55,724 nt of DNA. It comes from Candidatus Omnitrophota bacterium. Its GTDB lineage: Bacteria; Omnitrophota; Gorgyraeia; Zapsychrales; Zapsychraceae. Both the position numbers and the translations under genes were made by a program. Shown piece by piece: positions 1-55,724 of this stretch; position 1 is the first letter of the stretch; each line of letters starts with the position of its first letter. The notes beneath the pieces were generated by a model. The model did not search any database. It had not been told where the DNA came from and saw nothing but the letters and a program-made list of their open reading frames with translations. The stretch covers positions 1-55,724 of the forward strand of contig JACRHP010000059.1 in the NCBI GenBank assembly GCA_016212005.1. The letters are read 5' to 3'.

Positions 1-140
1 GCCAGCTCTTCCTTGCTCGCCGACAACAACAACCACGTGTAATTGATATGTTCTCCATCCGTCATGCTTTTATCTTTATCCCAATTACTCCTTTATGCAA
101 AAACTTTTTTGCTTTTTACTGGAATCGGCTTAAGGATTAC

Positions 141-656
141 CTACAAAATGCCCTTTACCGCCGCTTCCAGATTAAGCCGCTCGAGCTTCTCTGCCACGTC
201 AAAAACGCCGCGGATCACGCCGTTTTGATCGACCAGGATAACGCCGTCTTTGAACCCCTGCTCTTTCCAGGCGTTGACCCTTTCAAAATCAGCTTCATTC
301 AACGTTAAATACCGGACCCACTGGTCGCAGAGGCCGTCAGACCGCCGCGCCAAAACCAGCCCGTTCAGATATTTCGTGCCGTGTGAAGTAGCTTGGGATA
401 ATTTGCGCAAGTAAAGGAGGATATCCGGCGAGGGGGCCCGGTCGGCTACAATGATGGCCGAAAGCTGCCCGTGAAGCCGGTGCTGGTCGAAGACCTCTCC
501 CCGGCTGTCGATGGCCCGGAACGCGGGAAAAACCCCAAAAGCCACGGCCCCATACTGTTGACGGCTGTCTCTGACAAGAAGAATGAAAGCGACGGCCGCC
601 AGAACGACCATCAAGACCACCCACACAATGCGGTCATAAAAAAGATTATTTTTCAC
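141..656 (-). CDS. SCO1/thioredoxin-fold-like membrane-anchored protein of the cox cluster
   Basis: N-terminal TM segment, thioredoxin-like pattern (ILVDQNGVIRGVFD), position at the end of the cox operon; no CxxxC motif visible. Confidence 0.55.
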   Translation of the reverse strand: MKNNLFYDRIVWVVLMVVLAAVAFILLVRDSRQQYGAVAFGVFPAFRAIDSRGEVFDQHRLHGQLSAIIVADRAPSPDILLYLRKLSQATSHGTKYLNGLVLARRSDGLCDQWVRYLTLNEADFERVNAWKEQGFKDGVILVDQNGVIRGVFDVAEKLERLNLEAAVKGIL

Positions 657-849
657 GGCGACATAAACGATAGATTTGAAATCCGATAACGCCGGCCAGC
701 AGAACAGGCAGAAGCCACATGACAGCCACGGCCACCAATGTCTGATTGAGGAAACGTCCGTTGTTCGAGACCAAGCACGCGGGACAGGCCTCGGCCAGCC
801 TGGGCAGGAAAATAAAAAGCAGCCATAGATTATCTCTCAAGAATGCCAT
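646..849 (-). CDS. small membrane protein with CPAC motif
   Basis: 67 aa ORF inside the cox cluster, hydrophobic segments, EACPACL motif. Confidence 0.55.
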   Translation of the reverse strand: MAFLRDNLWLLFIFLPRLAEACPACLVSNNGRFLNQTLVAVAVMWLLPVLLAGVIGFQIYRLCRREK

Positions 850-1112
850 ATATATTTCGCGTCATAGAGCATGAACAACAGAAAATAAGCGGCGACGGGG
901 ATGAGGATAAAGAAGGAGATCTTCAGGGTCAGCGGTTCGTTCTTTAAATTCATATAAACGAGGACGACCAGAAGCGCCTTGATCGCCATCGCCGTCAATA
1001 AAACGGCGTTACGCGCGGAGCCCAGTTCCACGCGCGGGTAGATCGTCAGTTCCAGCGCGGTCAATACCAATAGCGAGATCACGATCGCGACGTAGGTTTT
1101 CGTCAGTGACAT
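837..1112 (-). CDS. ctaF: cytochrome c oxidase subunit IV-like (CtaF/COX4 pro)
   Basis: 91 aa with three TM helices, cox operon position, YMNLKNEPLTLKI-type motif. Confidence 0.75.
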   Translation of the reverse strand: MSLTKTYVAIVISLLVLTALELTIYPRVELGSARNAVLLTAMAIKALLVVLVYMNLKNEPLTLKISFFILIPVAAYFLLFMLYDAKYIWHS

Positions 1113-1128
1113 ATTTTCATCTCCCGGT

Positions 1129-1770
1129 TTAAAGTAAGTAAACGACCGTAAAAACGAACATCCACATCAGGTCCACGAAATGCCAGTACAGCGTCAGGAC
1201 CTCCACCCGCCCGTGATGGGCCGCCGACCAGCGCCCGCGCAACGCGAGCGCGATAATATAAATCATGAAAATGAGGCCGGCGAAAACGTGCAGGCCGTGG
1301 AAGCCGGTCGCCCCGTAGAAACAGGCCGCGTAAATGCTGCTGCCGGGCCTGAAGAAATGCTGTCCCTCGAAACCCGCGGCGGCCAGGGCCGTTTTCAAAT
1401 GCTCTCCCCCGACGATAAAATGCGTGTATTCATAGGCCTGGATCCCCAGGAAAAGGGCGCCCAGGGCAAGGGTGAGGAATAAATTCTTTTTGAACCCGCG
1501 CTGGTCGTCCGCCCTGACGGCCTGCAGGGCCAGCATCATGGTAAAGGAAGAAAGAAAAAGGACGACGGTATTGACCGCCGTCAAGGGGACATTGAGTACC
1601 GTTCCGGCCCGGGGCCATAACGCGCCGTTGGCGCGGAGGTACGCGGCCCCGATGAGGATGGTGGCAAAGCTCAAGCCATCCATCAGCAGAAACAGCCAGA
1701 TCCCCAGCTTGCCCACCGGAAGCTGGTCGACCCGGCGGATATCCATGGTTTGCGCCATACTCATATTCAT
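1129..1770 (-). CDS. ctaE: cytochrome c oxidase subunit III
   Basis: GIWLFLLMDGLSFATI, ATGFHGLHVFAGL, YWHFVDLMWMFVF motifs. Confidence 0.92.
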   Translation of the reverse strand: MNMSMAQTMDIRRVDQLPVGKLGIWLFLLMDGLSFATILIGAAYLRANGALWPRAGTVLNVPLTAVNTVVLFLSSFTMMLALQAVRADDQRGFKKNLFLTLALGALFLGIQAYEYTHFIVGGEHLKTALAAAGFEGQHFFRPGSSIYAACFYGATGFHGLHVFAGLIFMIYIIALALRGRWSAAHHGRVEVLTLYWHFVDLMWMFVFTVVYLL

Positions 1771-1777
1771 GATCCTT

Positions 1778-2326
1778 TCATTTTAAAATAAAAATTAATA
1801 CCAGCAGGACCAGCCAAAACAAGAGCAACAGGTCCCAAAATCGCAGCGCGAAGGTAAAACGACGCTCGCTGCTCCCGCCCTCTTCGGCCAAAGACACGCG
1901 CGTCCCCAAAAACAGAAGGACCATCAAGCCGATCACCACATGCGCGGCATGAAATCCCGTTAATAAATAAAGGAAGCCGCCCGCGATGGAACCTTTCAGA
2001 GTTAACCCGCGCTGTAATAACAGCATCCACAGGCCCCACTGCTTCTTGACAAAAAGCGCGCCCAAAACCAGGGCCAGCCCGAATAATATGTTCCGTTTTT
2101 TACGCAGGAACTGATGCAGCATCCAGGAGCTGCAGATCAATATCCCGGTGTTGATGAACGCACCGGTCAAAACGGCCTCATCAATATAACCGCCCAGCCA
2201 CGGGCCGAGCCGCAGGCGGAAGAATACGTATCCCCAGATGAGCGTGATAAACGATATGCTCCAGGCGCCGATACCGACCAGAAACCCCACCGAAGAGGTG
2301 ACGTCCATGTTCAGCGGCCGGTTCAT
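1778..2326 (-). CDS. second cytochrome c oxidase subunit III family protein
   Basis: LLTGFHAAHVVIGLMVL and FWDLLLLFWLVLL motifs; paralogous to the downstream ctaE. Confidence 0.8.
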   Translation of the reverse strand: MNRPLNMDVTSSVGFLVGIGAWSISFITLIWGYVFFRLRLGPWLGGYIDEAVLTGAFINTGILICSSWMLHQFLRKKRNILFGLALVLGALFVKKQWGLWMLLLQRGLTLKGSIAGGFLYLLTGFHAAHVVIGLMVLLFLGTRVSLAEEGGSSERRFTFALRFWDLLLLFWLVLLVLIFILK

Positions 2327-4032
2327 TGCTTGGGCAGTTCCTCCGTCTGGGCAATCCAGTCCCTGCCCTTGAAGTCCGGATGGCTGTATTCATGGGGGCC
2401 GGTCTTGACGACAACCTCACCCTGGAAATTCCCGTGGGGGATCGGATGGTCCAGCGTCCATTCCAGCGTGGCCGCTTTCCAGGGGTTGCGATCCGCCTTC
2501 TTCCCTCTGAACAAGGACCGGAAAAAATTGAAAAAGAACAGCAGCTGGACCAACCCCAGCGCGAACGCGAACATGGAGATCATTTTGTTCAGGGGCATCA
2601 AGGGCTTGATAAAATCATAAACGGCCGGGTCGAACAGCCGGCGGTGCTGGCCAGCGTAGCCGACGACGATCATGTTGAAGAACACGTAATTCAGGCAAAG
2701 AAAGGACACCCAGAAATGGATCTTGCCCAGCAGCGGATCCATCAGCCGGCCGAACATCTTGGGGAACCAGAAATAGATCCCGGCAAATGACGCCATAAAG
2801 ACTGACGCCGCGAGGGTGTAATGAAAATGGCCGACGAGGAACATGGAATCGTGCAAATACATGTCGGAGGTCACCGTGGCCAGATACAGGCCGGTCAGTC
2901 CTCCCAGCCCGAAGACGAACACGATCGACATCGTAAAAAGCATCGGGACATCGAAGCGCAGCGACCCCTTCCACATGGTCCCGATCCAGTTCAAAAAGAA
3001 GATCGACGTAGGGATGCTGATCAAAAGCGTCAGGAACATGAACGATTTTCCCAATAGCGGGCTCATGCCGGTGACATACATATGGTGTCCCCAGACCAGG
3101 CCGCTCAAGGCCGTTACGGTGCACATGGAGACGACCGTCGCCTTGTATCCGAAGGCGGGCTTGCGCGAGAACGTCGCCAGAAGATCGGAAACAATCCCCC
3201 ACACGGGCAGGATCAGGATATATACTTCGGGATGGCCGAACAGCCAGAACACATGTTGATAGAGCAGCGGGTCGCCGCCTTTGACCGTGGCTTTACTGCC
3301 CGCGATAAAAAATTGCGTCCCAAGGACATTATCCAGTAAAAGAAAAATAAGGCCGGCGGCGATGATGGGGACGAAGACCGCGTTAAGGATCGACGACAGC
3401 CAGAACCCCCATACCGTCAAAGGCATCTTGAAAAAACCCATGCCCGGCGCGCGCAGTCGGATGACCGTCGTCACGAAATTGATGGCGCCCAGGATCACGG
3501 CCACCCCCATGAGGACCAGAGACAATATCCACATCGTCTGCCCCCATCCGGGGATCCCTCCGACAGGCGTGCTCAAAGGCGGGTAGGCCGTCCACCCGGA
3601 GGCGGAGGGGCCGGTCTTCAGGAAATGCGAGCCGAGCAAAACTCCTCCCGATAAAAAGAAGACCCAGAACGAAAGCATGTTCAATACCGGGAACGCCATG
3701 TCGCGGGCCCCGATCTGCAGAGGTACGACAAAATTGCCGAAGGCCCCCGTCAACAAAGGCGTGATGGCCCAGAACAGCATGATCGTCCCGTGCATGGTGA
3801 TCAACTGGTTATAAATATCCGGCGTCAGGATCCCGCCGCTGTCCGGCCAGATGAGCTTCCCGACCAGGGGGACTTCCACGCCGATATAGATCTGCTGCCA
3901 GCGGATGACCATGGCCTGCAGGCCGCCCCACAGCAAAAAGAACAAACCGAAAAACAGATACTGTTTGCCGATCGTCTTGTGGTCCGTTGAGAAAATATAT
4001 TTTGTCCAGAACGACTGTTGTTGATGGCTCAT
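2323..4032 (-). CDS. ctaD: cytochrome c oxidase subunit I (A-type heme-copper oxidase, divergent)
   Basis: TDHKTIG, MHGTIMLFW, GHPEVYILILPVWGI, HHMYVTGM, GHFHY motifs. Confidence 0.95.
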   Translation of the reverse strand: MSHQQQSFWTKYIFSTDHKTIGKQYLFFGLFFLLWGGLQAMVIRWQQIYIGVEVPLVGKLIWPDSGGILTPDIYNQLITMHGTIMLFWAITPLLTGAFGNFVVPLQIGARDMAFPVLNMLSFWVFFLSGGVLLGSHFLKTGPSASGWTAYPPLSTPVGGIPGWGQTMWILSLVLMGVAVILGAINFVTTVIRLRAPGMGFFKMPLTVWGFWLSSILNAVFVPIIAAGLIFLLLDNVLGTQFFIAGSKATVKGGDPLLYQHVFWLFGHPEVYILILPVWGIVSDLLATFSRKPAFGYKATVVSMCTVTALSGLVWGHHMYVTGMSPLLGKSFMFLTLLISIPTSIFFLNWIGTMWKGSLRFDVPMLFTMSIVFVFGLGGLTGLYLATVTSDMYLHDSMFLVGHFHYTLAASVFMASFAGIYFWFPKMFGRLMDPLLGKIHFWVSFLCLNYVFFNMIVVGYAGQHRRLFDPAVYDFIKPLMPLNKMISMFAFALGLVQLLFFFNFFRSLFRGKKADRNPWKAATLEWTLDHPIPHGNFQGEVVVKTGPHEYSHPDFKGRDWIAQTEELPKQ

Positions 4033-4042
4033 GTCCTTCTCC

Positions 4043-4891
4043 CTATTGTGATTTCGCTTGCCATTTCCAGCCCCATTTGGTCAAAATGCCGCCGGCGGTC
4101 TCTTCGGCGGCCCAGACATCCTCTTCTGAAGAAGTCTCCGTCCCCAGGCCCGCCAGCCACCGCTGAAAATCTTCTCTGGATTCCACCGTCAAAAATCCGC
4201 GCATGTTCGTGTGCCCGATGCCGCACAGCGCCGAACAGGCGATCTCGTAAACCCCCTTTTTGGTCGCCTGGAACCAGAAGGTCGTCACCGTGCCGGGCAC
4301 GGCGTCCTGTTTGATGCGCAGATTGGCGACGTAAAAAGCGTGCACGACGTCATACGGGGCCATCTGGACAACGACCGGGGTGTCCACCGGGACGTGCATC
4401 TGGTTCAGGGGGGCGACGATGTCATCTTCCGTCGAGAATTCGCCGTCGCCTCCGGCGTAACGGAAATTCCAGGCGAATTGCTGCGGCATGATCTCTACCT
4501 TTAAGACGTTCGCGCCGCGGGGAAAATTCCAGAAGACCTCCTTGAGGTCATGAAAAGACATCTTCTCGATGACGAGGTCAATGGAAAAAAAGACGAGCAG
4601 CCCCAGGCAGACCGTGGCCAGGATATTGACGGGCCTGTCGCCGCGGTCATAAACGGCGCGGTGCCCGGGCCGGGCGCGGTACCTGAAAATAAAATAGATC
4701 AACGCCGCCAATACCAGGCCGAAGGCGATCGTTATGACAACGTCGATATATTTGATCACGCGGTCGATTCGCCAGCCGTTGAGCGAGATATCTTCCGGAA
4801 AAGGAAGATACCATATCCCCGCGTGCGCCGGCCCCATCAAAAAAACCGCCGCAGCAGCACTTATAAAAATGATCTTTAAATATCGAGCCAT
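4043..4891 (-). CDS. ctaC: cytochrome c oxidase subunit II (CuA)
   Basis: signal peptide, TM hairpin, CuA motif CSALCGIGHTNM; start placed at MARYLKI. Confidence 0.93.
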   Translation of the reverse strand: MARYLKIIFISAAAAVFLMGPAHAGIWYLPFPEDISLNGWRIDRVIKYIDVVITIAFGLVLAALIYFIFRYRARPGHRAVYDRGDRPVNILATVCLGLLVFFSIDLVIEKMSFHDLKEVFWNFPRGANVLKVEIMPQQFAWNFRYAGGDGEFSTEDDIVAPLNQMHVPVDTPVVVQMAPYDVVHAFYVANLRIKQDAVPGTVTTFWFQATKKGVYEIACSALCGIGHTNMRGFLTVESREDFQRWLAGLGTETSSEEDVWAAEETAGGILTKWGWKWQAKSQ

Positions 4892-4904
4892 AAAATCATC
4901 TCCC

Positions 4905-5309
4905 TTATTTACCGGATTGCGCCAAACTGGCGACCGTTGTGTTCTCAAGAAATTTCAAATACGTTTCCTTGACGCCTTTCCACTGGTGGTGGACCGCGCA
5001 CGGCGCGGCATCGGAACACTTTTTAAGCCCCAGGGCGCATTCGGACCAGACGCTGACGTTCTCGACGGGCTCGACGGCGTCATAAAGGGTGATCTGGCCG
5101 GCGGCCTTGCCCAAACGAAAACCGCCCCCCAGCCCTTTTTGAGAAACAACAATGCCGCTGGAGACAAGCCCCTGGAGGATCTTGCCCAGATAATTTTGAG
5201 GGGCCCTGATCCTGCGGGCGATCACACCCACCCCCAGCCACTCCCCCTCTTTGAGTTTGGCCAGCTCGACGAGCGCGTTGACGACCTGTTTGCCTGTTTT
5301 GGTCAGCAT
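4905..5309 (-). CDS. Rrf2 family transcriptional regulator, probable Fe-S sensor
   Basis: Rrf2 fold pattern (IARRIRAPQNYLGKILQGLVSSGIVVSQKGLGGGFRL) and three Cys with CX6CX5C spacing. Confidence 0.88.
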   Translation of the reverse strand: MLTKTGKQVVNALVELAKLKEGEWLGVGVIARRIRAPQNYLGKILQGLVSSGIVVSQKGLGGGFRLGKAAGQITLYDAVEPVENVSVWSECALGLKKCSDAAPCAVHHQWKGVKETYLKFLENTTVASLAQSGK

Positions 5310-5434
5310 GGAAATGGATAAAATAGGATATCCAGGTGCTATTATATGAATGGGAAACGAGCTGTCAACGAAAAATCGTAAAATAGCCGATCAAGATTGA
5401 CAGGTTTGAAGTTTGGCGGGACGAAAAGGAAACA

Positions 5435-6304
5435 CTATTTCGCAAGCTGTTTACGCATCAGCCGTAATTCCCGCCGGCGCCGCGCGCTTACCTGAGGGTA
5501 AGACATCTTCAGCCCCTTGAGGGTGTCCAGGATGATCCGGGATATGATTAACGAAGTATTTTGTTTGTCATCGGCGGGCACGACATACCACGGGGCGGAC
5601 TCGGTTGCCGTTGCGCCCAGACACGCTTCATAGGCCTTGCGGTAATGCCCCCACCGTCCGCGCTCCTGGACGTCGGCGGCACTGAACTTCCAGTTCTTGC
5701 GCGCTTCATCGATGCGCTTTAAAAAACGCCGGCGCTGCTCCTCTTTGGAAAGGTGGAGGAAAAACTTGATGATCCTGGTGCCGTTATGATAAAGATGCCG
5801 CTCCAGGTGGACGATCGAACGGTAGCGTTCTTTCCAGATATCCTTGCCGCGGAAGGCGTCATCGGGGATCTGCTGGGCGCGCAGGATCTGCGGGCGCACC
5901 CGGACGATCAGGACCTCTTCATAATAGGAACGGTTGAAGATGCCGATCCGGCCGCGTTCGGGAAGACATCGGGCCGCGCGCCAGAGAAAATCATGGTCCA
6001 GCTCCTCGGCGCCGGGGTGCTTGAAGCTGAAGACCTGGCAGCCCTGCGGGTTGACGCCGGACATCACGTGCTTGATGGCGCTGTCCTTGCCGGCGGCGTC
6101 CATCCCCTGGAAGATCAAAAGAAGCGCGTAGCGGTCATGGGCGTAGAGGACATTTTGCAGCGCGCTTAATTCCTCGACGTGTCTCTCCAACAACTTTTGA
6201 AAATGTTCTTTGGATTTATAAAACGGTTTGACGGCGGTCGGCCATTTTTGAAGCGCGACCTTCTTGCCCGGCTTCACGCGGAAATCTTTGATGTTGATGT
6301 CCAT
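5435..6304 (-). CDS. ppk2: polyphosphate kinase 2 family protein
   Basis: [23 protein letters not shown] Walker A region, [13 protein letters not shown]. Confidence 0.92.
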
Positions 6305-6346
6305 CTCTACGGCCGCTCAATCAATCTCTTGCCCAATCATGCAATA

Positions 6347-6691
6347 TTACGGTGCCGGCGGCGTTTCGTGCCGGGCCCTGTGTTCCTGCCGCGTCTGCTC
6401 GTGCTGCTGCCTGTGTTGCGCGCGCAGGCTTTCGAGTTGTTTGTGAGCGGCTTCTATCTTCTCGCGGATCGCATGCATCTGCTCGCGCAATTCCTTGACT
6501 TTGGCCACCGCCGCCTCGAGCTGCGGACGCAACTGTTCCGCTTGCTGGTGCAGCGACTGAATTTCCTGCCGCAACTGGCTGACTTGCGCCCCCTCTGCGG
6601 CGTTGCCGGGTTCCTGCTGCGCCTGCGCCTTGATCGCGACGACGCTCAGGACGCACAAGCCGATAAGAACAATTCCTAGTTTCTTTTTCAT
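6347..6691 (-). CDS. secreted coiled-coil protein, unknown function
   Basis: signal peptide, long Q/E/A/L-rich heptad-like region, charged tail. Confidence 0.6.
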   Translation of the reverse strand: MKKKLGIVLIGLCVLSVVAIKAQAQQEPGNAAEGAQVSQLRQEIQSLHQQAEQLRPQLEAAVAKVKELREQMHAIREKIEAAHKQLESLRAQHRQQHEQTRQEHRARHETPPAP

Positions 6692-6721
6692 TGATTTTCT
6701 CCTTTCATCGGTCGTGAACTC

Positions 6722-6750
6722 ATTTTAGACAAAAGCCGAAGGCTTGTCAA
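6722..6750 (-). promoter_or_regulatory. sigma70-like promoter of the coiled-coil gene
   Basis: TTGACA-17 nt-TAAAAT on minus strand; spacer contains AAGCCTTCGGCTT palindrome. Confidence 0.6.
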
Positions 6751-6916
6751 AATCATTCTTGCGGATGATTTTCCCATAAAATGAAAGCGTTTTCAGGGTA
6801 AGGTTGTATCCTTCCTTAAGATAAGGGGTTACAGGCTTTCCAAAAAATATTTTTCCTTGCACAATCGAAAAGATATGTTATCTTTGGAGGCAATACACGC
6901 CGTGAGGTAATCCTTT

Positions 6917-7336
6917 ATGAACAAAAATAAAATCATTGTATTGGCCCTGATCGCGTTTGTGGGCGGGATGTTCACCCACAGCCAGCTCTACGCCAGGATC
7001 CAGCCGCCGGTCATCGACCCGTCGCTCAAAGCCCTCCAGTCGGGCAGGGCGTCGTGGTATTCGCGCTACTCGCCGGGGATCAACAAACGCACGGCCAACA
7101 ACGAGATCTTCAACGACCAGGCGCTGACCGCCGCGATGTGGGACGTGCCCTTTAACCAGCTGGTCAAGGTGACCAACCTCGACAACGGCAAGTCCGTCGT
7201 CGTGCGCGTCAACGACCGCGGTCCCCACAAGAGGTTCGTCCGCCGGGGCCGCGTCATCGACTTGAGCCGCCAGGCTTTCCTGCAGATCGCCCCGCCCCGC
7301 AAGGGACTCATCAACGTCCAGATCGAACTGCTGTAG
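6917..7336 (+). CDS. rlpA: RlpA-like septal ring / double-psi beta-barrel protein
   Basis: GRASWYSRYSPGINKRTANNEIFN, VTNLDNGKSVVVRVNDRGP, RVIDLSRQAF motifs. Confidence 0.93.
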   Translation: MNKNKIIVLALIAFVGGMFTHSQLYARIQPPVIDPSLKALQSGRASWYSRYSPGINKRTANNEIFNDQALTAAMWDVPFNQLVKVTNLDNGKSVVVRVNDRGPHKRFVRRGRVIDLSRQAFLQIAPPRKGLINVQIELL

Positions 7337-7349
7337 AAGAAAATCTTCC

Positions 7350-8762
7350 CTAGCGGTATCGCTCGTAAAACTGATTTACGAATAATTCCTGCGGGTCATG
7401 CACGCGCTTTTTCTCGATGAATTGATCAAATTCCGGATAAGATCTCCGAACCTGATCTTTAGATGGATAAAGCTGATATGGCAGATAATATGTCCCACCA
7501 TGGCTTAAGGCCAAATCCACCATTTTTCTGGTCCATGCCTGAGCTTCTTGCCTATGTTTCTCATCTAACCTTTGGTTGATATACAAAACTACCGCAAAAC
7601 AGTCGCCTTTCGCGTAATGCAAAAACGACTGCTTATCCGTGGGCACATATCGAACAGTTACGCTCAACAAATTAACATGATCTTCCCTCATAATTTTCCT
7701 TAACCCATCAACGAATTCGGTAAATTTATCCGTCGGGATAAAATATTCCTGCAAAATATCGGTATCGTTAGGCCAAGAATAATCCAAAAACTTGACAATC
7801 GGCCGCATGGCGTTATTGCGGGAGACGTACTCCACCGCACCTACTTTCGCGACCAGACGTTTTTCAAAAAACCATCTAAGATTCTTACCCCAATCAAAAG
7901 TTCTGGACAAGCCTAGAAAGAATTTATTCCTGAGAACATTTTTTTCGCCCTGTAGCGCAAATAATGATTCGTCAGTCTCTTTCGTTACGGCATAATCTGT
8001 GACAACAACTTCTCTCAATAATGAATCAGGTGCGTTGGAAAGCTTGGCTGAATGCAGTCCTATGGCACGATTCCCAAAAACATGAGTTTTGAAATACTCC
8101 GGGTATTCTTTATAATCCATCACCTTTGATGTCATCTTATAGATCGCATCCGATGTGAGTTCCAGATCGACATCGACAATAACCCCAAAGAGCCCATAAC
8201 CTCCAATAACCAAAATGAATAATTCGAGATCTTCTTCCCGACTTACATTGATCAGGGATCCATCGGCCCTCATAAAATGGAAAGATCTTACAGTTTCAAT
8301 GATCGATCCGTAATTTGGGTCGTTGCCGTGAGTATTGACCCCCAAAGATCCACCCACCGTAAAAATGTTGGACGCCTGCATGACTTTAACCGCACAACCA
8401 TGTGGCTTAGCGTAAGCCTGAATCTGCTCCCAAGTCGCACCCGGCTGAACGCGAATGACCTTATTCGTCACATCGAAAGAAAGAACTTTATTAAATCCCA
8501 GCATATCCAGGACGATACAATTAACACAAGCCTGTTGGCCACCCTGGCTATGCCGTTTTCCTGCTATCGAAATCTTTAACCCCTGGGACCTGGCTTCCTG
8601 TAACGCCGACCGGATATCTCCAATGCTGGCAACATTCACGACCTTATGAACATTGACAGGGTTTAAACGGCTGACGTCATTAAAAATTGTGTCTTGCGCG
8701 AAAACATTGCCCTGAGATAAAGAAAAATACAAAAACAATAAAAAAATTTTTGAGCAAGACAT
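7350..8762 (-). CDS. FAD-binding (FAD_binding_4) oxidoreductase with signal peptide
   Basis: ISIAGKRHSQGGQ, VQPGATWEQIQ, FTVGGSLGVNTHGND motifs. Confidence 0.85.
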   Translation of the reverse strand: MSCSKIFLLFLYFSLSQGNVFAQDTIFNDVSRLNPVNVHKVVNVASIGDIRSALQEARSQGLKISIAGKRHSQGGQQACVNCIVLDMLGFNKVLSFDVTNKVIRVQPGATWEQIQAYAKPHGCAVKVMQASNIFTVGGSLGVNTHGNDPNYGSIIETVRSFHFMRADGSLINVSREEDLELFILVIGGYGLFGVIVDVDLELTSDAIYKMTSKVMDYKEYPEYFKTHVFGNRAIGLHSAKLSNAPDSLLREVVVTDYAVTKETDESLFALQGEKNVLRNKFFLGLSRTFDWGKNLRWFFEKRLVAKVGAVEYVSRNNAMRPIVKFLDYSWPNDTDILQEYFIPTDKFTEFVDGLRKIMREDHVNLLSVTVRYVPTDKQSFLHYAKGDCFAVVLYINQRLDEKHRQEAQAWTRKMVDLALSHGGTYYLPYQLYPSKDQVRRSYPEFDQFIEKKRVHDPQELFVNQFYERYR

Positions 8763-8769
8763 CTTGGTA

Positions 8770-9768
8770 TCACTCCTTAGACAAACGGACTATTGACTCT
8801 TTTAAACCCAAAACAACCTTTGCCATCTTTTCATAATCAAGCGTGGTAACGGTATCGGTCGCCGTGTGATAGTTTTTATTGCGCAAATACGCCGTGTCCG
8901 TGATCATGACGGCCGGGTAACCTTCCTGCCAGAATGACCAGTGGTCAGAAAAGTTTATTCCTGGAACAAAGCTGGGCGCAATCAAAGCGCAGACGGGAAA
9001 ATATTGGTGTCGTTTGAAATCGTTATCCAGAAAATCAACGACCCCGCGCGAAGCAAAATTCCCCACGATGGCGACGAAGTCCGCCTTGTTGGGATAAAAT
9101 GGGCCTAAGAGGGGCAAATACTTCTGCGAGAACAGCCCGTCCGGATAATATCCGATCATCTCCAGAATGACGGCCGCTTTGACCTTAACGGAGCTTTCTT
9201 TCAAAGCTCGAACGAAGACCGCGCTTCCCATTTGCCCGGTCATAAAAAACGGTGGTTCTTCATTAGTGAACGCAACGAACATGACCGGAACTTTCAAATC
9301 GGGCTTCTTTAACATGCGCGCCAGTTCCAGCAGTCCCGCTATACCGCTCGCATTATCATCGGCTCCCGGATTAAAGCAGGAATCGTAATGCGCGCCAATA
9401 ATAATGTGTTCTCCTGTGAAACTTTTGTTGGTCCCGACAACGATATTACGATAAGTCTTCCCATCGATGTCGTAAACCCATTCTTCCGGATTGTATCCCA
9501 TTCCCCGGAAGGAAGACTTTATGAAATCTGCAGCCTTATTAAGATTTTGGTAAGAGGCGTAATTTCTAGGGCCAATGTCTTCGCTTAATACCCTAACCGT
9601 ATCCTCTAATCGTCTGGGAAGATCCCGATCAAGGACCGCATTGGGATTTGAAGGCGGTGACGGCATCCAGCCATAGGTCGTTATTCCAACCAAAAGGAAG
9701 CCAACGATCACCGCTTTTATGATTTTGATAAAAAAAGTAGTAATCTTCTCAACCCATCTCTTCGACAT
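8770..9768 (-). CDS. M28 family peptidase
   Basis: IIIGAHYDSCFNPGADDNASGIAGLLELARML, FTNEEPPFF; start placed at MSKRWVEK. Confidence 0.88.
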   Translation of the reverse strand: MSKRWVEKITTFFIKIIKAVIVGFLLVGITTYGWMPSPPSNPNAVLDRDLPRRLEDTVRVLSEDIGPRNYASYQNLNKAADFIKSSFRGMGYNPEEWVYDIDGKTYRNIVVGTNKSFTGEHIIIGAHYDSCFNPGADDNASGIAGLLELARMLKKPDLKVPVMFVAFTNEEPPFFMTGQMGSAVFVRALKESSVKVKAAVILEMIGYYPDGLFSQKYLPLLGPFYPNKADFVAIVGNFASRGVVDFLDNDFKRHQYFPVCALIAPSFVPGINFSDHWSFWQEGYPAVMITDTAYLRNKNYHTATDTVTTLDYEKMAKVVLGLKESIVRLSKE

Positions 9769-9770
9769 TT

Positions 9771-11270
9771 TCATTGTGTCACAAATCGCTGAATTTCCCT
9801 CACGCACTGCCCGCTGCGGCAGGGGCGGTAGACGAGCGACAACCGGCGCCGGATGATGTCTTCCTCTTTAACGGCCATTTCGGTTTGTGTCGCGTAGACG
9901 ACCTGGGCCTTGATCGCCGGCGAGCAGGAACACAGCGGCTCTTTAAGGGTGGGGTCTTTGCGGGCGAGCAGCACGACGTCGCGGTAGCGCGTGCCATAAA
10001 TGTCCATTAAGTACTGAACCGTTTCCTCTTTAAAACCGTACGCGCGCGCGGCGTCCGCGGCGCTTTCGACGATCTTCCCGCTGCCAAAGACCGGAAATCC
10101 GGCGGCCGTGTCCACCAATTTTTGCGACGGCAGGATAACGCGCAGGCAATCTTCCGCGATCTTGCGGTACGTCGTGTATTTACCGCCCATGACATAAATA
10201 ACCCCCGAGTACGATTCCTTGATCACGTGCTGACGGGAAATCTGTGACGGCGCCCCTTCTTTGTGGACGAGCGGCCGCAGTCCGGCGAAGGCCGTCACGA
10301 TCTTTTCTTTTTCAAAACTTCCCTGGCCCGGGAATATCCGCCGCAATTCCCGGAACAAATAATCGATGTCCTCCTGGTCCGCGGCCACTTCATCGGGCGA
10401 GGCCTCGTAGTCGGTGTCCGTCGTGCCAATCAGAGAATTCCCCATCCAGGGAATGATAAAAAAAACGCGTTTGTCTTTGGCGGTGGGAAACAAAAGCGCG
10501 TGGTCGCTGATCTTCCCGGGACAGACGACGTGAATGCCTTTGGTCGTGCGCACCGGAGACGATACGTTGCCCTCTTCCTTACGCATCAGGACGTTCGTCC
10601 AGGGCCCGACCGCGCAGACGATCCGCCGCGCGTAAACGTCGAACTCTTTGCCGATCAAGGCATCAAGCGCGCGCACGCCGGCGGCCTTGCCGTCTTTTTT
10701 GATGAAGGATTTTACCTCGACGTAGTTGGCTACGTGCGCGCCGCGCGCCTCGGCGCTCAACACGTTCTCCAGCACAAGCCGCGCGTCGTCCATCTGCGCG
10801 TCGAAGTATAAGACGCCGCCGGCAAGCCCGTCCGCGTTCAAGCCCGGGACAAATTTCATGACTTCCCGCGCCCGAAGGAAACGGTGTCTGCCGATCCGGT
10901 ATTTCCCGGCAAGCCGGTCGTAAAGGGCGACACCAAGACGCATCATCCAGAGCGGTTTACGGTCGCCGCGGTAAACGGGAATGATGAAAGAAAGCGGCGT
11001 GACCAAATGCGGCGCGTCGCGCAGCAAAAAGGATCGCTCGCGCAGGGCCTCGCGCACCAGATCGAGGTCGAAGGTCTCCAGGTACCGCAGCCCGCCGTGG
11101 ATCAGCTTAGTGGATTTGCTCGAGGTGCCGGAGGCGAAGTCGCCTTTTTCCAGGAGTGCGACCTTCAGGCCGTTAAGGGCGGCCATGTGCGCGATCGCCG
11201 CGCCGTTGATCCCACCGCCGACAATGAGGACGTCGTAGGTGCCGTGGGTAAACTGGGAGATATTACGCAT
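9771..11270 (-). CDS. glpD: glycerol-3-phosphate dehydrogenase
   Basis: DVLIVGGGINGAAIAHMAALNGLKVALLEKGDFASGTSSKSTKLIHGGLRYL. Confidence 0.95.
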   Translation of the reverse strand: MRNISQFTHGTYDVLIVGGGINGAAIAHMAALNGLKVALLEKGDFASGTSSKSTKLIHGGLRYLETFDLDLVREALRERSFLLRDAPHLVTPLSFIIPVYRGDRKPLWMMRLGVALYDRLAGKYRIGRHRFLRAREVMKFVPGLNADGLAGGVLYFDAQMDDARLVLENVLSAEARGAHVANYVEVKSFIKKDGKAAGVRALDALIGKEFDVYARRIVCAVGPWTNVLMRKEEGNVSSPVRTTKGIHVVCPGKISDHALLFPTAKDKRVFFIIPWMGNSLIGTTDTDYEASPDEVAADQEDIDYLFRELRRIFPGQGSFEKEKIVTAFAGLRPLVHKEGAPSQISRQHVIKESYSGVIYVMGGKYTTYRKIAEDCLRVILPSQKLVDTAAGFPVFGSGKIVESAADAARAYGFKEETVQYLMDIYGTRYRDVVLLARKDPTLKEPLCSCSPAIKAQVVYATQTEMAVKEEDIIRRRLSLVYRPCRSGQCVREIQRFVTQ

Positions 11271-11276
11271 GAAAAT

Positions 11277-11350
11277 GTCACCGGGTCACAACGTCACCAG
11301 GTCACACGTTAAAAACTACGTGTGACCTTGTGTCCTTGTGACCTTGCGAC
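11277..11350. repeat. palindromic element with 4x8-bp tandem units per arm (element A)
   Basis: gtcaccgg gtcacaac gtcaccag gtcacacg / ttaaaaacta / cgtgtgac cttgtgtc cttgtgac cttgcgac. Confidence 0.85.
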
Positions 11351-12887
11351 TACTTCCTTTTGCTTTTTCAACTGCCTGTTGCCAGCCCGCGTAAAGCTCG
11401 GCGCGGCGGCCGGCGGACATCTCCGGGGCAAAGGTGCATTCGGTTTGGCGCAATTTAGCCAGATCCTTTTTACCGCTCCACCAGCCGACCGTGACACCAG
11501 CCAGATACGCCGCGCCCTGCGCGGTCGATTCGATTGTTTTGGGACGCACGATCCGGCAATTTAAAATATCCGCCTGGAATTGCATCAGGAAATCATTCTT
11601 GCACGCGCCGCCGTCGACATTCAACGCCCTGATCCGGGTCCCGGATTCTTCTTGCATCAGATCGAACACGTCTTTAGTCTGGTACGCCATTGACTCCAGC
11701 GCCGCGCGCGCAATGTGTTTGACGTTGGCACCGCGCGTCAAGCCACAAATCAATCCCCGCGCGTCGCTATCCCAATACGGCGCGCCCAGCCCGACAAAGG
11801 CCGGTACAAAATAAACCCCGTGAGTGTCCTTTAAGCCGCGAATCATTGCTTCAGTCTGCGCCGAGGTTTTGATCACGCCTAACTGATCCCGCAGCCACTG
11901 CACCACGGCACCGGCAATGAAGACAGAACCTTCCAGCGCGTAAACCGGTTTACCTTTGTCGTCACTGGCCAGTGTTGAAAGTAAACCCTTCTTTGAGTAA
12001 ATCAATTTCCTGCCCGTGTTCAGGACAATGAAACACCCCGTGCCGTAGGTATTCTTGACGGTGCCGGGCGCGTAACAGCCCTGGCCGTACAACGCGGCCT
12101 GCTGGTCGCCCAAAACGGCCGTAATTGGAATCCCGGCCGGTAGGGACAGGTCTAGACCTGTCCCTGCCGTGTACCCGGATTGCCGGCCGGAATTCTTTTG
12201 AGCCTTGGTGTACCCGAAAACGGACCCTGAATTTTGCACACGCGGCAAGGTCACGGAAGGAATTTTCAGAATCTTTAGAAGTTGCGGGTCCCATTTTTTG
12301 GTGCGAATGTTGAAAATCAGCGTGCGCGAGGCGTTGGTCGGGTCGGTGGCGTGGGATTCCCCGCCGGTCAATTTCCAAATGAGCCAGCTGTCAATCGTGC
12401 CGAAACAGATCCCGCCTTTTTCCGCCCGGCGGCGCAAACCCGGGACGTGGTCCAGCAGCCAGCGGATCTTGGTCCCCGAAAAATACGCGTCAAGGACGAG
12501 CCCCGTTTTTGCGCGAAACAATTTCTCCAGGCCCTTCGCCTTAAGCGCTTGGCAAAGATCCGCCGTGCGCCGGCACTGCCAGACAATGGCACGGTGGACG
12601 GGCTTGCCCGTCTTGCGGTCCCACAACACGGTCGTCTCGCGCTGGTTGGTAATGCCGATGGCGGCGATCTCTTGGGGTGAAACGCGGGATTTCTTTAAAA
12701 CGCCTTTGATGACCGCGGCACAAGACGCCCAGATCTCGTCGGCGTCGTGTTCCACCCAGCCGGGCTTGGGGAAATATTGCGGGAATTCCTTGTAATCGCT
12801 GGCAACAACACTACCTTTCGCGGCAAACAAAAAAGCCCTTGACCCGGTGGTACCCTGATCAAGAGCGAGGATGTAGCGCTTATTCAT
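11316..12887 (-). CDS. glpK: glycerol kinase
   Basis: ALDQGTTGSRAFLF, ITNQRETTVLWDRKTGKP, NVDGGACKNDFLMQFQADIL; C-terminal tail encoded by element A. Confidence 0.95.
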   Translation of the reverse strand: MNKRYILALDQGTTGSRAFLFAAKGSVVASDYKEFPQYFPKPGWVEHDADEIWASCAAVIKGVLKKSRVSPQEIAAIGITNQRETTVLWDRKTGKPVHRAIVWQCRRTADLCQALKAKGLEKLFRAKTGLVLDAYFSGTKIRWLLDHVPGLRRRAEKGGICFGTIDSWLIWKLTGGESHATDPTNASRTLIFNIRTKKWDPQLLKILKIPSVTLPRVQNSGSVFGYTKAQKNSGRQSGYTAGTGLDLSLPAGIPITAVLGDQQAALYGQGCYAPGTVKNTYGTGCFIVLNTGRKLIYSKKGLLSTLASDDKGKPVYALEGSVFIAGAVVQWLRDQLGVIKTSAQTEAMIRGLKDTHGVYFVPAFVGLGAPYWDSDARGLICGLTRGANVKHIARAALESMAYQTKDVFDLMQEESGTRIRALNVDGGACKNDFLMQFQADILNCRIVRPKTIESTAQGAAYLAGVTVGWWSGKKDLAKLRQTECTFAPEMSAGRRAELYAGWQQAVEKAKGSSRKVTRTQGHT

Positions 12888-12894
12888 AAAGTCC

Positions 12895-12968
12895 AGTGGT
12901 AAGTCGTAAGTGGTAAGTGACTAAGCAAGAAATTTTTGCTTACGACTTACGACTTATCACTTACGACT
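12895..12968. repeat. palindromic element with about 7-bp tandem units (element B)
   Basis: agtggta agtcgta agtggta agtgacta agc ... gct tacgact tacgact tatcact tacgact. Confidence 0.85.
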
Positions 12969-14395
12969 GATTGCATCAAATAACTGTGCACGCCTTTGGC
13001 GGCGGCGCGGCCTTCGTGGATGGCCCAGACAACGAGCGACTGTCCGCGCGTCATGTCTCCGGCGGTGAAAACGCCAGGGACACTCGTCATCTTGTTTTTA
13101 TCGGCTTTAACGTTGCTGCGCTCGTCTAATTCCACACCGAAATCTTGTAATAAACCATTCTTGACCGGGCCTAAGAATCCCATCGCGAGAAGAACAAGGT
13201 CGGCATCGACGGTAAATTCCGATCCCGGCACCTCGGTCATGGCCGGGCGTCCGGTCTTCGGGTCTTTGGGCCCGAATTGCAGCTTCACGCCGTGCAACTT
13301 TTTGACCGCGCCCTTCTCGCCGCTGAATTTCTTGGTCATGACGGAATAGTCGCGCTCCACGCCTTCTTCGTGCGAGGTCGAGGTGCGCTCGACGAGCGCC
13401 CATTGCGGCCAGGGATTTTCCGGATTACGGTCTTTCGGCGGACGCGCTAAAAGCTCGAACTGCCGGACGACCTTCGCGCCATGGCGGTTGGCGGTCCCGA
13501 CGCAATCGGAACCCGTGTCGCCGCCGCCCAAGACCACGACATTCTTTCCTTCGGCACTGATACGCTCCTTCGCGGGGACCTTTTGTCCGGCATTGACGCG
13601 GTTCTGCTGGGTCAAGAAATCCATCGCGAAATGCACACCTTTAAGATTCCTTCCCTCAACCGGCAGATCCCGCGGCTGTTCCGCGCCGCCGCACAGGACG
13701 ACCGCGTCGAATTTCTCGCGCAGTTCCGCGGCCTTGATGTCGACACCGACGTTCGTTTTTGTTTTAAACTTGACGCCTTCCGCTTCCATGCGCTTGACGC
13801 GCCGCTCGATGACCCATTTCTCCAGCTTGAAATCAGGGATCCCCAAACGCAGCAACCCGCCGATATATTCGTTCTTTTCATAAACGGTCACTTTATGTCC
13901 GGCCTTGTTCAATTGATCCGCGCAGGCCAGCCCCGCCGGGCCGGAGCCGACGACGGCAACGGCTTTCCCGGTCCTTTTCCTGGGCACTTCGGGCTTGACC
14001 CAACCCTCCTTGTACGCTCGTTCAATAATGGAAACTTCGATATTTTTGATGGTGACCGGCGGGGCGTTGATCCCCAGGACGCAGGAATTCTCGCACGGGG
14101 CGGGGCAAACGCGTCCGGTAAATTCGGGAAAGTTGTTGGTCTTGTGCAGGCGCTCGATCGCTTCCTGCCAGCGGTCGCGGAAAACAAGATCGTTCCAGTC
14201 GGGGATAATGTTGCCGATAGGGCACCCAACCTGACAAAACGGGACGCCGCAATCCATGCAGCGCGCGCCCTGCTTTTTCAGATCCTCCTCGGGCATCGGC
14301 TGGTAAAATTCCTTCCAATGCTTCAAGCGCCGGACAATAGACTCCTTGTGGAAGTCTTCCCTGTTATATTTTATGAATCCGGTAACGTCACCCAT
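12947..14395 (-). CDS. gltD: glutamate synthase small subunit
   Basis: [55 protein letters not shown]. Confidence 0.95.
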
Positions 14396-14407
14396 CTTTT
14401 AGCTTTC

Positions 14408-14461
14408 AGTCGTCAGTCTTCAGACATCAGACTGAAGTCTGACGACTGATGACTGACGACT
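14408..14461. repeat. palindromic element with about 7-bp tandem units (element C)
   Basis: agtcgtcagtcttcagacatcagact ga agtctgacgactgatgactgacgact. Confidence 0.85.
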
Positions 14462-14464
14462 CGT

Positions 14465-17400
14465 TCAATTTCCATCTTTTCTCGCCGCTGCGCCGGTAAC
14501 CAGCTCTTTTTCGCCGGGCAGCGCCGCGGCCTCGGCGGCCTGTTCCACAACCCGCCGGTAATCGATGGGGTAGACTTTGACAAACTGCGGCACGGTTTTT
14601 GTCCAGTTGCCCAAAACACGCCGGGCAACGGAACTCTCCGTGTATTGGGCGTGATCCGTGATGAGCTGTTTCAATTCCCGGATGTCTTCCTCGCGCTCAA
14701 CCGGGAATAATTCCACCATCCCCATATTGCACCGCGTCTTGAATTGAGTGTCCACATCCCACACGTAGGCGATGCCGCCGCTCATGCCGGCGGCAAAATT
14801 ACGTCCCGTGCGCCCGAGGATGACCACCCGTCCGCCGGTCATATATTCGCAGCCGTGGTCCCCGACACCCTCGACGACCGCCGCGGCGCCGCTGTTACGC
14901 ACGCAAAACCGCTCGCCGGCGATCCCGCGGAAATACGCCTCGCCGCAAACCGCGCCGTACAAAACAACATTACCGACGAGGATATTCTCTTCCGGCACGA
15001 AAACCGCTTTTCTCGACGGATAAACGATCAATTTCCCGCCGGAAAGCCCTTTGCCGGCGTAATCGTTGGTGTCGCCTTCCAGCGTAAAGGTCACCCCGTG
15101 CGCCAGGAACGCGGCGAAACTCTGCCCGGCGGAACCTTCAAATTTGATCTGGATAGTGTCATCCGGCAGCCCGGCCAGACCATACTTGCGGGCGATGGCG
15201 GAACTAAGCATCGTCCCGACGGTACGGTTGATATTCTGGACAGGAAAATTCAATTTCACCGGCGTCTTGTTGAGGATCGCCTGCGGACAGCTTTCGATGA
15301 TCTGGTTATCCAGGGCTTTCTCCAGGCCGTGGTCCTGGCGCCCGACATGATGGATGGCCACGTGTTTGGGCACGTCGGGCCTGTGCAGGATGTTGGTCAG
15401 GTCGATCCCCCTGGCCTTCCAGTGGTCGACCGCCTCCCGGGTCTCGAGCATATCGACGCGGCCGACCATGTCCTCGAATTTACGGAACCCCAGCCCGGCC
15501 ATAATCTCACGCACTTCTTCGGCGACAAACGTGAAATAATTCACCACGTGCTCCGGCTGGCCGGTGAATTTTTTGCGCAGCTCCTTGTCCTGGGTGGCGA
15601 TCCCCACCGAGCAGGTGTTCAAATGACATTTACGCAGGAGGATACAACCCATCGAAACCAGCGCGATCGTCGAAAACCCGAACTCGTCGGCGCCGAGCAT
15701 CGCGGCGATGGCCACGTCGCGGCCGGTCTTCAGCTGCCCGTCGGTCTGCACGCGGATGCGCCCGCGCAGATCGTTCATGACCAGGACCTGCTGCGTTTCC
15801 GCGATGCCGAGCTCCATGGGAAGCCCCGCGTGTTTGATCGAGGTCTGCGGCGAGGCGCCGGTGCCGCCCTCGAAGCCGCTGATCAAGACATGGTCGGACT
15901 TGCCCTTGGAAACCCCGGCGGCGATGGTGCCCACGCCGATCTCGGATACCAATTTCACGCTCACGTCCGCCTTCGGGTTGGCGTTCTTAAGATCGTGGAT
16001 CAACTGCGCCAAGTCTTCGATGGAATAAATATCATGGTGCGGCGGCGGAGAAATAAGCCCCACGCCGGGCGTGGTGTGCCGGGTCGCCGCGATCTCTTCG
16101 CTGACCTTGTGCCCGGGGAGCTGTCCGCCCTCGCCGGGCTTCGCCCCTTGCGCCATCTTGATCTGCAGTTGGTCGGCATTGACGAGATATTCGATCGTGA
16201 CGCCGAACCGTCCCTGCGCGACCTGCTTGATGCGGCTGCGCCGCCAGTCGCCGTTGGGGTCTTTCTGGTAGCGGTCCGCGTCCTCGCCGCCCTCGCCCGT
16301 GTTGGAAAATCCGCCCATGCGGTTCATGGCGATGGCAAGCGTTTCGTGCGCCTCTTTGGAAATAGAGCCGTAGCTCATGGCGCCGGTGGCGAAACGCTTG
16401 ACGATCTCCGATGCCGGCTCGACTTCCCCGACAGGGACCGGCTTGCCTTGCTTGAACGTCAAAAGCCCCCGGATCGTCGCCAGGTTCGTTTCCTGGTTGT
16501 TGACCAGCCTGGCGAACTGTTTATAAAGATCATGTTTACCGCTACGCACCGCGTGCTGGAGCATGGCGATCGTCGCCGGGTTGAGCTGATGGTGCTCGCC
16601 TTCCTTGCGCCAATGATAATCGCCGCCCTCTTCGAGCATCGTGTCGTAGACGTTCTCCACCGGATACGCATGTTTATGGCGGCGCAGCGCTTCTTCAGCC
16701 ACGGTCTCGATGCCGATCCCGCCGATGCGCGAAGGCGTCGCCGTGAAATATTTCTTGATGAATTCCTCACCCAGGCCCACGGCCTCGAAGATCTGCGCGC
16801 CGCAGTAGGACTGGACGGTCGAGATCCCCATCTTGGAAATGATCTTGAACAACCCCTTGCGGGTCGATTTCAGGAAATTCTTCTGCGCGTGCTCGCTGTC
16901 GAGATTCTCCGGATAAATCCCCTGGCGGATCTCGTTTTCAATCGTCTCAAAGGCGAGATACGGGTTAATCGCGTTGGCCCCGTAGCCGATCAAGACGGCG
17001 AAATGGTGCATCTCGCGGGCCTCGCCGGTCTCCAGGACCAGGCTCACCTTCGTGCGCGTCCCCTTGCGGATCAGATGATGATGCAGCCCCGAGCAGGCCA
17101 GGAGCGACGGGATGGGGACATTGTCCTTATTGACGTCGCGGTCCGACAAGATCAGGATCGTGTAGCCCTCCCCTATGGCCTTGTCCGCCTCACGGAAAAG
17201 TTTCTCCATGGCCGGATCCAGCCCTTCGGGCCCTTTGGCCGCTTTAAAGACCGACGACAGTGTCGTTGTCTTGAGGCCGCCGGTATTCACGCGGCGGATC
17301 TTTTCCAGCTCTTCATTGGTCAAGACCGGCCGCGCCACACGCAGGCGGCGGGCGTGCTGCGGCGTTTCATCCAAAAGGTTCCCTTCGGCCCCCAGCATCA

Positions 17401-19036
17401 CGGATTCGTCCATGACGACCTCTTCGCGGATGGAATCGATCGGAGGGTTGGTCACCTGCGCGAAAAGCTGTTTGAAATAATTAAAAAGAGGCTGCGGCCG
17501 CCGGGAAAGGACCGCCAGAGGCGTGTCGGTGCCCATCGAACCGGTCGCCTCCAGGCCCGTCGTCGCCATCGGCTGCAGGATAATTTTCAAATCTTCCAGC
17601 GTGTAGCCGAAGGCCCACTGGCGCTCCAGAAGCGTTTTTGCGTTAAACCCGTGCACCTTTTTCGGCTTGGGCAGGTCTTCCAGTAAAACAAGATTTTCCT
17701 TGAGCCACTGCCCGTAAGGATTACGGGAAGCGTATTCGTGCTTGATCTCCTCGTCGTCGATGATGCGCCCGGCCTGGGTGTCGATCAAAAATATCTTGCC
17801 CGGCTGCAGGCGCCATTTCTTGAGGACGTTCTGCGGCTCCACGGGAAGCACGCCCGTTTCCGAGGCCATAATGACCAGGTCGTCTTTGGTGACCCAGTAG
17901 CGCGAAGGCCGCAGGCCGTTACGGTCGAGCACGGCGCCGACATAGCGCCCGTCGGTAAAAGCGATCGAGGCCGGCCCGTCCCAGGGCTCCATCAGGCACG
18001 AATGGTATTCGTAAAAATCCTTTTTCTCCCGGCTCATGCTCTCGTGGCCGTTCCAGGCCTCGGGGATCATCATCATGATCGCGTGCGCGAGCGGCCGGCC
18101 GGAGAGGACAAGCATCTCAAACACGTTGTCGAACGTCGCCGAGTCGCTGCCGTGCGGCACGACGATGGAAAGGACTTTCTTAAGGTCTTTGCCGAAGGCC
18201 TTGGTCGTAAATTGCATTTCACGCGCGTGCATCCAGTTGATGTTCCCGCGCAGGGTATTGATCTCGCCGTTATGCGCCATCATACGGTACGGATGCGCCA
18301 GCGCCCACGTCGGGAACGTGTTGGTGCTGTAACGTGAATGGACCATGGCCAAAGCCGAGCTCATGTCCGGGTCGCTTAAGTCCGGGAAAAAGCGGTCCAG
18401 CTGTTCGGCCATCAATTGCCCTTTATATACCATGGTCTTGCTGGAAAGACTGCAGAAATAATAATAATTGCGCTGGTTCAGGACCGAGGCCTGCACCTTG
18501 TTATAGAGGCGCTTGCGGATCACGTAAAGCTTGCGTTCAAAGGCGTCCCCCGCGGCCGTGTTTTTCCCCCGGCCGATAAAAAGCTGCTTGAAGGCGGGCA
18601 TGACGGAACGCGCGACCTTGCCGATCTTGGCCGGGTCGTGCGGCACTTCGCGCCATCCCAGGAATTTCTGGCCCTCTTCGCGGATGATATGCTCGGTCCA
18701 CTCCTCCATCGTGTTGCGGTCCTCGGGGCCGGGCGGCAAAAAGACGATCCCCGCGCCGTAATCGCCCGGGGGAGGCAAGTCGATGTGGAGCTCGGCGCAT
18801 TTTTTGCGAAAAAACGCGTCCGGCATCTGGACGGTGATCCCGGCGCCGTCGCCGGTCTCGGGGTCGCACCCGCAAGCCCCGCGATGGGTGAGATTTTCCA
18901 GCATCTGGATCCCGTTGCGGACGATCGCGTGGGATTTCTGTCCTTTAAGGTGGGCAACAAAGCCGACACCGCAGCTGTCGTGCTCAAAGCGCGGGTCGTA
19001 TAAACCTTTTTTAAACTTGTATTGTTCAGGAATCAT
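14465..19036 (-). CDS. gltB: glutamate synthase large subunit
   Basis: 1523 aa, [18 protein letters not shown]-terminus (class II GATase), central FMN/Fe-S and C-terminal GXGXG domains. Confidence 0.97.
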
Positions 19037-19163
19037 AGCTTTTTCATTGTACCGATTTTCCCCTAAAATTCAACCGAAAATTCCGGTTTGTCCGTCTTTC
19101 TACGAAGATACGCTTAATCAGTTGAAAAACATACGGATACATCTGATCAATAAAAAACATTAC

Positions 19164-19195
19164 ATGTCACAGCAGCATGTCACAGTATGTCACAG
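19164..19195. repeat. three copies of ATGTCACAG
   Basis: copies at 19164, 19177 and 19187. Confidence 0.7.
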
Positions 19196-19230
19196 TAAAT
19201 TTGTCCCTTGGCAATGTCTCTTATTGTCCC

Positions 19231-19481
19231 TTATTGGGCCTGCTCAAGGCTTAAAGCCGTGCCTTCGATGCGCGTGGAATGGTGCGACTCAAGGATGAGC
19301 GCCTTTTTCTGCATATCGGCGATCCAGTCGTCCTTGAGCTTGACCGCGTCCAGGAACCCGCGCACCCGCTCGATCTCCACAAGCGCCTTGCGCCAGTCCT
19401 GAGCGAAGCCCCCCGATTTTGTCCGGGGCGAGTCGAAGGGTTGATCTTCGGGGTTATAGTGTATTTCGGACTAAATGCCAC
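19231..19481 (-). pseudogene. Fic family protein N-terminal remnant interrupted by a dispersed repeat
   Basis: VAFSPKYTITPKIN then, after repeat, DWRKALVEIERVRGFLDAVKLKDDWIADMQKKALILESHHSTRIEGTALSLEQAQ* in a different frame. Confidence 0.75.
19398..19440 (-). repeat. dispersed CCTTCGAC...GCTCAGG repeat inside the Fic remnant
   Basis: minus strand CCTTCGACTCGCCCCGGACAAAATCGGGGGGCTTCGCTCAGG. Confidence 0.65.
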
Positions 19482-19540
19482 CACACACCTCAATTACAAA
19501 GAATCCCGGTTGATGCCTTATTTATTGATGTCATATTCGT

Positions 19541-19774
19541 TCATTTGTCAGCCGTAGGTCTCCAAATAGATGACATGCTTTCGCTTGCCGTTCTCTGGAG
19601 TTCCTGCGGGTGTTTTTTCGGTCTCTTGCATTCTAACCCCTTCTCATAACATAGCTTCCACGGTTGGTTGATTTCCAGTTTTACAATTTCCTTGTAGTTC
19701 GGGGCGTCCATTGAGCCGCGGATGCTGCATGCCGCGTCCCACAGCCACGTTTCAAGGGTTTTTATGTCAAGCAT
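19541..19774 (-). pseudogene. truncated type I restriction methyltransferase (HsdM) N-terminus
   Basis: MLDIKTLETWLWDAACSIRGSMDAPNYK matches the HsdM N-terminal pattern, then diverges and stops at 77 aa. Confidence 0.65.
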
Positions 19775-19796
19775 AGAAATTGTTTTGTCCTGGAAT

Positions 19797-20615
19797 TTAA
19801 CTAGATTTCGGGGGGAATTTCTTCAGTAATCTTTCAAGATGCTCCGAGGCTTTATTTATCCTGTGTAGAATCCCATTGATTCGCCGTTTGTCAAATTCCT
19901 CTTCTTCCCCCATGCATATTAAAACATTTTTCTTGGCAGGATCTGCCTTGCAGTGGGCAAGGAGGTTCCTGTCACCTGCCAGCTTATCAACCTCGGATGA
20001 TAACCCCTCAAATTCCTTCTCAATTTTATTCTCCTTCAGTATCTTTGCCAGCGTGGATTTCTTCCCGGCCAGGGAATTATATTTATTCTCAAGGATAAAA
20101 TTATGGAACTGTTCCAATGTGTCCTTCGGGATTTCAAAATAACCTGCAAAAAATTCATTCACCTTTAATTCTAGATCAATAATCAAGGAAATTACCATGC
20201 CCCTCAAGAAAACGATGTCCTCGCATCTCTTCAAATTTTTGTCTATCAGTTTCTTCAATTTATCCTCAATATCCTTTCCTTCAACAATTTCAACAAACCC
20301 ATAATGTTCCTGCCGTACTTCATCAGGATCAAAACCCTTGGCAGAATAAAACAAGACATCGGTCAATTTCCCCTTTTGCTTTAAAATCTGTATTACAGTA
20401 ATACCATCCATCGGGTCAGGTAAATTTTTATCAGTTACAACGATATCAATAGGAATCCTGTCTGTGATAGCCTTCTTGAATTGATTCCCGTTTTCATCAA
20501 GAATGATATTGGGCTCAAAATTCTTGCCCTTGAGGTAATCGCGGATGGCATCAACCTGGCTTTTCATGGCCCTCGGTTTATCTTCAATCCAGATAATGGT
20601 GAAAGCTTGGTTCAT
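19797..20615 (-). CDS. response regulator receiver protein with HEPN-like C-terminal domain
   Basis: IIWIEDKP acidic pair, VVTDKNLPD (D62), FYSAKG; C-terminal SLAGKKSTLAKIL...VDKLAGDRNLLAH (R216-x4-H221). Confidence 0.75.
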   Translation of the reverse strand: MNQAFTIIWIEDKPRAMKSQVDAIRDYLKGKNFEPNIILDENGNQFKKAITDRIPIDIVVTDKNLPDPMDGITVIQILKQKGKLTDVLFYSAKGFDPDEVRQEHYGFVEIVEGKDIEDKLKKLIDKNLKRCEDIVFLRGMVISLIIDLELKVNEFFAGYFEIPKDTLEQFHNFILENKYNSLAGKKSTLAKILKENKIEKEFEGLSSEVDKLAGDRNLLAHCKADPAKKNVLICMGEEEEFDKRRINGILHRINKASEHLERLLKKFPPKSS

Positions 20616-22873
20616 GGCAAAATCACCTCAAAGCAAGCACCTTTTCCAAGGTCTTCAACATCATTTCCCACGAATTTCACTTCTCCTCCCATTTTTTCAA
20701 TGATGGTTTTAATATGATGCAATCCTATCCCTGAACCGTTAGTTGTGGTTTCCCCGCGCTTGAAAAGCTTGTTAAGCATCTTGTTGTCAACACCCTTTCC
20801 ATTATCCGATACATGGATGTGTAGTTTTTTGTTAAGCATCTTGAACTTGATTGCCATTGTTGTTGCCCCGGCTTTTTTTGCATTGCTTATGAGGTTATCA
20901 AGGACAATAGAAATCTCCAGCGGCCTGAATTCTACCACGTGTTCTATCCCCTCGTTGGAAAACCGAAATTTCATTATTTCTGCCTTTACTATTCTTTCAA
21001 GGTACTCCTTGACATAGAGGACGACGTCCTTTTTTATCAACTCAACTTTCGTTTTAAAATTAGCCATGCCGACAATATTCGCGAGGATCATTATTTTCTC
21101 GTTCTCTATACTGAGCTCGTCAACAAAAGGGGCTATCTCAGAGATTGGCCTGTCCGCGTGTATTTTCTTGTTGATATCAATAACTATTTCCTTGATGGTT
21201 TTTGTTGAGTTCTCGATTGTATGATTCAGGCTCGTTATAATTTCTTTATCGGTGGATACAACTTTCGTGAGGAAAAGTGATTCCCGTTCCTTTGCCTTTA
21301 ACTCCTCTTCCTTTTCCCCCTTTTCAATCTCAAGGTTCCTGGTCGCGAGCCTTACTGATTTCAACTGCTTTTCAATGTACGCCTTTTGCTCAGGTGCCTT
21401 CACGTATTTATTCAGGGATTCTATATTCTTGATGACCTGAGGTAAATTCTCTATTTGCTTATCCTTGAGGATCGTGAGTAAATCGGAATTGAACTGGATG
21501 TTTTTCTCGGGATCTTTCACCTGGCCGGCTAGTTTCTGGATTAACTCAAGGCTATCCCGCTTGATTTCCTCGGGGGATTTCTGTTTCTCCGCGTCTTCCT
21601 TATCCCAGTCAATGCCCTCAACGACGTACTTCTCAAGCCTCCTGAGTATCTTTTCAATAAAATAATCCTGCAGGTGCTGGAATTCTTGTGTTTTCAGCAC
21701 ACCGCCGTCCCTGCTGGATACTTCTTCAAAACCTGGCTGGGGCCCGTGGAGTTCAATCCTTCCCATTAACTCCCTGTTTGCAAGATACCTGGCATACCCC
21801 TGCCCTTTTCGTTTCTCAAGGCCAAGCCAATCATCTCCCTCGTCACCGTACGGGTGAATCCTGAACTTGTTTTTATACAGGAATATTGAGCCATAATTTT
21901 TAGGTTCAACCCCCATGACCCGTGTAAAAGTATTCTTTGCTGCCTGGCTGAGGTAAAATAAATTTACAGTTATATTATCAAGGCCAGGGTACTCGCTTCG
22001 CTCTTCTATGACGAATATGGACTTTCCCTTGTCAATTAATTCTGTTCTTACCTTCCCGCCAGTGATAGATGACTTTAATTCCGTAGTTTTAATCCCGAGT
22101 TTTTCAAAGACTATATTCTTAACCGGGCCATTAATGAGATTAAAATCCTCCTCCTTCTTGACTTTCTTATCGTTTTCAAGGAATTCTCTTGCCTCAAGGT
22201 AAATCTTGAATTCCTGCTCTTCAATTGACGAGGGATTAATCAATCGTTGCAGGTATTTTCTTAATTCCAGTAACTTCCCCGCATCCCACTTGTCGTTAAG
22301 CGAAGATATCTCCAGGATGGTTCCATTCTTGAATTCTTTCACGGGGTAATCTTCTATCTCTACCTTGGCCATGGTTGAGTAATTAATCTTTATAGTCTGG
22401 AATTCTTTTTCCTGGTCCTCCTCAAATTTTTGCCAGTTAACATCAAGGAAGTGTATTCCCTTTTCCCCCTCTTTCCTCGTGTAAAGTTTAAGCTTGGTAC
22501 CAAGCCTATCACAGGAAAACCTGCCAACGCCTTTTGCACCGGCAAATACCCTCTTGTTTTTTATCTTATCCCTGAAACTCTTTCTTGCTGGTTCCTTTTC
22601 ATCGTCCTTCTTTTCAGAGTATCCAACAAATAACCATTTTTTCACGAGATCGTCATGGGACATGCCATCCCCATCATCAATAATTAATATCCTGGAAGAA
22701 CCACCCTTGCCTGTATCCTTGATGTCCTGGAATACAATTCTTACCAGTTTCGCGTTGGCATCATAGGAATTCTTGACGAGTTCAAAAATGGCAATCCGGT
22801 CATTGGTAATCAACTCTTTCCCGATTATATTCTTCAATCCCGAGCTTATCCTGAAATCCAGTTGCTTGTTCAC
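20612..22873 (-). CDS. dual GHKL ATPase: N-terminal Hsp90/MORC-like plus C-terminal histidine-kinase-like ATPase
   Basis: N-term IAIFELVKNSYDANA, IIDDGDGMS, GAKGVGRFS; C-term LDNLISNAKKAGA, VSDNGKGVD, GSGIGLHHI. Confidence 0.85.
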   Translation of the reverse strand: MNKQLDFRISSGLKNIIGKELITNDRIAIFELVKNSYDANAKLVRIVFQDIKDTGKGGSSRILIIDDGDGMSHDDLVKKWLFVGYSEKKDDEKEPARKSFRDKIKNKRVFAGAKGVGRFSCDRLGTKLKLYTRKEGEKGIHFLDVNWQKFEEDQEKEFQTIKINYSTMAKVEIEDYPVKEFKNGTILEISSLNDKWDAGKLLELRKYLQRLINPSSIEEQEFKIYLEAREFLENDKKVKKEEDFNLINGPVKNIVFEKLGIKTTELKSSITGGKVRTELIDKGKSIFVIEERSEYPGLDNITVNLFYLSQAAKNTFTRVMGVEPKNYGSIFLYKNKFRIHPYGDEGDDWLGLEKRKGQGYARYLANRELMGRIELHGPQPGFEEVSSRDGGVLKTQEFQHLQDYFIEKILRRLEKYVVEGIDWDKEDAEKQKSPEEIKRDSLELIQKLAGQVKDPEKNIQFNSDLLTILKDKQIENLPQVIKNIESLNKYVKAPEQKAYIEKQLKSVRLATRNLEIEKGEKEEELKAKERESLFLTKVVSTDKEIITSLNHTIENSTKTIKEIVIDINKKIHADRPISEIAPFVDELSIENEKIMILANIVGMANFKTKVELIKKDVVLYVKEYLERIVKAEIMKFRFSNEGIEHVVEFRPLEISIVLDNLISNAKKAGATTMAIKFKMLNKKLHIHVSDNGKGVDNKMLNKLFKRGETTTNGSGIGLHHIKTIIEKMGGEVKFVGNDVEDLGKGACFEVILP

Positions 22874-24090
22874 TTTACCATCTCCTTCAAAATCTCCCCC
22901 GCGTGTTCCATGAACAAGGGGGGTATTGCATTCCCCACCTGGGAATACCGTGGGACAGCAGTCCTTCTCAATTTCCCCCCGGTCGTGTATGCTTCCCTTA
23001 TCTTGTACCAGTCATCAAACGACTGTACCCGCGCATACTCCCTGACACTTAATACCCGAGGTTCTGCGTAATGTATATAATCGTCGGGTAGTGTTGTCAA
23101 GGTCGGGCTTTGCCTGTCCGGGGCCAGTGGGACAACATGATGTTTATTGATACTGAAAACCTGGCGGGCAGAGGTGTCAATATTCTTCCCCCTTGAGCAC
23201 TTGCTCAGGATATAACTGAACTTTTTAACAGTTTCCTCGTTATGATTTGGGAAGCGGTGGCTATCCGGCACCCCGGTATTTTCCCCCCGTAAAAGTTTCT
23301 GGTAATTGTTTTCCCATTCCCCATAGAGCCCTTCCTTGAAACCGGGAAATTCACTGGAAACTATTTCCCCGTGCCTTCGTTCCAGGTCAGAGATAGCATC
23401 CTTGAGGGTCATCTTTTCCCCTATTCCTTTCTTCTTCAAGAATTCAATCTTCTTGCTTACCAGCTCCTTGAAAAATATCATGGGATCCCCACCAAGAACA
23501 CCAACAAGGATAAACCTCTTCCTCTCCTGAGGGACCCCGAAATCACCGAAATTGATAATGTCCGCGTGCACGTTATAGCCAAGTTTTTCCAGTCTCCTGA
23601 GGACATAGTCCGAGTAAACCCTGCCGCTGGAATTGTTTTTCTTGAACTTGATTGTGAATCCTTTCACATTCTCAAAGAAAATAATCCTTGGTTTTACAAG
23701 CCGGACAAACCTTATGTAGCTATTAACAAGTTTATTCCTCTTGTCCGCCTCATTCCTCCTCCCAGCAAATGAGAAACCCTGGCACGGTGGCCCACCAACG
23801 AGCAAAGTCACTTTTCCCTTTAAACCAATCAATTCTTTTTTGTAATTCCGGAGGAAGGTGTTAATATTGTGCGGTTTCTGGGGCAACCATCCGGGCCATT
23901 CAAAATGCTGTTTTCCATCTATCAAATTATATTGAAGCGTTGAGAAGGCCATCTTGCTTTTCTCAATGGCAAATAACCCCTTCCAACCAGCTTTCAAGAG
24001 TCCAAGGGATGCTCCCCCGCACCCGGCGAACAGGTCTATGTACATGTAGCCATTTAACCGTGGCATATTAAGAGGATTGTCTGTTTTCAT
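22870..24090 (-). CDS. C5 cytosine DNA methyltransferase
   Basis: DLFAGCGGASLGL, GGPPCQGFSFAGRR, FFENVKGF, VPQERKRFILVG, QVGNAIPPLF. Confidence 0.95.
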   Translation of the reverse strand: MKTDNPLNMPRLNGYMYIDLFAGCGGASLGLLKAGWKGLFAIEKSKMAFSTLQYNLIDGKQHFEWPGWLPQKPHNINTFLRNYKKELIGLKGKVTLLVGGPPCQGFSFAGRRNEADKRNKLVNSYIRFVRLVKPRIIFFENVKGFTIKFKKNNSSGRVYSDYVLRRLEKLGYNVHADIINFGDFGVPQERKRFILVGVLGGDPMIFFKELVSKKIEFLKKKGIGEKMTLKDAISDLERRHGEIVSSEFPGFKEGLYGEWENNYQKLLRGENTGVPDSHRFPNHNEETVKKFSYILSKCSRGKNIDTSARQVFSINKHHVVPLAPDRQSPTLTTLPDDYIHYAEPRVLSVREYARVQSFDDWYKIREAYTTGGKLRRTAVPRYSQVGNAIPPLFMEHAGEILKEMVK

Positions 24091-24759
24091 TTATAAAGCT
24101 TCTTTCCCGTGATGGTAACGTGAGCAGTAACCACATCCCTTGCGCAAGGGGCATTTCCCGCAGAGCGGGCGCGTTTTGCACACGAGTGCCCCGAGATCAA
24201 GTAACCCCCAGTTATATTCCTTGAAGGATTTTCTAGGCAGTAGTTCCCCTGCCTTTAGTTGTAACGCCTTGTTGTCCCGTAAATCCTTCCGGGCGTCAAT
24301 GTCAAAAAACCTGGATATAATCCTGCTGCTATTAACATCCAGGATGGGAACCCTTTTATTAAACCCAAAACAGAACGTGGCATTGGCAATATACAACCCC
24401 ACGTGGGGAATACCCTCAATCTCTGGCAATCTATTAGGAATTCTGCCCTCAAAATTTTCGTGCACAAACCCAGCAATTTTCTTGAGGGCAGTTGTCCTTT
24501 GATTTCCTAACCCGAGGGGAGATATTTTCCTTAAAATTCTCCCTCTTTGTTCCTTGCAAAGTTTTCCTGCAGTATTGTATCTTTTCACGAAGGGCTCTAT
24601 TCTCTGGTCAACAGTTTCAGCCCGTGTTTTCTTCAAGAATAATTCTGTTATCAAAACCTGGAAAGGTGATAATTTTTCCCTTCGCCAGAAAAAATCCCGT
24701 TGATTATTGTCATAGAACTTCTTGATCCTATCCCTGAAATATTGATTTTTATTCATCAA
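24091..24759 (-). CDS. HhH-GPD DNA glycosylase with Fe-S cluster, Tyr at the EndoIII Lys position (TDG/Mig-like)
   Basis: IEGIPHVGLYIANATFCFGFNKRVPILDVNSSR; CKTRPLCGKCPLRKGC cluster. Confidence 0.85.
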   Translation of the reverse strand: MMNKNQYFRDRIKKFYDNNQRDFFWRREKLSPFQVLITELFLKKTRAETVDQRIEPFVKRYNTAGKLCKEQRGRILRKISPLGLGNQRTTALKKIAGFVHENFEGRIPNRLPEIEGIPHVGLYIANATFCFGFNKRVPILDVNSSRIISRFFDIDARKDLRDNKALQLKAGELLPRKSFKEYNWGLLDLGALVCKTRPLCGKCPLRKGCGYCSRYHHGKEAL

Positions 24760-24765
24760 TCTTGA

Positions 24766-24951
24766 TTAAACATTGCTCCTGCTCTTAATAAACCTGTCAA
24801 GATCCTCCCGTCTGATCCGCCACTGTTTAATTTTCGTCGCCCGTATTTGTTTCTCGCGGATGAGTTGCCGGATACGATACTCGGTCAAGCCGAGCTCTTT
24901 CGCAACCTGCCGGACGGTAAGAAAATTCTTGAGATTCATAGAAATGCCCAC
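24766..24951 (-). CDS. excisionase/MerR-type HTH DNA-binding protein
   Basis: FLTVRQVAKELGLTEYRIRQLIREKQIRATKIKQWRIRREDLDRFI. Confidence 0.85.
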   Translation of the reverse strand: MGISMNLKNFLTVRQVAKELGLTEYRIRQLIREKQIRATKIKQWRIRREDLDRFIKSRSNV

Positions 24952-24967
24952 TTAACGTTATTTCACA

Positions 24968-25549
24968 TTATGACACATCATGCGAAAATAAAGAATACGA
25001 GATTGGGCTTTCTCTCCTGAGCATCCAGGACAGTTGACTCCTGTTCCACGGCCACTTCTGGTTGCCAAGCAATTTCTTCTCAACCCGTTTATAATCCCTC
25101 GTCTTGTAAAACCATAGCTTTATTTCGCCGCTGGTAAGAGCTTCCTCAAGAATCAGTTTGTTAATACGACAGTTTGTTTCCTGCCCACCGGTAAAGCAAT
25201 TTCTCGGGGAGATTTGACCATATCCCATGTTGAACCGCAGTGAAAGGTCAACACATTCGCCCATGTATTTATATGCATTGTTTACCGTGATGATGTAAAC
25301 CCCCGGTTGATTGATCCCAACAGGAATGCGGAACCGGCAGAATTTCCCGCTTCCATATTTGTTTAATGAAACTCCTCTTTTATTTTCATATTTGTCCTGC
25401 GGCTCAAACCTGAGAATATTGCCTTCTGTATCTTTTTCTGGTTTCATTGCACATATCAGGACAAACCTGTGGCCATTTATATCCATGTTCTGATAGTAAG
25501 ATGTACTCTGTGTTTTTTTCATAACTCCATGATTATTCAAGCCTTGCAA
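24968..25549 (-). CDS. GIY-YIG nuclease domain protein, possible restriction endonuclease
   Basis: PGVYIITVNNAYKYMGECVDLSLRF...VEKKLLGNQKWPWN, GIY-YIG catalytic pattern. Confidence 0.7.
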   Translation of the reverse strand: MQGLNNHGVMKKTQSTSYYQNMDINGHRFVLICAMKPEKDTEGNILRFEPQDKYENKRGVSLNKYGSGKFCRFRIPVGINQPGVYIITVNNAYKYMGECVDLSLRFNMGYGQISPRNCFTGGQETNCRINKLILEEALTSGEIKLWFYKTRDYKRVEKKLLGNQKWPWNRSQLSWMLRRESPISYSLFSHDVS

Positions 25550-25673
25550 CAGCCTTGGCTATTTTCTTCATTATCATCATGTAACGCATCCATCTCCCAG
25601 CCAAAGGTTTGTATCCACACACGCTTTCCAAGCATCATATCCCTTTCACTTATAGAGAGTTAAAAACTTCGAA

Positions 25674-26028
25674 TTAATTTTGAGCAAGTTTTGGCTTCAA
25701 TTCTCCATTGCACACTTGTTTAAGCGATAATTCCCGATCCTCAAATTCTTGCTGACTTAAAAAGCCTTCTCGGTAAAGCGTTCTAAGGAAATCCTCTACT
25801 GATGAATCATTCTTTCGATTATTACGCTGAATTTCCAGACATTGGCTTTCCCTTCTCGCCAACTCCGCACGCCATTCTTGTACGCGCAGATTTAAACCCA
25901 ATGACGATCTCAGCTTTACCAAGCAATCGGGAATGCCTGAAAATATATAGATAGATGGCCTGCTCATAGGTATCGAGTCCGGGAGCAAGATAATCGTGAA
26001 ACTGTATGATGAAATTTTCTAAATTCAT
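25674..26028 (-). pseudogene. HTH-HNH endonuclease family remnant with internal deletion and frameshift
   Basis: MNLENFIIQFHDYLAPGLDTYEQAIYLYIFRHSRLLGKAEIVIGFKSARTRMACGVGEKGKPMS in one frame, NNRKNDSSVEDFLRTLYREGFLSQQEFEDR in another; HNH core absent. Confidence 0.65.
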
Positions 26029-26046
26029 TAGATATTACCCTTATTA

Positions 26047-27108
26047 TTACCCTCTTTTAAGGGTATTACCCTTTTTCTTCCAAAGGGCGCCGGGGCCGCG
26101 GCCAATGCATTCGACCTTTTTCAATTTCTGAAGATCGCGAAGAACGACTCGTATCATATCTCGGCTCACGCCCGGACAAGCTTTCTCAAGATCGGACAGG
26201 GTGAATTCTTTATTGAATCCTTCGATAGCAGACTCTATGAGTTTGGTTTTTGATCCACGCGGGCTTTTCATCTGTCCTACCCGGCCTTCGAATTCTTGAT
26301 AAGCCATCTTAAGAATATACAAAACATAATTGATATACGGCCAAGGATCGTGTTTGCCTTCGTGCCAGCGTTGCGAACTCTGTTCCAAGGTTTCGTAATA
26401 GCGTTCTTTGTTCTGTTCGATTAACCGCTCCAGACTGATGTATCGGCCGACTTCGTAGCCAAGCGAATAGCATTGAAGCAGAAGAAGCAGACGAGAAACG
26501 CGGCCGTTGCCGTCGCGGAAAGGATGAACGCAAAGGAAATCCAGATTGAATGCCGCAAGTGCTATGAGTGGATGGACGTTCTTTTCTTTCAAAGTGTCTT
26601 GCCAAGATTCCACAAGTTTCCCCATAAAAGCCGGCGTTTTCGAGGCTTCAACGGTTTTAAATCGTACACGCTCTCTGCCCCCGGGCAGTTTCTCAATAAT
26701 ATCCACGTTCTTCTCTTTGTATTTGCCCGCATCCCAAATCTCGCCCCGGCTCGTTTCGTGGAGTTTGAGAATTGTTTTTTCAGAAACTGGAATTTTTGCG
26801 CCATCTCTATGAATCCAATCAAGGGCCGTGCGATAACAGCGGACTTCTTCTTCGTTGCGATCTTTGAGATGCCTTTTCCCAAAAACAATCGTTCCCACTC
26901 TTCTCTGATTAACCGTCACGCCCTCGATCCGGTTTGAGGAAACAGCGCTTTCGATCAATGCGTGCTCACGCAACACTTTCAACTTTTGCGGGGATTGTTT
27001 GGTAAAAAGCTCCTGTTTTCCCCGCGCTTCTCCCAAATCCGCCAAATACCAGGAGGTGGTTGTTGGAATATTTTTAATTGCCTTCTTGAACTGCTGAAAT
27101 GTTTTCAA
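26047..27108 (-). CDS. Fic family protein
   Basis: HPFRDGNGRVSRLLLLLQ Fic motif; SSNRIEG inhibitory-like motif; C-terminal winged-helix-like region. Confidence 0.93.
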   Translation of the reverse strand: MKTFQQFKKAIKNIPTTTSWYLADLGEARGKQELFTKQSPQKLKVLREHALIESAVSSNRIEGVTVNQRRVGTIVFGKRHLKDRNEEEVRCYRTALDWIHRDGAKIPVSEKTILKLHETSRGEIWDAGKYKEKNVDIIEKLPGGRERVRFKTVEASKTPAFMGKLVESWQDTLKEKNVHPLIALAAFNLDFLCVHPFRDGNGRVSRLLLLLQCYSLGYEVGRYISLERLIEQNKERYYETLEQSSQRWHEGKHDPWPYINYVLYILKMAYQEFEGRVGQMKSPRGSKTKLIESAIEGFNKEFTLSDLEKACPGVSRDMIRVVLRDLQKLKKVECIGRGPGALWKKKGNTLKRG

Positions 27109-27171
27109 CTCTTGTCCTCACAATTGGATAGCATCTTTAGAATCCCCAAAATCGTCGTACGGTACTTGCAC

Positions 27172-27200
27172 CCCTTCGACTCACTTTGTTCGCTCAGGGC
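27172..27200. repeat. dispersed CTTCGACTC...GCTCAGGG repeat
   Basis: ccccttcgactcactttgttcgctcaggg. Confidence 0.6.
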
Positions 27201-27234
27201 AGGCAACGGTCAGCCGTACGTTTCAATGGAAAAC

Positions 27235-28917
27235 TCAACTTTCCCGGTACTTATTCGTGATCGGCAGGCGCCAGTCCTTGCCGAAGGCGCGAGGGGTGAT
27301 CTTGATGCCCGGCGGCCCCTGGCGGCGTTTGTATTCGTTGCGGTCGACCATAGCGATGACTTTTTTGACCAATCCCTTGTCATTCTTGCGCGCCATATAG
27401 GCCAAAGAGCGGTGCTCCTCGACATATTCTTTTAACATTTTGTCCAGATCGGAATACGGCGGAAGAGAGTCCTGGTCTTTCTGGTTTTCTTTCAATTCCG
27501 CGGTCGGCGGCCGGTCAATCACACTTTGGGGGATCAACTCTTTCCCGGCCTTCTCATTGACCAACCGCGCCAGATCATAAACAGTTGTCTTGGGGACATC
27601 TTTGATAACGGCAAATCCACCGCTCATATCACCATATAACGTGCAATAGCCGACCCCCACTTCGCTTTTATTGCCCGTCGTCAAAACCAGACTGCCCCAG
27701 CGGTTGGAGAGAGTCATCAAGATCGTTCCCCGAATGCGGGCCTGGAGGTTCTCCTCGGCCGAGCCAAATGCTTTTTCCCCGAAAATTTCCTGCAGCTGCG
27801 CCAGATGCGCCTCGAACATCTTCTCGATGGGGACCTCCCAAAACCTGATCCCCAGATTCTGCGCCACGCGCCGGGCGTCGCTGCGGGTCCCCGCGGAAGT
27901 AAACCGCGACGGCATGGAAATGCCGGCCACGTTCTCTTTGCCGATGGCATCAACGGCAATGGCAGCGACGAGCGAGGAATCGATCCCGCCGCTTAACCCG
28001 ATCAAACAATCCCGGAAGTTGTTCTTGCGCGCGTAATCCCGCGTGCCCAGGACCAACGCTTTATAGATCCGCTCCAGCCCGCTTAATTCAGGGACGATAT
28101 GTTTAGACGCAGGCGCTTTAACCGGGCGCAAAAGGGTTTTACTCAAAACAACCGCCTGCGCCGGCTTTCTGCCCGCGGAAATGGGCATATCTACGACAAC
28201 CAAATCTTCTGCGAACTGCGCGCCCGAGACGATTATTTTTCCCCTTGGATCAACGACAAAGCTCCCGCCGTCAAAGACAAGCTCATCCTGGCCGCCGACC
28301 AGATTGACATAACCGATATACGCCCCAGTCTCTGCAGCCCGGCGTTTTAAAAGCTTGCGGCGTTTTTCCAATTTCTCCACGTCATACGGCGAGCTCGAAA
28401 TATTGATAAGGAGTCTGGCCCCCCGCCGAACCTGGTCCCGATAGATGCCATCTTCCACCCAAATATCTTCACAAATGCTGACCCCCAAAAGATATCCCCC
28501 CAGAGAAAAAACCATGTCCTTTGTACCGGCGCAGAAATACCGTTTCTCGTCGAAAACACCGTAGTTGGGAAGGTCCCGTTTATGATAAACACCTTTGAGC
28601 TGACCATCGCAAATGACGGCTGCCGCATTGTACAAATTCTTTTTTTTGTCCATATCGACAAACCCAATCACCGCCGTCAGGCCCTTGACTTCCGGGATAA
28701 GGGCGTGCAGGGATTTGATATTATCCCGCACAAAATGCTCCTTAAACAGCAAATCCTCCGGCGGATATCCGCAGACGGCCAATTCCGGGAAGACGACGAT
28801 ATCCGCGTCCTTCGCGCGGGCGCGCTGGATATATTCGACGATCTTCTGGCGGTTGCCGGGGAGATCGCCGACGGTCGGATTGATCTGGGCTAGGGCGATG
28901 CGTAACATATTCGTCAA
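27235..28917 (-). CDS. nadE: glutamine-dependent NAD+ synthetase
   Basis: nitrilase-like N-terminus and LIGLSGGIDSSLVAAIAVDA C-terminal domain. Confidence 0.96.
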   Translation of the reverse strand: MTNMLRIALAQINPTVGDLPGNRQKIVEYIQRARAKDADIVVFPELAVCGYPPEDLLFKEHFVRDNIKSLHALIPEVKGLTAVIGFVDMDKKKNLYNAAAVICDGQLKGVYHKRDLPNYGVFDEKRYFCAGTKDMVFSLGGYLLGVSICEDIWVEDGIYRDQVRRGARLLINISSSPYDVEKLEKRRKLLKRRAAETGAYIGYVNLVGGQDELVFDGGSFVVDPRGKIIVSGAQFAEDLVVVDMPISAGRKPAQAVVLSKTLLRPVKAPASKHIVPELSGLERIYKALVLGTRDYARKNNFRDCLIGLSGGIDSSLVAAIAVDAIGKENVAGISMPSRFTSAGTRSDARRVAQNLGIRFWEVPIEKMFEAHLAQLQEIFGEKAFGSAEENLQARIRGTILMTLSNRWGSLVLTTGNKSEVGVGYCTLYGDMSGGFAVIKDVPKTTVYDLARLVNEKAGKELIPQSVIDRPPTAELKENQKDQDSLPPYSDLDKMLKEYVEEHRSLAYMARKNDKGLVKKVIAMVDRNEYKRRQGPPGIKITPRAFGKDWRLPITNKYRES

Positions 28918-28978
28918 GTCACAAAGTCACAACGTCACCAGGTCACTTGTGACTTTGTAACTGGGTGACTTTGTGACC
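28918..28978. repeat. palindromic element with 8-bp tandem units (element D)
   Basis: gtcacaaa gtcacaac gtcaccag gtcac tt gtgacttt gtaactgg gtgacttt gtgacc. Confidence 0.85.
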
Positions 28979-29687
28979 TATCTCGGATAATTTTTAAGAA
29001 GTTTATGTATATTTTATCAGCAACGCGGTGGAATTGGTCTTTTTTCTTCTGATAATCCTCAAGCATGGCTTGTTGTTTGGCCGAGGCCGCCGCGTCCGTC
29101 CCGAAATACCCTTCTGACCAGTCGCGCACCGTCTGGCCCGTGATCTCGACATGGAATTGCAGCCCGTAGGCGCGCGGGCCCACCCGGATCGCCTGGTGGG
29201 GACACGCCGGCGAAGCGGCCAATAACCGCGCGCCGGAAGGGACCTCAAACATGTCCTCGTGCCACTGGAAGATCTCCGGCTCACGCTCCAGGCCGCGGAA
29301 CAAAGGATCCTTTTGTCCTTCTGGCGTCAACCGGATGGGGAAAAAACCGACTTCCTTTTGCGGGGACTTCCCGACCGTGGCCCCGCAGGCCTTGGCCAGC
29401 AACTGCGCCCCCAGGCATATCCCTAAATAAGGGACCCCCTGCGCAACCGCGCGCTTGATCAAGGCATCCTCCTCTTTTAAATAAGGATATTTATCTTCCT
29501 CGTAAACACTCATCGGCCCGCCGAGGACAACCAGTGCCCCGACGTCCTTGAGATCACGCGGTAACCGCCCGCCGGCGTCCAGATCGATTTCCTTGACCTG
29601 GTATCCTTTTTTCTGGAAAAAAATCCCCAGCGTTTCCGGCCCTTCGAGGCTGATATTTTTAACAAAAATAATCATGGCGCGCTCCAA
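28935..29687 (-). CDS. class I glutamine amidotransferase (GMP synthase-like)
   Basis: LVVLGGPMSVYEED, YLGICLGAQLLAKACGA, QFHVEIT; C-terminal tail encoded by element D. Confidence 0.9.
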   Translation of the reverse strand: MERAMIIFVKNISLEGPETLGIFFQKKGYQVKEIDLDAGGRLPRDLKDVGALVVLGGPMSVYEEDKYPYLKEEDALIKRAVAQGVPYLGICLGAQLLAKACGATVGKSPQKEVGFFPIRLTPEGQKDPLFRGLEREPEIFQWHEDMFEVPSGARLLAASPACPHQAIRVGPRAYGLQFHVEITGQTVRDWSEGYFGTDAAASAKQQAMLEDYQKKKDQFHRVADKIYINFLKIIRDRSQSHPVTKSQVTW

Positions 29688-29703
29688 TGTGGAAGGCAGA
29701 TAA

Positions 29704-29749
29704 AAGCCCTTTGGCTCGCTGTGTCTGGCGACAAGGAACCAAAGGGCTT
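29704..29749 (-). terminator. hairpin terminator downstream of glutamine synthetase
   Basis: AAGCCCTTTGG...CCAAAGGGCTT with nested TCGC/GCGA stem, followed by TTAT on minus strand. Confidence 0.6.
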
Positions 29750-29774
29750 AATCATCCAACCGATGTTAAACTAT

Positions 29775-31928
29775 TTAAAAAAGGAACAACATCTCGGCAT
29801 ACGAAGGCAACGGCCATGCGTCGGTCGCGACAATGCCTTCGAGCGTATCCACGGTCTCCCTTAATTCCTCCATCGCTGTTTTGATCTTCTCCGCGGCGCC
29901 ACCGGCAATGGCCTTCTCGAGCTTTCCGATCCTCTCCCAGGCCGTTTCGGAAAGGTCCGTCGCTTCTTTGAGGACCTTGCGGGTCTCGGTAACCTTGCCC
30001 TTGTTGACGGTTTCCACCGACTTGATGGTTTCCGCCAATCCCGCCTGATAACCCAGCACGGCCGGCATGATCATGTTCTTGGCCATCTGGGCCGCCAAAT
30101 TCGCCTCATATTTGAGGGTCGTGTTATAGCTTTCCATATAAACATCATAACGGGAAACCAATTCCGTCTTGGTCAAAACGCCATGACGCTCAAAAAGGGC
30201 GACGGCCCTGGGATCTTTGGTGACAGCCAACGCTTCCGGTGTCGTCTTTAAATTGGGGAGGCCTCTTTTCTTGGCTTCCTTGGCCCATTCCTCGGTGTAG
30301 TTGTCGCCGTTAAAGATGACCCTCTTGTGCTTCTTGATAATATCCTGAAGCACTTTTTGAACGGCCTTGTTGATATTCTGTCCCGAGGACTTCTCCAGAT
30401 CGGTACAGATCTGGGCGAGGGCATCAGCGACAATGGTATTGAGAATAACGTTCGGGCCGGCCAGGCTCATCGAGGAGCCAACGGCACGGAACTCGAATTT
30501 CGAACCCGTAAAAGCGAACGGCGATGTTCTGTTACGGTCCGAAGCGTGCCGCGGCAAAATCGGCAGGGAATCAACACCGACCTCGAGCGTTCCACCCTCC
30601 TTGGACGACTTGGCCCCGCCTTTTTCAACTTGCTCGATGATATCCGTCAACTGCTCACCCAGGTAGACCGAGATGATCGCCGGAGGAGCCTCATGGGATC
30701 CCAAGCGATGATCGTTGGCGGCCGAGGCGACACCCGCGCGTAAAAGCGCGGCGCCTTCATCGACGGCCTTCAGGACAGCGGCGACCATGACCAAAAATCT
30801 CTCATTCTCATGCGGGTTGTCGCCCGGAGAAAACCAGTTCTTCCCGTCGGGGCCGGTGATCGACCAGTTGTTATGTTTCCCGGAACCGTTGACGCCGGCA
30901 AAAGGTTTCTCGTGCAACAAACATGCCAGCCCGTGGCGTTTGGCAACTCTCTGCATGACTTCCATGCACAGCATATTGTGGTCGACGGCGAGGTTCTGGT
31001 TCTCGAAGATCGGGGCGATCTCATACTGCGCCGGGGCGACTTCATTATGACGCGTCTTGCTGGGGGCCCCCAATTTCCACATTTCCCGGTCGAAATCTTC
31101 CATGAACGCGATGATGCGGTCCTTGATCGCGCCGAAATAATGGTCGGCCATCTGCTGGTGCTTGGCCGGTTCTTTGCCGTACAGCGTGCGGCCCGTCTGC
31201 ACCAGATCGATCCTCGCGTTATAGTAATTGCGGTCGATGAGGAAATATTCCTGCTCGCCGCCCAACGTGGCGTAAGGCTTCTGCGTGCATTTGATCCCCA
31301 GGATCTTGGCCAGGCGCTCGACTTGCTTATTTAAAGCCTTCATGGAACGCAGCAAAGGCGTTTTCTTGTCCAGTGCCTCGCCTTTCCAGCCGACGAAATA
31401 GGTAGGGATACACAACGTAGAAGCTTTTGGCCCTTCTTTAATGAAGGCCGGGCTCGTCGGGTCCCAGCCGGTATAGCCGCGCGCCTCAAAGGTCGGACGA
31501 AGACCGCCGGAAGGGAAGCTGGAGGCATCCGGCTCCCCCTGGATCAACTCCTTGCCCGAAAACTCCAAAACAACACCGCCCTCATTGTCAGGCGATATGA
31601 ACGAATCGTGTTTCTCCGCCGTCAACCCGGTCAGGGGCTGGAACCAGTGCGTGTAATGCGTGGCCCCTTTGGAAAGCGCCCAATTTTTCATGGCATCGGC
31701 CACTTCATCGGCGATAGAAGGGTCGAGCTTGCCGCCGTCTTTGATCGTTCTGCTTAAAGAATTATACGCCTTCTCGGACAAATAATTACGCATCGTCTTC
31801 AAACTGAAGACGTTACTGCCATAAATGTCCTGGATAGAAGACACACCGGTAATGCTGGTTACTGTTTCCATCGCGCTTTCTCCTTTTTCGTTGATATCCA
31901 CCTCTGAAATACGTGATCTTGCGCCCAT
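29775..31928 (-). CDS. glnN: glutamine synthetase type III
   Basis: 717 aa GSIII architecture, [45 protein letters not shown] upstream of ATG 31928 and of an in-frame ATG at 31871. Confidence 0.95.
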
Positions 31929-31980
31929 CGCAAATCTCCTTATTTACTTAATGTTGTTTTTAGATTCCCCTGAAATGAGC

Positions 31981-32019
31981 AAGTCCCCTGCAAGCCGTAT
32001 CCCGGCCCTCAGAGGACTT
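31981..32019 (-). promoter_or_regulatory. structured leader hairpin upstream of glnN
   Basis: minus strand AAGTCCTCTGAGGGCCGGGATACGGCTTGCAGGGGACTT folds as a near-continuous stem with inner GCCG/CGGC hairpin. Confidence 0.55.
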
Positions 32020-32087
32020 CATCGCCCTTGCGTTTCTTTAAAAAACATGGACACCTGCATAACGGACATCGACGCTAAATTTTCGTC

Positions 32088-32116
32088 AGTATAAAATCAG
32101 GCCTGATTTTTGTCAA
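32088..32116 (-). promoter_or_regulatory. sigma70-like promoter of glnN with operator-like palindrome in the spacer
   Basis: TTGACA-17 nt-TATACT; 18-bp perfect palindrome AAAATCAGGCCTGATTTT at 32093..32110. Confidence 0.75.
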
Positions 32117-32183
32117 GAAATATTTATCCGCCGCCCTGATTGATATTCGGCGGATACCCCGACGAGTATAGCAAAATTATCGT

Positions 32184-32213
32184 CCCCTGAAATCGCAAAG
32201 CGATTTCTAGGGG
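32184..32213. repeat. hairpin CCCCTGAAATCGC-AAA-GCGATTTCTAGGGG
   Basis: 13-bp inverted repeat with one mismatch and 3-nt loop. Confidence 0.6.
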
Positions 32214-32260
32214 CGAATCGGGGCGAGACCCTTCTCTGCCGAGCTACAAGGTTAACAAAT

Positions 32261-32295
32261 AAAAAACCCGATGCCCCTTAAATTCGGAACATCGG
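32261..32295 (-). terminator. intrinsic terminator downstream of the ORF6N gene
   Basis: minus strand CCGATGTTCC-GAATTTAA-GGGGCATCGG followed by GTTTTTT. Confidence 0.65.
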
Positions 32296-32426
32296 ACGTC
32301 TATGTCTGATGCAAAATTTCCGCCGGCCCTCATCGGCCAACGACGAACAACGTGTAAAATATACCCTGTGCTTCGGGTTTTGTCAAGTTTTTAAATAGCC
32401 CGTGTTAAATAGTCCGTGGTGCGGCT

Positions 32427-32987
32427 TTAGGGACGAAATCCAATTTTAATTTTCGGCTTCTCCGGCTCGGCCATGAGTCTCTGGATCGCCCGAAAGATGG
32501 CCTGGATATCCTCATCATGTTTGCCCACCTTGCGTTCGAGCTCTCTGAATTGAAAGGCCAATTCTTTGTGCGTCGACAACATTTCCCGCAGCTTGACGAA
32601 CGCCCGCATGATCGCGATATTGACGCGCACAGCCCGCTTGCTTTTTAAAATACTCGAAAGCATGGCCACCCCCTGCTCGGTAAAAGCATAAGGAAGATAC
32701 TTAATATTCTTGCCCTTTTTCAAGATCACAATTTGTGATCTTGAAGTCACAATTTGCGACTTCAAGAATTCCATTTCTTTCCAAGTTAATTGAAACATAA
32801 AATCAGCCGGGAAGCGACCCTTGTTGCGCTTAACCGCCTGGATCAATGCCCTGACCTCGACCCCATAAAGTTCGGCCAGGTGCGGGCTAAGCATCACCTT
32901 GTGTCCGCGCAAAATAAAGATCCTTTGGTTGATGACATCCGATGAGACCAATGCACACATAATATCCCCTTTCGTTAGATGAAACAT
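32427..32987 (-). CDS. ORF6N domain-containing protein
   Basis: IFILRGHKVMLSPHLAELYGVEVRALIQAVKRNKGRFPADFMFQLT, YLPYAFTEQGVAMLSSIL. Confidence 0.9.
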   Translation of the reverse strand: MFHLTKGDIMCALVSSDVINQRIFILRGHKVMLSPHLAELYGVEVRALIQAVKRNKGRFPADFMFQLTWKEMEFLKSQIVTSRSQIVILKKGKNIKYLPYAFTEQGVAMLSSILKSKRAVRVNIAIMRAFVKLREMLSTHKELAFQFRELERKVGKHDEDIQAIFRAIQRLMAEPEKPKIKIGFRP

Positions 32988-33110
32988 AGTTAAAGGGGGA
33001 AGCGAGCGGATGACGGAAAGAGTTGATTCAGGGGGATTGAAAAACGAATTTATTCTATCAAGGTAATGGTATTTGTCAATTCATAATCTCGGGCCGGCCG
33101 AGGGGAAAGA

Positions 33111-35357
33111 TTACCGGATGATTTTGTCGATTTCGCCTATTTTTTCGCAGCGCAGCAGCCGCGCGGTCTGCCGGCGGGCGGCGCGCAGGTCCATGGTCCC
33201 GATGAGGGCCCGTATCCGGGGGATATAGGACGGGTCGAGGCTCAGGCGCCGCAGGCCTATCCCCAGGAGATAAAGGATATACCGCTCGTCGTGCGCCATG
33301 TCCCCGCAGATGCTGACCTCTTTGCCGTGCATATCGGCGGCGTCCACGACCTTTTTTAAAGACCTTAGAACAGAGGGGTGGTGCGGCAGGTAAAATTCGG
33401 CGACCTTCTCGTTGGTGCGGTCGACCGCCAGCATGTACTGCACGAAGTCGTTGGTCCCGATGCTGAAAAAATCCGCTTCCCTCGCCAATTCCTGGATGAT
33501 CTCCAGGACCGCGGGTAGCTCGATCATAAGACCGATCTGCGGCCGGCGGTGGCAATCCGCGCCTTCCTGCGACAGGTCTTTAACGCACTCCAGCACAATG
33601 GCTTTGGCCTCGAGGAATTCATCCAGCGACGAGATCATGGGGAACATGATCTTCAGATCCGCCTTCGCCCCGGCCTTTAAGATCGCCCGCACCTGCTGGA
33701 TAAAAATATCCTGGTGCTTGAGTGAAAAACGGATCGAACGCATCCCCAAGAAGGGATTTTGCTCCTTGCCGTAATCATAATAGGAAAGCACCTTGTCGCC
33801 GCCGATATCGAGCGTGCGGAAGGTCAGCTCCTCGTCTCCCAGCGCGTCGACCACTTTCTTGTACACGATGTATTGCTCTTCTTCCGTCGGGAAATCCGAA
33901 CGGACGATAAAAGGGAACTCTGTCCGGTAAAGGCCGACACCGTCCGGCTGGATGACCTGGGCGTGCTTTAGATCGCACAACAGGTTGATGTTCGCCAAAA
34001 GCGAAACGCGCGTGCCATCCCTGGTTTTGGTAACAATTTTTTCCCCATGGCGGGCCGGGGGTTTTGCCGGACCGCCTTTTTCCGGCACTTTAACCATGGC
34101 CATCACGTCGCGGGAAGGATTGATGTAAATAAAACCGTGTTCGCCGTCGATAAATATCTGTGTATCGGCCGGCAGCCGCAACAACTGCGGCGCTTCGGCG
34201 ATCACCAGCGGGATCTCCAGCGAACGCGCCAGGATCGACACGTGCGAAGTGATCCCCCCGCTTAAAACGACCACCCCCCGGATCCCCTCGGAAGACAATT
34301 TCAAAAGCTCGGAAGGATACAGCTCGCGGACGACCATGACCCCGCCCTGGTAGTCCGCGGACCCCCCTTTGCCGCCGACGAGGTTGGCCAGAAGGCGTTT
34401 GCCGATGTCCTGGACGTCCTGGCGCTTCTCGCGCAGGTAACTGTTGGACAGCTTGTCGAACATGGCCACATATTGCTCGACGGTGCGCGCGATCGCCGCC
34501 GGAGGGTTCGTCCCTTTTTTGATCAGGTCGGCCATCGCGTTGATAAAGGCCGCGTCCTTGAGCATGAGGATCTGCGCCGTGAAAATAAGCGAGGCCACGT
34601 CCGCCAGCTTCTCTTCGATCTGAAACTGCGCCTGTTCCAGCTCCTTTTCGGTCTGGCGCACCGCCGCCGAAAAATCCTCCAGGCTGTACTTTTTATTTTT
34701 CGCCGCTTCCACAAATTCCTGCAGGGAATAAAACCGGTCGCCTGGCACGACCTTGCCCACGGCCGTGCCGGGGGCGCCCACGCGGCAGGCGATCCTCGCC
34801 GGCTGCTGTATAACGGCCTCCTGCGCCCGGTATTCCCGTTTCTCTTCCAGGCCGATCAACAGCTTCGCCATTTCGATCGTGTTGGCCAGCTGCGAGGCGA
34901 TGGCCCGTACCGCCTGGACGTCCTCGGCGTCAAAATAATCCTTACGTTTGTTTTGGATGACCAGCGCCCCGATGCGCGTCTGGCCGCGCACGATAGGGAC
35001 CGCCAAAAACGATTCGTAAACCTCCTCGCCTATCTCCGGGAAATAACGGTACCCGGGGACCTTGCTGGCGTTCCTTTCGCAGACCGGCCGCATCTCCTTG
35101 ATGGCCATGCCCGTCAACCCCTCGCCGACCTTCAGGCGCACCCGGCCGATGGCTTCGGGCTTCAAGCCGCGGGTGGCCTTGAGGACCAGTTCCTGGGTCT
35201 CGTCGTAAAAAAGGTAGATGGAACAGACCTCGGAGCCCATATGTTCGGAGACCATCTCCGCGATCTTCTGCAGGAAGGCCTCAAGGCCGGGCGTATCGAC
35301 AAACAGGCCGATCAGCTCGCTGACATCACAAATTAATTTTGTATGGTCGCGTTTCAT
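33111..35357 (-). CDS. ptsP: GAF domain phosphoenolpyruvate-protein phosphotransferase
   Basis: N-terminal GAF, GGITSHVSILARSLEIP catalytic His motif, PEP-binding C-terminal domain. Confidence 0.93.
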   Translation of the reverse strand: MKRDHTKLICDVSELIGLFVDTPGLEAFLQKIAEMVSEHMGSEVCSIYLFYDETQELVLKATRGLKPEAIGRVRLKVGEGLTGMAIKEMRPVCERNASKVPGYRYFPEIGEEVYESFLAVPIVRGQTRIGALVIQNKRKDYFDAEDVQAVRAIASQLANTIEMAKLLIGLEEKREYRAQEAVIQQPARIACRVGAPGTAVGKVVPGDRFYSLQEFVEAAKNKKYSLEDFSAAVRQTEKELEQAQFQIEEKLADVASLIFTAQILMLKDAAFINAMADLIKKGTNPPAAIARTVEQYVAMFDKLSNSYLREKRQDVQDIGKRLLANLVGGKGGSADYQGGVMVVRELYPSELLKLSSEGIRGVVVLSGGITSHVSILARSLEIPLVIAEAPQLLRLPADTQIFIDGEHGFIYINPSRDVMAMVKVPEKGGPAKPPARHGEKIVTKTRDGTRVSLLANINLLCDLKHAQVIQPDGVGLYRTEFPFIVRSDFPTEEEQYIVYKKVVDALGDEELTFRTLDIGGDKVLSYYDYGKEQNPFLGMRSIRFSLKHQDIFIQQVRAILKAGAKADLKIMFPMISSLDEFLEAKAIVLECVKDLSQEGADCHRRPQIGLMIELPAVLEIIQELAREADFFSIGTNDFVQYMLAVDRTNEKVAEFYLPHHPSVLRSLKKVVDAADMHGKEVSICGDMAHDERYILYLLGIGLRRLSLDPSYIPRIRALIGTMDLRAARRQTARLLRCEKIGEIDKIIR

Positions 35358-35384
35358 AAATGAGCGGGATGAATCAGCAGGGGG

Positions 35385-36617
35385 TTATTTGCCTTGCCGC
35401 AGTTCGTCCATCAAAATGACGGACTCGGCGATGTCTTTCATGGAGCGGCTGGAGTCCATGCTCTTTTTGTGGATGAGGCGATGGGCTGCCTCTTCGCTGA
35501 GGTTGTTCAGCCGCATCAAAACGCCCTTGGCGCGCTCGATGAGCTTGCGGGTCTCCAATGCTTCCTTGGCCTTGATGGCCTCTTCCATCAACTTCGTGTT
35601 CTCGATGGCGACCGCCGCCTGGTTCGCCACCATCTGCAGGACGTCGATCTCTTCGCGGATAAATTCGTGCGGGTCTTTGGTGTAGACGTTGATGATGCCG
35701 ATCGCCTGGTCCTTGACGACCATCGGCACCGAGAGCATCGAGGTTAAACCCTCTTTGGCGGCCAGGTCGCGGTAGCTGTATTTTTTTTCCTCGCAGACGT
35801 TGTACACGGTCAAAGGCTTCTTCATCTTGATGACCTCGCCGCTGATGCTCGAGTCCACCTTGACGTTGGGCTTTTTCTTGTATTCTTCGCTCAAACTCTG
35901 AGTGGCCTTAATAACAAGCTCTTTGCCTTTTTCATCGAGGATCATGATCGAACAGATCTTGGAATTCATCATCTCGGCGGTAACGACCACGATGAGATTG
36001 AGGATCTGGTCGAGATAGCTCTCCGAGGTGATCGACTGGCTGACCTTCACCAGGCTGTCGAACTGCAGCGCTTTTTTCCGGGTATCCTCGTACAAACGGG
36101 CGTGCTCGATGACGCCGCCGATCTGCTGGGCGATGATAGAAAATAATCCGACGGTGCTTTTAGAATATTCGTGCGGCCTGCGGTGCTGGATATTGACGAC
36201 ACCGATGGATTTTCCCTTGTAAATGATGGGAAGCGACAAGAGGGCTTCATACTTGTCCTCGGGCAAGACGTCGAAATGCTTAAAGCGCGGATCTTTGTAA
36301 GCGCTTTGCTTGATGGCGACCGTCTTGTTCTCCCGGGCGACCCACCCGGCGATACCTTCTCCCGCCCGGAGGATGACCTTCCCCAATTCCTTTTTATGCG
36401 GCGTTTTGGAAGCCATCAAAACCAGCCGGGTGCGCTGCTCGTCAAAAAGATAAATAAAGATCGAGTCCGCGCTGGTCATGTCGTTGAGCGCCTTGACGAC
36501 TTCATCGAGGGTCAGTTTCAGATCAAGGGCGGAATTGGTGATCTCCACGATCCGGCGCAGGATCGCGAGTTCCTGGGCGGGGCTGATATTAAGCTTCTTG
36601 TGGGCTGTCCTGGCCAT
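35385..36617 (-). CDS. GAF-GAF-ANTAR regulatory protein
   Basis: two GAF-like domains and C-terminal RKLIERAKGVLMRLNNLSEEAAHRLIHKKSMDSSRSMKDIAESVI; start placed at MARTAHKK. Confidence 0.85.
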   Translation of the reverse strand: MARTAHKKLNISPAQELAILRRIVEITNSALDLKLTLDEVVKALNDMTSADSIFIYLFDEQRTRLVLMASKTPHKKELGKVILRAGEGIAGWVARENKTVAIKQSAYKDPRFKHFDVLPEDKYEALLSLPIIYKGKSIGVVNIQHRRPHEYSKSTVGLFSIIAQQIGGVIEHARLYEDTRKKALQFDSLVKVSQSITSESYLDQILNLIVVVTAEMMNSKICSIMILDEKGKELVIKATQSLSEEYKKKPNVKVDSSISGEVIKMKKPLTVYNVCEEKKYSYRDLAAKEGLTSMLSVPMVVKDQAIGIINVYTKDPHEFIREEIDVLQMVANQAAVAIENTKLMEEAIKAKEALETRKLIERAKGVLMRLNNLSEEAAHRLIHKKSMDSSRSMKDIAESVILMDELRQGK

Positions 36618-36698
36618 ACAGGGGGTTATTGTAGCACAAACAACATCATAGCCAAGAAGTAAATTGCTACTTGCCCCCAAATAATATATACTGCGGTT

Positions 36699-36875
36699 AT
36701 GACGTTCCTGTTGACGCTGCTCGTATTGGCCCTGTGCCTGAGCTTGATGGCCGTGGGGCTCCTCCTGACGAAAAAGGCCCTGCGCCGGGGCTGTTCGATT
36801 AACCCTGATGAATGCGCCTGCCTCAAAGAAGGCAAATCCCCGCAAGAGTGTGACAAGGATACCGCAAAGTCTTAA
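36699..36875 (+). CDS. nqrM: NqrM-like (DUF539) small membrane protein, 58 aa
   Basis: hand translation MTFLLTLLVLALCLSLMAVGLLLTKKALRRGCSINPDECACLKEGKSPQECDKDTAKS; one TM, MAVG..KKALRRGC, four Cys; near the nqr operon; below the 60 aa track cutoff. Confidence 0.65.
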   Translation: MTFLLTLLVLALCLSLMAVGLLLTKKALRRGCSINPDECACLKEGKSPQECDKDTAKS

Positions 36876-36888
36876 ACACGTCCCGCCA

Positions 36889-36914
36889 CAATTACGTCAC
36901 ATGTGACGTAATTG
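36889..36914. promoter_or_regulatory. 26-bp perfect palindrome, possible operator
   Basis: CAATTACGTCACATGTGACGTAATTG. Confidence 0.6.
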
Positions 36915-37213
36915 GTTAACATAATCTGGCAGCCCTCAATGTAGTGACTTTAATTCAGGCTACGGTATGTGCCGGGGATTTATGTTAAATATTTCGAACT
37001 GAGATAAGCTGAACTCCAGCACGATCTGGATCGTTAGAATTTTCCTTATTCACCCTAAAATGAAGCCTGGAAGGATTAAATGGTCGGCTAGCCCATCTTA
37101 AAGGATAACCCGCGTAATCGTTGTATAGCTCACCATTTCTAAGAACTCTTTCAATCTGGCATCTTACATTCCCTCTTCTAAATGGTCTCCTGTCCTTAGC
37201 TGGTAGTCCCAAT

Positions 37214-37522
37214 TTAGATGACTCCCGACAAGCCTTTTTCCTCAATAATGTGCAGTAGCTTCAGGGCGGGGCCGGAAGGTTTTTTAACGCCCTGCTCCCA
37301 TTTCTGGACGGTAAAAACGCTGGTATTGATAAAGCGGGCAAGGGCCGCCTGGCTTAATTTAAGCTTTCGGCGCAACCGGGCGATCGCTTCCGGGGCGTAG
37401 GGTTTCACTTCCGGCAGAGCAAGCGCCCTGACTTCTTTGAGGGTGATCTCATCGACCGAACCCGTCCTATAAAGACCTTCAATTGTTTCCAGGACCATAT
37501 TTTCGATCGTATTTTTTTTCAT
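37214..37522 (-). CDS. XRE family HTH antitoxin (HigA-like)
   Basis: ARLRRKLKLSQAALARFINTSVFTVQKWEQGVKKPSGPALKLLHII. Confidence 0.88.
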   Translation of the reverse strand: MKKNTIENMVLETIEGLYRTGSVDEITLKEVRALALPEVKPYAPEAIARLRRKLKLSQAALARFINTSVFTVQKWEQGVKKPSGPALKLLHIIEEKGLSGVI

Positions 37523-37812
37523 GGCTGTACCTCCATCCCTGATATTCTAATAAACTCATTATGTTTAATATCTTTCTTGGTAGCTTCCTCATTGATATTC
37601 TGAAAAGAATCCGACAGCTTGTTAAGAGCCTTGAGCTGGACGTCGCTTAAATTTTCCTGCTGATTCTTGCTGAACCCGAAACAAAAAATCAGCTTTCTAT
37701 CCTTCTGGTAAAATAATATCGTGCGCGCCCCGCCGCTTTTCCCTTTGCCTGGGAGCGCGATCCCTTCTTTCCCGGCCCAACGGGTAAAATATTTCGTTTT
37801 TAAATAGAACAT
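37519..37812 (-). CDS. RelE/HigB-like toxin, apparently internally deleted
   Basis: MFYLKTKYFTRWAGKEGI directly followed by ALPGKGKSGGARTILFYQKDRKLIFCFGFSKNQQENL; overlaps antitoxin start. Confidence 0.7.
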   Translation of the reverse strand: MFYLKTKYFTRWAGKEGIALPGKGKSGGARTILFYQKDRKLIFCFGFSKNQQENLSDVQLKALNKLSDSFQNINEEATKKDIKHNEFIRISGMEVQP

Positions 37813-37849
37813 GCGGGTGCCTCTATCGCACCAAGTCCCATCTACGGTA

Positions 37850-37878
37850 AATATAGTACTTAGTGCTATGGTTGTCAA
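37850..37878 (-). promoter_or_regulatory. sigma70-like promoter of the toxin-antitoxin pair
   Basis: TTGACA-17 nt-TATATT; spacer holds TAGCACT-A-AGTACTA imperfect palindrome. Confidence 0.65.
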
Positions 37879-38067
37879 GCTGTGGTTTTTGCGTGTCTTG
37901 TGGGAGAATCGAAAGGAGGATTGACTGAAACGATTGACGGTGGGAGGTTTGTCAAACTGATTTTGCGAGTCACCCCCGCCTATTTTGTTCTTTTTGACCA
38001 CGCAAAAAGAACAAAATTAAAGCGCGGGGAATTTTAATTCTCTGTTCTAGGGGGTTTACAAACGTCA

Positions 38068-38111
38068 CCCTCCGCTGATTTGTCCTATCGGACAAATCAA
38101 AACGCTGAGGG
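38068..38111. terminator. hairpin downstream of nqrF
   Basis: CCCTCCGC-TGATTTGTCC-TATC-GGACAAATCA-AAAC-GCTGAGGG. Confidence 0.5.
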
Positions 38112-38113
38112 TT

Positions 38114-38143
38114 CTGAGCCACTGCCAGAAGGCAGTGGCTCAG
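38114..38143. terminator. 13-bp perfect hairpin containing the nqrF stop codon
   Basis: CTGAGCCACTGCC-AGAA-GGCAGTGGCTCAG. Confidence 0.5.
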
Positions 38144-39369
38144 AAAATATCAAACGCGATCATTTCAGGAGGTACGCCCAGGGAGTCCAGCATTTTCTGG
38201 ACGGCGGCGATCATCATGGGCGGGCCGCAGAGGTAGTATTCGATCTCTTCGGGTTCCGCGTGGTTCTTGAGATAATTCTCGTAAACGGCGTTGTGGATGA
38301 ACCCCGTCAGCCCGGTCCAGCTGTCCTCGGGCAATGGCTCGGAAAGGGCGACCTTATAGGTGAAATTAGAGAAATTTTTAGCGATGTCCTTGAATTCCTC
38401 GTCGTAGAACATCTCGCGTTTGGAACGCGCGCCGTACCAAAAACTGACCTTGCGGTCACGCGTCTTTAAAGTATGGAACAAGTGAAAGATGTGGCTGCGC
38501 ATCGGCGCCATACCCGCCCCGCCGCCGATGTAAATCATTTCCCGTTTAGTGTCTTTGATGAAAAATTCCCCGTAAGGCCCGCTCACCGTCGCCTTGTCCC
38601 CGGGTTTGAGGTTAAAAATATAGGAAGACGCTTTCCCCGGCGGCAAGGGCATGTCCTTCGGCGGCGGTGTGGCGATGCGCACGTTGAGCATCACGCGGTT
38701 GCCTTCCGCCGGGTGGTTGGCCATTGAATACGCGCGGAAAATCGGCTCTTCGTTGTGCGCCTTCAGGTCCCAGAGCTTGAATTTGTCCCAGTCGCCGCGG
38801 TATTTCTGCTCAATGTTGAAGTCCTTAAAATCAAGTCTATAGGGCGGGATGTCGATCTGGATGTAGCCGCCGGCCTTGAAGTTCAGATTCTGCCCCGGAG
38901 GTAAATCCAGGACGAGCTCCTTGATAAACGTGGCGACGTTATTGTTGGAACGCACCGTGCAGTCAAATTTCTGGATATGGAAGATCTCGTCAGGGACATG
39001 GATCTTCATATCGTTACGCACCTTGACCTGGCAGGCCAGGCGGTAATGGTCTTTTTGCATCTTGCGGGAGATCTGTCCGGTTTCCGTGGGGAGAATGCTG
39101 CCGCCGCCTTCGAGGACCTGGACCTTGCACTGGGCGCAGGTCCCGCCGCCGCCGCAGGCCGAGGGGACAAAAATCTTGTTATGGGCCAATGTGGATAATA
39201 AGGATCCGCCGGCCGCGCTCACGATGGGCTTGGGGTCGTCATTGATCAAGATCTTGCAATCACCGGGCTTGATGACCTTGATCTTGATTAAAATAATGAC
39301 AGCGGTCAGAAAGACGATAATAGCCGTAAATACGGCGGTGCTGATCAAAACATAGAAGAAAAGTGACAT
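38140..39369 (-). CDS. nqrF: Na+-translocating NADH:quinone reductase subunit F
   Basis: [18 protein letters not shown] 2Fe-2[36 protein letters not shown]; start placed at MSLFFYVL. Confidence 0.96.
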
Positions 39370-39376
39370 ATAAACC

Positions 39377-39439
39377 GTAAATTGTAAATGGTAAATAGTT
39401 AATGGGCAAAAACCATTAACCATTAACTATTAATTTTTA
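39377..39439. repeat. palindromic element with about 7-bp tandem units (element E)
   Basis: gtaaatt gtaaatg gtaaata gttaatg g...cc attaacc attaact attaatt. Confidence 0.7.
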
Positions 39440-39440
39440 T

Positions 39441-40061
39441 TTATAACCTTATCCCGGCGAAACACATAAACCCCATGGACATCAGGCCGGAGACAAGCAT
39501 CGTGATCCCCAGCCCCCGCAACGGAGCCGGGATGTTCGAATACGCCAGCTTTTTACGGATGGCGGCCATAGCGATGATCGCCAGCGCCCAGCCGATCCCG
39601 CCGCCCAAACCGAAGACGACGGATTCCAGAAAATTATAGTTGCGCTGGTCCATAAAAAGCGCCGCGCCAAGAATCGCGCAGTTGACCGCGATCAGCGGAA
39701 GAAAGATCCCCAACGAACTATGCAAGGCCGGGGAAAATTTCTCGATAAGCATCTCGACGATCTGCGTCATGGCCGCGATGACCGCGATAAACGAGATAAA
39801 GATAAGGAAACTCAGATCGGTATTGTTGAAATTCGCGCCGAGCCAGTGCAGCGCGCCTTTGGCCAAGAAAAAATGTTTGACTGCCCAGGCGGCCGGCGTG
39901 CAGATCAGCATAACGAAAATAACCGCGATCCCCAGCCCTATGGCCGTATCAATTTTCTTGGAACAGGCGATATAAGAACAATTTCCCAAAAAGAAAGCGA
40001 GCAGAATGTTCTCAACGAATATTGCTTTTATAGCCAGATTAACATAATGAACGATATCCAT
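39441..40061 (-). CDS. nqrE: Na+-NQR subunit E
   Basis: FVENILLAFFLGNCSYIACSKK, VNCAILG. Confidence 0.96.
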   Translation of the reverse strand: MDIVHYVNLAIKAIFVENILLAFFLGNCSYIACSKKIDTAIGLGIAVIFVMLICTPAAWAVKHFFLAKGALHWLGANFNNTDLSFLIFISFIAVIAAMTQIVEMLIEKFSPALHSSLGIFLPLIAVNCAILGAALFMDQRNYNFLESVVFGLGGGIGWALAIIAMAAIRKKLAYSNIPAPLRGLGITMLVSGLMSMGFMCFAGIRL

Positions 40062-40075
40062 CGCCTTAGCCTCCC

Positions 40076-40708
40076 CTAGCTCTCTTTATATCCCGAGATC
40101 GAACGCTGGATCCAGACGATGATCCCCAAAAGGAAAAACGCCCCCGGCGCCAGGACCATCATCCCGTTATTGACATATCCTTGAGCGTACACCGAGGCGG
40201 GGATCACGTGATACCCCAGCAACGTGCCGGAGCCAAAAATCTCGCGGATAATCCCGATGATGATCAAGACAGCGCTGTACCCCGCGCCGTTGGCCAGCCC
40301 GTCGAGGAACGATTTCCACGGCGGGTTGCCCATGGCAAAGGCTTCCAGGCGTCCCATGACGATGCAATTGGTGATGATCAGCCCGACAAAAACGCTCAAT
40401 TGTTTGCTCACGTCGAACATGTACGCGCGCAGGATCTGGTCGATGCTGATCACCAGCGCCGAAACGACCGTCAACTGGACAATGATACGGATCTGGGAGG
40501 GGATAAAATTCCGGATCAGGGAAATAACAACGTTCGACCCGGCCGTGACAAAGGTCAGGCCCAGAGACATGACCAGCGCCGTCTTCAATTGGGTCGTCAC
40601 CGCCAGCGCCGAGCAGATCCCCAGGATCTGAAAAGTGATCGGGTTGGTGTCCCAAAAACCGTCTTTGAGAATTTTCTGATTTTTACTGGATAATAGCGCC
40701 TCGCCCAT
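40076..40708 (-). CDS. nqrD: Na+-NQR subunit D
   Basis: NPITFQILGICSALAVTTQLKTALVM, IITNCIVMGRLEAFAM. Confidence 0.96.
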   Translation of the reverse strand: MGEALLSSKNQKILKDGFWDTNPITFQILGICSALAVTTQLKTALVMSLGLTFVTAGSNVVISLIRNFIPSQIRIIVQLTVVSALVISIDQILRAYMFDVSKQLSVFVGLIITNCIVMGRLEAFAMGNPPWKSFLDGLANGAGYSAVLIIIGIIREIFGSGTLLGYHVIPASVYAQGYVNNGMMVLAPGAFFLLGIIVWIQRSISGYKES

Positions 40709-40734
40709 AACTCACCTCCAGGGGAATCTCCCCG

Positions 40735-41454
40735 TCAAATTTTGCGCAACTTGCTTAAATAAGCGTCATAGACCCTGACCCAGCGGTCCATCAGATCCGT
40801 AACGCCTTTGCCCGTCAACGTCGCCGCCGTGATGCCGTCCACATGATAGCTCAATTCGTCCTTGCTGACAACATCCGCGGCCTTTCCTTTAACGACGATG
40901 GTTGGCGTCAATTTATGATCTTTGAGGGAATAAATCGTCTTGCCTTTAAAATTATTCTGGAACCACTCTTTCTCTATTTCTCCGCCTAACCCCGGCGTTT
41001 CGCCGTGCTTGTAAAACGTGATCCCGCGGATCGTGGTCGCGTCGGCCTCCACGGCGAGATATCCATAGAGCGTCGACCACAACCCCTGGCCGACGACAGG
41101 GAAGGCGTAAGCGACAACCTGTCCGCCTTCCTTATATAAATACAACGGGAACAGATTTGTGTCTTTTCCCGTCAACTGCTTCGGTTTCTTGCCTTCAACG
41201 ACATTGCCTTTATCGTCAATGACCACTTCCTCGATCTTGCTGTCATAGACCTTCAGGACATCCGCCGCCTTCGTTTTGGGCGCGACCGGCTCTTTGAGGA
41301 CAACCGCCTTGAGGATATTCCTCTTGACATCCAGTTCCTCGTTCAATTCCTTTTGGGGCCGCAGGCCTTCCGAGAAAACGGAAAGGAGGACGCCGCTGAC
41401 GACACAGACGATGATCGCGAAGACAAAAGTATACCGTGTGCTGTTGGTATTCAT
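40735..41454 (-). CDS. nqrC: Na+-NQR subunit C
   Basis: GQGLWSTLYGYLAVEAD, HGETPGLGGEI, DGITAATLTGKGV flavinylation site. Confidence 0.95.
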   Translation of the reverse strand: MNTNSTRYTFVFAIIVCVVSGVLLSVFSEGLRPQKELNEELDVKRNILKAVVLKEPVAPKTKAADVLKVYDSKIEEVVIDDKGNVVEGKKPKQLTGKDTNLFPLYLYKEGGQVVAYAFPVVGQGLWSTLYGYLAVEADATTIRGITFYKHGETPGLGGEIEKEWFQNNFKGKTIYSLKDHKLTPTIVVKGKAADVVSKDELSYHVDGITAATLTGKGVTDLMDRWVRVYDAYLSKLRKI

Positions 41455-42614
41455 GATTTAACCCGCACGCGCCGCTTGATATGGTTCTCGACGACGAAAT
41501 AATCAATTAATGGCGCAAAAGCGTTCATAAACAAGATCGCGAGCATGGTGCCTTCCGGATACGCCGGGTTGACCACCCGGATCAAAACTGTCAGGACGCC
41601 GATCAAAAACCCGTAAATCCACCGGCCTGTATTGGTCGCGGCGGCCGAGACCGGGTCGGTCGCCATAAAAACAGCCCCGAAGGCGAACCCGCCCATCACC
41701 AGGTGCCAGTACGGCGGCAGGGCGAAAAACGCCAACCGGTCAGTCCCCTTCAAAAAATAAAATATCCCCGACATGGCCAAAAGCCCCAGGACGCAACTGA
41801 CGACAACCCGCCAGCTCGCCACGCGGGTGACCAAAAGGAACGCCAGACCGACCAGGCACGCCAGCGCCGAAGTCTCTCCGATCGACCCGGGGATAAACCC
41901 ATAAAACATATTGTTGAAATTATATCCGGCATCCGCGAGCGCCTGCACGACCGAAGTCCCTTTCGGGGCGGCCGCCGCGACCGCGAGCGGTGTCGCGCGG
42001 GTATAACCGTCGACCGCGACCCACGCCGTCGACCCGGAGATCTGCGCCGGGTACGCGAAAAAGAGGAACGCGCGCGCGACCAGGGCAGGGTTGAACACGT
42101 TCATCCCCGTGCCGCCAAAAATTTCCTTGCCGAAGACAACGCCGAAGGATATCCCCACCGCGACCTGCCAAAGGGGTATCGTCGGCGGGAGCGTGAGCGC
42201 GAACAGAATGCCCGTGACCAAAAAACCTTCATTAATTTCATGTTTGCGCGTGACGGCGAACAAAACTTCCCACAACCCGCCGGCGGCATAGCTGACCACA
42301 ATGATGGGAATAACTTTCCAGGCGCCGGCCGCCATCGCCCCCCAGAACGAATGGGCCAGGCCTTTGGCCAGCTCGATCTGGTAACCGGTGTTATAGATCC
42401 CGAACAATGTCGCCGGGACAAGCGCGAGCACGACAAAGCTCATCACGCGTTTGAGGTCCGCCGCGTCGCGCACGAAAGGAGCCTTGGGCGCGGTCTTGCC
42501 GGGCGTTAATAAGAAAGTATCCAGCGCTTCATATAAAGGATACAGTTTCTCAAGGGGCTTGCCCTTTTCGAATAACTGTCCGACTTTTTTTAATTGTTCT
42601 TCAATGAATTTCAT
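41451..42614 (-). CDS. nqrB: Na+-NQR subunit B
   Basis: TGMNVFNPALVARAFLFFAYP, FIPGSIGETSALA, MATDPVSAAATN. Confidence 0.96.
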   Translation of the reverse strand: MKFIEEQLKKVGQLFEKGKPLEKLYPLYEALDTFLLTPGKTAPKAPFVRDAADLKRVMSFVVLALVPATLFGIYNTGYQIELAKGLAHSFWGAMAAGAWKVIPIIVVSYAAGGLWEVLFAVTRKHEINEGFLVTGILFALTLPPTIPLWQVAVGISFGVVFGKEIFGGTGMNVFNPALVARAFLFFAYPAQISGSTAWVAVDGYTRATPLAVAAAAPKGTSVVQALADAGYNFNNMFYGFIPGSIGETSALACLVGLAFLLVTRVASWRVVVSCVLGLLAMSGIFYFLKGTDRLAFFALPPYWHLVMGGFAFGAVFMATDPVSAAATNTGRWIYGFLIGVLTVLIRVVNPAYPEGTMLAILFMNAFAPLIDYFVVENHIKRRVRVKS

Positions 42615-42625
42615 AAGAAATATTT

Positions 42626-43981
42626 TTACCCTTCTTTCTCAATCAAATCCAGCCCTTCGCGGATGATTCCACCCACGTCCGTCTTCGACGGGCAGGCGAA
42701 GCTGCAGAGCGCGAAATCTTCCTCATCGCATTCCAGGATGCCCAGCCGCTCGGCCTCTTCAATGTCTCCGCTGATAACCGCCTTGAGGAGAAAATACGTC
42801 ATGATGTCCAGCGGCACGAACTGGTCGTAGATGTCATTGAGCACGATCGCCCGGTCGCTGCCGTTTTTATCCGTCGTCAGCGAAACCTCTCCCTGCGAAG
42901 AAGGCAAAAATGAGGACACAAATGTTTTTGAAAAGCTGTATTTGTCCAACCCCGGAGACATCCACCCTAAAAGCGTCCTCTGGCCGCCCGCGGGGACCAC
43001 GGTCACCTGGGAATCATAAAAACGCAAAAATCCTTTTTCCCCCACCTCTCTGCCGGCCAGGACACTTCCGCAGAGGCAGCGCATTCCAGCCAGATTGCTT
43101 CCCTTTAATAATAAAGACAGCGGAGCGCCGGTGATCGTCTTGACATAACCCCGCCGGGCGACCCCTTCGCCGGTGACAGCGACCACCCGATCGGGTGAAT
43201 AAACGCCGTCCAGGAAAAGGCCCGCTATCCGCAGGACATCCTGCGCCTCAACGTACCAGACATGATCTCCCTTGTGGACCGGGTCCAGATAATGGATATG
43301 CGTGCTGACGTTCCCGGACGGATGCGGCCCGGCGAAATAATGCGTTTCCACCCTCTGTGCCTGGGTCAAGGCCCTGGCCTGGGCGCCGTCACGGGCGCAA
43401 AGATATACTTTACCTTCGGTAAACTTGCGCAGGATGTCCAGGCCGGTCTGGAACCGCGCTTCCTGGCCGTTCAAAATAAAATCAATGTCCGCCGCCAGCG
43501 GCTCGGTATTCATGGCATGGACAAATATCGACTTGGGGGATTCCCCGGGGTGAGCGATACGGGAAAACGGCCTCTGCCGCAGGACCGGCCACAGCCCTGA
43601 TCCCAGAAGCGCCCTTTCAACGTCCTCCCGGGAAAGGCCGGCGATCTCGGCGGAAGGGACCTTGCGGAACGTAACGGCTTCCTGGCGGCCGTCGGCCTCG
43701 ATCACGATGTCCAGGAGCGCGCGCTTCTCGCCGCGGTTGACGGCAATCACTTTTCCGCTGACGGGAGAAACGACCTTCAGCTGCGGATAATGCTTGTCCT
43801 CAAAGAGCGGGCTGCCGACTTTGACGGGGTCGCCTTCTTTCACGCGCAGGCTGGCCTTGACGCCCTTGAAATCCGACGGGACGACTGCCGCGCGCTGCGG
43901 CAACGGCGCCGTCGCGACTTCTTTGGGCGCCGCGCCTTTAAGCCGGATATCCCTTCCCTGTTTTATATGAAAGACTGCCAT
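42626..43981 (-). CDS. nqrA: Na+-NQR subunit A
   Basis: MAVFHIKQGRDIRLKGAA, GEVSLTTDKNGSDRA, SFACPSKTDVGGIIREGLDLIEKEG. Confidence 0.95.
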   Translation of the reverse strand: MAVFHIKQGRDIRLKGAAPKEVATAPLPQRAAVVPSDFKGVKASLRVKEGDPVKVGSPLFEDKHYPQLKVVSPVSGKVIAVNRGEKRALLDIVIEADGRQEAVTFRKVPSAEIAGLSREDVERALLGSGLWPVLRQRPFSRIAHPGESPKSIFVHAMNTEPLAADIDFILNGQEARFQTGLDILRKFTEGKVYLCARDGAQARALTQAQRVETHYFAGPHPSGNVSTHIHYLDPVHKGDHVWYVEAQDVLRIAGLFLDGVYSPDRVVAVTGEGVARRGYVKTITGAPLSLLLKGSNLAGMRCLCGSVLAGREVGEKGFLRFYDSQVTVVPAGGQRTLLGWMSPGLDKYSFSKTFVSSFLPSSQGEVSLTTDKNGSDRAIVLNDIYDQFVPLDIMTYFLLKAVISGDIEEAERLGILECDEEDFALCSFACPSKTDVGGIIREGLDLIEKEG

Positions 43982-44067
43982 CTTATTAAAATATTTTTGG
44001 AAATTTAGAACCGGTGAAACGAGAGGGTTTGATCCTTTTAATATGGAAGCCAGATAGTACCACCGCA

Positions 44068-44096
44068 CAAATAAAAAATCAAGCGAATTTTGTCAA
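44068..44096 (-). promoter_or_regulatory. possible promoter of the nqr operon
   Basis: TTGACA-17 nt-TATTTG. Confidence 0.4.
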
Positions 44097-44100
44097 GATG

Positions 44101-45204
44101 TCAGGAATTCGCCAGTATCGTGTCCACGTCCACGTATTTCTTGACGAGGCCGGTCACTTCCCGGATCTTGTCCTTGTCCGTCTTCTGGATCTTGCAAATA
44201 AGATGTTCTATCCTGCCGGCTACCGTATAAGTGTCCTCGTCCGTGAGCAGGATGGGGATCTGGCTTTTTTTGAGAAGGTCGACGATCTTGGCCGTGGGCT
44301 GCAGGCCGCCCGTCAGGATGATCCCCGAGATGTGGAACCCCTGGCTTCCCCGGGCCAGGTGGGAACTGACGGCCAGCAGGATATTGTCCACCCGGTCGCC
44401 GGAGGTCAACACCAGCGTCCCTTCTTTTAAATAATGGATCATATTATGCGGCTCCATGGCCCCGACGATCGTGTGCTTGACGCGCCGCGCAAGGCCCCGG
44501 TCCCCGCCGAGCAATTTGAGGTTCAGGCCGTTCTTGACCTGCTCAACGGTCGGCGTGCTCAACAAAGGGTCCAGCGGGATCACGCCCAGGAGTCTGATCC
44601 CTTTATGGGACAACCCCTGCCTTAACGCGCGTTCGACCTTTTCATATTTCTCCGGCAGGACCTTGTTGACGATGACCCCCATCACCTCGACGCCCTTGAG
44701 GTCGAAAAGGGCCTTGTTCAAAACGATCTCGTCGATAGTCTTGCCGATGCCCCCTTCGCCGATAATGATCGCTTTGGAGCCCAGAAGTTTGGCGACATCG
44801 GCGTTGGAAAGGTCGATGACCGAGCCGACCCCGGCGTGCCCCGTCCCTTCGATGATGATGGCCTCCTTGCCGCGCTTGAGGTCGTTGAAAGCCTTGAGGA
44901 TGGTCTCTTCCAGTTTCTCCTTGTGCGGGTTGAAAATATATTTTTCGGTATACCCGCGGCCGATGGTGACCGGGCTCATCTCCTTGAACTTTTTCCTGGT
45001 ATGGAAGACCTCGGCGATCAGGTAGGAATCCTTGTCGATATCGAGGTCCCCGACGTGCACGTACTGCTGGCCGACGGGTTTCATGAACGCGGTCTTGATC
45101 TGGCGCTCTTTGAGGATCTGGTACAGGCCCAGGGAGATCGAAGTCTTGCCGGCGTTCTGGTATATCGAGGATAAAAATATATTTTTGACAGGATGCTCGG
45201 TCAT
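44101..45204 (-). CDS. BioD-like P-loop protein with DRTGG domain (phosphotransacetylase N-terminal-like)
   Basis: [47 protein letters not shown]-type C-terminus; start at MTEHPVKN, 4 bp overlap with sucD. Confidence 0.8.
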
Positions 45205-46079
45205 GAGGAGCACTTCAGTTTTTGTTTGAAGGCCGCGGGGATCTCTTCCGGGAAATCCACCACCGTCACCCCCGCTCCCTTCAAGACTTCCCGTTTGGCC
45301 TCGGCCGTGCTCTTGCCCGAGGAGATAATGGCGCCGGCGTGTCCCATGCGCTTGCCCGGCGGGGCGCTGCGCCCGGCGATAAACGCAACAACGGGTTTGG
45401 TGGCTTCCTTCCTGATGTATTCCGCGGCGATCTGTTCGTCTTCCCCGCCGATCTCCCCGACCATGACAACCCCTTCGGTCTCGTCGTCGCGCATGAACAT
45501 CTCCAGGGCCTCGACAAAACGCGTGCCGATGATCGGGTCCCCGCCCAGGCCCACGCACGTCGACTGGCCGATCCCCTGGTACGTCAGGCTGTGGACGACT
45601 TCATAGGTGAGCGTGCCGCTGCGCGAAACGATGCCGATCGGCCCCGGGACGTGGATATGCCCGGGCATGATCCCGACCTTGGCCTTCCCCGGAGAGATAA
45701 CGCCGGGACAATTGGGCCCGATCAGCCGGATGCCCGTCCCCTTTAAAGCCCGCATCACTTCCACCATGTCCAGGACCGGGATGCCTTCGGTAATGCAGAT
45801 GATCAAATTGATCCCGGCGCGGATATCCTCCAGGAGCGCGTCTTTGGCGAACTTGGCCGGGACATAGATGACGGCCGTATCCGCTTTCGTCTTCTCTTTG
45901 GCCTCAGCCACGGTGTTGAACACCGGCACCCCGGCAACTTCCTGGCCGCCCTTGCCCGGCGTCACGCCGCCGACCACACGGGTGCCGTAAGCGACCATCT
46001 GCTGGGTGTGGAACGACCCGTCGCGGCCGGTAACGCCCTGCACGATGACCCGGGAATTTTGGCTGATAAGGATACTCAT
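45201..46079 (-). CDS. sucD: succinyl-CoA synthetase alpha subunit
   Basis: [60 protein letters not shown]. Confidence 0.97.
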
Positions 46080-47209
46080 CGCTTGGCTATGGCCACGACT
46101 TCGCGGATGGCCTCCCCCATCGTCGGATAAGTGCTGATCCGGTGTTCGGCCAAAAGGGCCTTGGCTTCCTTTTCGTTGGTGCCGATCAGGCGCACGACCA
46201 GCGGGACCCTTAGATCAAGGCGTTTGCGGGCTTCGATGATCCCCCGGGCGATATCGTCACAGCGCGTGATCCCGCCGAATATATTGATCAGAATGGCCTT
46301 GACGTCCTTGTTATGTAAAATGATCGTCAGGGCGTTGACCACCTTTTCCGGGTTGGAACTCCCGCCCACGTCCAGAAAGTTCGCCGGCGCGCCGCCGACG
46401 AGGTTGATGATGTCCACCGTCGCCATGGCCAGGCCCGCCCCGTTGACGACACAGCCGACGTTACCGTCCAGACGGACAAAACTAAGGCCGTATTGCCTGG
46501 CCTGCGCCTCATCAGGCTCCTCGTAATGGATATCCTGCAGCTTCCAGATGTCCTCGTGGCGGAAAAGGGCGTTATCGTCGAAGTTGATCTTGGCGTCGGC
46601 GGCCAGCATCTCGTCCCGGTCGTCGATGACCAGGGGGTTGATCTCGGCCAGCGAACAGTCATAGGCGAAAAACGTCTTGATCAGGCCGCGGAAAACCTCC
46701 GTGCCTTTTTCCTGATACCGCGGCTCGCTGAAAACGGACCGGATGAACGCTTCCCAGCGCGGCCCGCTGAGCTCAAAGGAACCTTCAAGGTAATATTTTT
46801 TGATCGCCCGCGGGTTGGTCTGGGCCGTTTCCTCGATGTCCACGCCGCCGGCGGAGCTGGCAATCAGGACCACGTCACTTTGGGCGGTGTCTACCACCAT
46901 CCCGGCGTAAAATTCCTGCCGGATGGCAACGGCCCGCACGACCAGGACCTTTTCCACCGGATAGCCTTTGATCTTCAGGGCCTTCAATTGCGCGAACGCC
47001 GCGCGCAGTTCCTGCGGGCCGGCAACCTTTTTGATGCCCCCGGCCTTGCCGCGGCCGCCGACCAGGACCTGCGCCTTGAGGACAACGGGATACCCGACCG
47101 ACCCGGCGACGCGCAGGGCCTCATCGACATCGACGGCCATGCTCCCCTTGACGACCGGCACGCCGGCTTTCTCCAGCAACTCCGTGGCTTGATATTCGTG
47201 GATTTTCAT
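46076..47209 (-). CDS. sucC: succinyl-CoA synthetase beta subunit
   Basis: [59 protein letters not shown]. Confidence 0.97.
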
Positions 47210-47421
47210 TTTTTTGATTTTTAAAAAACTTTTTGCGGTATTGGAAAATCGTTATTATACGATGAAACACCCGCCATATCAAGACGTTCCTGTGTCCCGC
47301 GGCAGTCCCGCGGCGGATATAACATTACACGGAACCTGGCCAAAGCCGGGACACCGGGCATTTTTTAACCTAAGAGTCTGGAGCTGTATGGACGACGAAC
47401 GCGCATGACAGGAAGCTGCCG

Positions 47422-48528
47422 TTAAATTTCATTAACAGGCAGATCCAGGGAAGGCTTTAATTGAAACCATTTCAAGACACCTAAATTCCGGATAGCCACG
47501 GCCACTTCTCTTTCATTTAAAGGAGGGCTTCTCTTTTGTTTCCATTTCATAACTTCCCTCAAAACATCGTCCTCCGTTAAATTCTTTTCGTGATTTAATT
47601 CTTTCTCGACGAATAAAACAGTGGCCACGATTTCCGCTTGATTTGTATTCAACCGTAAAAACAGATCCACAGTTTTATCAATTGAATTATCCCATCGCAA
47701 AATATCTTCTTTATATTTATCGCGGTCTTTTTCATAAGCCAATCCCGGGAGAACGCGGAACATGCTTCCCGCCTTCTGTTCCTGGATTAAACCGGCATTC
47801 GATAAACGTTTCTTGACATCATCAAGCTCCCGGCAAAAAGGCCCATATGAACTTCTGGTATGAGTTAAACCTGTCGGCAACCCCAGAGCCGTCGCGACAT
47901 AAGCGATTTTTTGGAAAATGACTCTTCCAACCGGCATATGATAGGCCTGTCTTTCAATACGATAAACAACCTCTGCCAATGCAACCCACGCGGGATTTAA
48001 TTTTTGCAAAATGGGGTTCCCTGTTCCATTCTTTCGCAAGGCAACACCCCTGCAAAGAAAATCGATTGTTAATTGTTCCCGAGGCGTTCCATATGGCGCA
48101 TACATTTTTACAGGTATGTCCCACTGGGAAAGATACTTGTAAATTAAGGGGCCGACAGCCTCCCAAAGCAACTGACCGTTGCCGCAGCCAAGAGGAGGAA
48201 GCGCTATGGATTCGATCCCCCATTCCCTATATTTCTCTGTTAATATTCTCAACCCTTTTTCAATGTCTTGCATGCGGGAAGCCGCGCGCCAATCGCTTTT
48301 TGTGGGAAAATTAATGATCTGCGGAGAAAACATGGATTCTTTAAAAAGATACGGGACCCCCGGGCTGACCTCGTGACGTTCGCACCGGGCAACGTAATCC
48401 TTGAACATCTCCGGATAACGCTCCTTGAATTCCGCCGCGATCCCCTTCCCCATGATCCCGACACAATTCACAGTATTGACGATCGTCTGCGCTCCTGATT
48501 GAAAAATATTTCCGATTAAAACTTCCAT
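47422..48528 (-). CDS. darG: DarG-like macro domain ADP-ribosyl-DNA glycohydrolase antitoxin
   Basis: NTVNCVGIMGKGIAAEFKERYPEMFKDY, ALPPLGCGNGQLLWEAVGPLI, C-terminal NLTEDDVLREVMKWKQKRSPPLNEREVAVAIRNL. Confidence 0.88.
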   Translation of the reverse strand: MEVLIGNIFQSGAQTIVNTVNCVGIMGKGIAAEFKERYPEMFKDYVARCERHEVSPGVPYLFKESMFSPQIINFPTKSDWRAASRMQDIEKGLRILTEKYREWGIESIALPPLGCGNGQLLWEAVGPLIYKYLSQWDIPVKMYAPYGTPREQLTIDFLCRGVALRKNGTGNPILQKLNPAWVALAEVVYRIERQAYHMPVGRVIFQKIAYVATALGLPTGLTHTRSSYGPFCRELDDVKKRLSNAGLIQEQKAGSMFRVLPGLAYEKDRDKYKEDILRWDNSIDKTVDLFLRLNTNQAEIVATVLFVEKELNHEKNLTEDDVLREVMKWKQKRSPPLNEREVAVAIRNLGVLKWFQLKPSLDLPVNEI

Positions 48529-48537
48529 AATTATCCT

Positions 48538-49437
48538 CTAGAAAAACAAGCTCCCTTTTATCTCCACCGGTAAATCAGAGATCCTTTTGAACGCATCCAG
48601 CGCGGTTTGATTGGCGACATATGCTCCTATAATATACCGCGGTTCCACGCGTTCGGGAACAAGAATCTCCGCGCATTTTATGCCTTTGCGCCTCTCCTGC
48701 TCCCAATAATCGTCATCCAACCAAAAGGATGCATAAATCTCTTCCCTATACTCATCTGAATAAGCTTTAAAATGAGGGTTAAAAATACTGCTAGGACTGC
48801 ACGTATAAAAAAGAAGTGTATCGTGAAGATTAGCAAATGTACTCGAATCGCTATGAGCAGAAGAGCGCTTCCAAATAATTTCATTTTCAAATCTTCCCTC
48901 GTCAAATAATTCATCAAGAATTGTTTTCAAATAATGCGATTTCCTTGTATCAAGATGAACATAAATACTTCCATTATCCGCTAGAATTTCTCTAAGAAAA
49001 ACAAGCCGTTTTCTCAGAAACTCAACAAATTGTGCGCCTGCAATTTTGTCTTGATACGCTTTTTGGTCCTCTGTGCCTTTGAATTCCTGTTGCGTCGCAA
49101 AAGGTGGATCAATATATATCAACCGCACTCCCGGTGTCCCATCCGCATTACAAAGTTGACCGGACTTCTTCATTTCCAAAAGCGTCTTCATCACTTGAAG
49201 ATTATCACCAAATATCAACATATTATGCCAATCTACACCATTTCTCCCAAAGGTACGAACAGGCTGAAGAGGAACAGCTAATGTATCTGCAATGATATCT
49301 TCCTCACGATCTTTACCATGATAAACCAATTCATACTCACGTTTCTCTGGAGGAAAAAGTATCCGTGCCCATTCAGGAGAAATTTCTTCACCCGATCCCA
49401 GCAAACGCATCAACTCTTGTCGTTGTTCAGGCGTCAT
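48538..49437 (-). pseudogene. chimeric ORF: N-terminal DNA adenine methyltransferase (Mod-like) joined to DarT-like C-terminus
   Basis: IFGDNLQVMKTLL and RLIYIDPPFATQQEF (DPPF) then, after about residue 235, FWLDDDYWEQERRKGIKCAEILVPERVEPRYIIGAYVANQ...VEIKGSLFF. Confidence 0.65.
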
Positions 49438-49465
49438 ACCTTAAATTCCTTTCTTAACAGCTCTT

Positions 49466-50191
49466 TCATGTTTGAGAGGACAGTAAAATTTCATCCATCA
49501 AACCGCTATCTGCAAAACTAAAAACTAAACCGTCTCCGACAATTACATGATCAAGCAACTTCACTCCAAGAGGAGCAAGCACTCTGACCAATTTTTCGGT
49601 AAAAAGCTTGTCTGATTCACTCGGCTCGGCTGCCCCTGACGGATGATTGTGACCAACAATTACCGCACCCGCATTCGCCGATAAAGCGCGAGAAACTAAA
49701 AGCCGAATCGAAGGTTCCGCCTTACCCACCGAACCAACCGTGAGCAAAGCATCTTCGAGTAAAACACATCTTCGGTTAAGAAGCAACACACGAAAATGCT
49801 CATCAGTGAGCCCTTGCAATCGAGAACGGAGATACTCCGCGGCTTCCTTAGTTTTCTTGAAAATAATCCGTTGGCGTGAATCTGGCAGTGAAATACGTCG
49901 GGCAAGTTCCATGGCAGCAACTAACTGTGCGGCTTTTGCACCCTTTAGACCTTTAATTTCAAATAACGCTGAAAGCGGAGCTTCAAGAAGAGAGCGAACC
50001 GTTCCAAATTTCTCAAGAATTTGCCTTGCCAACTCCACTGCATTCACTCCCTTAATCCCAACTCGCAGAAGAATGGCAATAAGTTCGGCATCAGTTAGCG
50101 AATGCGGCCCCTGACGTAGCAATCGTTCGCGCGGGCGATCTCCTTCTGGCCAACCAACAATTCCTTTAGACCTTCTTTTATTTAAAGACAC
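49466..50191 (-). CDS. radC: RadC family JAB domain protein
   Basis: LLRVGIKGVNAVELARQIL, VIVGHNHPSGAAEPSESD, LLDHVIVGDG. Confidence 0.95.
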   Translation of the reverse strand: MSLNKRRSKGIVGWPEGDRPRERLLRQGPHSLTDAELIAILLRVGIKGVNAVELARQILEKFGTVRSLLEAPLSALFEIKGLKGAKAAQLVAAMELARRISLPDSRQRIIFKKTKEAAEYLRSRLQGLTDEHFRVLLLNRRCVLLEDALLTVGSVGKAEPSIRLLVSRALSANAGAVIVGHNHPSGAAEPSESDKLFTEKLVRVLAPLGVKLLDHVIVGDGLVFSFADSGLMDEILLSSQT

Positions 50192-50216
50192 TTTAACTTA
50201 TCCTTTATGCTCTCTC

Positions 50217-50849
50217 TTATCCCGCAATAATATCCAGCCATTCCTTAAAAAACTTATTCCCATTGAAATAATCGCCGTGTTCTAACGTTTTTTGCTGGTG
50301 GTTATAAATCTTCAAATCCTTAAATGGCTTTTCGTAACACTTGGGGTCGTGGACATGCCGTAAAAACCCCCAGCACCCGGAATGGCCGAAAGGATTATAG
50401 CGGCAGACTTCATCTTCATAACTGCAATAGCAGTGCAGTTCGTTTAATTTTCCGGCGCGCAGGGTATCTGTATAGGGAATCTCCCGATGAGCGGAGACGA
50501 TGCTGGCAACGAGAATCAGCTTGTTGACTTTAATCGGCGGCTTGCCGTCTTCCCCGCTTCGTTTGATGGCCTGGTAGCTTAATTCGGTCCCATAGCTATG
50601 AGCGACAATATTTAATTCGGCATCGGGATATTTTCTGGCAAGCGTGCGCAATTCCCGCATGACCATTTTGACATGGTCGAATTTTGTCTTCGGATTAACA
50701 GAATTGAGGGCGAGAAGAAACCCGTAGGGATACGGAACGGGAAGATCATCTTTAAACCTCGGGTCTTTGCCGGCGAAATCGGCAAATTTATAGACCCAAT
50801 TATCCTTTTTAGCGCTGCGGATCCCGTGGATGGCAAAAATGACGCGCAA
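50217..50849 (-). CDS. alpha/beta hydrolase fold protein
   Basis: VIFAIHGIRS, LNIVAHSYGTELSYQAI nucleophile elbow. Confidence 0.7.
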   Translation of the reverse strand: MRVIFAIHGIRSAKKDNWVYKFADFAGKDPRFKDDLPVPYPYGFLLALNSVNPKTKFDHVKMVMRELRTLARKYPDAELNIVAHSYGTELSYQAIKRSGEDGKPPIKVNKLILVASIVSAHREIPYTDTLRAGKLNELHCYCSYEDEVCRYNPFGHSGCWGFLRHVHDPKCYEKPFKDLKIYNHQQKTLEHGDYFNGNKFFKEWLDIIAG

Positions 50850-50975
50850 TGTTTACTCCTTCTATTCTCGAGGCGGTGCGGGGGGATCGACTTTAAGTCG
50901 TATTCTACAGGACAACAGGAATCCGGGCAAACAATAAGTTAGGGGGGTCTTCCTGTATCCCGCGAAAATGCGGTC

Positions 50976-51551
50976 TTAATTTCTCGTTGCAGGCGCCGCG
51001 GCCGGCAGATATTCCGCCAGGGCGCAAAGCGTCTGGTACCCGATCCTGCCGTCGGCCGTCAGCCCCGCGGACCGCTGGAACGCCATGATGGCGTTCTGCG
51101 TCTTTTTCCCCATCTTTCCGTCGGCGGGGCCGGGGTCAAAACCCGCCCGCTTCAGGGCTTCCTGGACCAGTTTGACGTTGACCTTGCGGCCGACAACAAG
51201 ATCGCTTTCCTTAAGGACGGCGAGCTTCTCCCACGTCGCCCGGTCCACAAAACGCGTCTCTTTCAAGCCGTTGTCCCTCTGGAACTGTTCGACGGCGTCG
51301 CGCGTCTGCATGCCCATTTTTCCGTCTATTTTCCCCGGGCTGTACCCGTAAATTTTCAAAAGCGCCTGGACCTCTTCGACGGTATCATTTTTCTGCATGG
51401 GGACGATTTCCCCGACCAGCTCCCTTTCTTCCGCCCCTTCTTTATGGAGGAGACGGTAGAGGATATCACAGCCGGCCGAGGGGAAACAAACCGTTAAAAC
51501 GAAACTAACAGATAAAACAATCCTTACCGCTTTTGGGGAGAAGCCGATCAT
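50976..51551 (-). CDS. secreted protein with two peptidoglycan-binding domains
   Basis: VQALLKIYGYSPGKIDGKMGMQTRDAVEQFQRDNGL and VQEALKRAGFDPGPADGKMGKKTQNAIMAFQRSAGL. Confidence 0.85.
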   Translation of the reverse strand: MIGFSPKAVRIVLSVSFVLTVCFPSAGCDILYRLLHKEGAEERELVGEIVPMQKNDTVEEVQALLKIYGYSPGKIDGKMGMQTRDAVEQFQRDNGLKETRFVDRATWEKLAVLKESDLVVGRKVNVKLVQEALKRAGFDPGPADGKMGKKTQNAIMAFQRSAGLTADGRIGYQTLCALAEYLPAAAPATRN

Positions 51552-51651
51552 AAATTTTATCTGATTTGTTTTTTATTATAACACCACGGGTTGTAATTCA
51601 ATGGCATTTGTGTTAATGTAAATTTTGATAAGTTTAAACACCGGGGAGCCC

Positions 51652-52038
51652 ATGCCTAAAAAAAATATCGCGGTCGCGGGAGCGGTTGTGGCGGTCATTG
51701 TCGCCGGCAACATTTTTTTGACCCCCTATTTGCACCGTCGGGAAACCGCCCGGATCGTCCGCGCCGTTTGCGAAGACTGGAAAAACGGCAGGGTCCTGGA
51801 AGCCTTTCAATATTGGGAGAACCCCAAAAAGGCCCCGCCTTTTGAAGGCCTCGCCTCCTACAACATCAGCCGGCAAACCCTGGACAAAAAAAACGGTCAG
51901 CGGCACGCCCGGATCTTCGCGACGCTGGAGTTCCCCTCGGGTGCTACGGCCGCGCCTTCCGGCCAGGAATGGGTTTTTGACCTGCGGCAAACAAGGATAG
52001 GCTGGAAAATAACAGACTTGAACCTCTCCGACCACTAG
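51652..52038 (+). CDS. membrane-anchored protein of unknown function
   Basis: ORF from MPKKNIAVAG with N-terminal TM segment, divergent from upstream gene. Confidence 0.55.
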   Translation: MPKKNIAVAGAVVAVIVAGNIFLTPYLHRRETARIVRAVCEDWKNGRVLEAFQYWENPKKAPPFEGLASYNISRQTLDKKNGQRHARIFATLEFPSGATAAPSGQEWVFDLRQTRIGWKITDLNLSDH

Positions 52039-52040
52039 CC

Positions 52041-52140
52041 CTTCGACACTTCGACCTCGCTCAGTGTGGTTCCGGAAGTGTGGTGAGCTTGTCGAACCAC
52101 TACGCTCAGGGCCAGTGACGAGCATGGTCGAACCACTGGT
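52041..52140. repeat. compound dispersed repeat of TTCGAC/GCTCAG/GTCGAA words
   Basis: cccttcgacacttcgacctcgctcagtg...gtgagcttgtcgaaccactacgctcagggcc...ggtcgaaccactgg. Confidence 0.6.
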
Positions 52141-52142
52141 TT

Positions 52143-53294
52143 CTATACTCCCAGCTCCTTCGGGGAAATACCCTTGGGGATCTCCGGAGAGGGCTTGCTT
52201 AACAAATACCCCTGGACGGCGTCAACCCCTAACTCGCGTACGACCTGCAGTTCCTCGCGGTCCTCGATCCCTTCGGCGACCGTCAATATCCCGCTTTTAT
52301 GGCAAAATGTAATGATCGACTGGACAATATTTTTCTTCAATGAATCCAGATGGATATACCGTATCAGGCTTAAATCGATTTTAATGTACTCGGGCTTGAC
52401 TTCCGCCACGGTATCGAGCCCCGCGAACCCGCTGCCTACGTCGTCCACGGCGATCTGGACCCCCAGCGAACGCATGCTGTTTAATTTATCCAGAAGGATC
52501 TCATGGTCGCGGATAGCCATCCTCTCCGTCAATTCCACCACAAGGCATTCCGGGTTCGCGTTAATGCTGGAGAAAAACGCGCCGTCCGGGGAACACTGGT
52601 CGATAAAATACGGCGTACAGTTCAGGAACAACTTCCCCCGCCCAAGCTTTTTCTGCCAGTGGTAAAAAGCCTTCTGCCACGCCAGTCTTTCCGCTTCGTT
52701 ATACATCCCGAAGGTCAGGGCCGCCTTGAAAAAAAGTTCCGGGTTGCATAAAAAACTGTCCGTAAACGGCCGGCTCAAGGCCTCGACGCCCAGCAGCTCA
52801 AAAGACGGCAAGGCGTATATGGGCTGGAAAAACGGGACGATCAGTCCGTTTTGAAGAATTTTCCTTAGTTCGCCGGTGACGATATCTTTGGACCCCTGGG
52901 AATATTCCACGCGGTGGCTGCGGTCCAGGGCCACTTCGATGCGGGCGAGCAATTCCCGCTGGTCGAAAGGCTTGTTGATATGGTCCTCGCCATATTTGTA
53001 TAATTTTTCCATGTCCTCGGCGGATATCCGGTGGTCCGCGAGAAAAATAATGGGGATGCCGCGCCACAGCTCGTTGTCCCTGATGGCCTTGCAGACCTCG
53101 AGGCCCGACATGTCGGACAACGCGTTCTCCAGCAGCACCAGGTCGGGGGCATGCTGCAGACGGCGCAGGCCGTCGGCGCCGCTGAAAGCCACGTCAACGC
53201 GATAATTATACGGCTGAAGGAACTGTACCGTGGATCTGGCCAGCTCCTTGTCGCGAGCCACCAGCAGGATCTGTTTTGAAGTTTGAGGGGGCAT
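52143..53294 (-). CDS. response regulator with EAL domain
   Basis: receiver N-terminus; LGVEALSRP, VDDVGSGFAGL, KIDLSLIR, AEGIEDREEL. Confidence 0.9.
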   Translation of the reverse strand: MPPQTSKQILLVARDKELARSTVQFLQPYNYRVDVAFSGADGLRRLQHAPDLVLLENALSDMSGLEVCKAIRDNELWRGIPIIFLADHRISAEDMEKLYKYGEDHINKPFDQRELLARIEVALDRSHRVEYSQGSKDIVTGELRKILQNGLIVPFFQPIYALPSFELLGVEALSRPFTDSFLCNPELFFKAALTFGMYNEAERLAWQKAFYHWQKKLGRGKLFLNCTPYFIDQCSPDGAFFSSINANPECLVVELTERMAIRDHEILLDKLNSMRSLGVQIAVDDVGSGFAGLDTVAEVKPEYIKIDLSLIRYIHLDSLKKNIVQSIITFCHKSGILTVAEGIEDREELQVVRELGVDAVQGYLLSKPSPEIPKGISPKELGV

Positions 53295-53393
53295 ATTTCT
53301 ACAGCTCGTCTTCCAAGCAGTTATTTATTATAAAGATACCCTCGTCAATAGCAAAGGATTTTTGGCAAATTAGCGGCGCCGCGGTGTCCAGCT

Positions 53394-55157
53394 TCACGGC
53401 GCGGGGAAAAGCTCTATCTGCCGGGATTGATCACGGTCCCTGGGCCGGCGCGCCGGACCCGCCCGCTCATATTCCTTCAACTGATGCTCGATATCGTCCA
53501 GATAAAAAGACGGGCAGCCGGAAAGCCGCCGGCCCCAAAGCCGCCGGCGCCGGGCGTGGGTCAGGAACAGGACCTCTTTGGCGCGGGTCATCCCGACATA
53601 AAACAAGCGCCGTTCTTCTTGCGGATCAGAAACCATATTCTCGATGGATAGCGGCAAAAGGCCTTGCTCGCAGCCGACGATAAAAACAACCGGGAACTCC
53701 AGCCCCTTGGCGGCATGCAGCGTCAGGAGATGGACATTTTCCGCCCGGCGCTCGATTGCGTCCTCCGGCTGCTGCAGCGCCAGGTAATCGAGAAATTCCT
53801 CGACATGATCGAATCGTTGAGCCATACGGACAAACCGCGCGACATTTTTTTGCCAGGCGGGACGGCTGTCCTTAAAAATTTTCTCGCCCCCAGCAGTTTG
53901 CGGGAGCTTTGTCATCACATCGCTTAAAACGCCGGAGCCGCGGAGATCTTTTAAAAGCGCGACCAATTCAGGGACCGGCGCGAGTTCCGCGAACGGCCGG
54001 TCGTCGGAAGTCTGATAAGGAATTCCGTGACGCCCCAGGGCCTCTTCCAAAACAATTTTCTGGGCGTTGAGGCGATACAAAACGGCGATATCCGTGAAAC
54101 TGCGCTGGGCGAGCGGCGTTGAAGCAACCCGGCCGCTGTCCTGCGAGAACATGCTCGTCCCCCCGACCATCTTCTCAATTTGATGGACGACATACTCCGC
54201 CTCGGCCTTGTCCGTCGGGGCATCATAGACGGTTAAACGCCCTTCGCGATAAATGTCGGCCGTCACCGCGCAAACCAAAGGCGTTTCGCGCGCCACGATC
54301 TGACCTGACGCTTTCAAAAGATTTGGTGCCGAGCGGTAATTGTCCGACAAAGACAAAATCGCGGCGCCTTTGAAATCTTCGGCGAAACGTTCGAAGAACG
54401 AAACGTCCGCGCCGCGGAAACTGTAAATCGCCTGGTGCGGGTCGCCGATGGCCGTCAGCGTGGCGCCGCGGCGGACAAACTCTTTTAATAACGCGTGCTG
54501 CAAGGCGTTGATGTCCTGATATTCGTCGACGAACACGTGCGTGAATTCGGATTTCTGCGCATGGCCGGTAGGCTCCTCCCGCAGGGAGCCTCTCGGCCTT
54601 CGGGAGGATAAAAGTTTACGCGCCTCCAGCAGCAAATCGTCATAATCCAGAAGGCCGTTGGCCTTGAGGATCGCGTTGTAGGCCGCGACCTCGCCGGAAA
54701 TTTCTCCGCCGCTGCCGCGGGTTTTGCTCTCAATGACGGCGTGAAGTCTTTTTTTGATCTGCCGCTTAGGAATATCCGGCCAAAGTTCTCCGGCAATCCT
54801 TTCTAAATCATGAGCGACGGCGATGTTCCATTCCCGGGGAAGGCCCGTGTCCTGTATATGTTCGCGCAGATAAGAGAGGCAAAAACCGTGAAAGGTGCCG
54901 ACAAAAACTTTTTCCTGTGCGGCGGGAAAGGATCTAACAAGGCGTTCCCGCAGTTCTTCGGCGGCTTTGTGAGTGAAGGTGATCGCCAGCGTCCGCTCTC
55001 CGGCTTGAAGCTGACGGCTGATGCGCGCGATGCGGTACGTGAGGGTGTGCGTCTTGCCTGTGCCCGGCCCGGCGACGATCAACAGATGTCCACCGGTATA
55101 ATCCGCGGCCTGTTGCTGGGAGGCGTTGAGCTCTGGCGATTTTCCGTCCGGATTCAT
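53394..55157 (-). CDS. UvrD/PcrA family DNA helicase
   Basis: LLIVAGPGTGKTHTLTYRIA, VDEYQDINALQ, GDPHQAIYSFRGAD, LTLHAAKGLEFPVVFI. Confidence 0.95.
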   Translation of the reverse strand: MNPDGKSPELNASQQQAADYTGGHLLIVAGPGTGKTHTLTYRIARISRQLQAGERTLAITFTHKAAEELRERLVRSFPAAQEKVFVGTFHGFCLSYLREHIQDTGLPREWNIAVAHDLERIAGELWPDIPKRQIKKRLHAVIESKTRGSGGEISGEVAAYNAILKANGLLDYDDLLLEARKLLSSRRPRGSLREEPTGHAQKSEFTHVFVDEYQDINALQHALLKEFVRRGATLTAIGDPHQAIYSFRGADVSFFERFAEDFKGAAILSLSDNYRSAPNLLKASGQIVARETPLVCAVTADIYREGRLTVYDAPTDKAEAEYVVHQIEKMVGGTSMFSQDSGRVASTPLAQRSFTDIAVLYRLNAQKIVLEEALGRHGIPYQTSDDRPFAELAPVPELVALLKDLRGSGVLSDVMTKLPQTAGGEKIFKDSRPAWQKNVARFVRMAQRFDHVEEFLDYLALQQPEDAIERRAENVHLLTLHAAKGLEFPVVFIVGCEQGLLPLSIENMVSDPQEERRLFYVGMTRAKEVLFLTHARRRRLWGRRLSGCPSFYLDDIEHQLKEYERAGPARRPRDRDQSRQIELFPAP

Positions 55158-55724
55158 TGGAAAAGGGTCAGCTGGCCTTCTTTTTTCCGGTGGTCTTCAT
55201 CAGAAAAGAGATGAACGGTGCCGTATTCGCCGTCATAACCCGCGGCGATATTCACCTTGCCTTCGCGCATACACCCGATCCCGCGCGCGACCAGATCTCC
55301 GGATGCCGCCTCGATCACTTTTAGAGAAGCGTCCTGCAGAATAAAAAGTTCATTGCCCAGCTGCGCCAGCAGACGATGATACAATTCCTGCACGCTTTTC
55401 GTGTCAACACCGCTCACCCCTTTGGCCTCGGCGATCACCTCCGGCAGCGGGATCAAATTAGAATACGGCCGCCAGCGCGGCGGCTTCTCCCCTTCGGGGC
55501 GGTCCGCCAATTGCTCGATGCGGGCCATGACCCCGACGGTGACCGGCTTGCCGCACACGGGACAAAGCCCTTTGTGCTTTTGGGTTTCCCGCGGATGCAG
55601 GCGCGTCTTGCAGGCGCGGTGGCCGTCGTAATGATATTTGCCTTCCTCTGGAAAAAACTCGACGGTGCCGATCAGCCCCTTATCTTGAGGGTCGGAGAGC
55701 GCGCGGTAAATGGCCGGATAGGAA
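55154..55724 (-). CDS. endonuclease Q family protein, 5' truncated by the window edge
   Basis: GTVEFFPEEGKYHYDGHRACKTRLHPRETQKHKGLCPVCGKPVTVGVMARIEQLADRPEG, MREGKVNIAAGYDGEYGTVHLF; 4 bp overlap with helicase. Confidence 0.85.
   Translation of the reverse strand, partial: SYPAIYRALSDPQDKGLIGTVEFFPEEGKYHYDGHRACKTRLHPRETQKHKGLCPVCGKPVTVGVMARIEQLADRPEGEKPPRWRPYSNLIPLPEVIAEAKGVSGVDTKSVQELYHRLLAQLGNELFILQDASLKVIEAASGDLVARGIGCMREGKVNIAAGYDGEYGTVHLFSDEDHRKKEGQLTLFQ

What the first reader, a model, noticed from the sequence alone, without database searches (positions are those of the whole stretch)
19797..25549. Candidate undescribed defence/epigenetic operon: GIY-YIG nuclease, HTH, Tyr-type HhH glycosylase, Dcm, dual-GHKL ATPase, receiver-HEPN
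Seen: six co-directional minus-strand genes. Dcm/GHKL and GHKL/receiver overlap by 4 bp, and the glycosylase stop abuts the Dcm start, so they are probably co-transcribed. Established: GHKL/MORC-like ATPases occur beside methylases in predicted restriction-modification systems, and GIY-YIG nucleases serve as type II restriction enzymes. Inference: a 5mC modification system with its own mismatch-repair glycosylase and a GHKL-to-receiver signalling branch ending in a putative HEPN effector. I do not recall a named system with this set, but novelty is unverified.
Basis: partly seen in the sequence, partly recalled or inferred. Interest (0 to 1): 0.92.

Follow-up and report, generated by a model that had tools for sequence, protein, structure and literature searches.

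The report
Methylase–kinase–HEPN two-component suicide cassette
A cytosine DNA methylase, a MORC-like ATPase fused to a histidine kinase, and a receiver fused to a predicted RNA-cutting toxin form a conserved three-gene cassette in bacteria and archaea, in which the toxin end is repeatedly exchanged for a caspase-like protease; this points to a DNA-methylation-guarded signalling system that shuts down or kills infected cells.

Summary
The six minus-strand genes and their overlaps are real. Only three form a conserved unit: Dcm (22870-24090), paraMORC-type GHKL ATPase fused to a histidine kinase (20612-22873), and receiver-HEPN (19797-20615). Of 80 scored loci, 63 have Dcm directly upstream; 38 have a receiver-HEPN next and 23 a receiver plus a separate caspase-like protein. 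The kinase His (86/86), receiver Asp and HEPN R-x4-H (36/36) are invariant. Effector type needs 10 changes on the Dcm tree and 8 on the ATPase tree, but only 2 on the kinase-half tree: kinase, receiver and effector move as one plug-in output module. Near-identical Tenacibaculum loci (Dcm 97%, ATPase 98%) carry different effectors. No restriction endonuclease is conserved with the HEPN type. Best reading: methylation-guarded His-Asp phosphorelay releasing a suicide RNase; the signal and its sign are inferred. The glycosylase is a Mig.MthI-like T/G repair enzyme, recurrent but optional; GIY-YIG and HTH were found only here. The paraMORC-kinase/receiver pair beside C5 methylases was published in 2021 (PMC8011034), without these effectors; its Pfam models do not match here. 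No functional experiment on this branch was found in the searches made.

The parts
19797..20615 (-). Receiver (residues about 1-112) fused to a C-terminal HEPN domain (about 115-266): predicted phospho-regulated RNase effector. Phospho-Asp D62; R216-N-L-L-A-H221 motif
   Evidence: Pfam Response_reg 9e-8; D62, R216, H221 invariant in 36/36 relatives; AF2 model mean pLDDT 86 with a receiver followed by a mainly helical domain; HEPN Pfam models match individual relatives
20612..22873 (-). paraMORC-type GHKL ATPase (HATPase_c_3, residues 27-164) + DHp helix with H551 + HATPase_c kinase domain (654-753)
   Evidence: Pfam 2.9e-24 and 1.2e-19; H551 100%, N660/N664 and G713/G715/G717 at least 99%, N-terminal ATPase motifs (E31, N35, D66xGxGM, KGxGR) invariant in 86 sequences
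22870..24090 (-). Dcm-type C5 cytosine methyltransferase; FAGCGG, PPCQ, ENV, QERKR and GNAI motifs intact
   Evidence: Pfam 2.2e-51; motifs; in one well-supported clade with the other cassette methylases
24091..24759 (-). MutY/Nth-type HhH glycosylase, Mig.MthI-like T/G mismatch repair enzyme (optional accessory)
   Evidence: Best solved relative 1KEA, E 4e-35, Tyr and catalytic Asp aligned; PADLOC REase_II 'nicking endonuclease' model 2e-36; also next to Dcm in L039
24766..24951 (-). Small HTH_17/excisionase-like DNA-binding protein, possible operon regulator (accessory)
   Evidence: Pfam 1.3e-13; no counterpart in homologous loci
24968..25549 (-). GIY-YIG nuclease (probable start near 25486), accessory or passenger
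   Evidence: 37-43% identity to annotated GIY-YIG nucleases; relatives not beside Dcm

Best explanation
The core is a three-gene, methylation-guarded two-component immune (abortive-infection) cassette. Step 1: Dcm marks the host's own sites with 5mC (catalytic motifs shown; activity and site unknown). Step 2: the N-terminal paraMORC ATPase, which moves with Dcm during evolution, senses DNA lacking that mark or in an invader-specific state and changes conformation with ATP (inferred from the paraMORC/restriction family and co-inheritance with Dcm). Step 3: this switches the attached histidine kinase, phosphate passing from H551 to D62 of the receiver (residues shown invariant; transfer inferred; the sign, on or off, is unknown). 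Step 4: the receiver frees the fused HEPN domain, whose R216/H221 site cuts RNA and stops the cell (motif and fold supported; activity inferred). In other loci the kinase half plus receiver plus effector is exchanged as a unit for one ending in a caspase-like protease. The neighbouring HhH glycosylase repairs T:G mismatches left by deaminated 5mC.
For: Conserved order: Dcm directly upstream of GHKL-HK in 63 of 80 scored loci, receiver downstream, in bacteria and archaea, with frequent 4-bp overlaps between kinase and receiver. Forty-eight cassette methylases, the window's included, form one clade (100/99). Divergences correlate: GHKL-receiver r 0.67, Dcm-GHKL 0.34, Dcm-receiver 0.43, 0/2000 permutations each. 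Invariant H551 (86/86), D62, R216 and H221 (36/36). HEPN models Swt1 (5 members), RiboL-PSP (best 1.7e-5) and MAE_28990 match relatives. Caspase-type protein: H, G and C invariant in 22/22, best PDB profile hits caspase-3, gingipain and caspase-8, Pfam Peptidase_C25 in 4 members. Module exchange: effector label needs 10 changes on the Dcm tree, 8 on the ATPase tree, 2 on the kinase-half tree. L062 and L050 share Dcm at 97.3% and ATPase at 97.8%, then diverge; L049 and L052 share both flanks but differ in kinase half, receiver and effector. No conserved endonuclease in HEPN-type loci. The cassette also lies on contigs of the viral collection and, here, in an insertion between gltB and nadE. Precedents: GHKL-kinase-triggered RNase VapKSC (PMC13373217) and paraMORC-Ymh-HEPN fusions in R-M loci (PMC3710099).
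Against: No experiment. The receiver lacks the usual beta5 Lys: E or D at 109 in 33/36, so it may be an atypical or pseudo-receiver. The region around H551 is not recognised by any Pfam DHp model. The PDB fold search matched only the receiver half in the rows shown; a HEPN-only model could not be run. HEPN model matches are weak and cover few members. The trigger (unmethylated DNA) is inferred only from the link with Dcm. About half of the loci do not have the HEPN output, and 12 of 80 have neither HEPN nor caspase-like output recognised.
Confidence: 0.6

Rival explanations
1. Ordinary type II restriction-modification operon with regulators: GIY-YIG is the endonuclease, Dcm the methylase, HhH the repair (V-type) enzyme, and the kinase/receiver pair tunes R-M activity, close to the 2021 proposal for related pairs.
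For: C5 methylase, repair glycosylase, HTH and a GIY-YIG nuclease lie in one direction; GIY-YIG restriction enzymes exist (own knowledge); two relatives, L024 and L028, carry Dcm, an HpaII-type endonuclease (PF09561 8.5e-141 in L024; L028 by similarity), the kinase and a receiver without effector.
Against: GIY-YIG is not conserved with the cassette and its relatives are not beside methylases; HEPN-type loci have no endonuclease family in common; the output domain is HEPN, not DNA-binding.
Confidence: 0.15
2. Selfish addiction module: the same wiring, but the main trigger is loss of Dcm, so cells that lose the element are killed when their DNA becomes unmethylated. Phage defence is secondary.
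For: Sits in a variable insertion site and on contigs of the viral collection; a methylase plus lethal effector is the logic of R-M addiction (own knowledge).
Against: Not separable from defence by sequence; repeated exchange of effectors (8-10 changes on the sensor trees) fits an arms race.
Confidence: 0.15
3. The HEPN domain is a non-catalytic RNA- or protein-binding output and the pair controls gene expression rather than cell death.
For: Some HEPN domains are non-catalytic (PMC3710099); atypical receiver lacking the beta5 Lys.
Against: R-x4-H invariant in 36/36 relatives, most only 18-28% identical to the window protein; replaced in sister loci by a caspase-like protein with an invariant His/Cys pair.
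Confidence: 0.1

Closest known systems
HEF_HK / Response_reg_2 'two-component-like' pairs beside C5 methylases (Bellieny-Rabelo et al. 2021, PMC8011034)
   Same: HATPase_c_3 + phospho-acceptor helix + HATPase_c protein, followed by a receiver-like protein, C5 methylase upstream, Vsr repair gene often near
   Different: Window proteins match neither PF19191 nor PF19192 at E up to 10; their receiver query is 600 aa, ours 272 aa with a Pfam-detectable receiver; no HEPN or caspase output, module exchange or archaeal members reported in the parts read
paraMORC-Ymh HEPN fusions in R-M loci (Anantharaman et al. 2013, PMC3710099)
   Same: paraMORC ATPase coupled to a HEPN RNase in an R-M neighbourhood; proposed backup suicide
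   Different: Direct fusion, without histidine kinase or receiver
Detocs (own knowledge; the defining paper was not read here)
   Same: His-Asp signalling defence with effector fused to a receiver
   Different: Different sensor, partner proteins and effector; no methylase; no Detocs model matched in PADLOC
PrrC-EcoprrI (as described in PMC3710099)
   Same: HEPN RNase tied to an R-M system as second line
   Different: ABC-ATPase fusion and type I R-M; no phosphorelay
VapKSC / CapK-CapS (PMC13373217)
   Same: DNA-activated GHKL kinase that releases an RNase toxin
   Different: Serine phosphorylation of a STAS protein, ssDNA signal, VapC toxin, no methylase
Mig.MthI T/G glycosylase beside a C5 methylase
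   Same: Best solved relative (1KEA), Tyr at the EndoIII Lys position, encoded beside a C5 methylase (the latter for Mig.MthI from own knowledge)
   Different: Spacing between the first two cluster cysteines is one residue shorter; linked here to a kinase-HEPN cassette

Membership tests
HEF_HK/Response_reg_2 system (PMC8011034) | HEF_HK domain (PF19191) | tested here: not met
   No hit at E up to 10; no match in the window's genome, though no control genome rang
HEF_HK/Response_reg_2 system (PMC8011034) | Response_reg_2 domain (PF19192) in the partner | tested here: not met
   Window protein matches PF00072 only
HEF_HK/Response_reg_2 system (PMC8011034) | HATPase_c_3 + HATPase_c protein next to a receiver and a C5 methylase | tested here: met
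HEPN superfamily RNase | R-x4-6-H motif in a helical domain | tested here: met
   R216/H221 in 36/36; helical C-terminal domain in the model
HEPN superfamily RNase | Match to known HEPN family models or fold | tested here: inconclusive
   No Pfam hit for the window member; HEPN_Swt1 in 5, RiboL-PSP in 2 (best 1.7e-5), MAE_28990 in 2 relatives; fold search shows only the receiver half
HEPN superfamily RNase | RNA cleavage | not testable with these tools
   Needs biochemistry
Canonical receiver domain | Acidic pair, phospho-Asp, Ser/Thr | tested here: met
   E/D11 36/36, D12 31/36 (N in 5), D62 36/36, S/T91 36/36
Canonical receiver domain | beta5 Lys | tested here: not met
   E or D at 109 in 33/36
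Histidine kinase | Phospho-acceptor His plus N/G boxes of the catalytic domain | tested here: met
   H551 86/86; N660/N664, G713/G715/G717 at least 99%
BbrUII/HgiDII restriction enzyme (NF050001) | Full-length family match | tested here: not met
   Best stretch 17-244 only, 93 bits against a cut-off of 550
Type II restriction-modification system | Cognate endonuclease linked with the methylase | tested here: inconclusive
   GIY-YIG nuclease present in the window only; no endonuclease conserved with the HEPN-type cassette
Mig.MthI-type T/G glycosylase | Sequence relation, Tyr at the EndoIII Lys position, catalytic Asp, next to a C5 methylase | tested here: met
   1KEA E 4e-35 with Tyr and Asp aligned; ORF abuts Dcm
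Detocs | DtcA/DtcB/DtcC components | not tested
   No PADLOC match, but whether that PADLOC version holds Detocs models was not checked

The most novel reading that the evidence does not exclude
A class of restriction-modification-like immunity without a restriction endonuclease: a DNA methylase and its MORC-like ATPase sensor drive a His-Asp phosphorelay whose plug-in output (HEPN RNase or caspase-like protease) kills or arrests the cell, with kinase half, receiver and effector exchanged as one unit across bacteria, archaea and phage-borne loci.
Probability: 0.5. Interest if true: 0.9.

Novelty: new variant of a known kind. Interest (0 to 1): 0.8.

Why it matters
If right, it joins DNA methylation (self marking), a MORC-family ATPase (relatives of eukaryotic chromatin silencers) and classical two-component signalling to programmed cell shutdown. 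It would give a function to the paraMORC-kinase/receiver pairs known since 2021 only as 'R-M-associated'. Nature has also made the control constructs: near-identical sensor halves carrying an RNase or a protease output, so what the sensor detects and how the kinase gates death are directly testable.

Tried and rejected
GIY-YIG as cognate restriction enzyme: no counterpart in cassette loci; plasmid relatives sit beside unrelated genes; no hit in phages or viral contigs. Membership in the published HEF_HK/Response_reg_2 families: no model match. GHKL protein as BbrUII-type restriction enzyme: partial, far below cut-off. Single-sequence AF2 model of the receiver-HEPN was poor (pLDDT 49) and was replaced by the alignment-based one. 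Foldseek on the whole model is dominated by the receiver and neither confirms nor denies HEPN. A HEPN profile search in four HEPN-bearing loci gave only weak scores, in the best case resting on the RN-x-x-AH motif. Seeking the family in the window's phylum found two weak relatives in 384 genomes, so the cassette looks horizontally acquired. MADS resemblance of the HTH protein is far below the cut-off.
Full report
Observation. All six minus-strand ORFs exist at the stated coordinates, with the stated overlaps and abutment. Pfam recognises HTH_17, HhH-GPD, DNA_methylase, HATPase_c_3 + HATPase_c and Response_reg. The 193-aa protein has no Pfam hit, but relatives annotated as GIY-YIG nucleases share 37-43% identity over the GIY-YIG region and start near MDINGH, so its start is likely near 25486. 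The methylase has intact FAGCGG, PPCQ, ENV, QERKR and GNAI motifs and is the only C5 methylase found in the genome, which is 86% complete.

What is conserved. The GHKL protein was used to collect relatives from bacterial and archaeal genomes and plasmids. In 80 scored loci including the window, the gene directly upstream on the same strand is a Dcm in 63. The next gene downstream is a receiver-HEPN protein in 38, and in 23 a receiver of about 200-245 aa is followed by a separate protein of about 200-280 aa; 3 have a short receiver, 12 another protein, 4 are cut or unclear. GHKL and receiver often overlap by 4 bp. Hosts include Bacteroidota, Campylobacterota, Spirochaetota, Bacillota, Pseudomonadota, Acidobacteriota, Methanoregula, Bathyarchaeota, Pacearchaeota and Nitrososphaerota. 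The collection was made on the GHKL protein alone and kept the best 80 of more than 500 relatives, so these proportions describe the nearest relatives, not the whole paraMORC-kinase family. Clustering of neighbours shows no endonuclease family tied to HEPN-type loci: a Vsr-like family (judged by sequence) occurs in 13 loci, HhH glycosylases in 4, HpaII-type genes in 4. GIY-YIG and HTH relatives were found in no other cassette locus.

The parts. The GHKL protein carries an N-terminal paraMORC-like ATPase with invariant motifs and a C-terminal kinase domain; H551 is invariant in 86/86 sequences inside an otherwise variable helix. The receiver has the acidic pair, the phospho-Asp (36/36) and Ser/Thr, but an acidic residue in place of the usual beta5 Lys. 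The C-terminal domain has R-x4-H in 36/36; the alignment-based AF2 model (pLDDT 86) shows a receiver followed by a mainly helical domain with the motif at the end of a helix. Individual relatives match HEPN_Swt1, HEPN_RiboL-PSP and HEPN_MAE_28990. The alternative effector has invariant H, G and C (22/22), and its profile hits caspase-3, gingipain and caspase-8 best in the PDB (best E 0.003) and Peptidase_C25 in Pfam: caspase-like, by motif and weak profile. The glycosylase's best solved relative is Mig.MthI (1KEA), a T/G mismatch enzyme, with the Tyr and catalytic Asp aligned; in L039 the same kind of gene also directly precedes Dcm.

Module exchange. Forty-eight cassette methylases, the window's included, form one clade (100/99). 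On the tree of 42 cassette methylases of the two types the effector label (HEPN or caspase) needs 10 changes, the maximum possible with 10 caspase tips; on the tree of the ATPase halves 8; on the tree of the kinase halves only 2 (the last two are quick trees). Two Tenacibaculum loci share Dcm at 97.3% and the ATPase half at 97.8%, then fall to 46% in the kinase half, with different receivers and effectors. L049 and L052 share sequence on both sides while the stretch with kinase half, receiver and effector does not align at the DNA level; in these two pairs the junction is about 26-39 residues before the DHp His. Pairs with the same effector mostly do not show this break (L025/L026 is an exception in part). 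So Dcm and ATPase form one unit and kinase, receiver and effector another. This is what one expects if the kinase half speaks specifically to its receiver and the effector is a replaceable output.

Setting. The window's cassette sits between gltB and nadE. In seven family members these genes are neighbours without it; a same-genus genome has a Fic protein and what look like AbiEi/AbiEii genes there (the latter judged by eye). A 77-aa HsdM-like remnant (19541-19774) and a Fic gene (26047-27108) lie in the same insertion. Only two weak relatives were found in 384 genomes of the phylum. Cassettes of both types also occur on contigs of the viral collection.

Mechanism. Best supported: methylation-guarded abortive infection through a His-Asp phosphorelay ending in a HEPN RNase (confidence 0.6). 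Shown by sequence: co-inheritance, invariant catalytic residues, output exchange. Inferred: that the trigger is unmethylated or invader DNA, that phosphorylation activates rather than restrains the effector, that RNA is cut and that phages are the target. Addiction, an ordinary R-M operon with regulators, and a non-catalytic HEPN remain as rivals.

What is known. Iyer et al. 2008 (PMC2292703) placed paraMORC ATPases in R-M loci. Anantharaman et al. 2013 (PMC3710099) noted paraMORC-Ymh-HEPN fusions in R-M loci as PrrC analogues. Bellieny-Rabelo et al. 2021 (PMC8011034) described HATPase_c_3 + HEF_HK + HATPase_c proteins with receiver-like partners beside C5 methylases and Vsr, and suggested that they regulate R-M systems; the text does not mention HEPN. 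The window's proteins match neither of that paper's Pfam models, so this is a separate branch or beyond the reach of those models. VapKSC (PMC13373217) shows a DNA-activated GHKL kinase releasing an RNase. The paper searches found no description of a receiver-HEPN or receiver/caspase-like output for these pairs, nor of their exchange; only open-licence papers are held, so an unheld paper may exist. A 2026 screen (PMC13092281) shows, in a figure of predicted systems, HATPase and receiver domains whose arrangement could not be read from the text.

Verdict. Observation confirmed; interpretation partly supported. Novelty: a new variant of a known kind, with a strong evolutionary argument for a plug-in effector logic. 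Interest 0.8.

Noticed in passing
window 19037-27234: The whole insertion separates gltB from nadE, which are neighbours in seven family members; a same-genus genome carries a Fic protein and apparent AbiEi/AbiEii genes at the same place, suggesting a defence hotspot.
   Followed up: partly
window 19541-19774: 77-aa ORF whose first 31 residues match the N-terminus of type I HsdM (PADLOC 1.6e-9), apparently the remnant of an older type I R-M system.
   Followed up: no
window 26047-27108: Fic/DOC-family protein (SoFic-like) in the same insertion.
   Followed up: no
L024 and L028, 6922-8001: Cassette variant: Dcm, HpaII-type restriction endonuclease (PF09561 8.5e-141 in L024), paraMORC-kinase and a receiver of 124-127 aa without effector, as if endonuclease and fused effector were alternatives.
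   Followed up: partly
L006 and L007: More distant paraMORC-kinase/receiver pairs followed by HNH nucleases and accompanied by other methylase types (Eco57I-type or N-6), a third output type.
   Followed up: no
window 20612-22873, residues 551-634: Weak match of the DHp region to DUF4928 (PF16280, 3e-4) and a PADLOC type II restriction enzyme model; may be coiled-coil chance or a shared module.
   Followed up: no
window 19797-20615, residue 109: The receiver family has Glu/Asp where canonical receivers have a conserved Lys (33/36); effect on phosphorylation unknown.
   Followed up: partly
L118: On a contig of the viral collection, a HEPN-type cassette whose kinase gene reads as two ORFs (335 and 429 aa) with about 1.7 kb between them, looking interrupted.
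   Followed up: no
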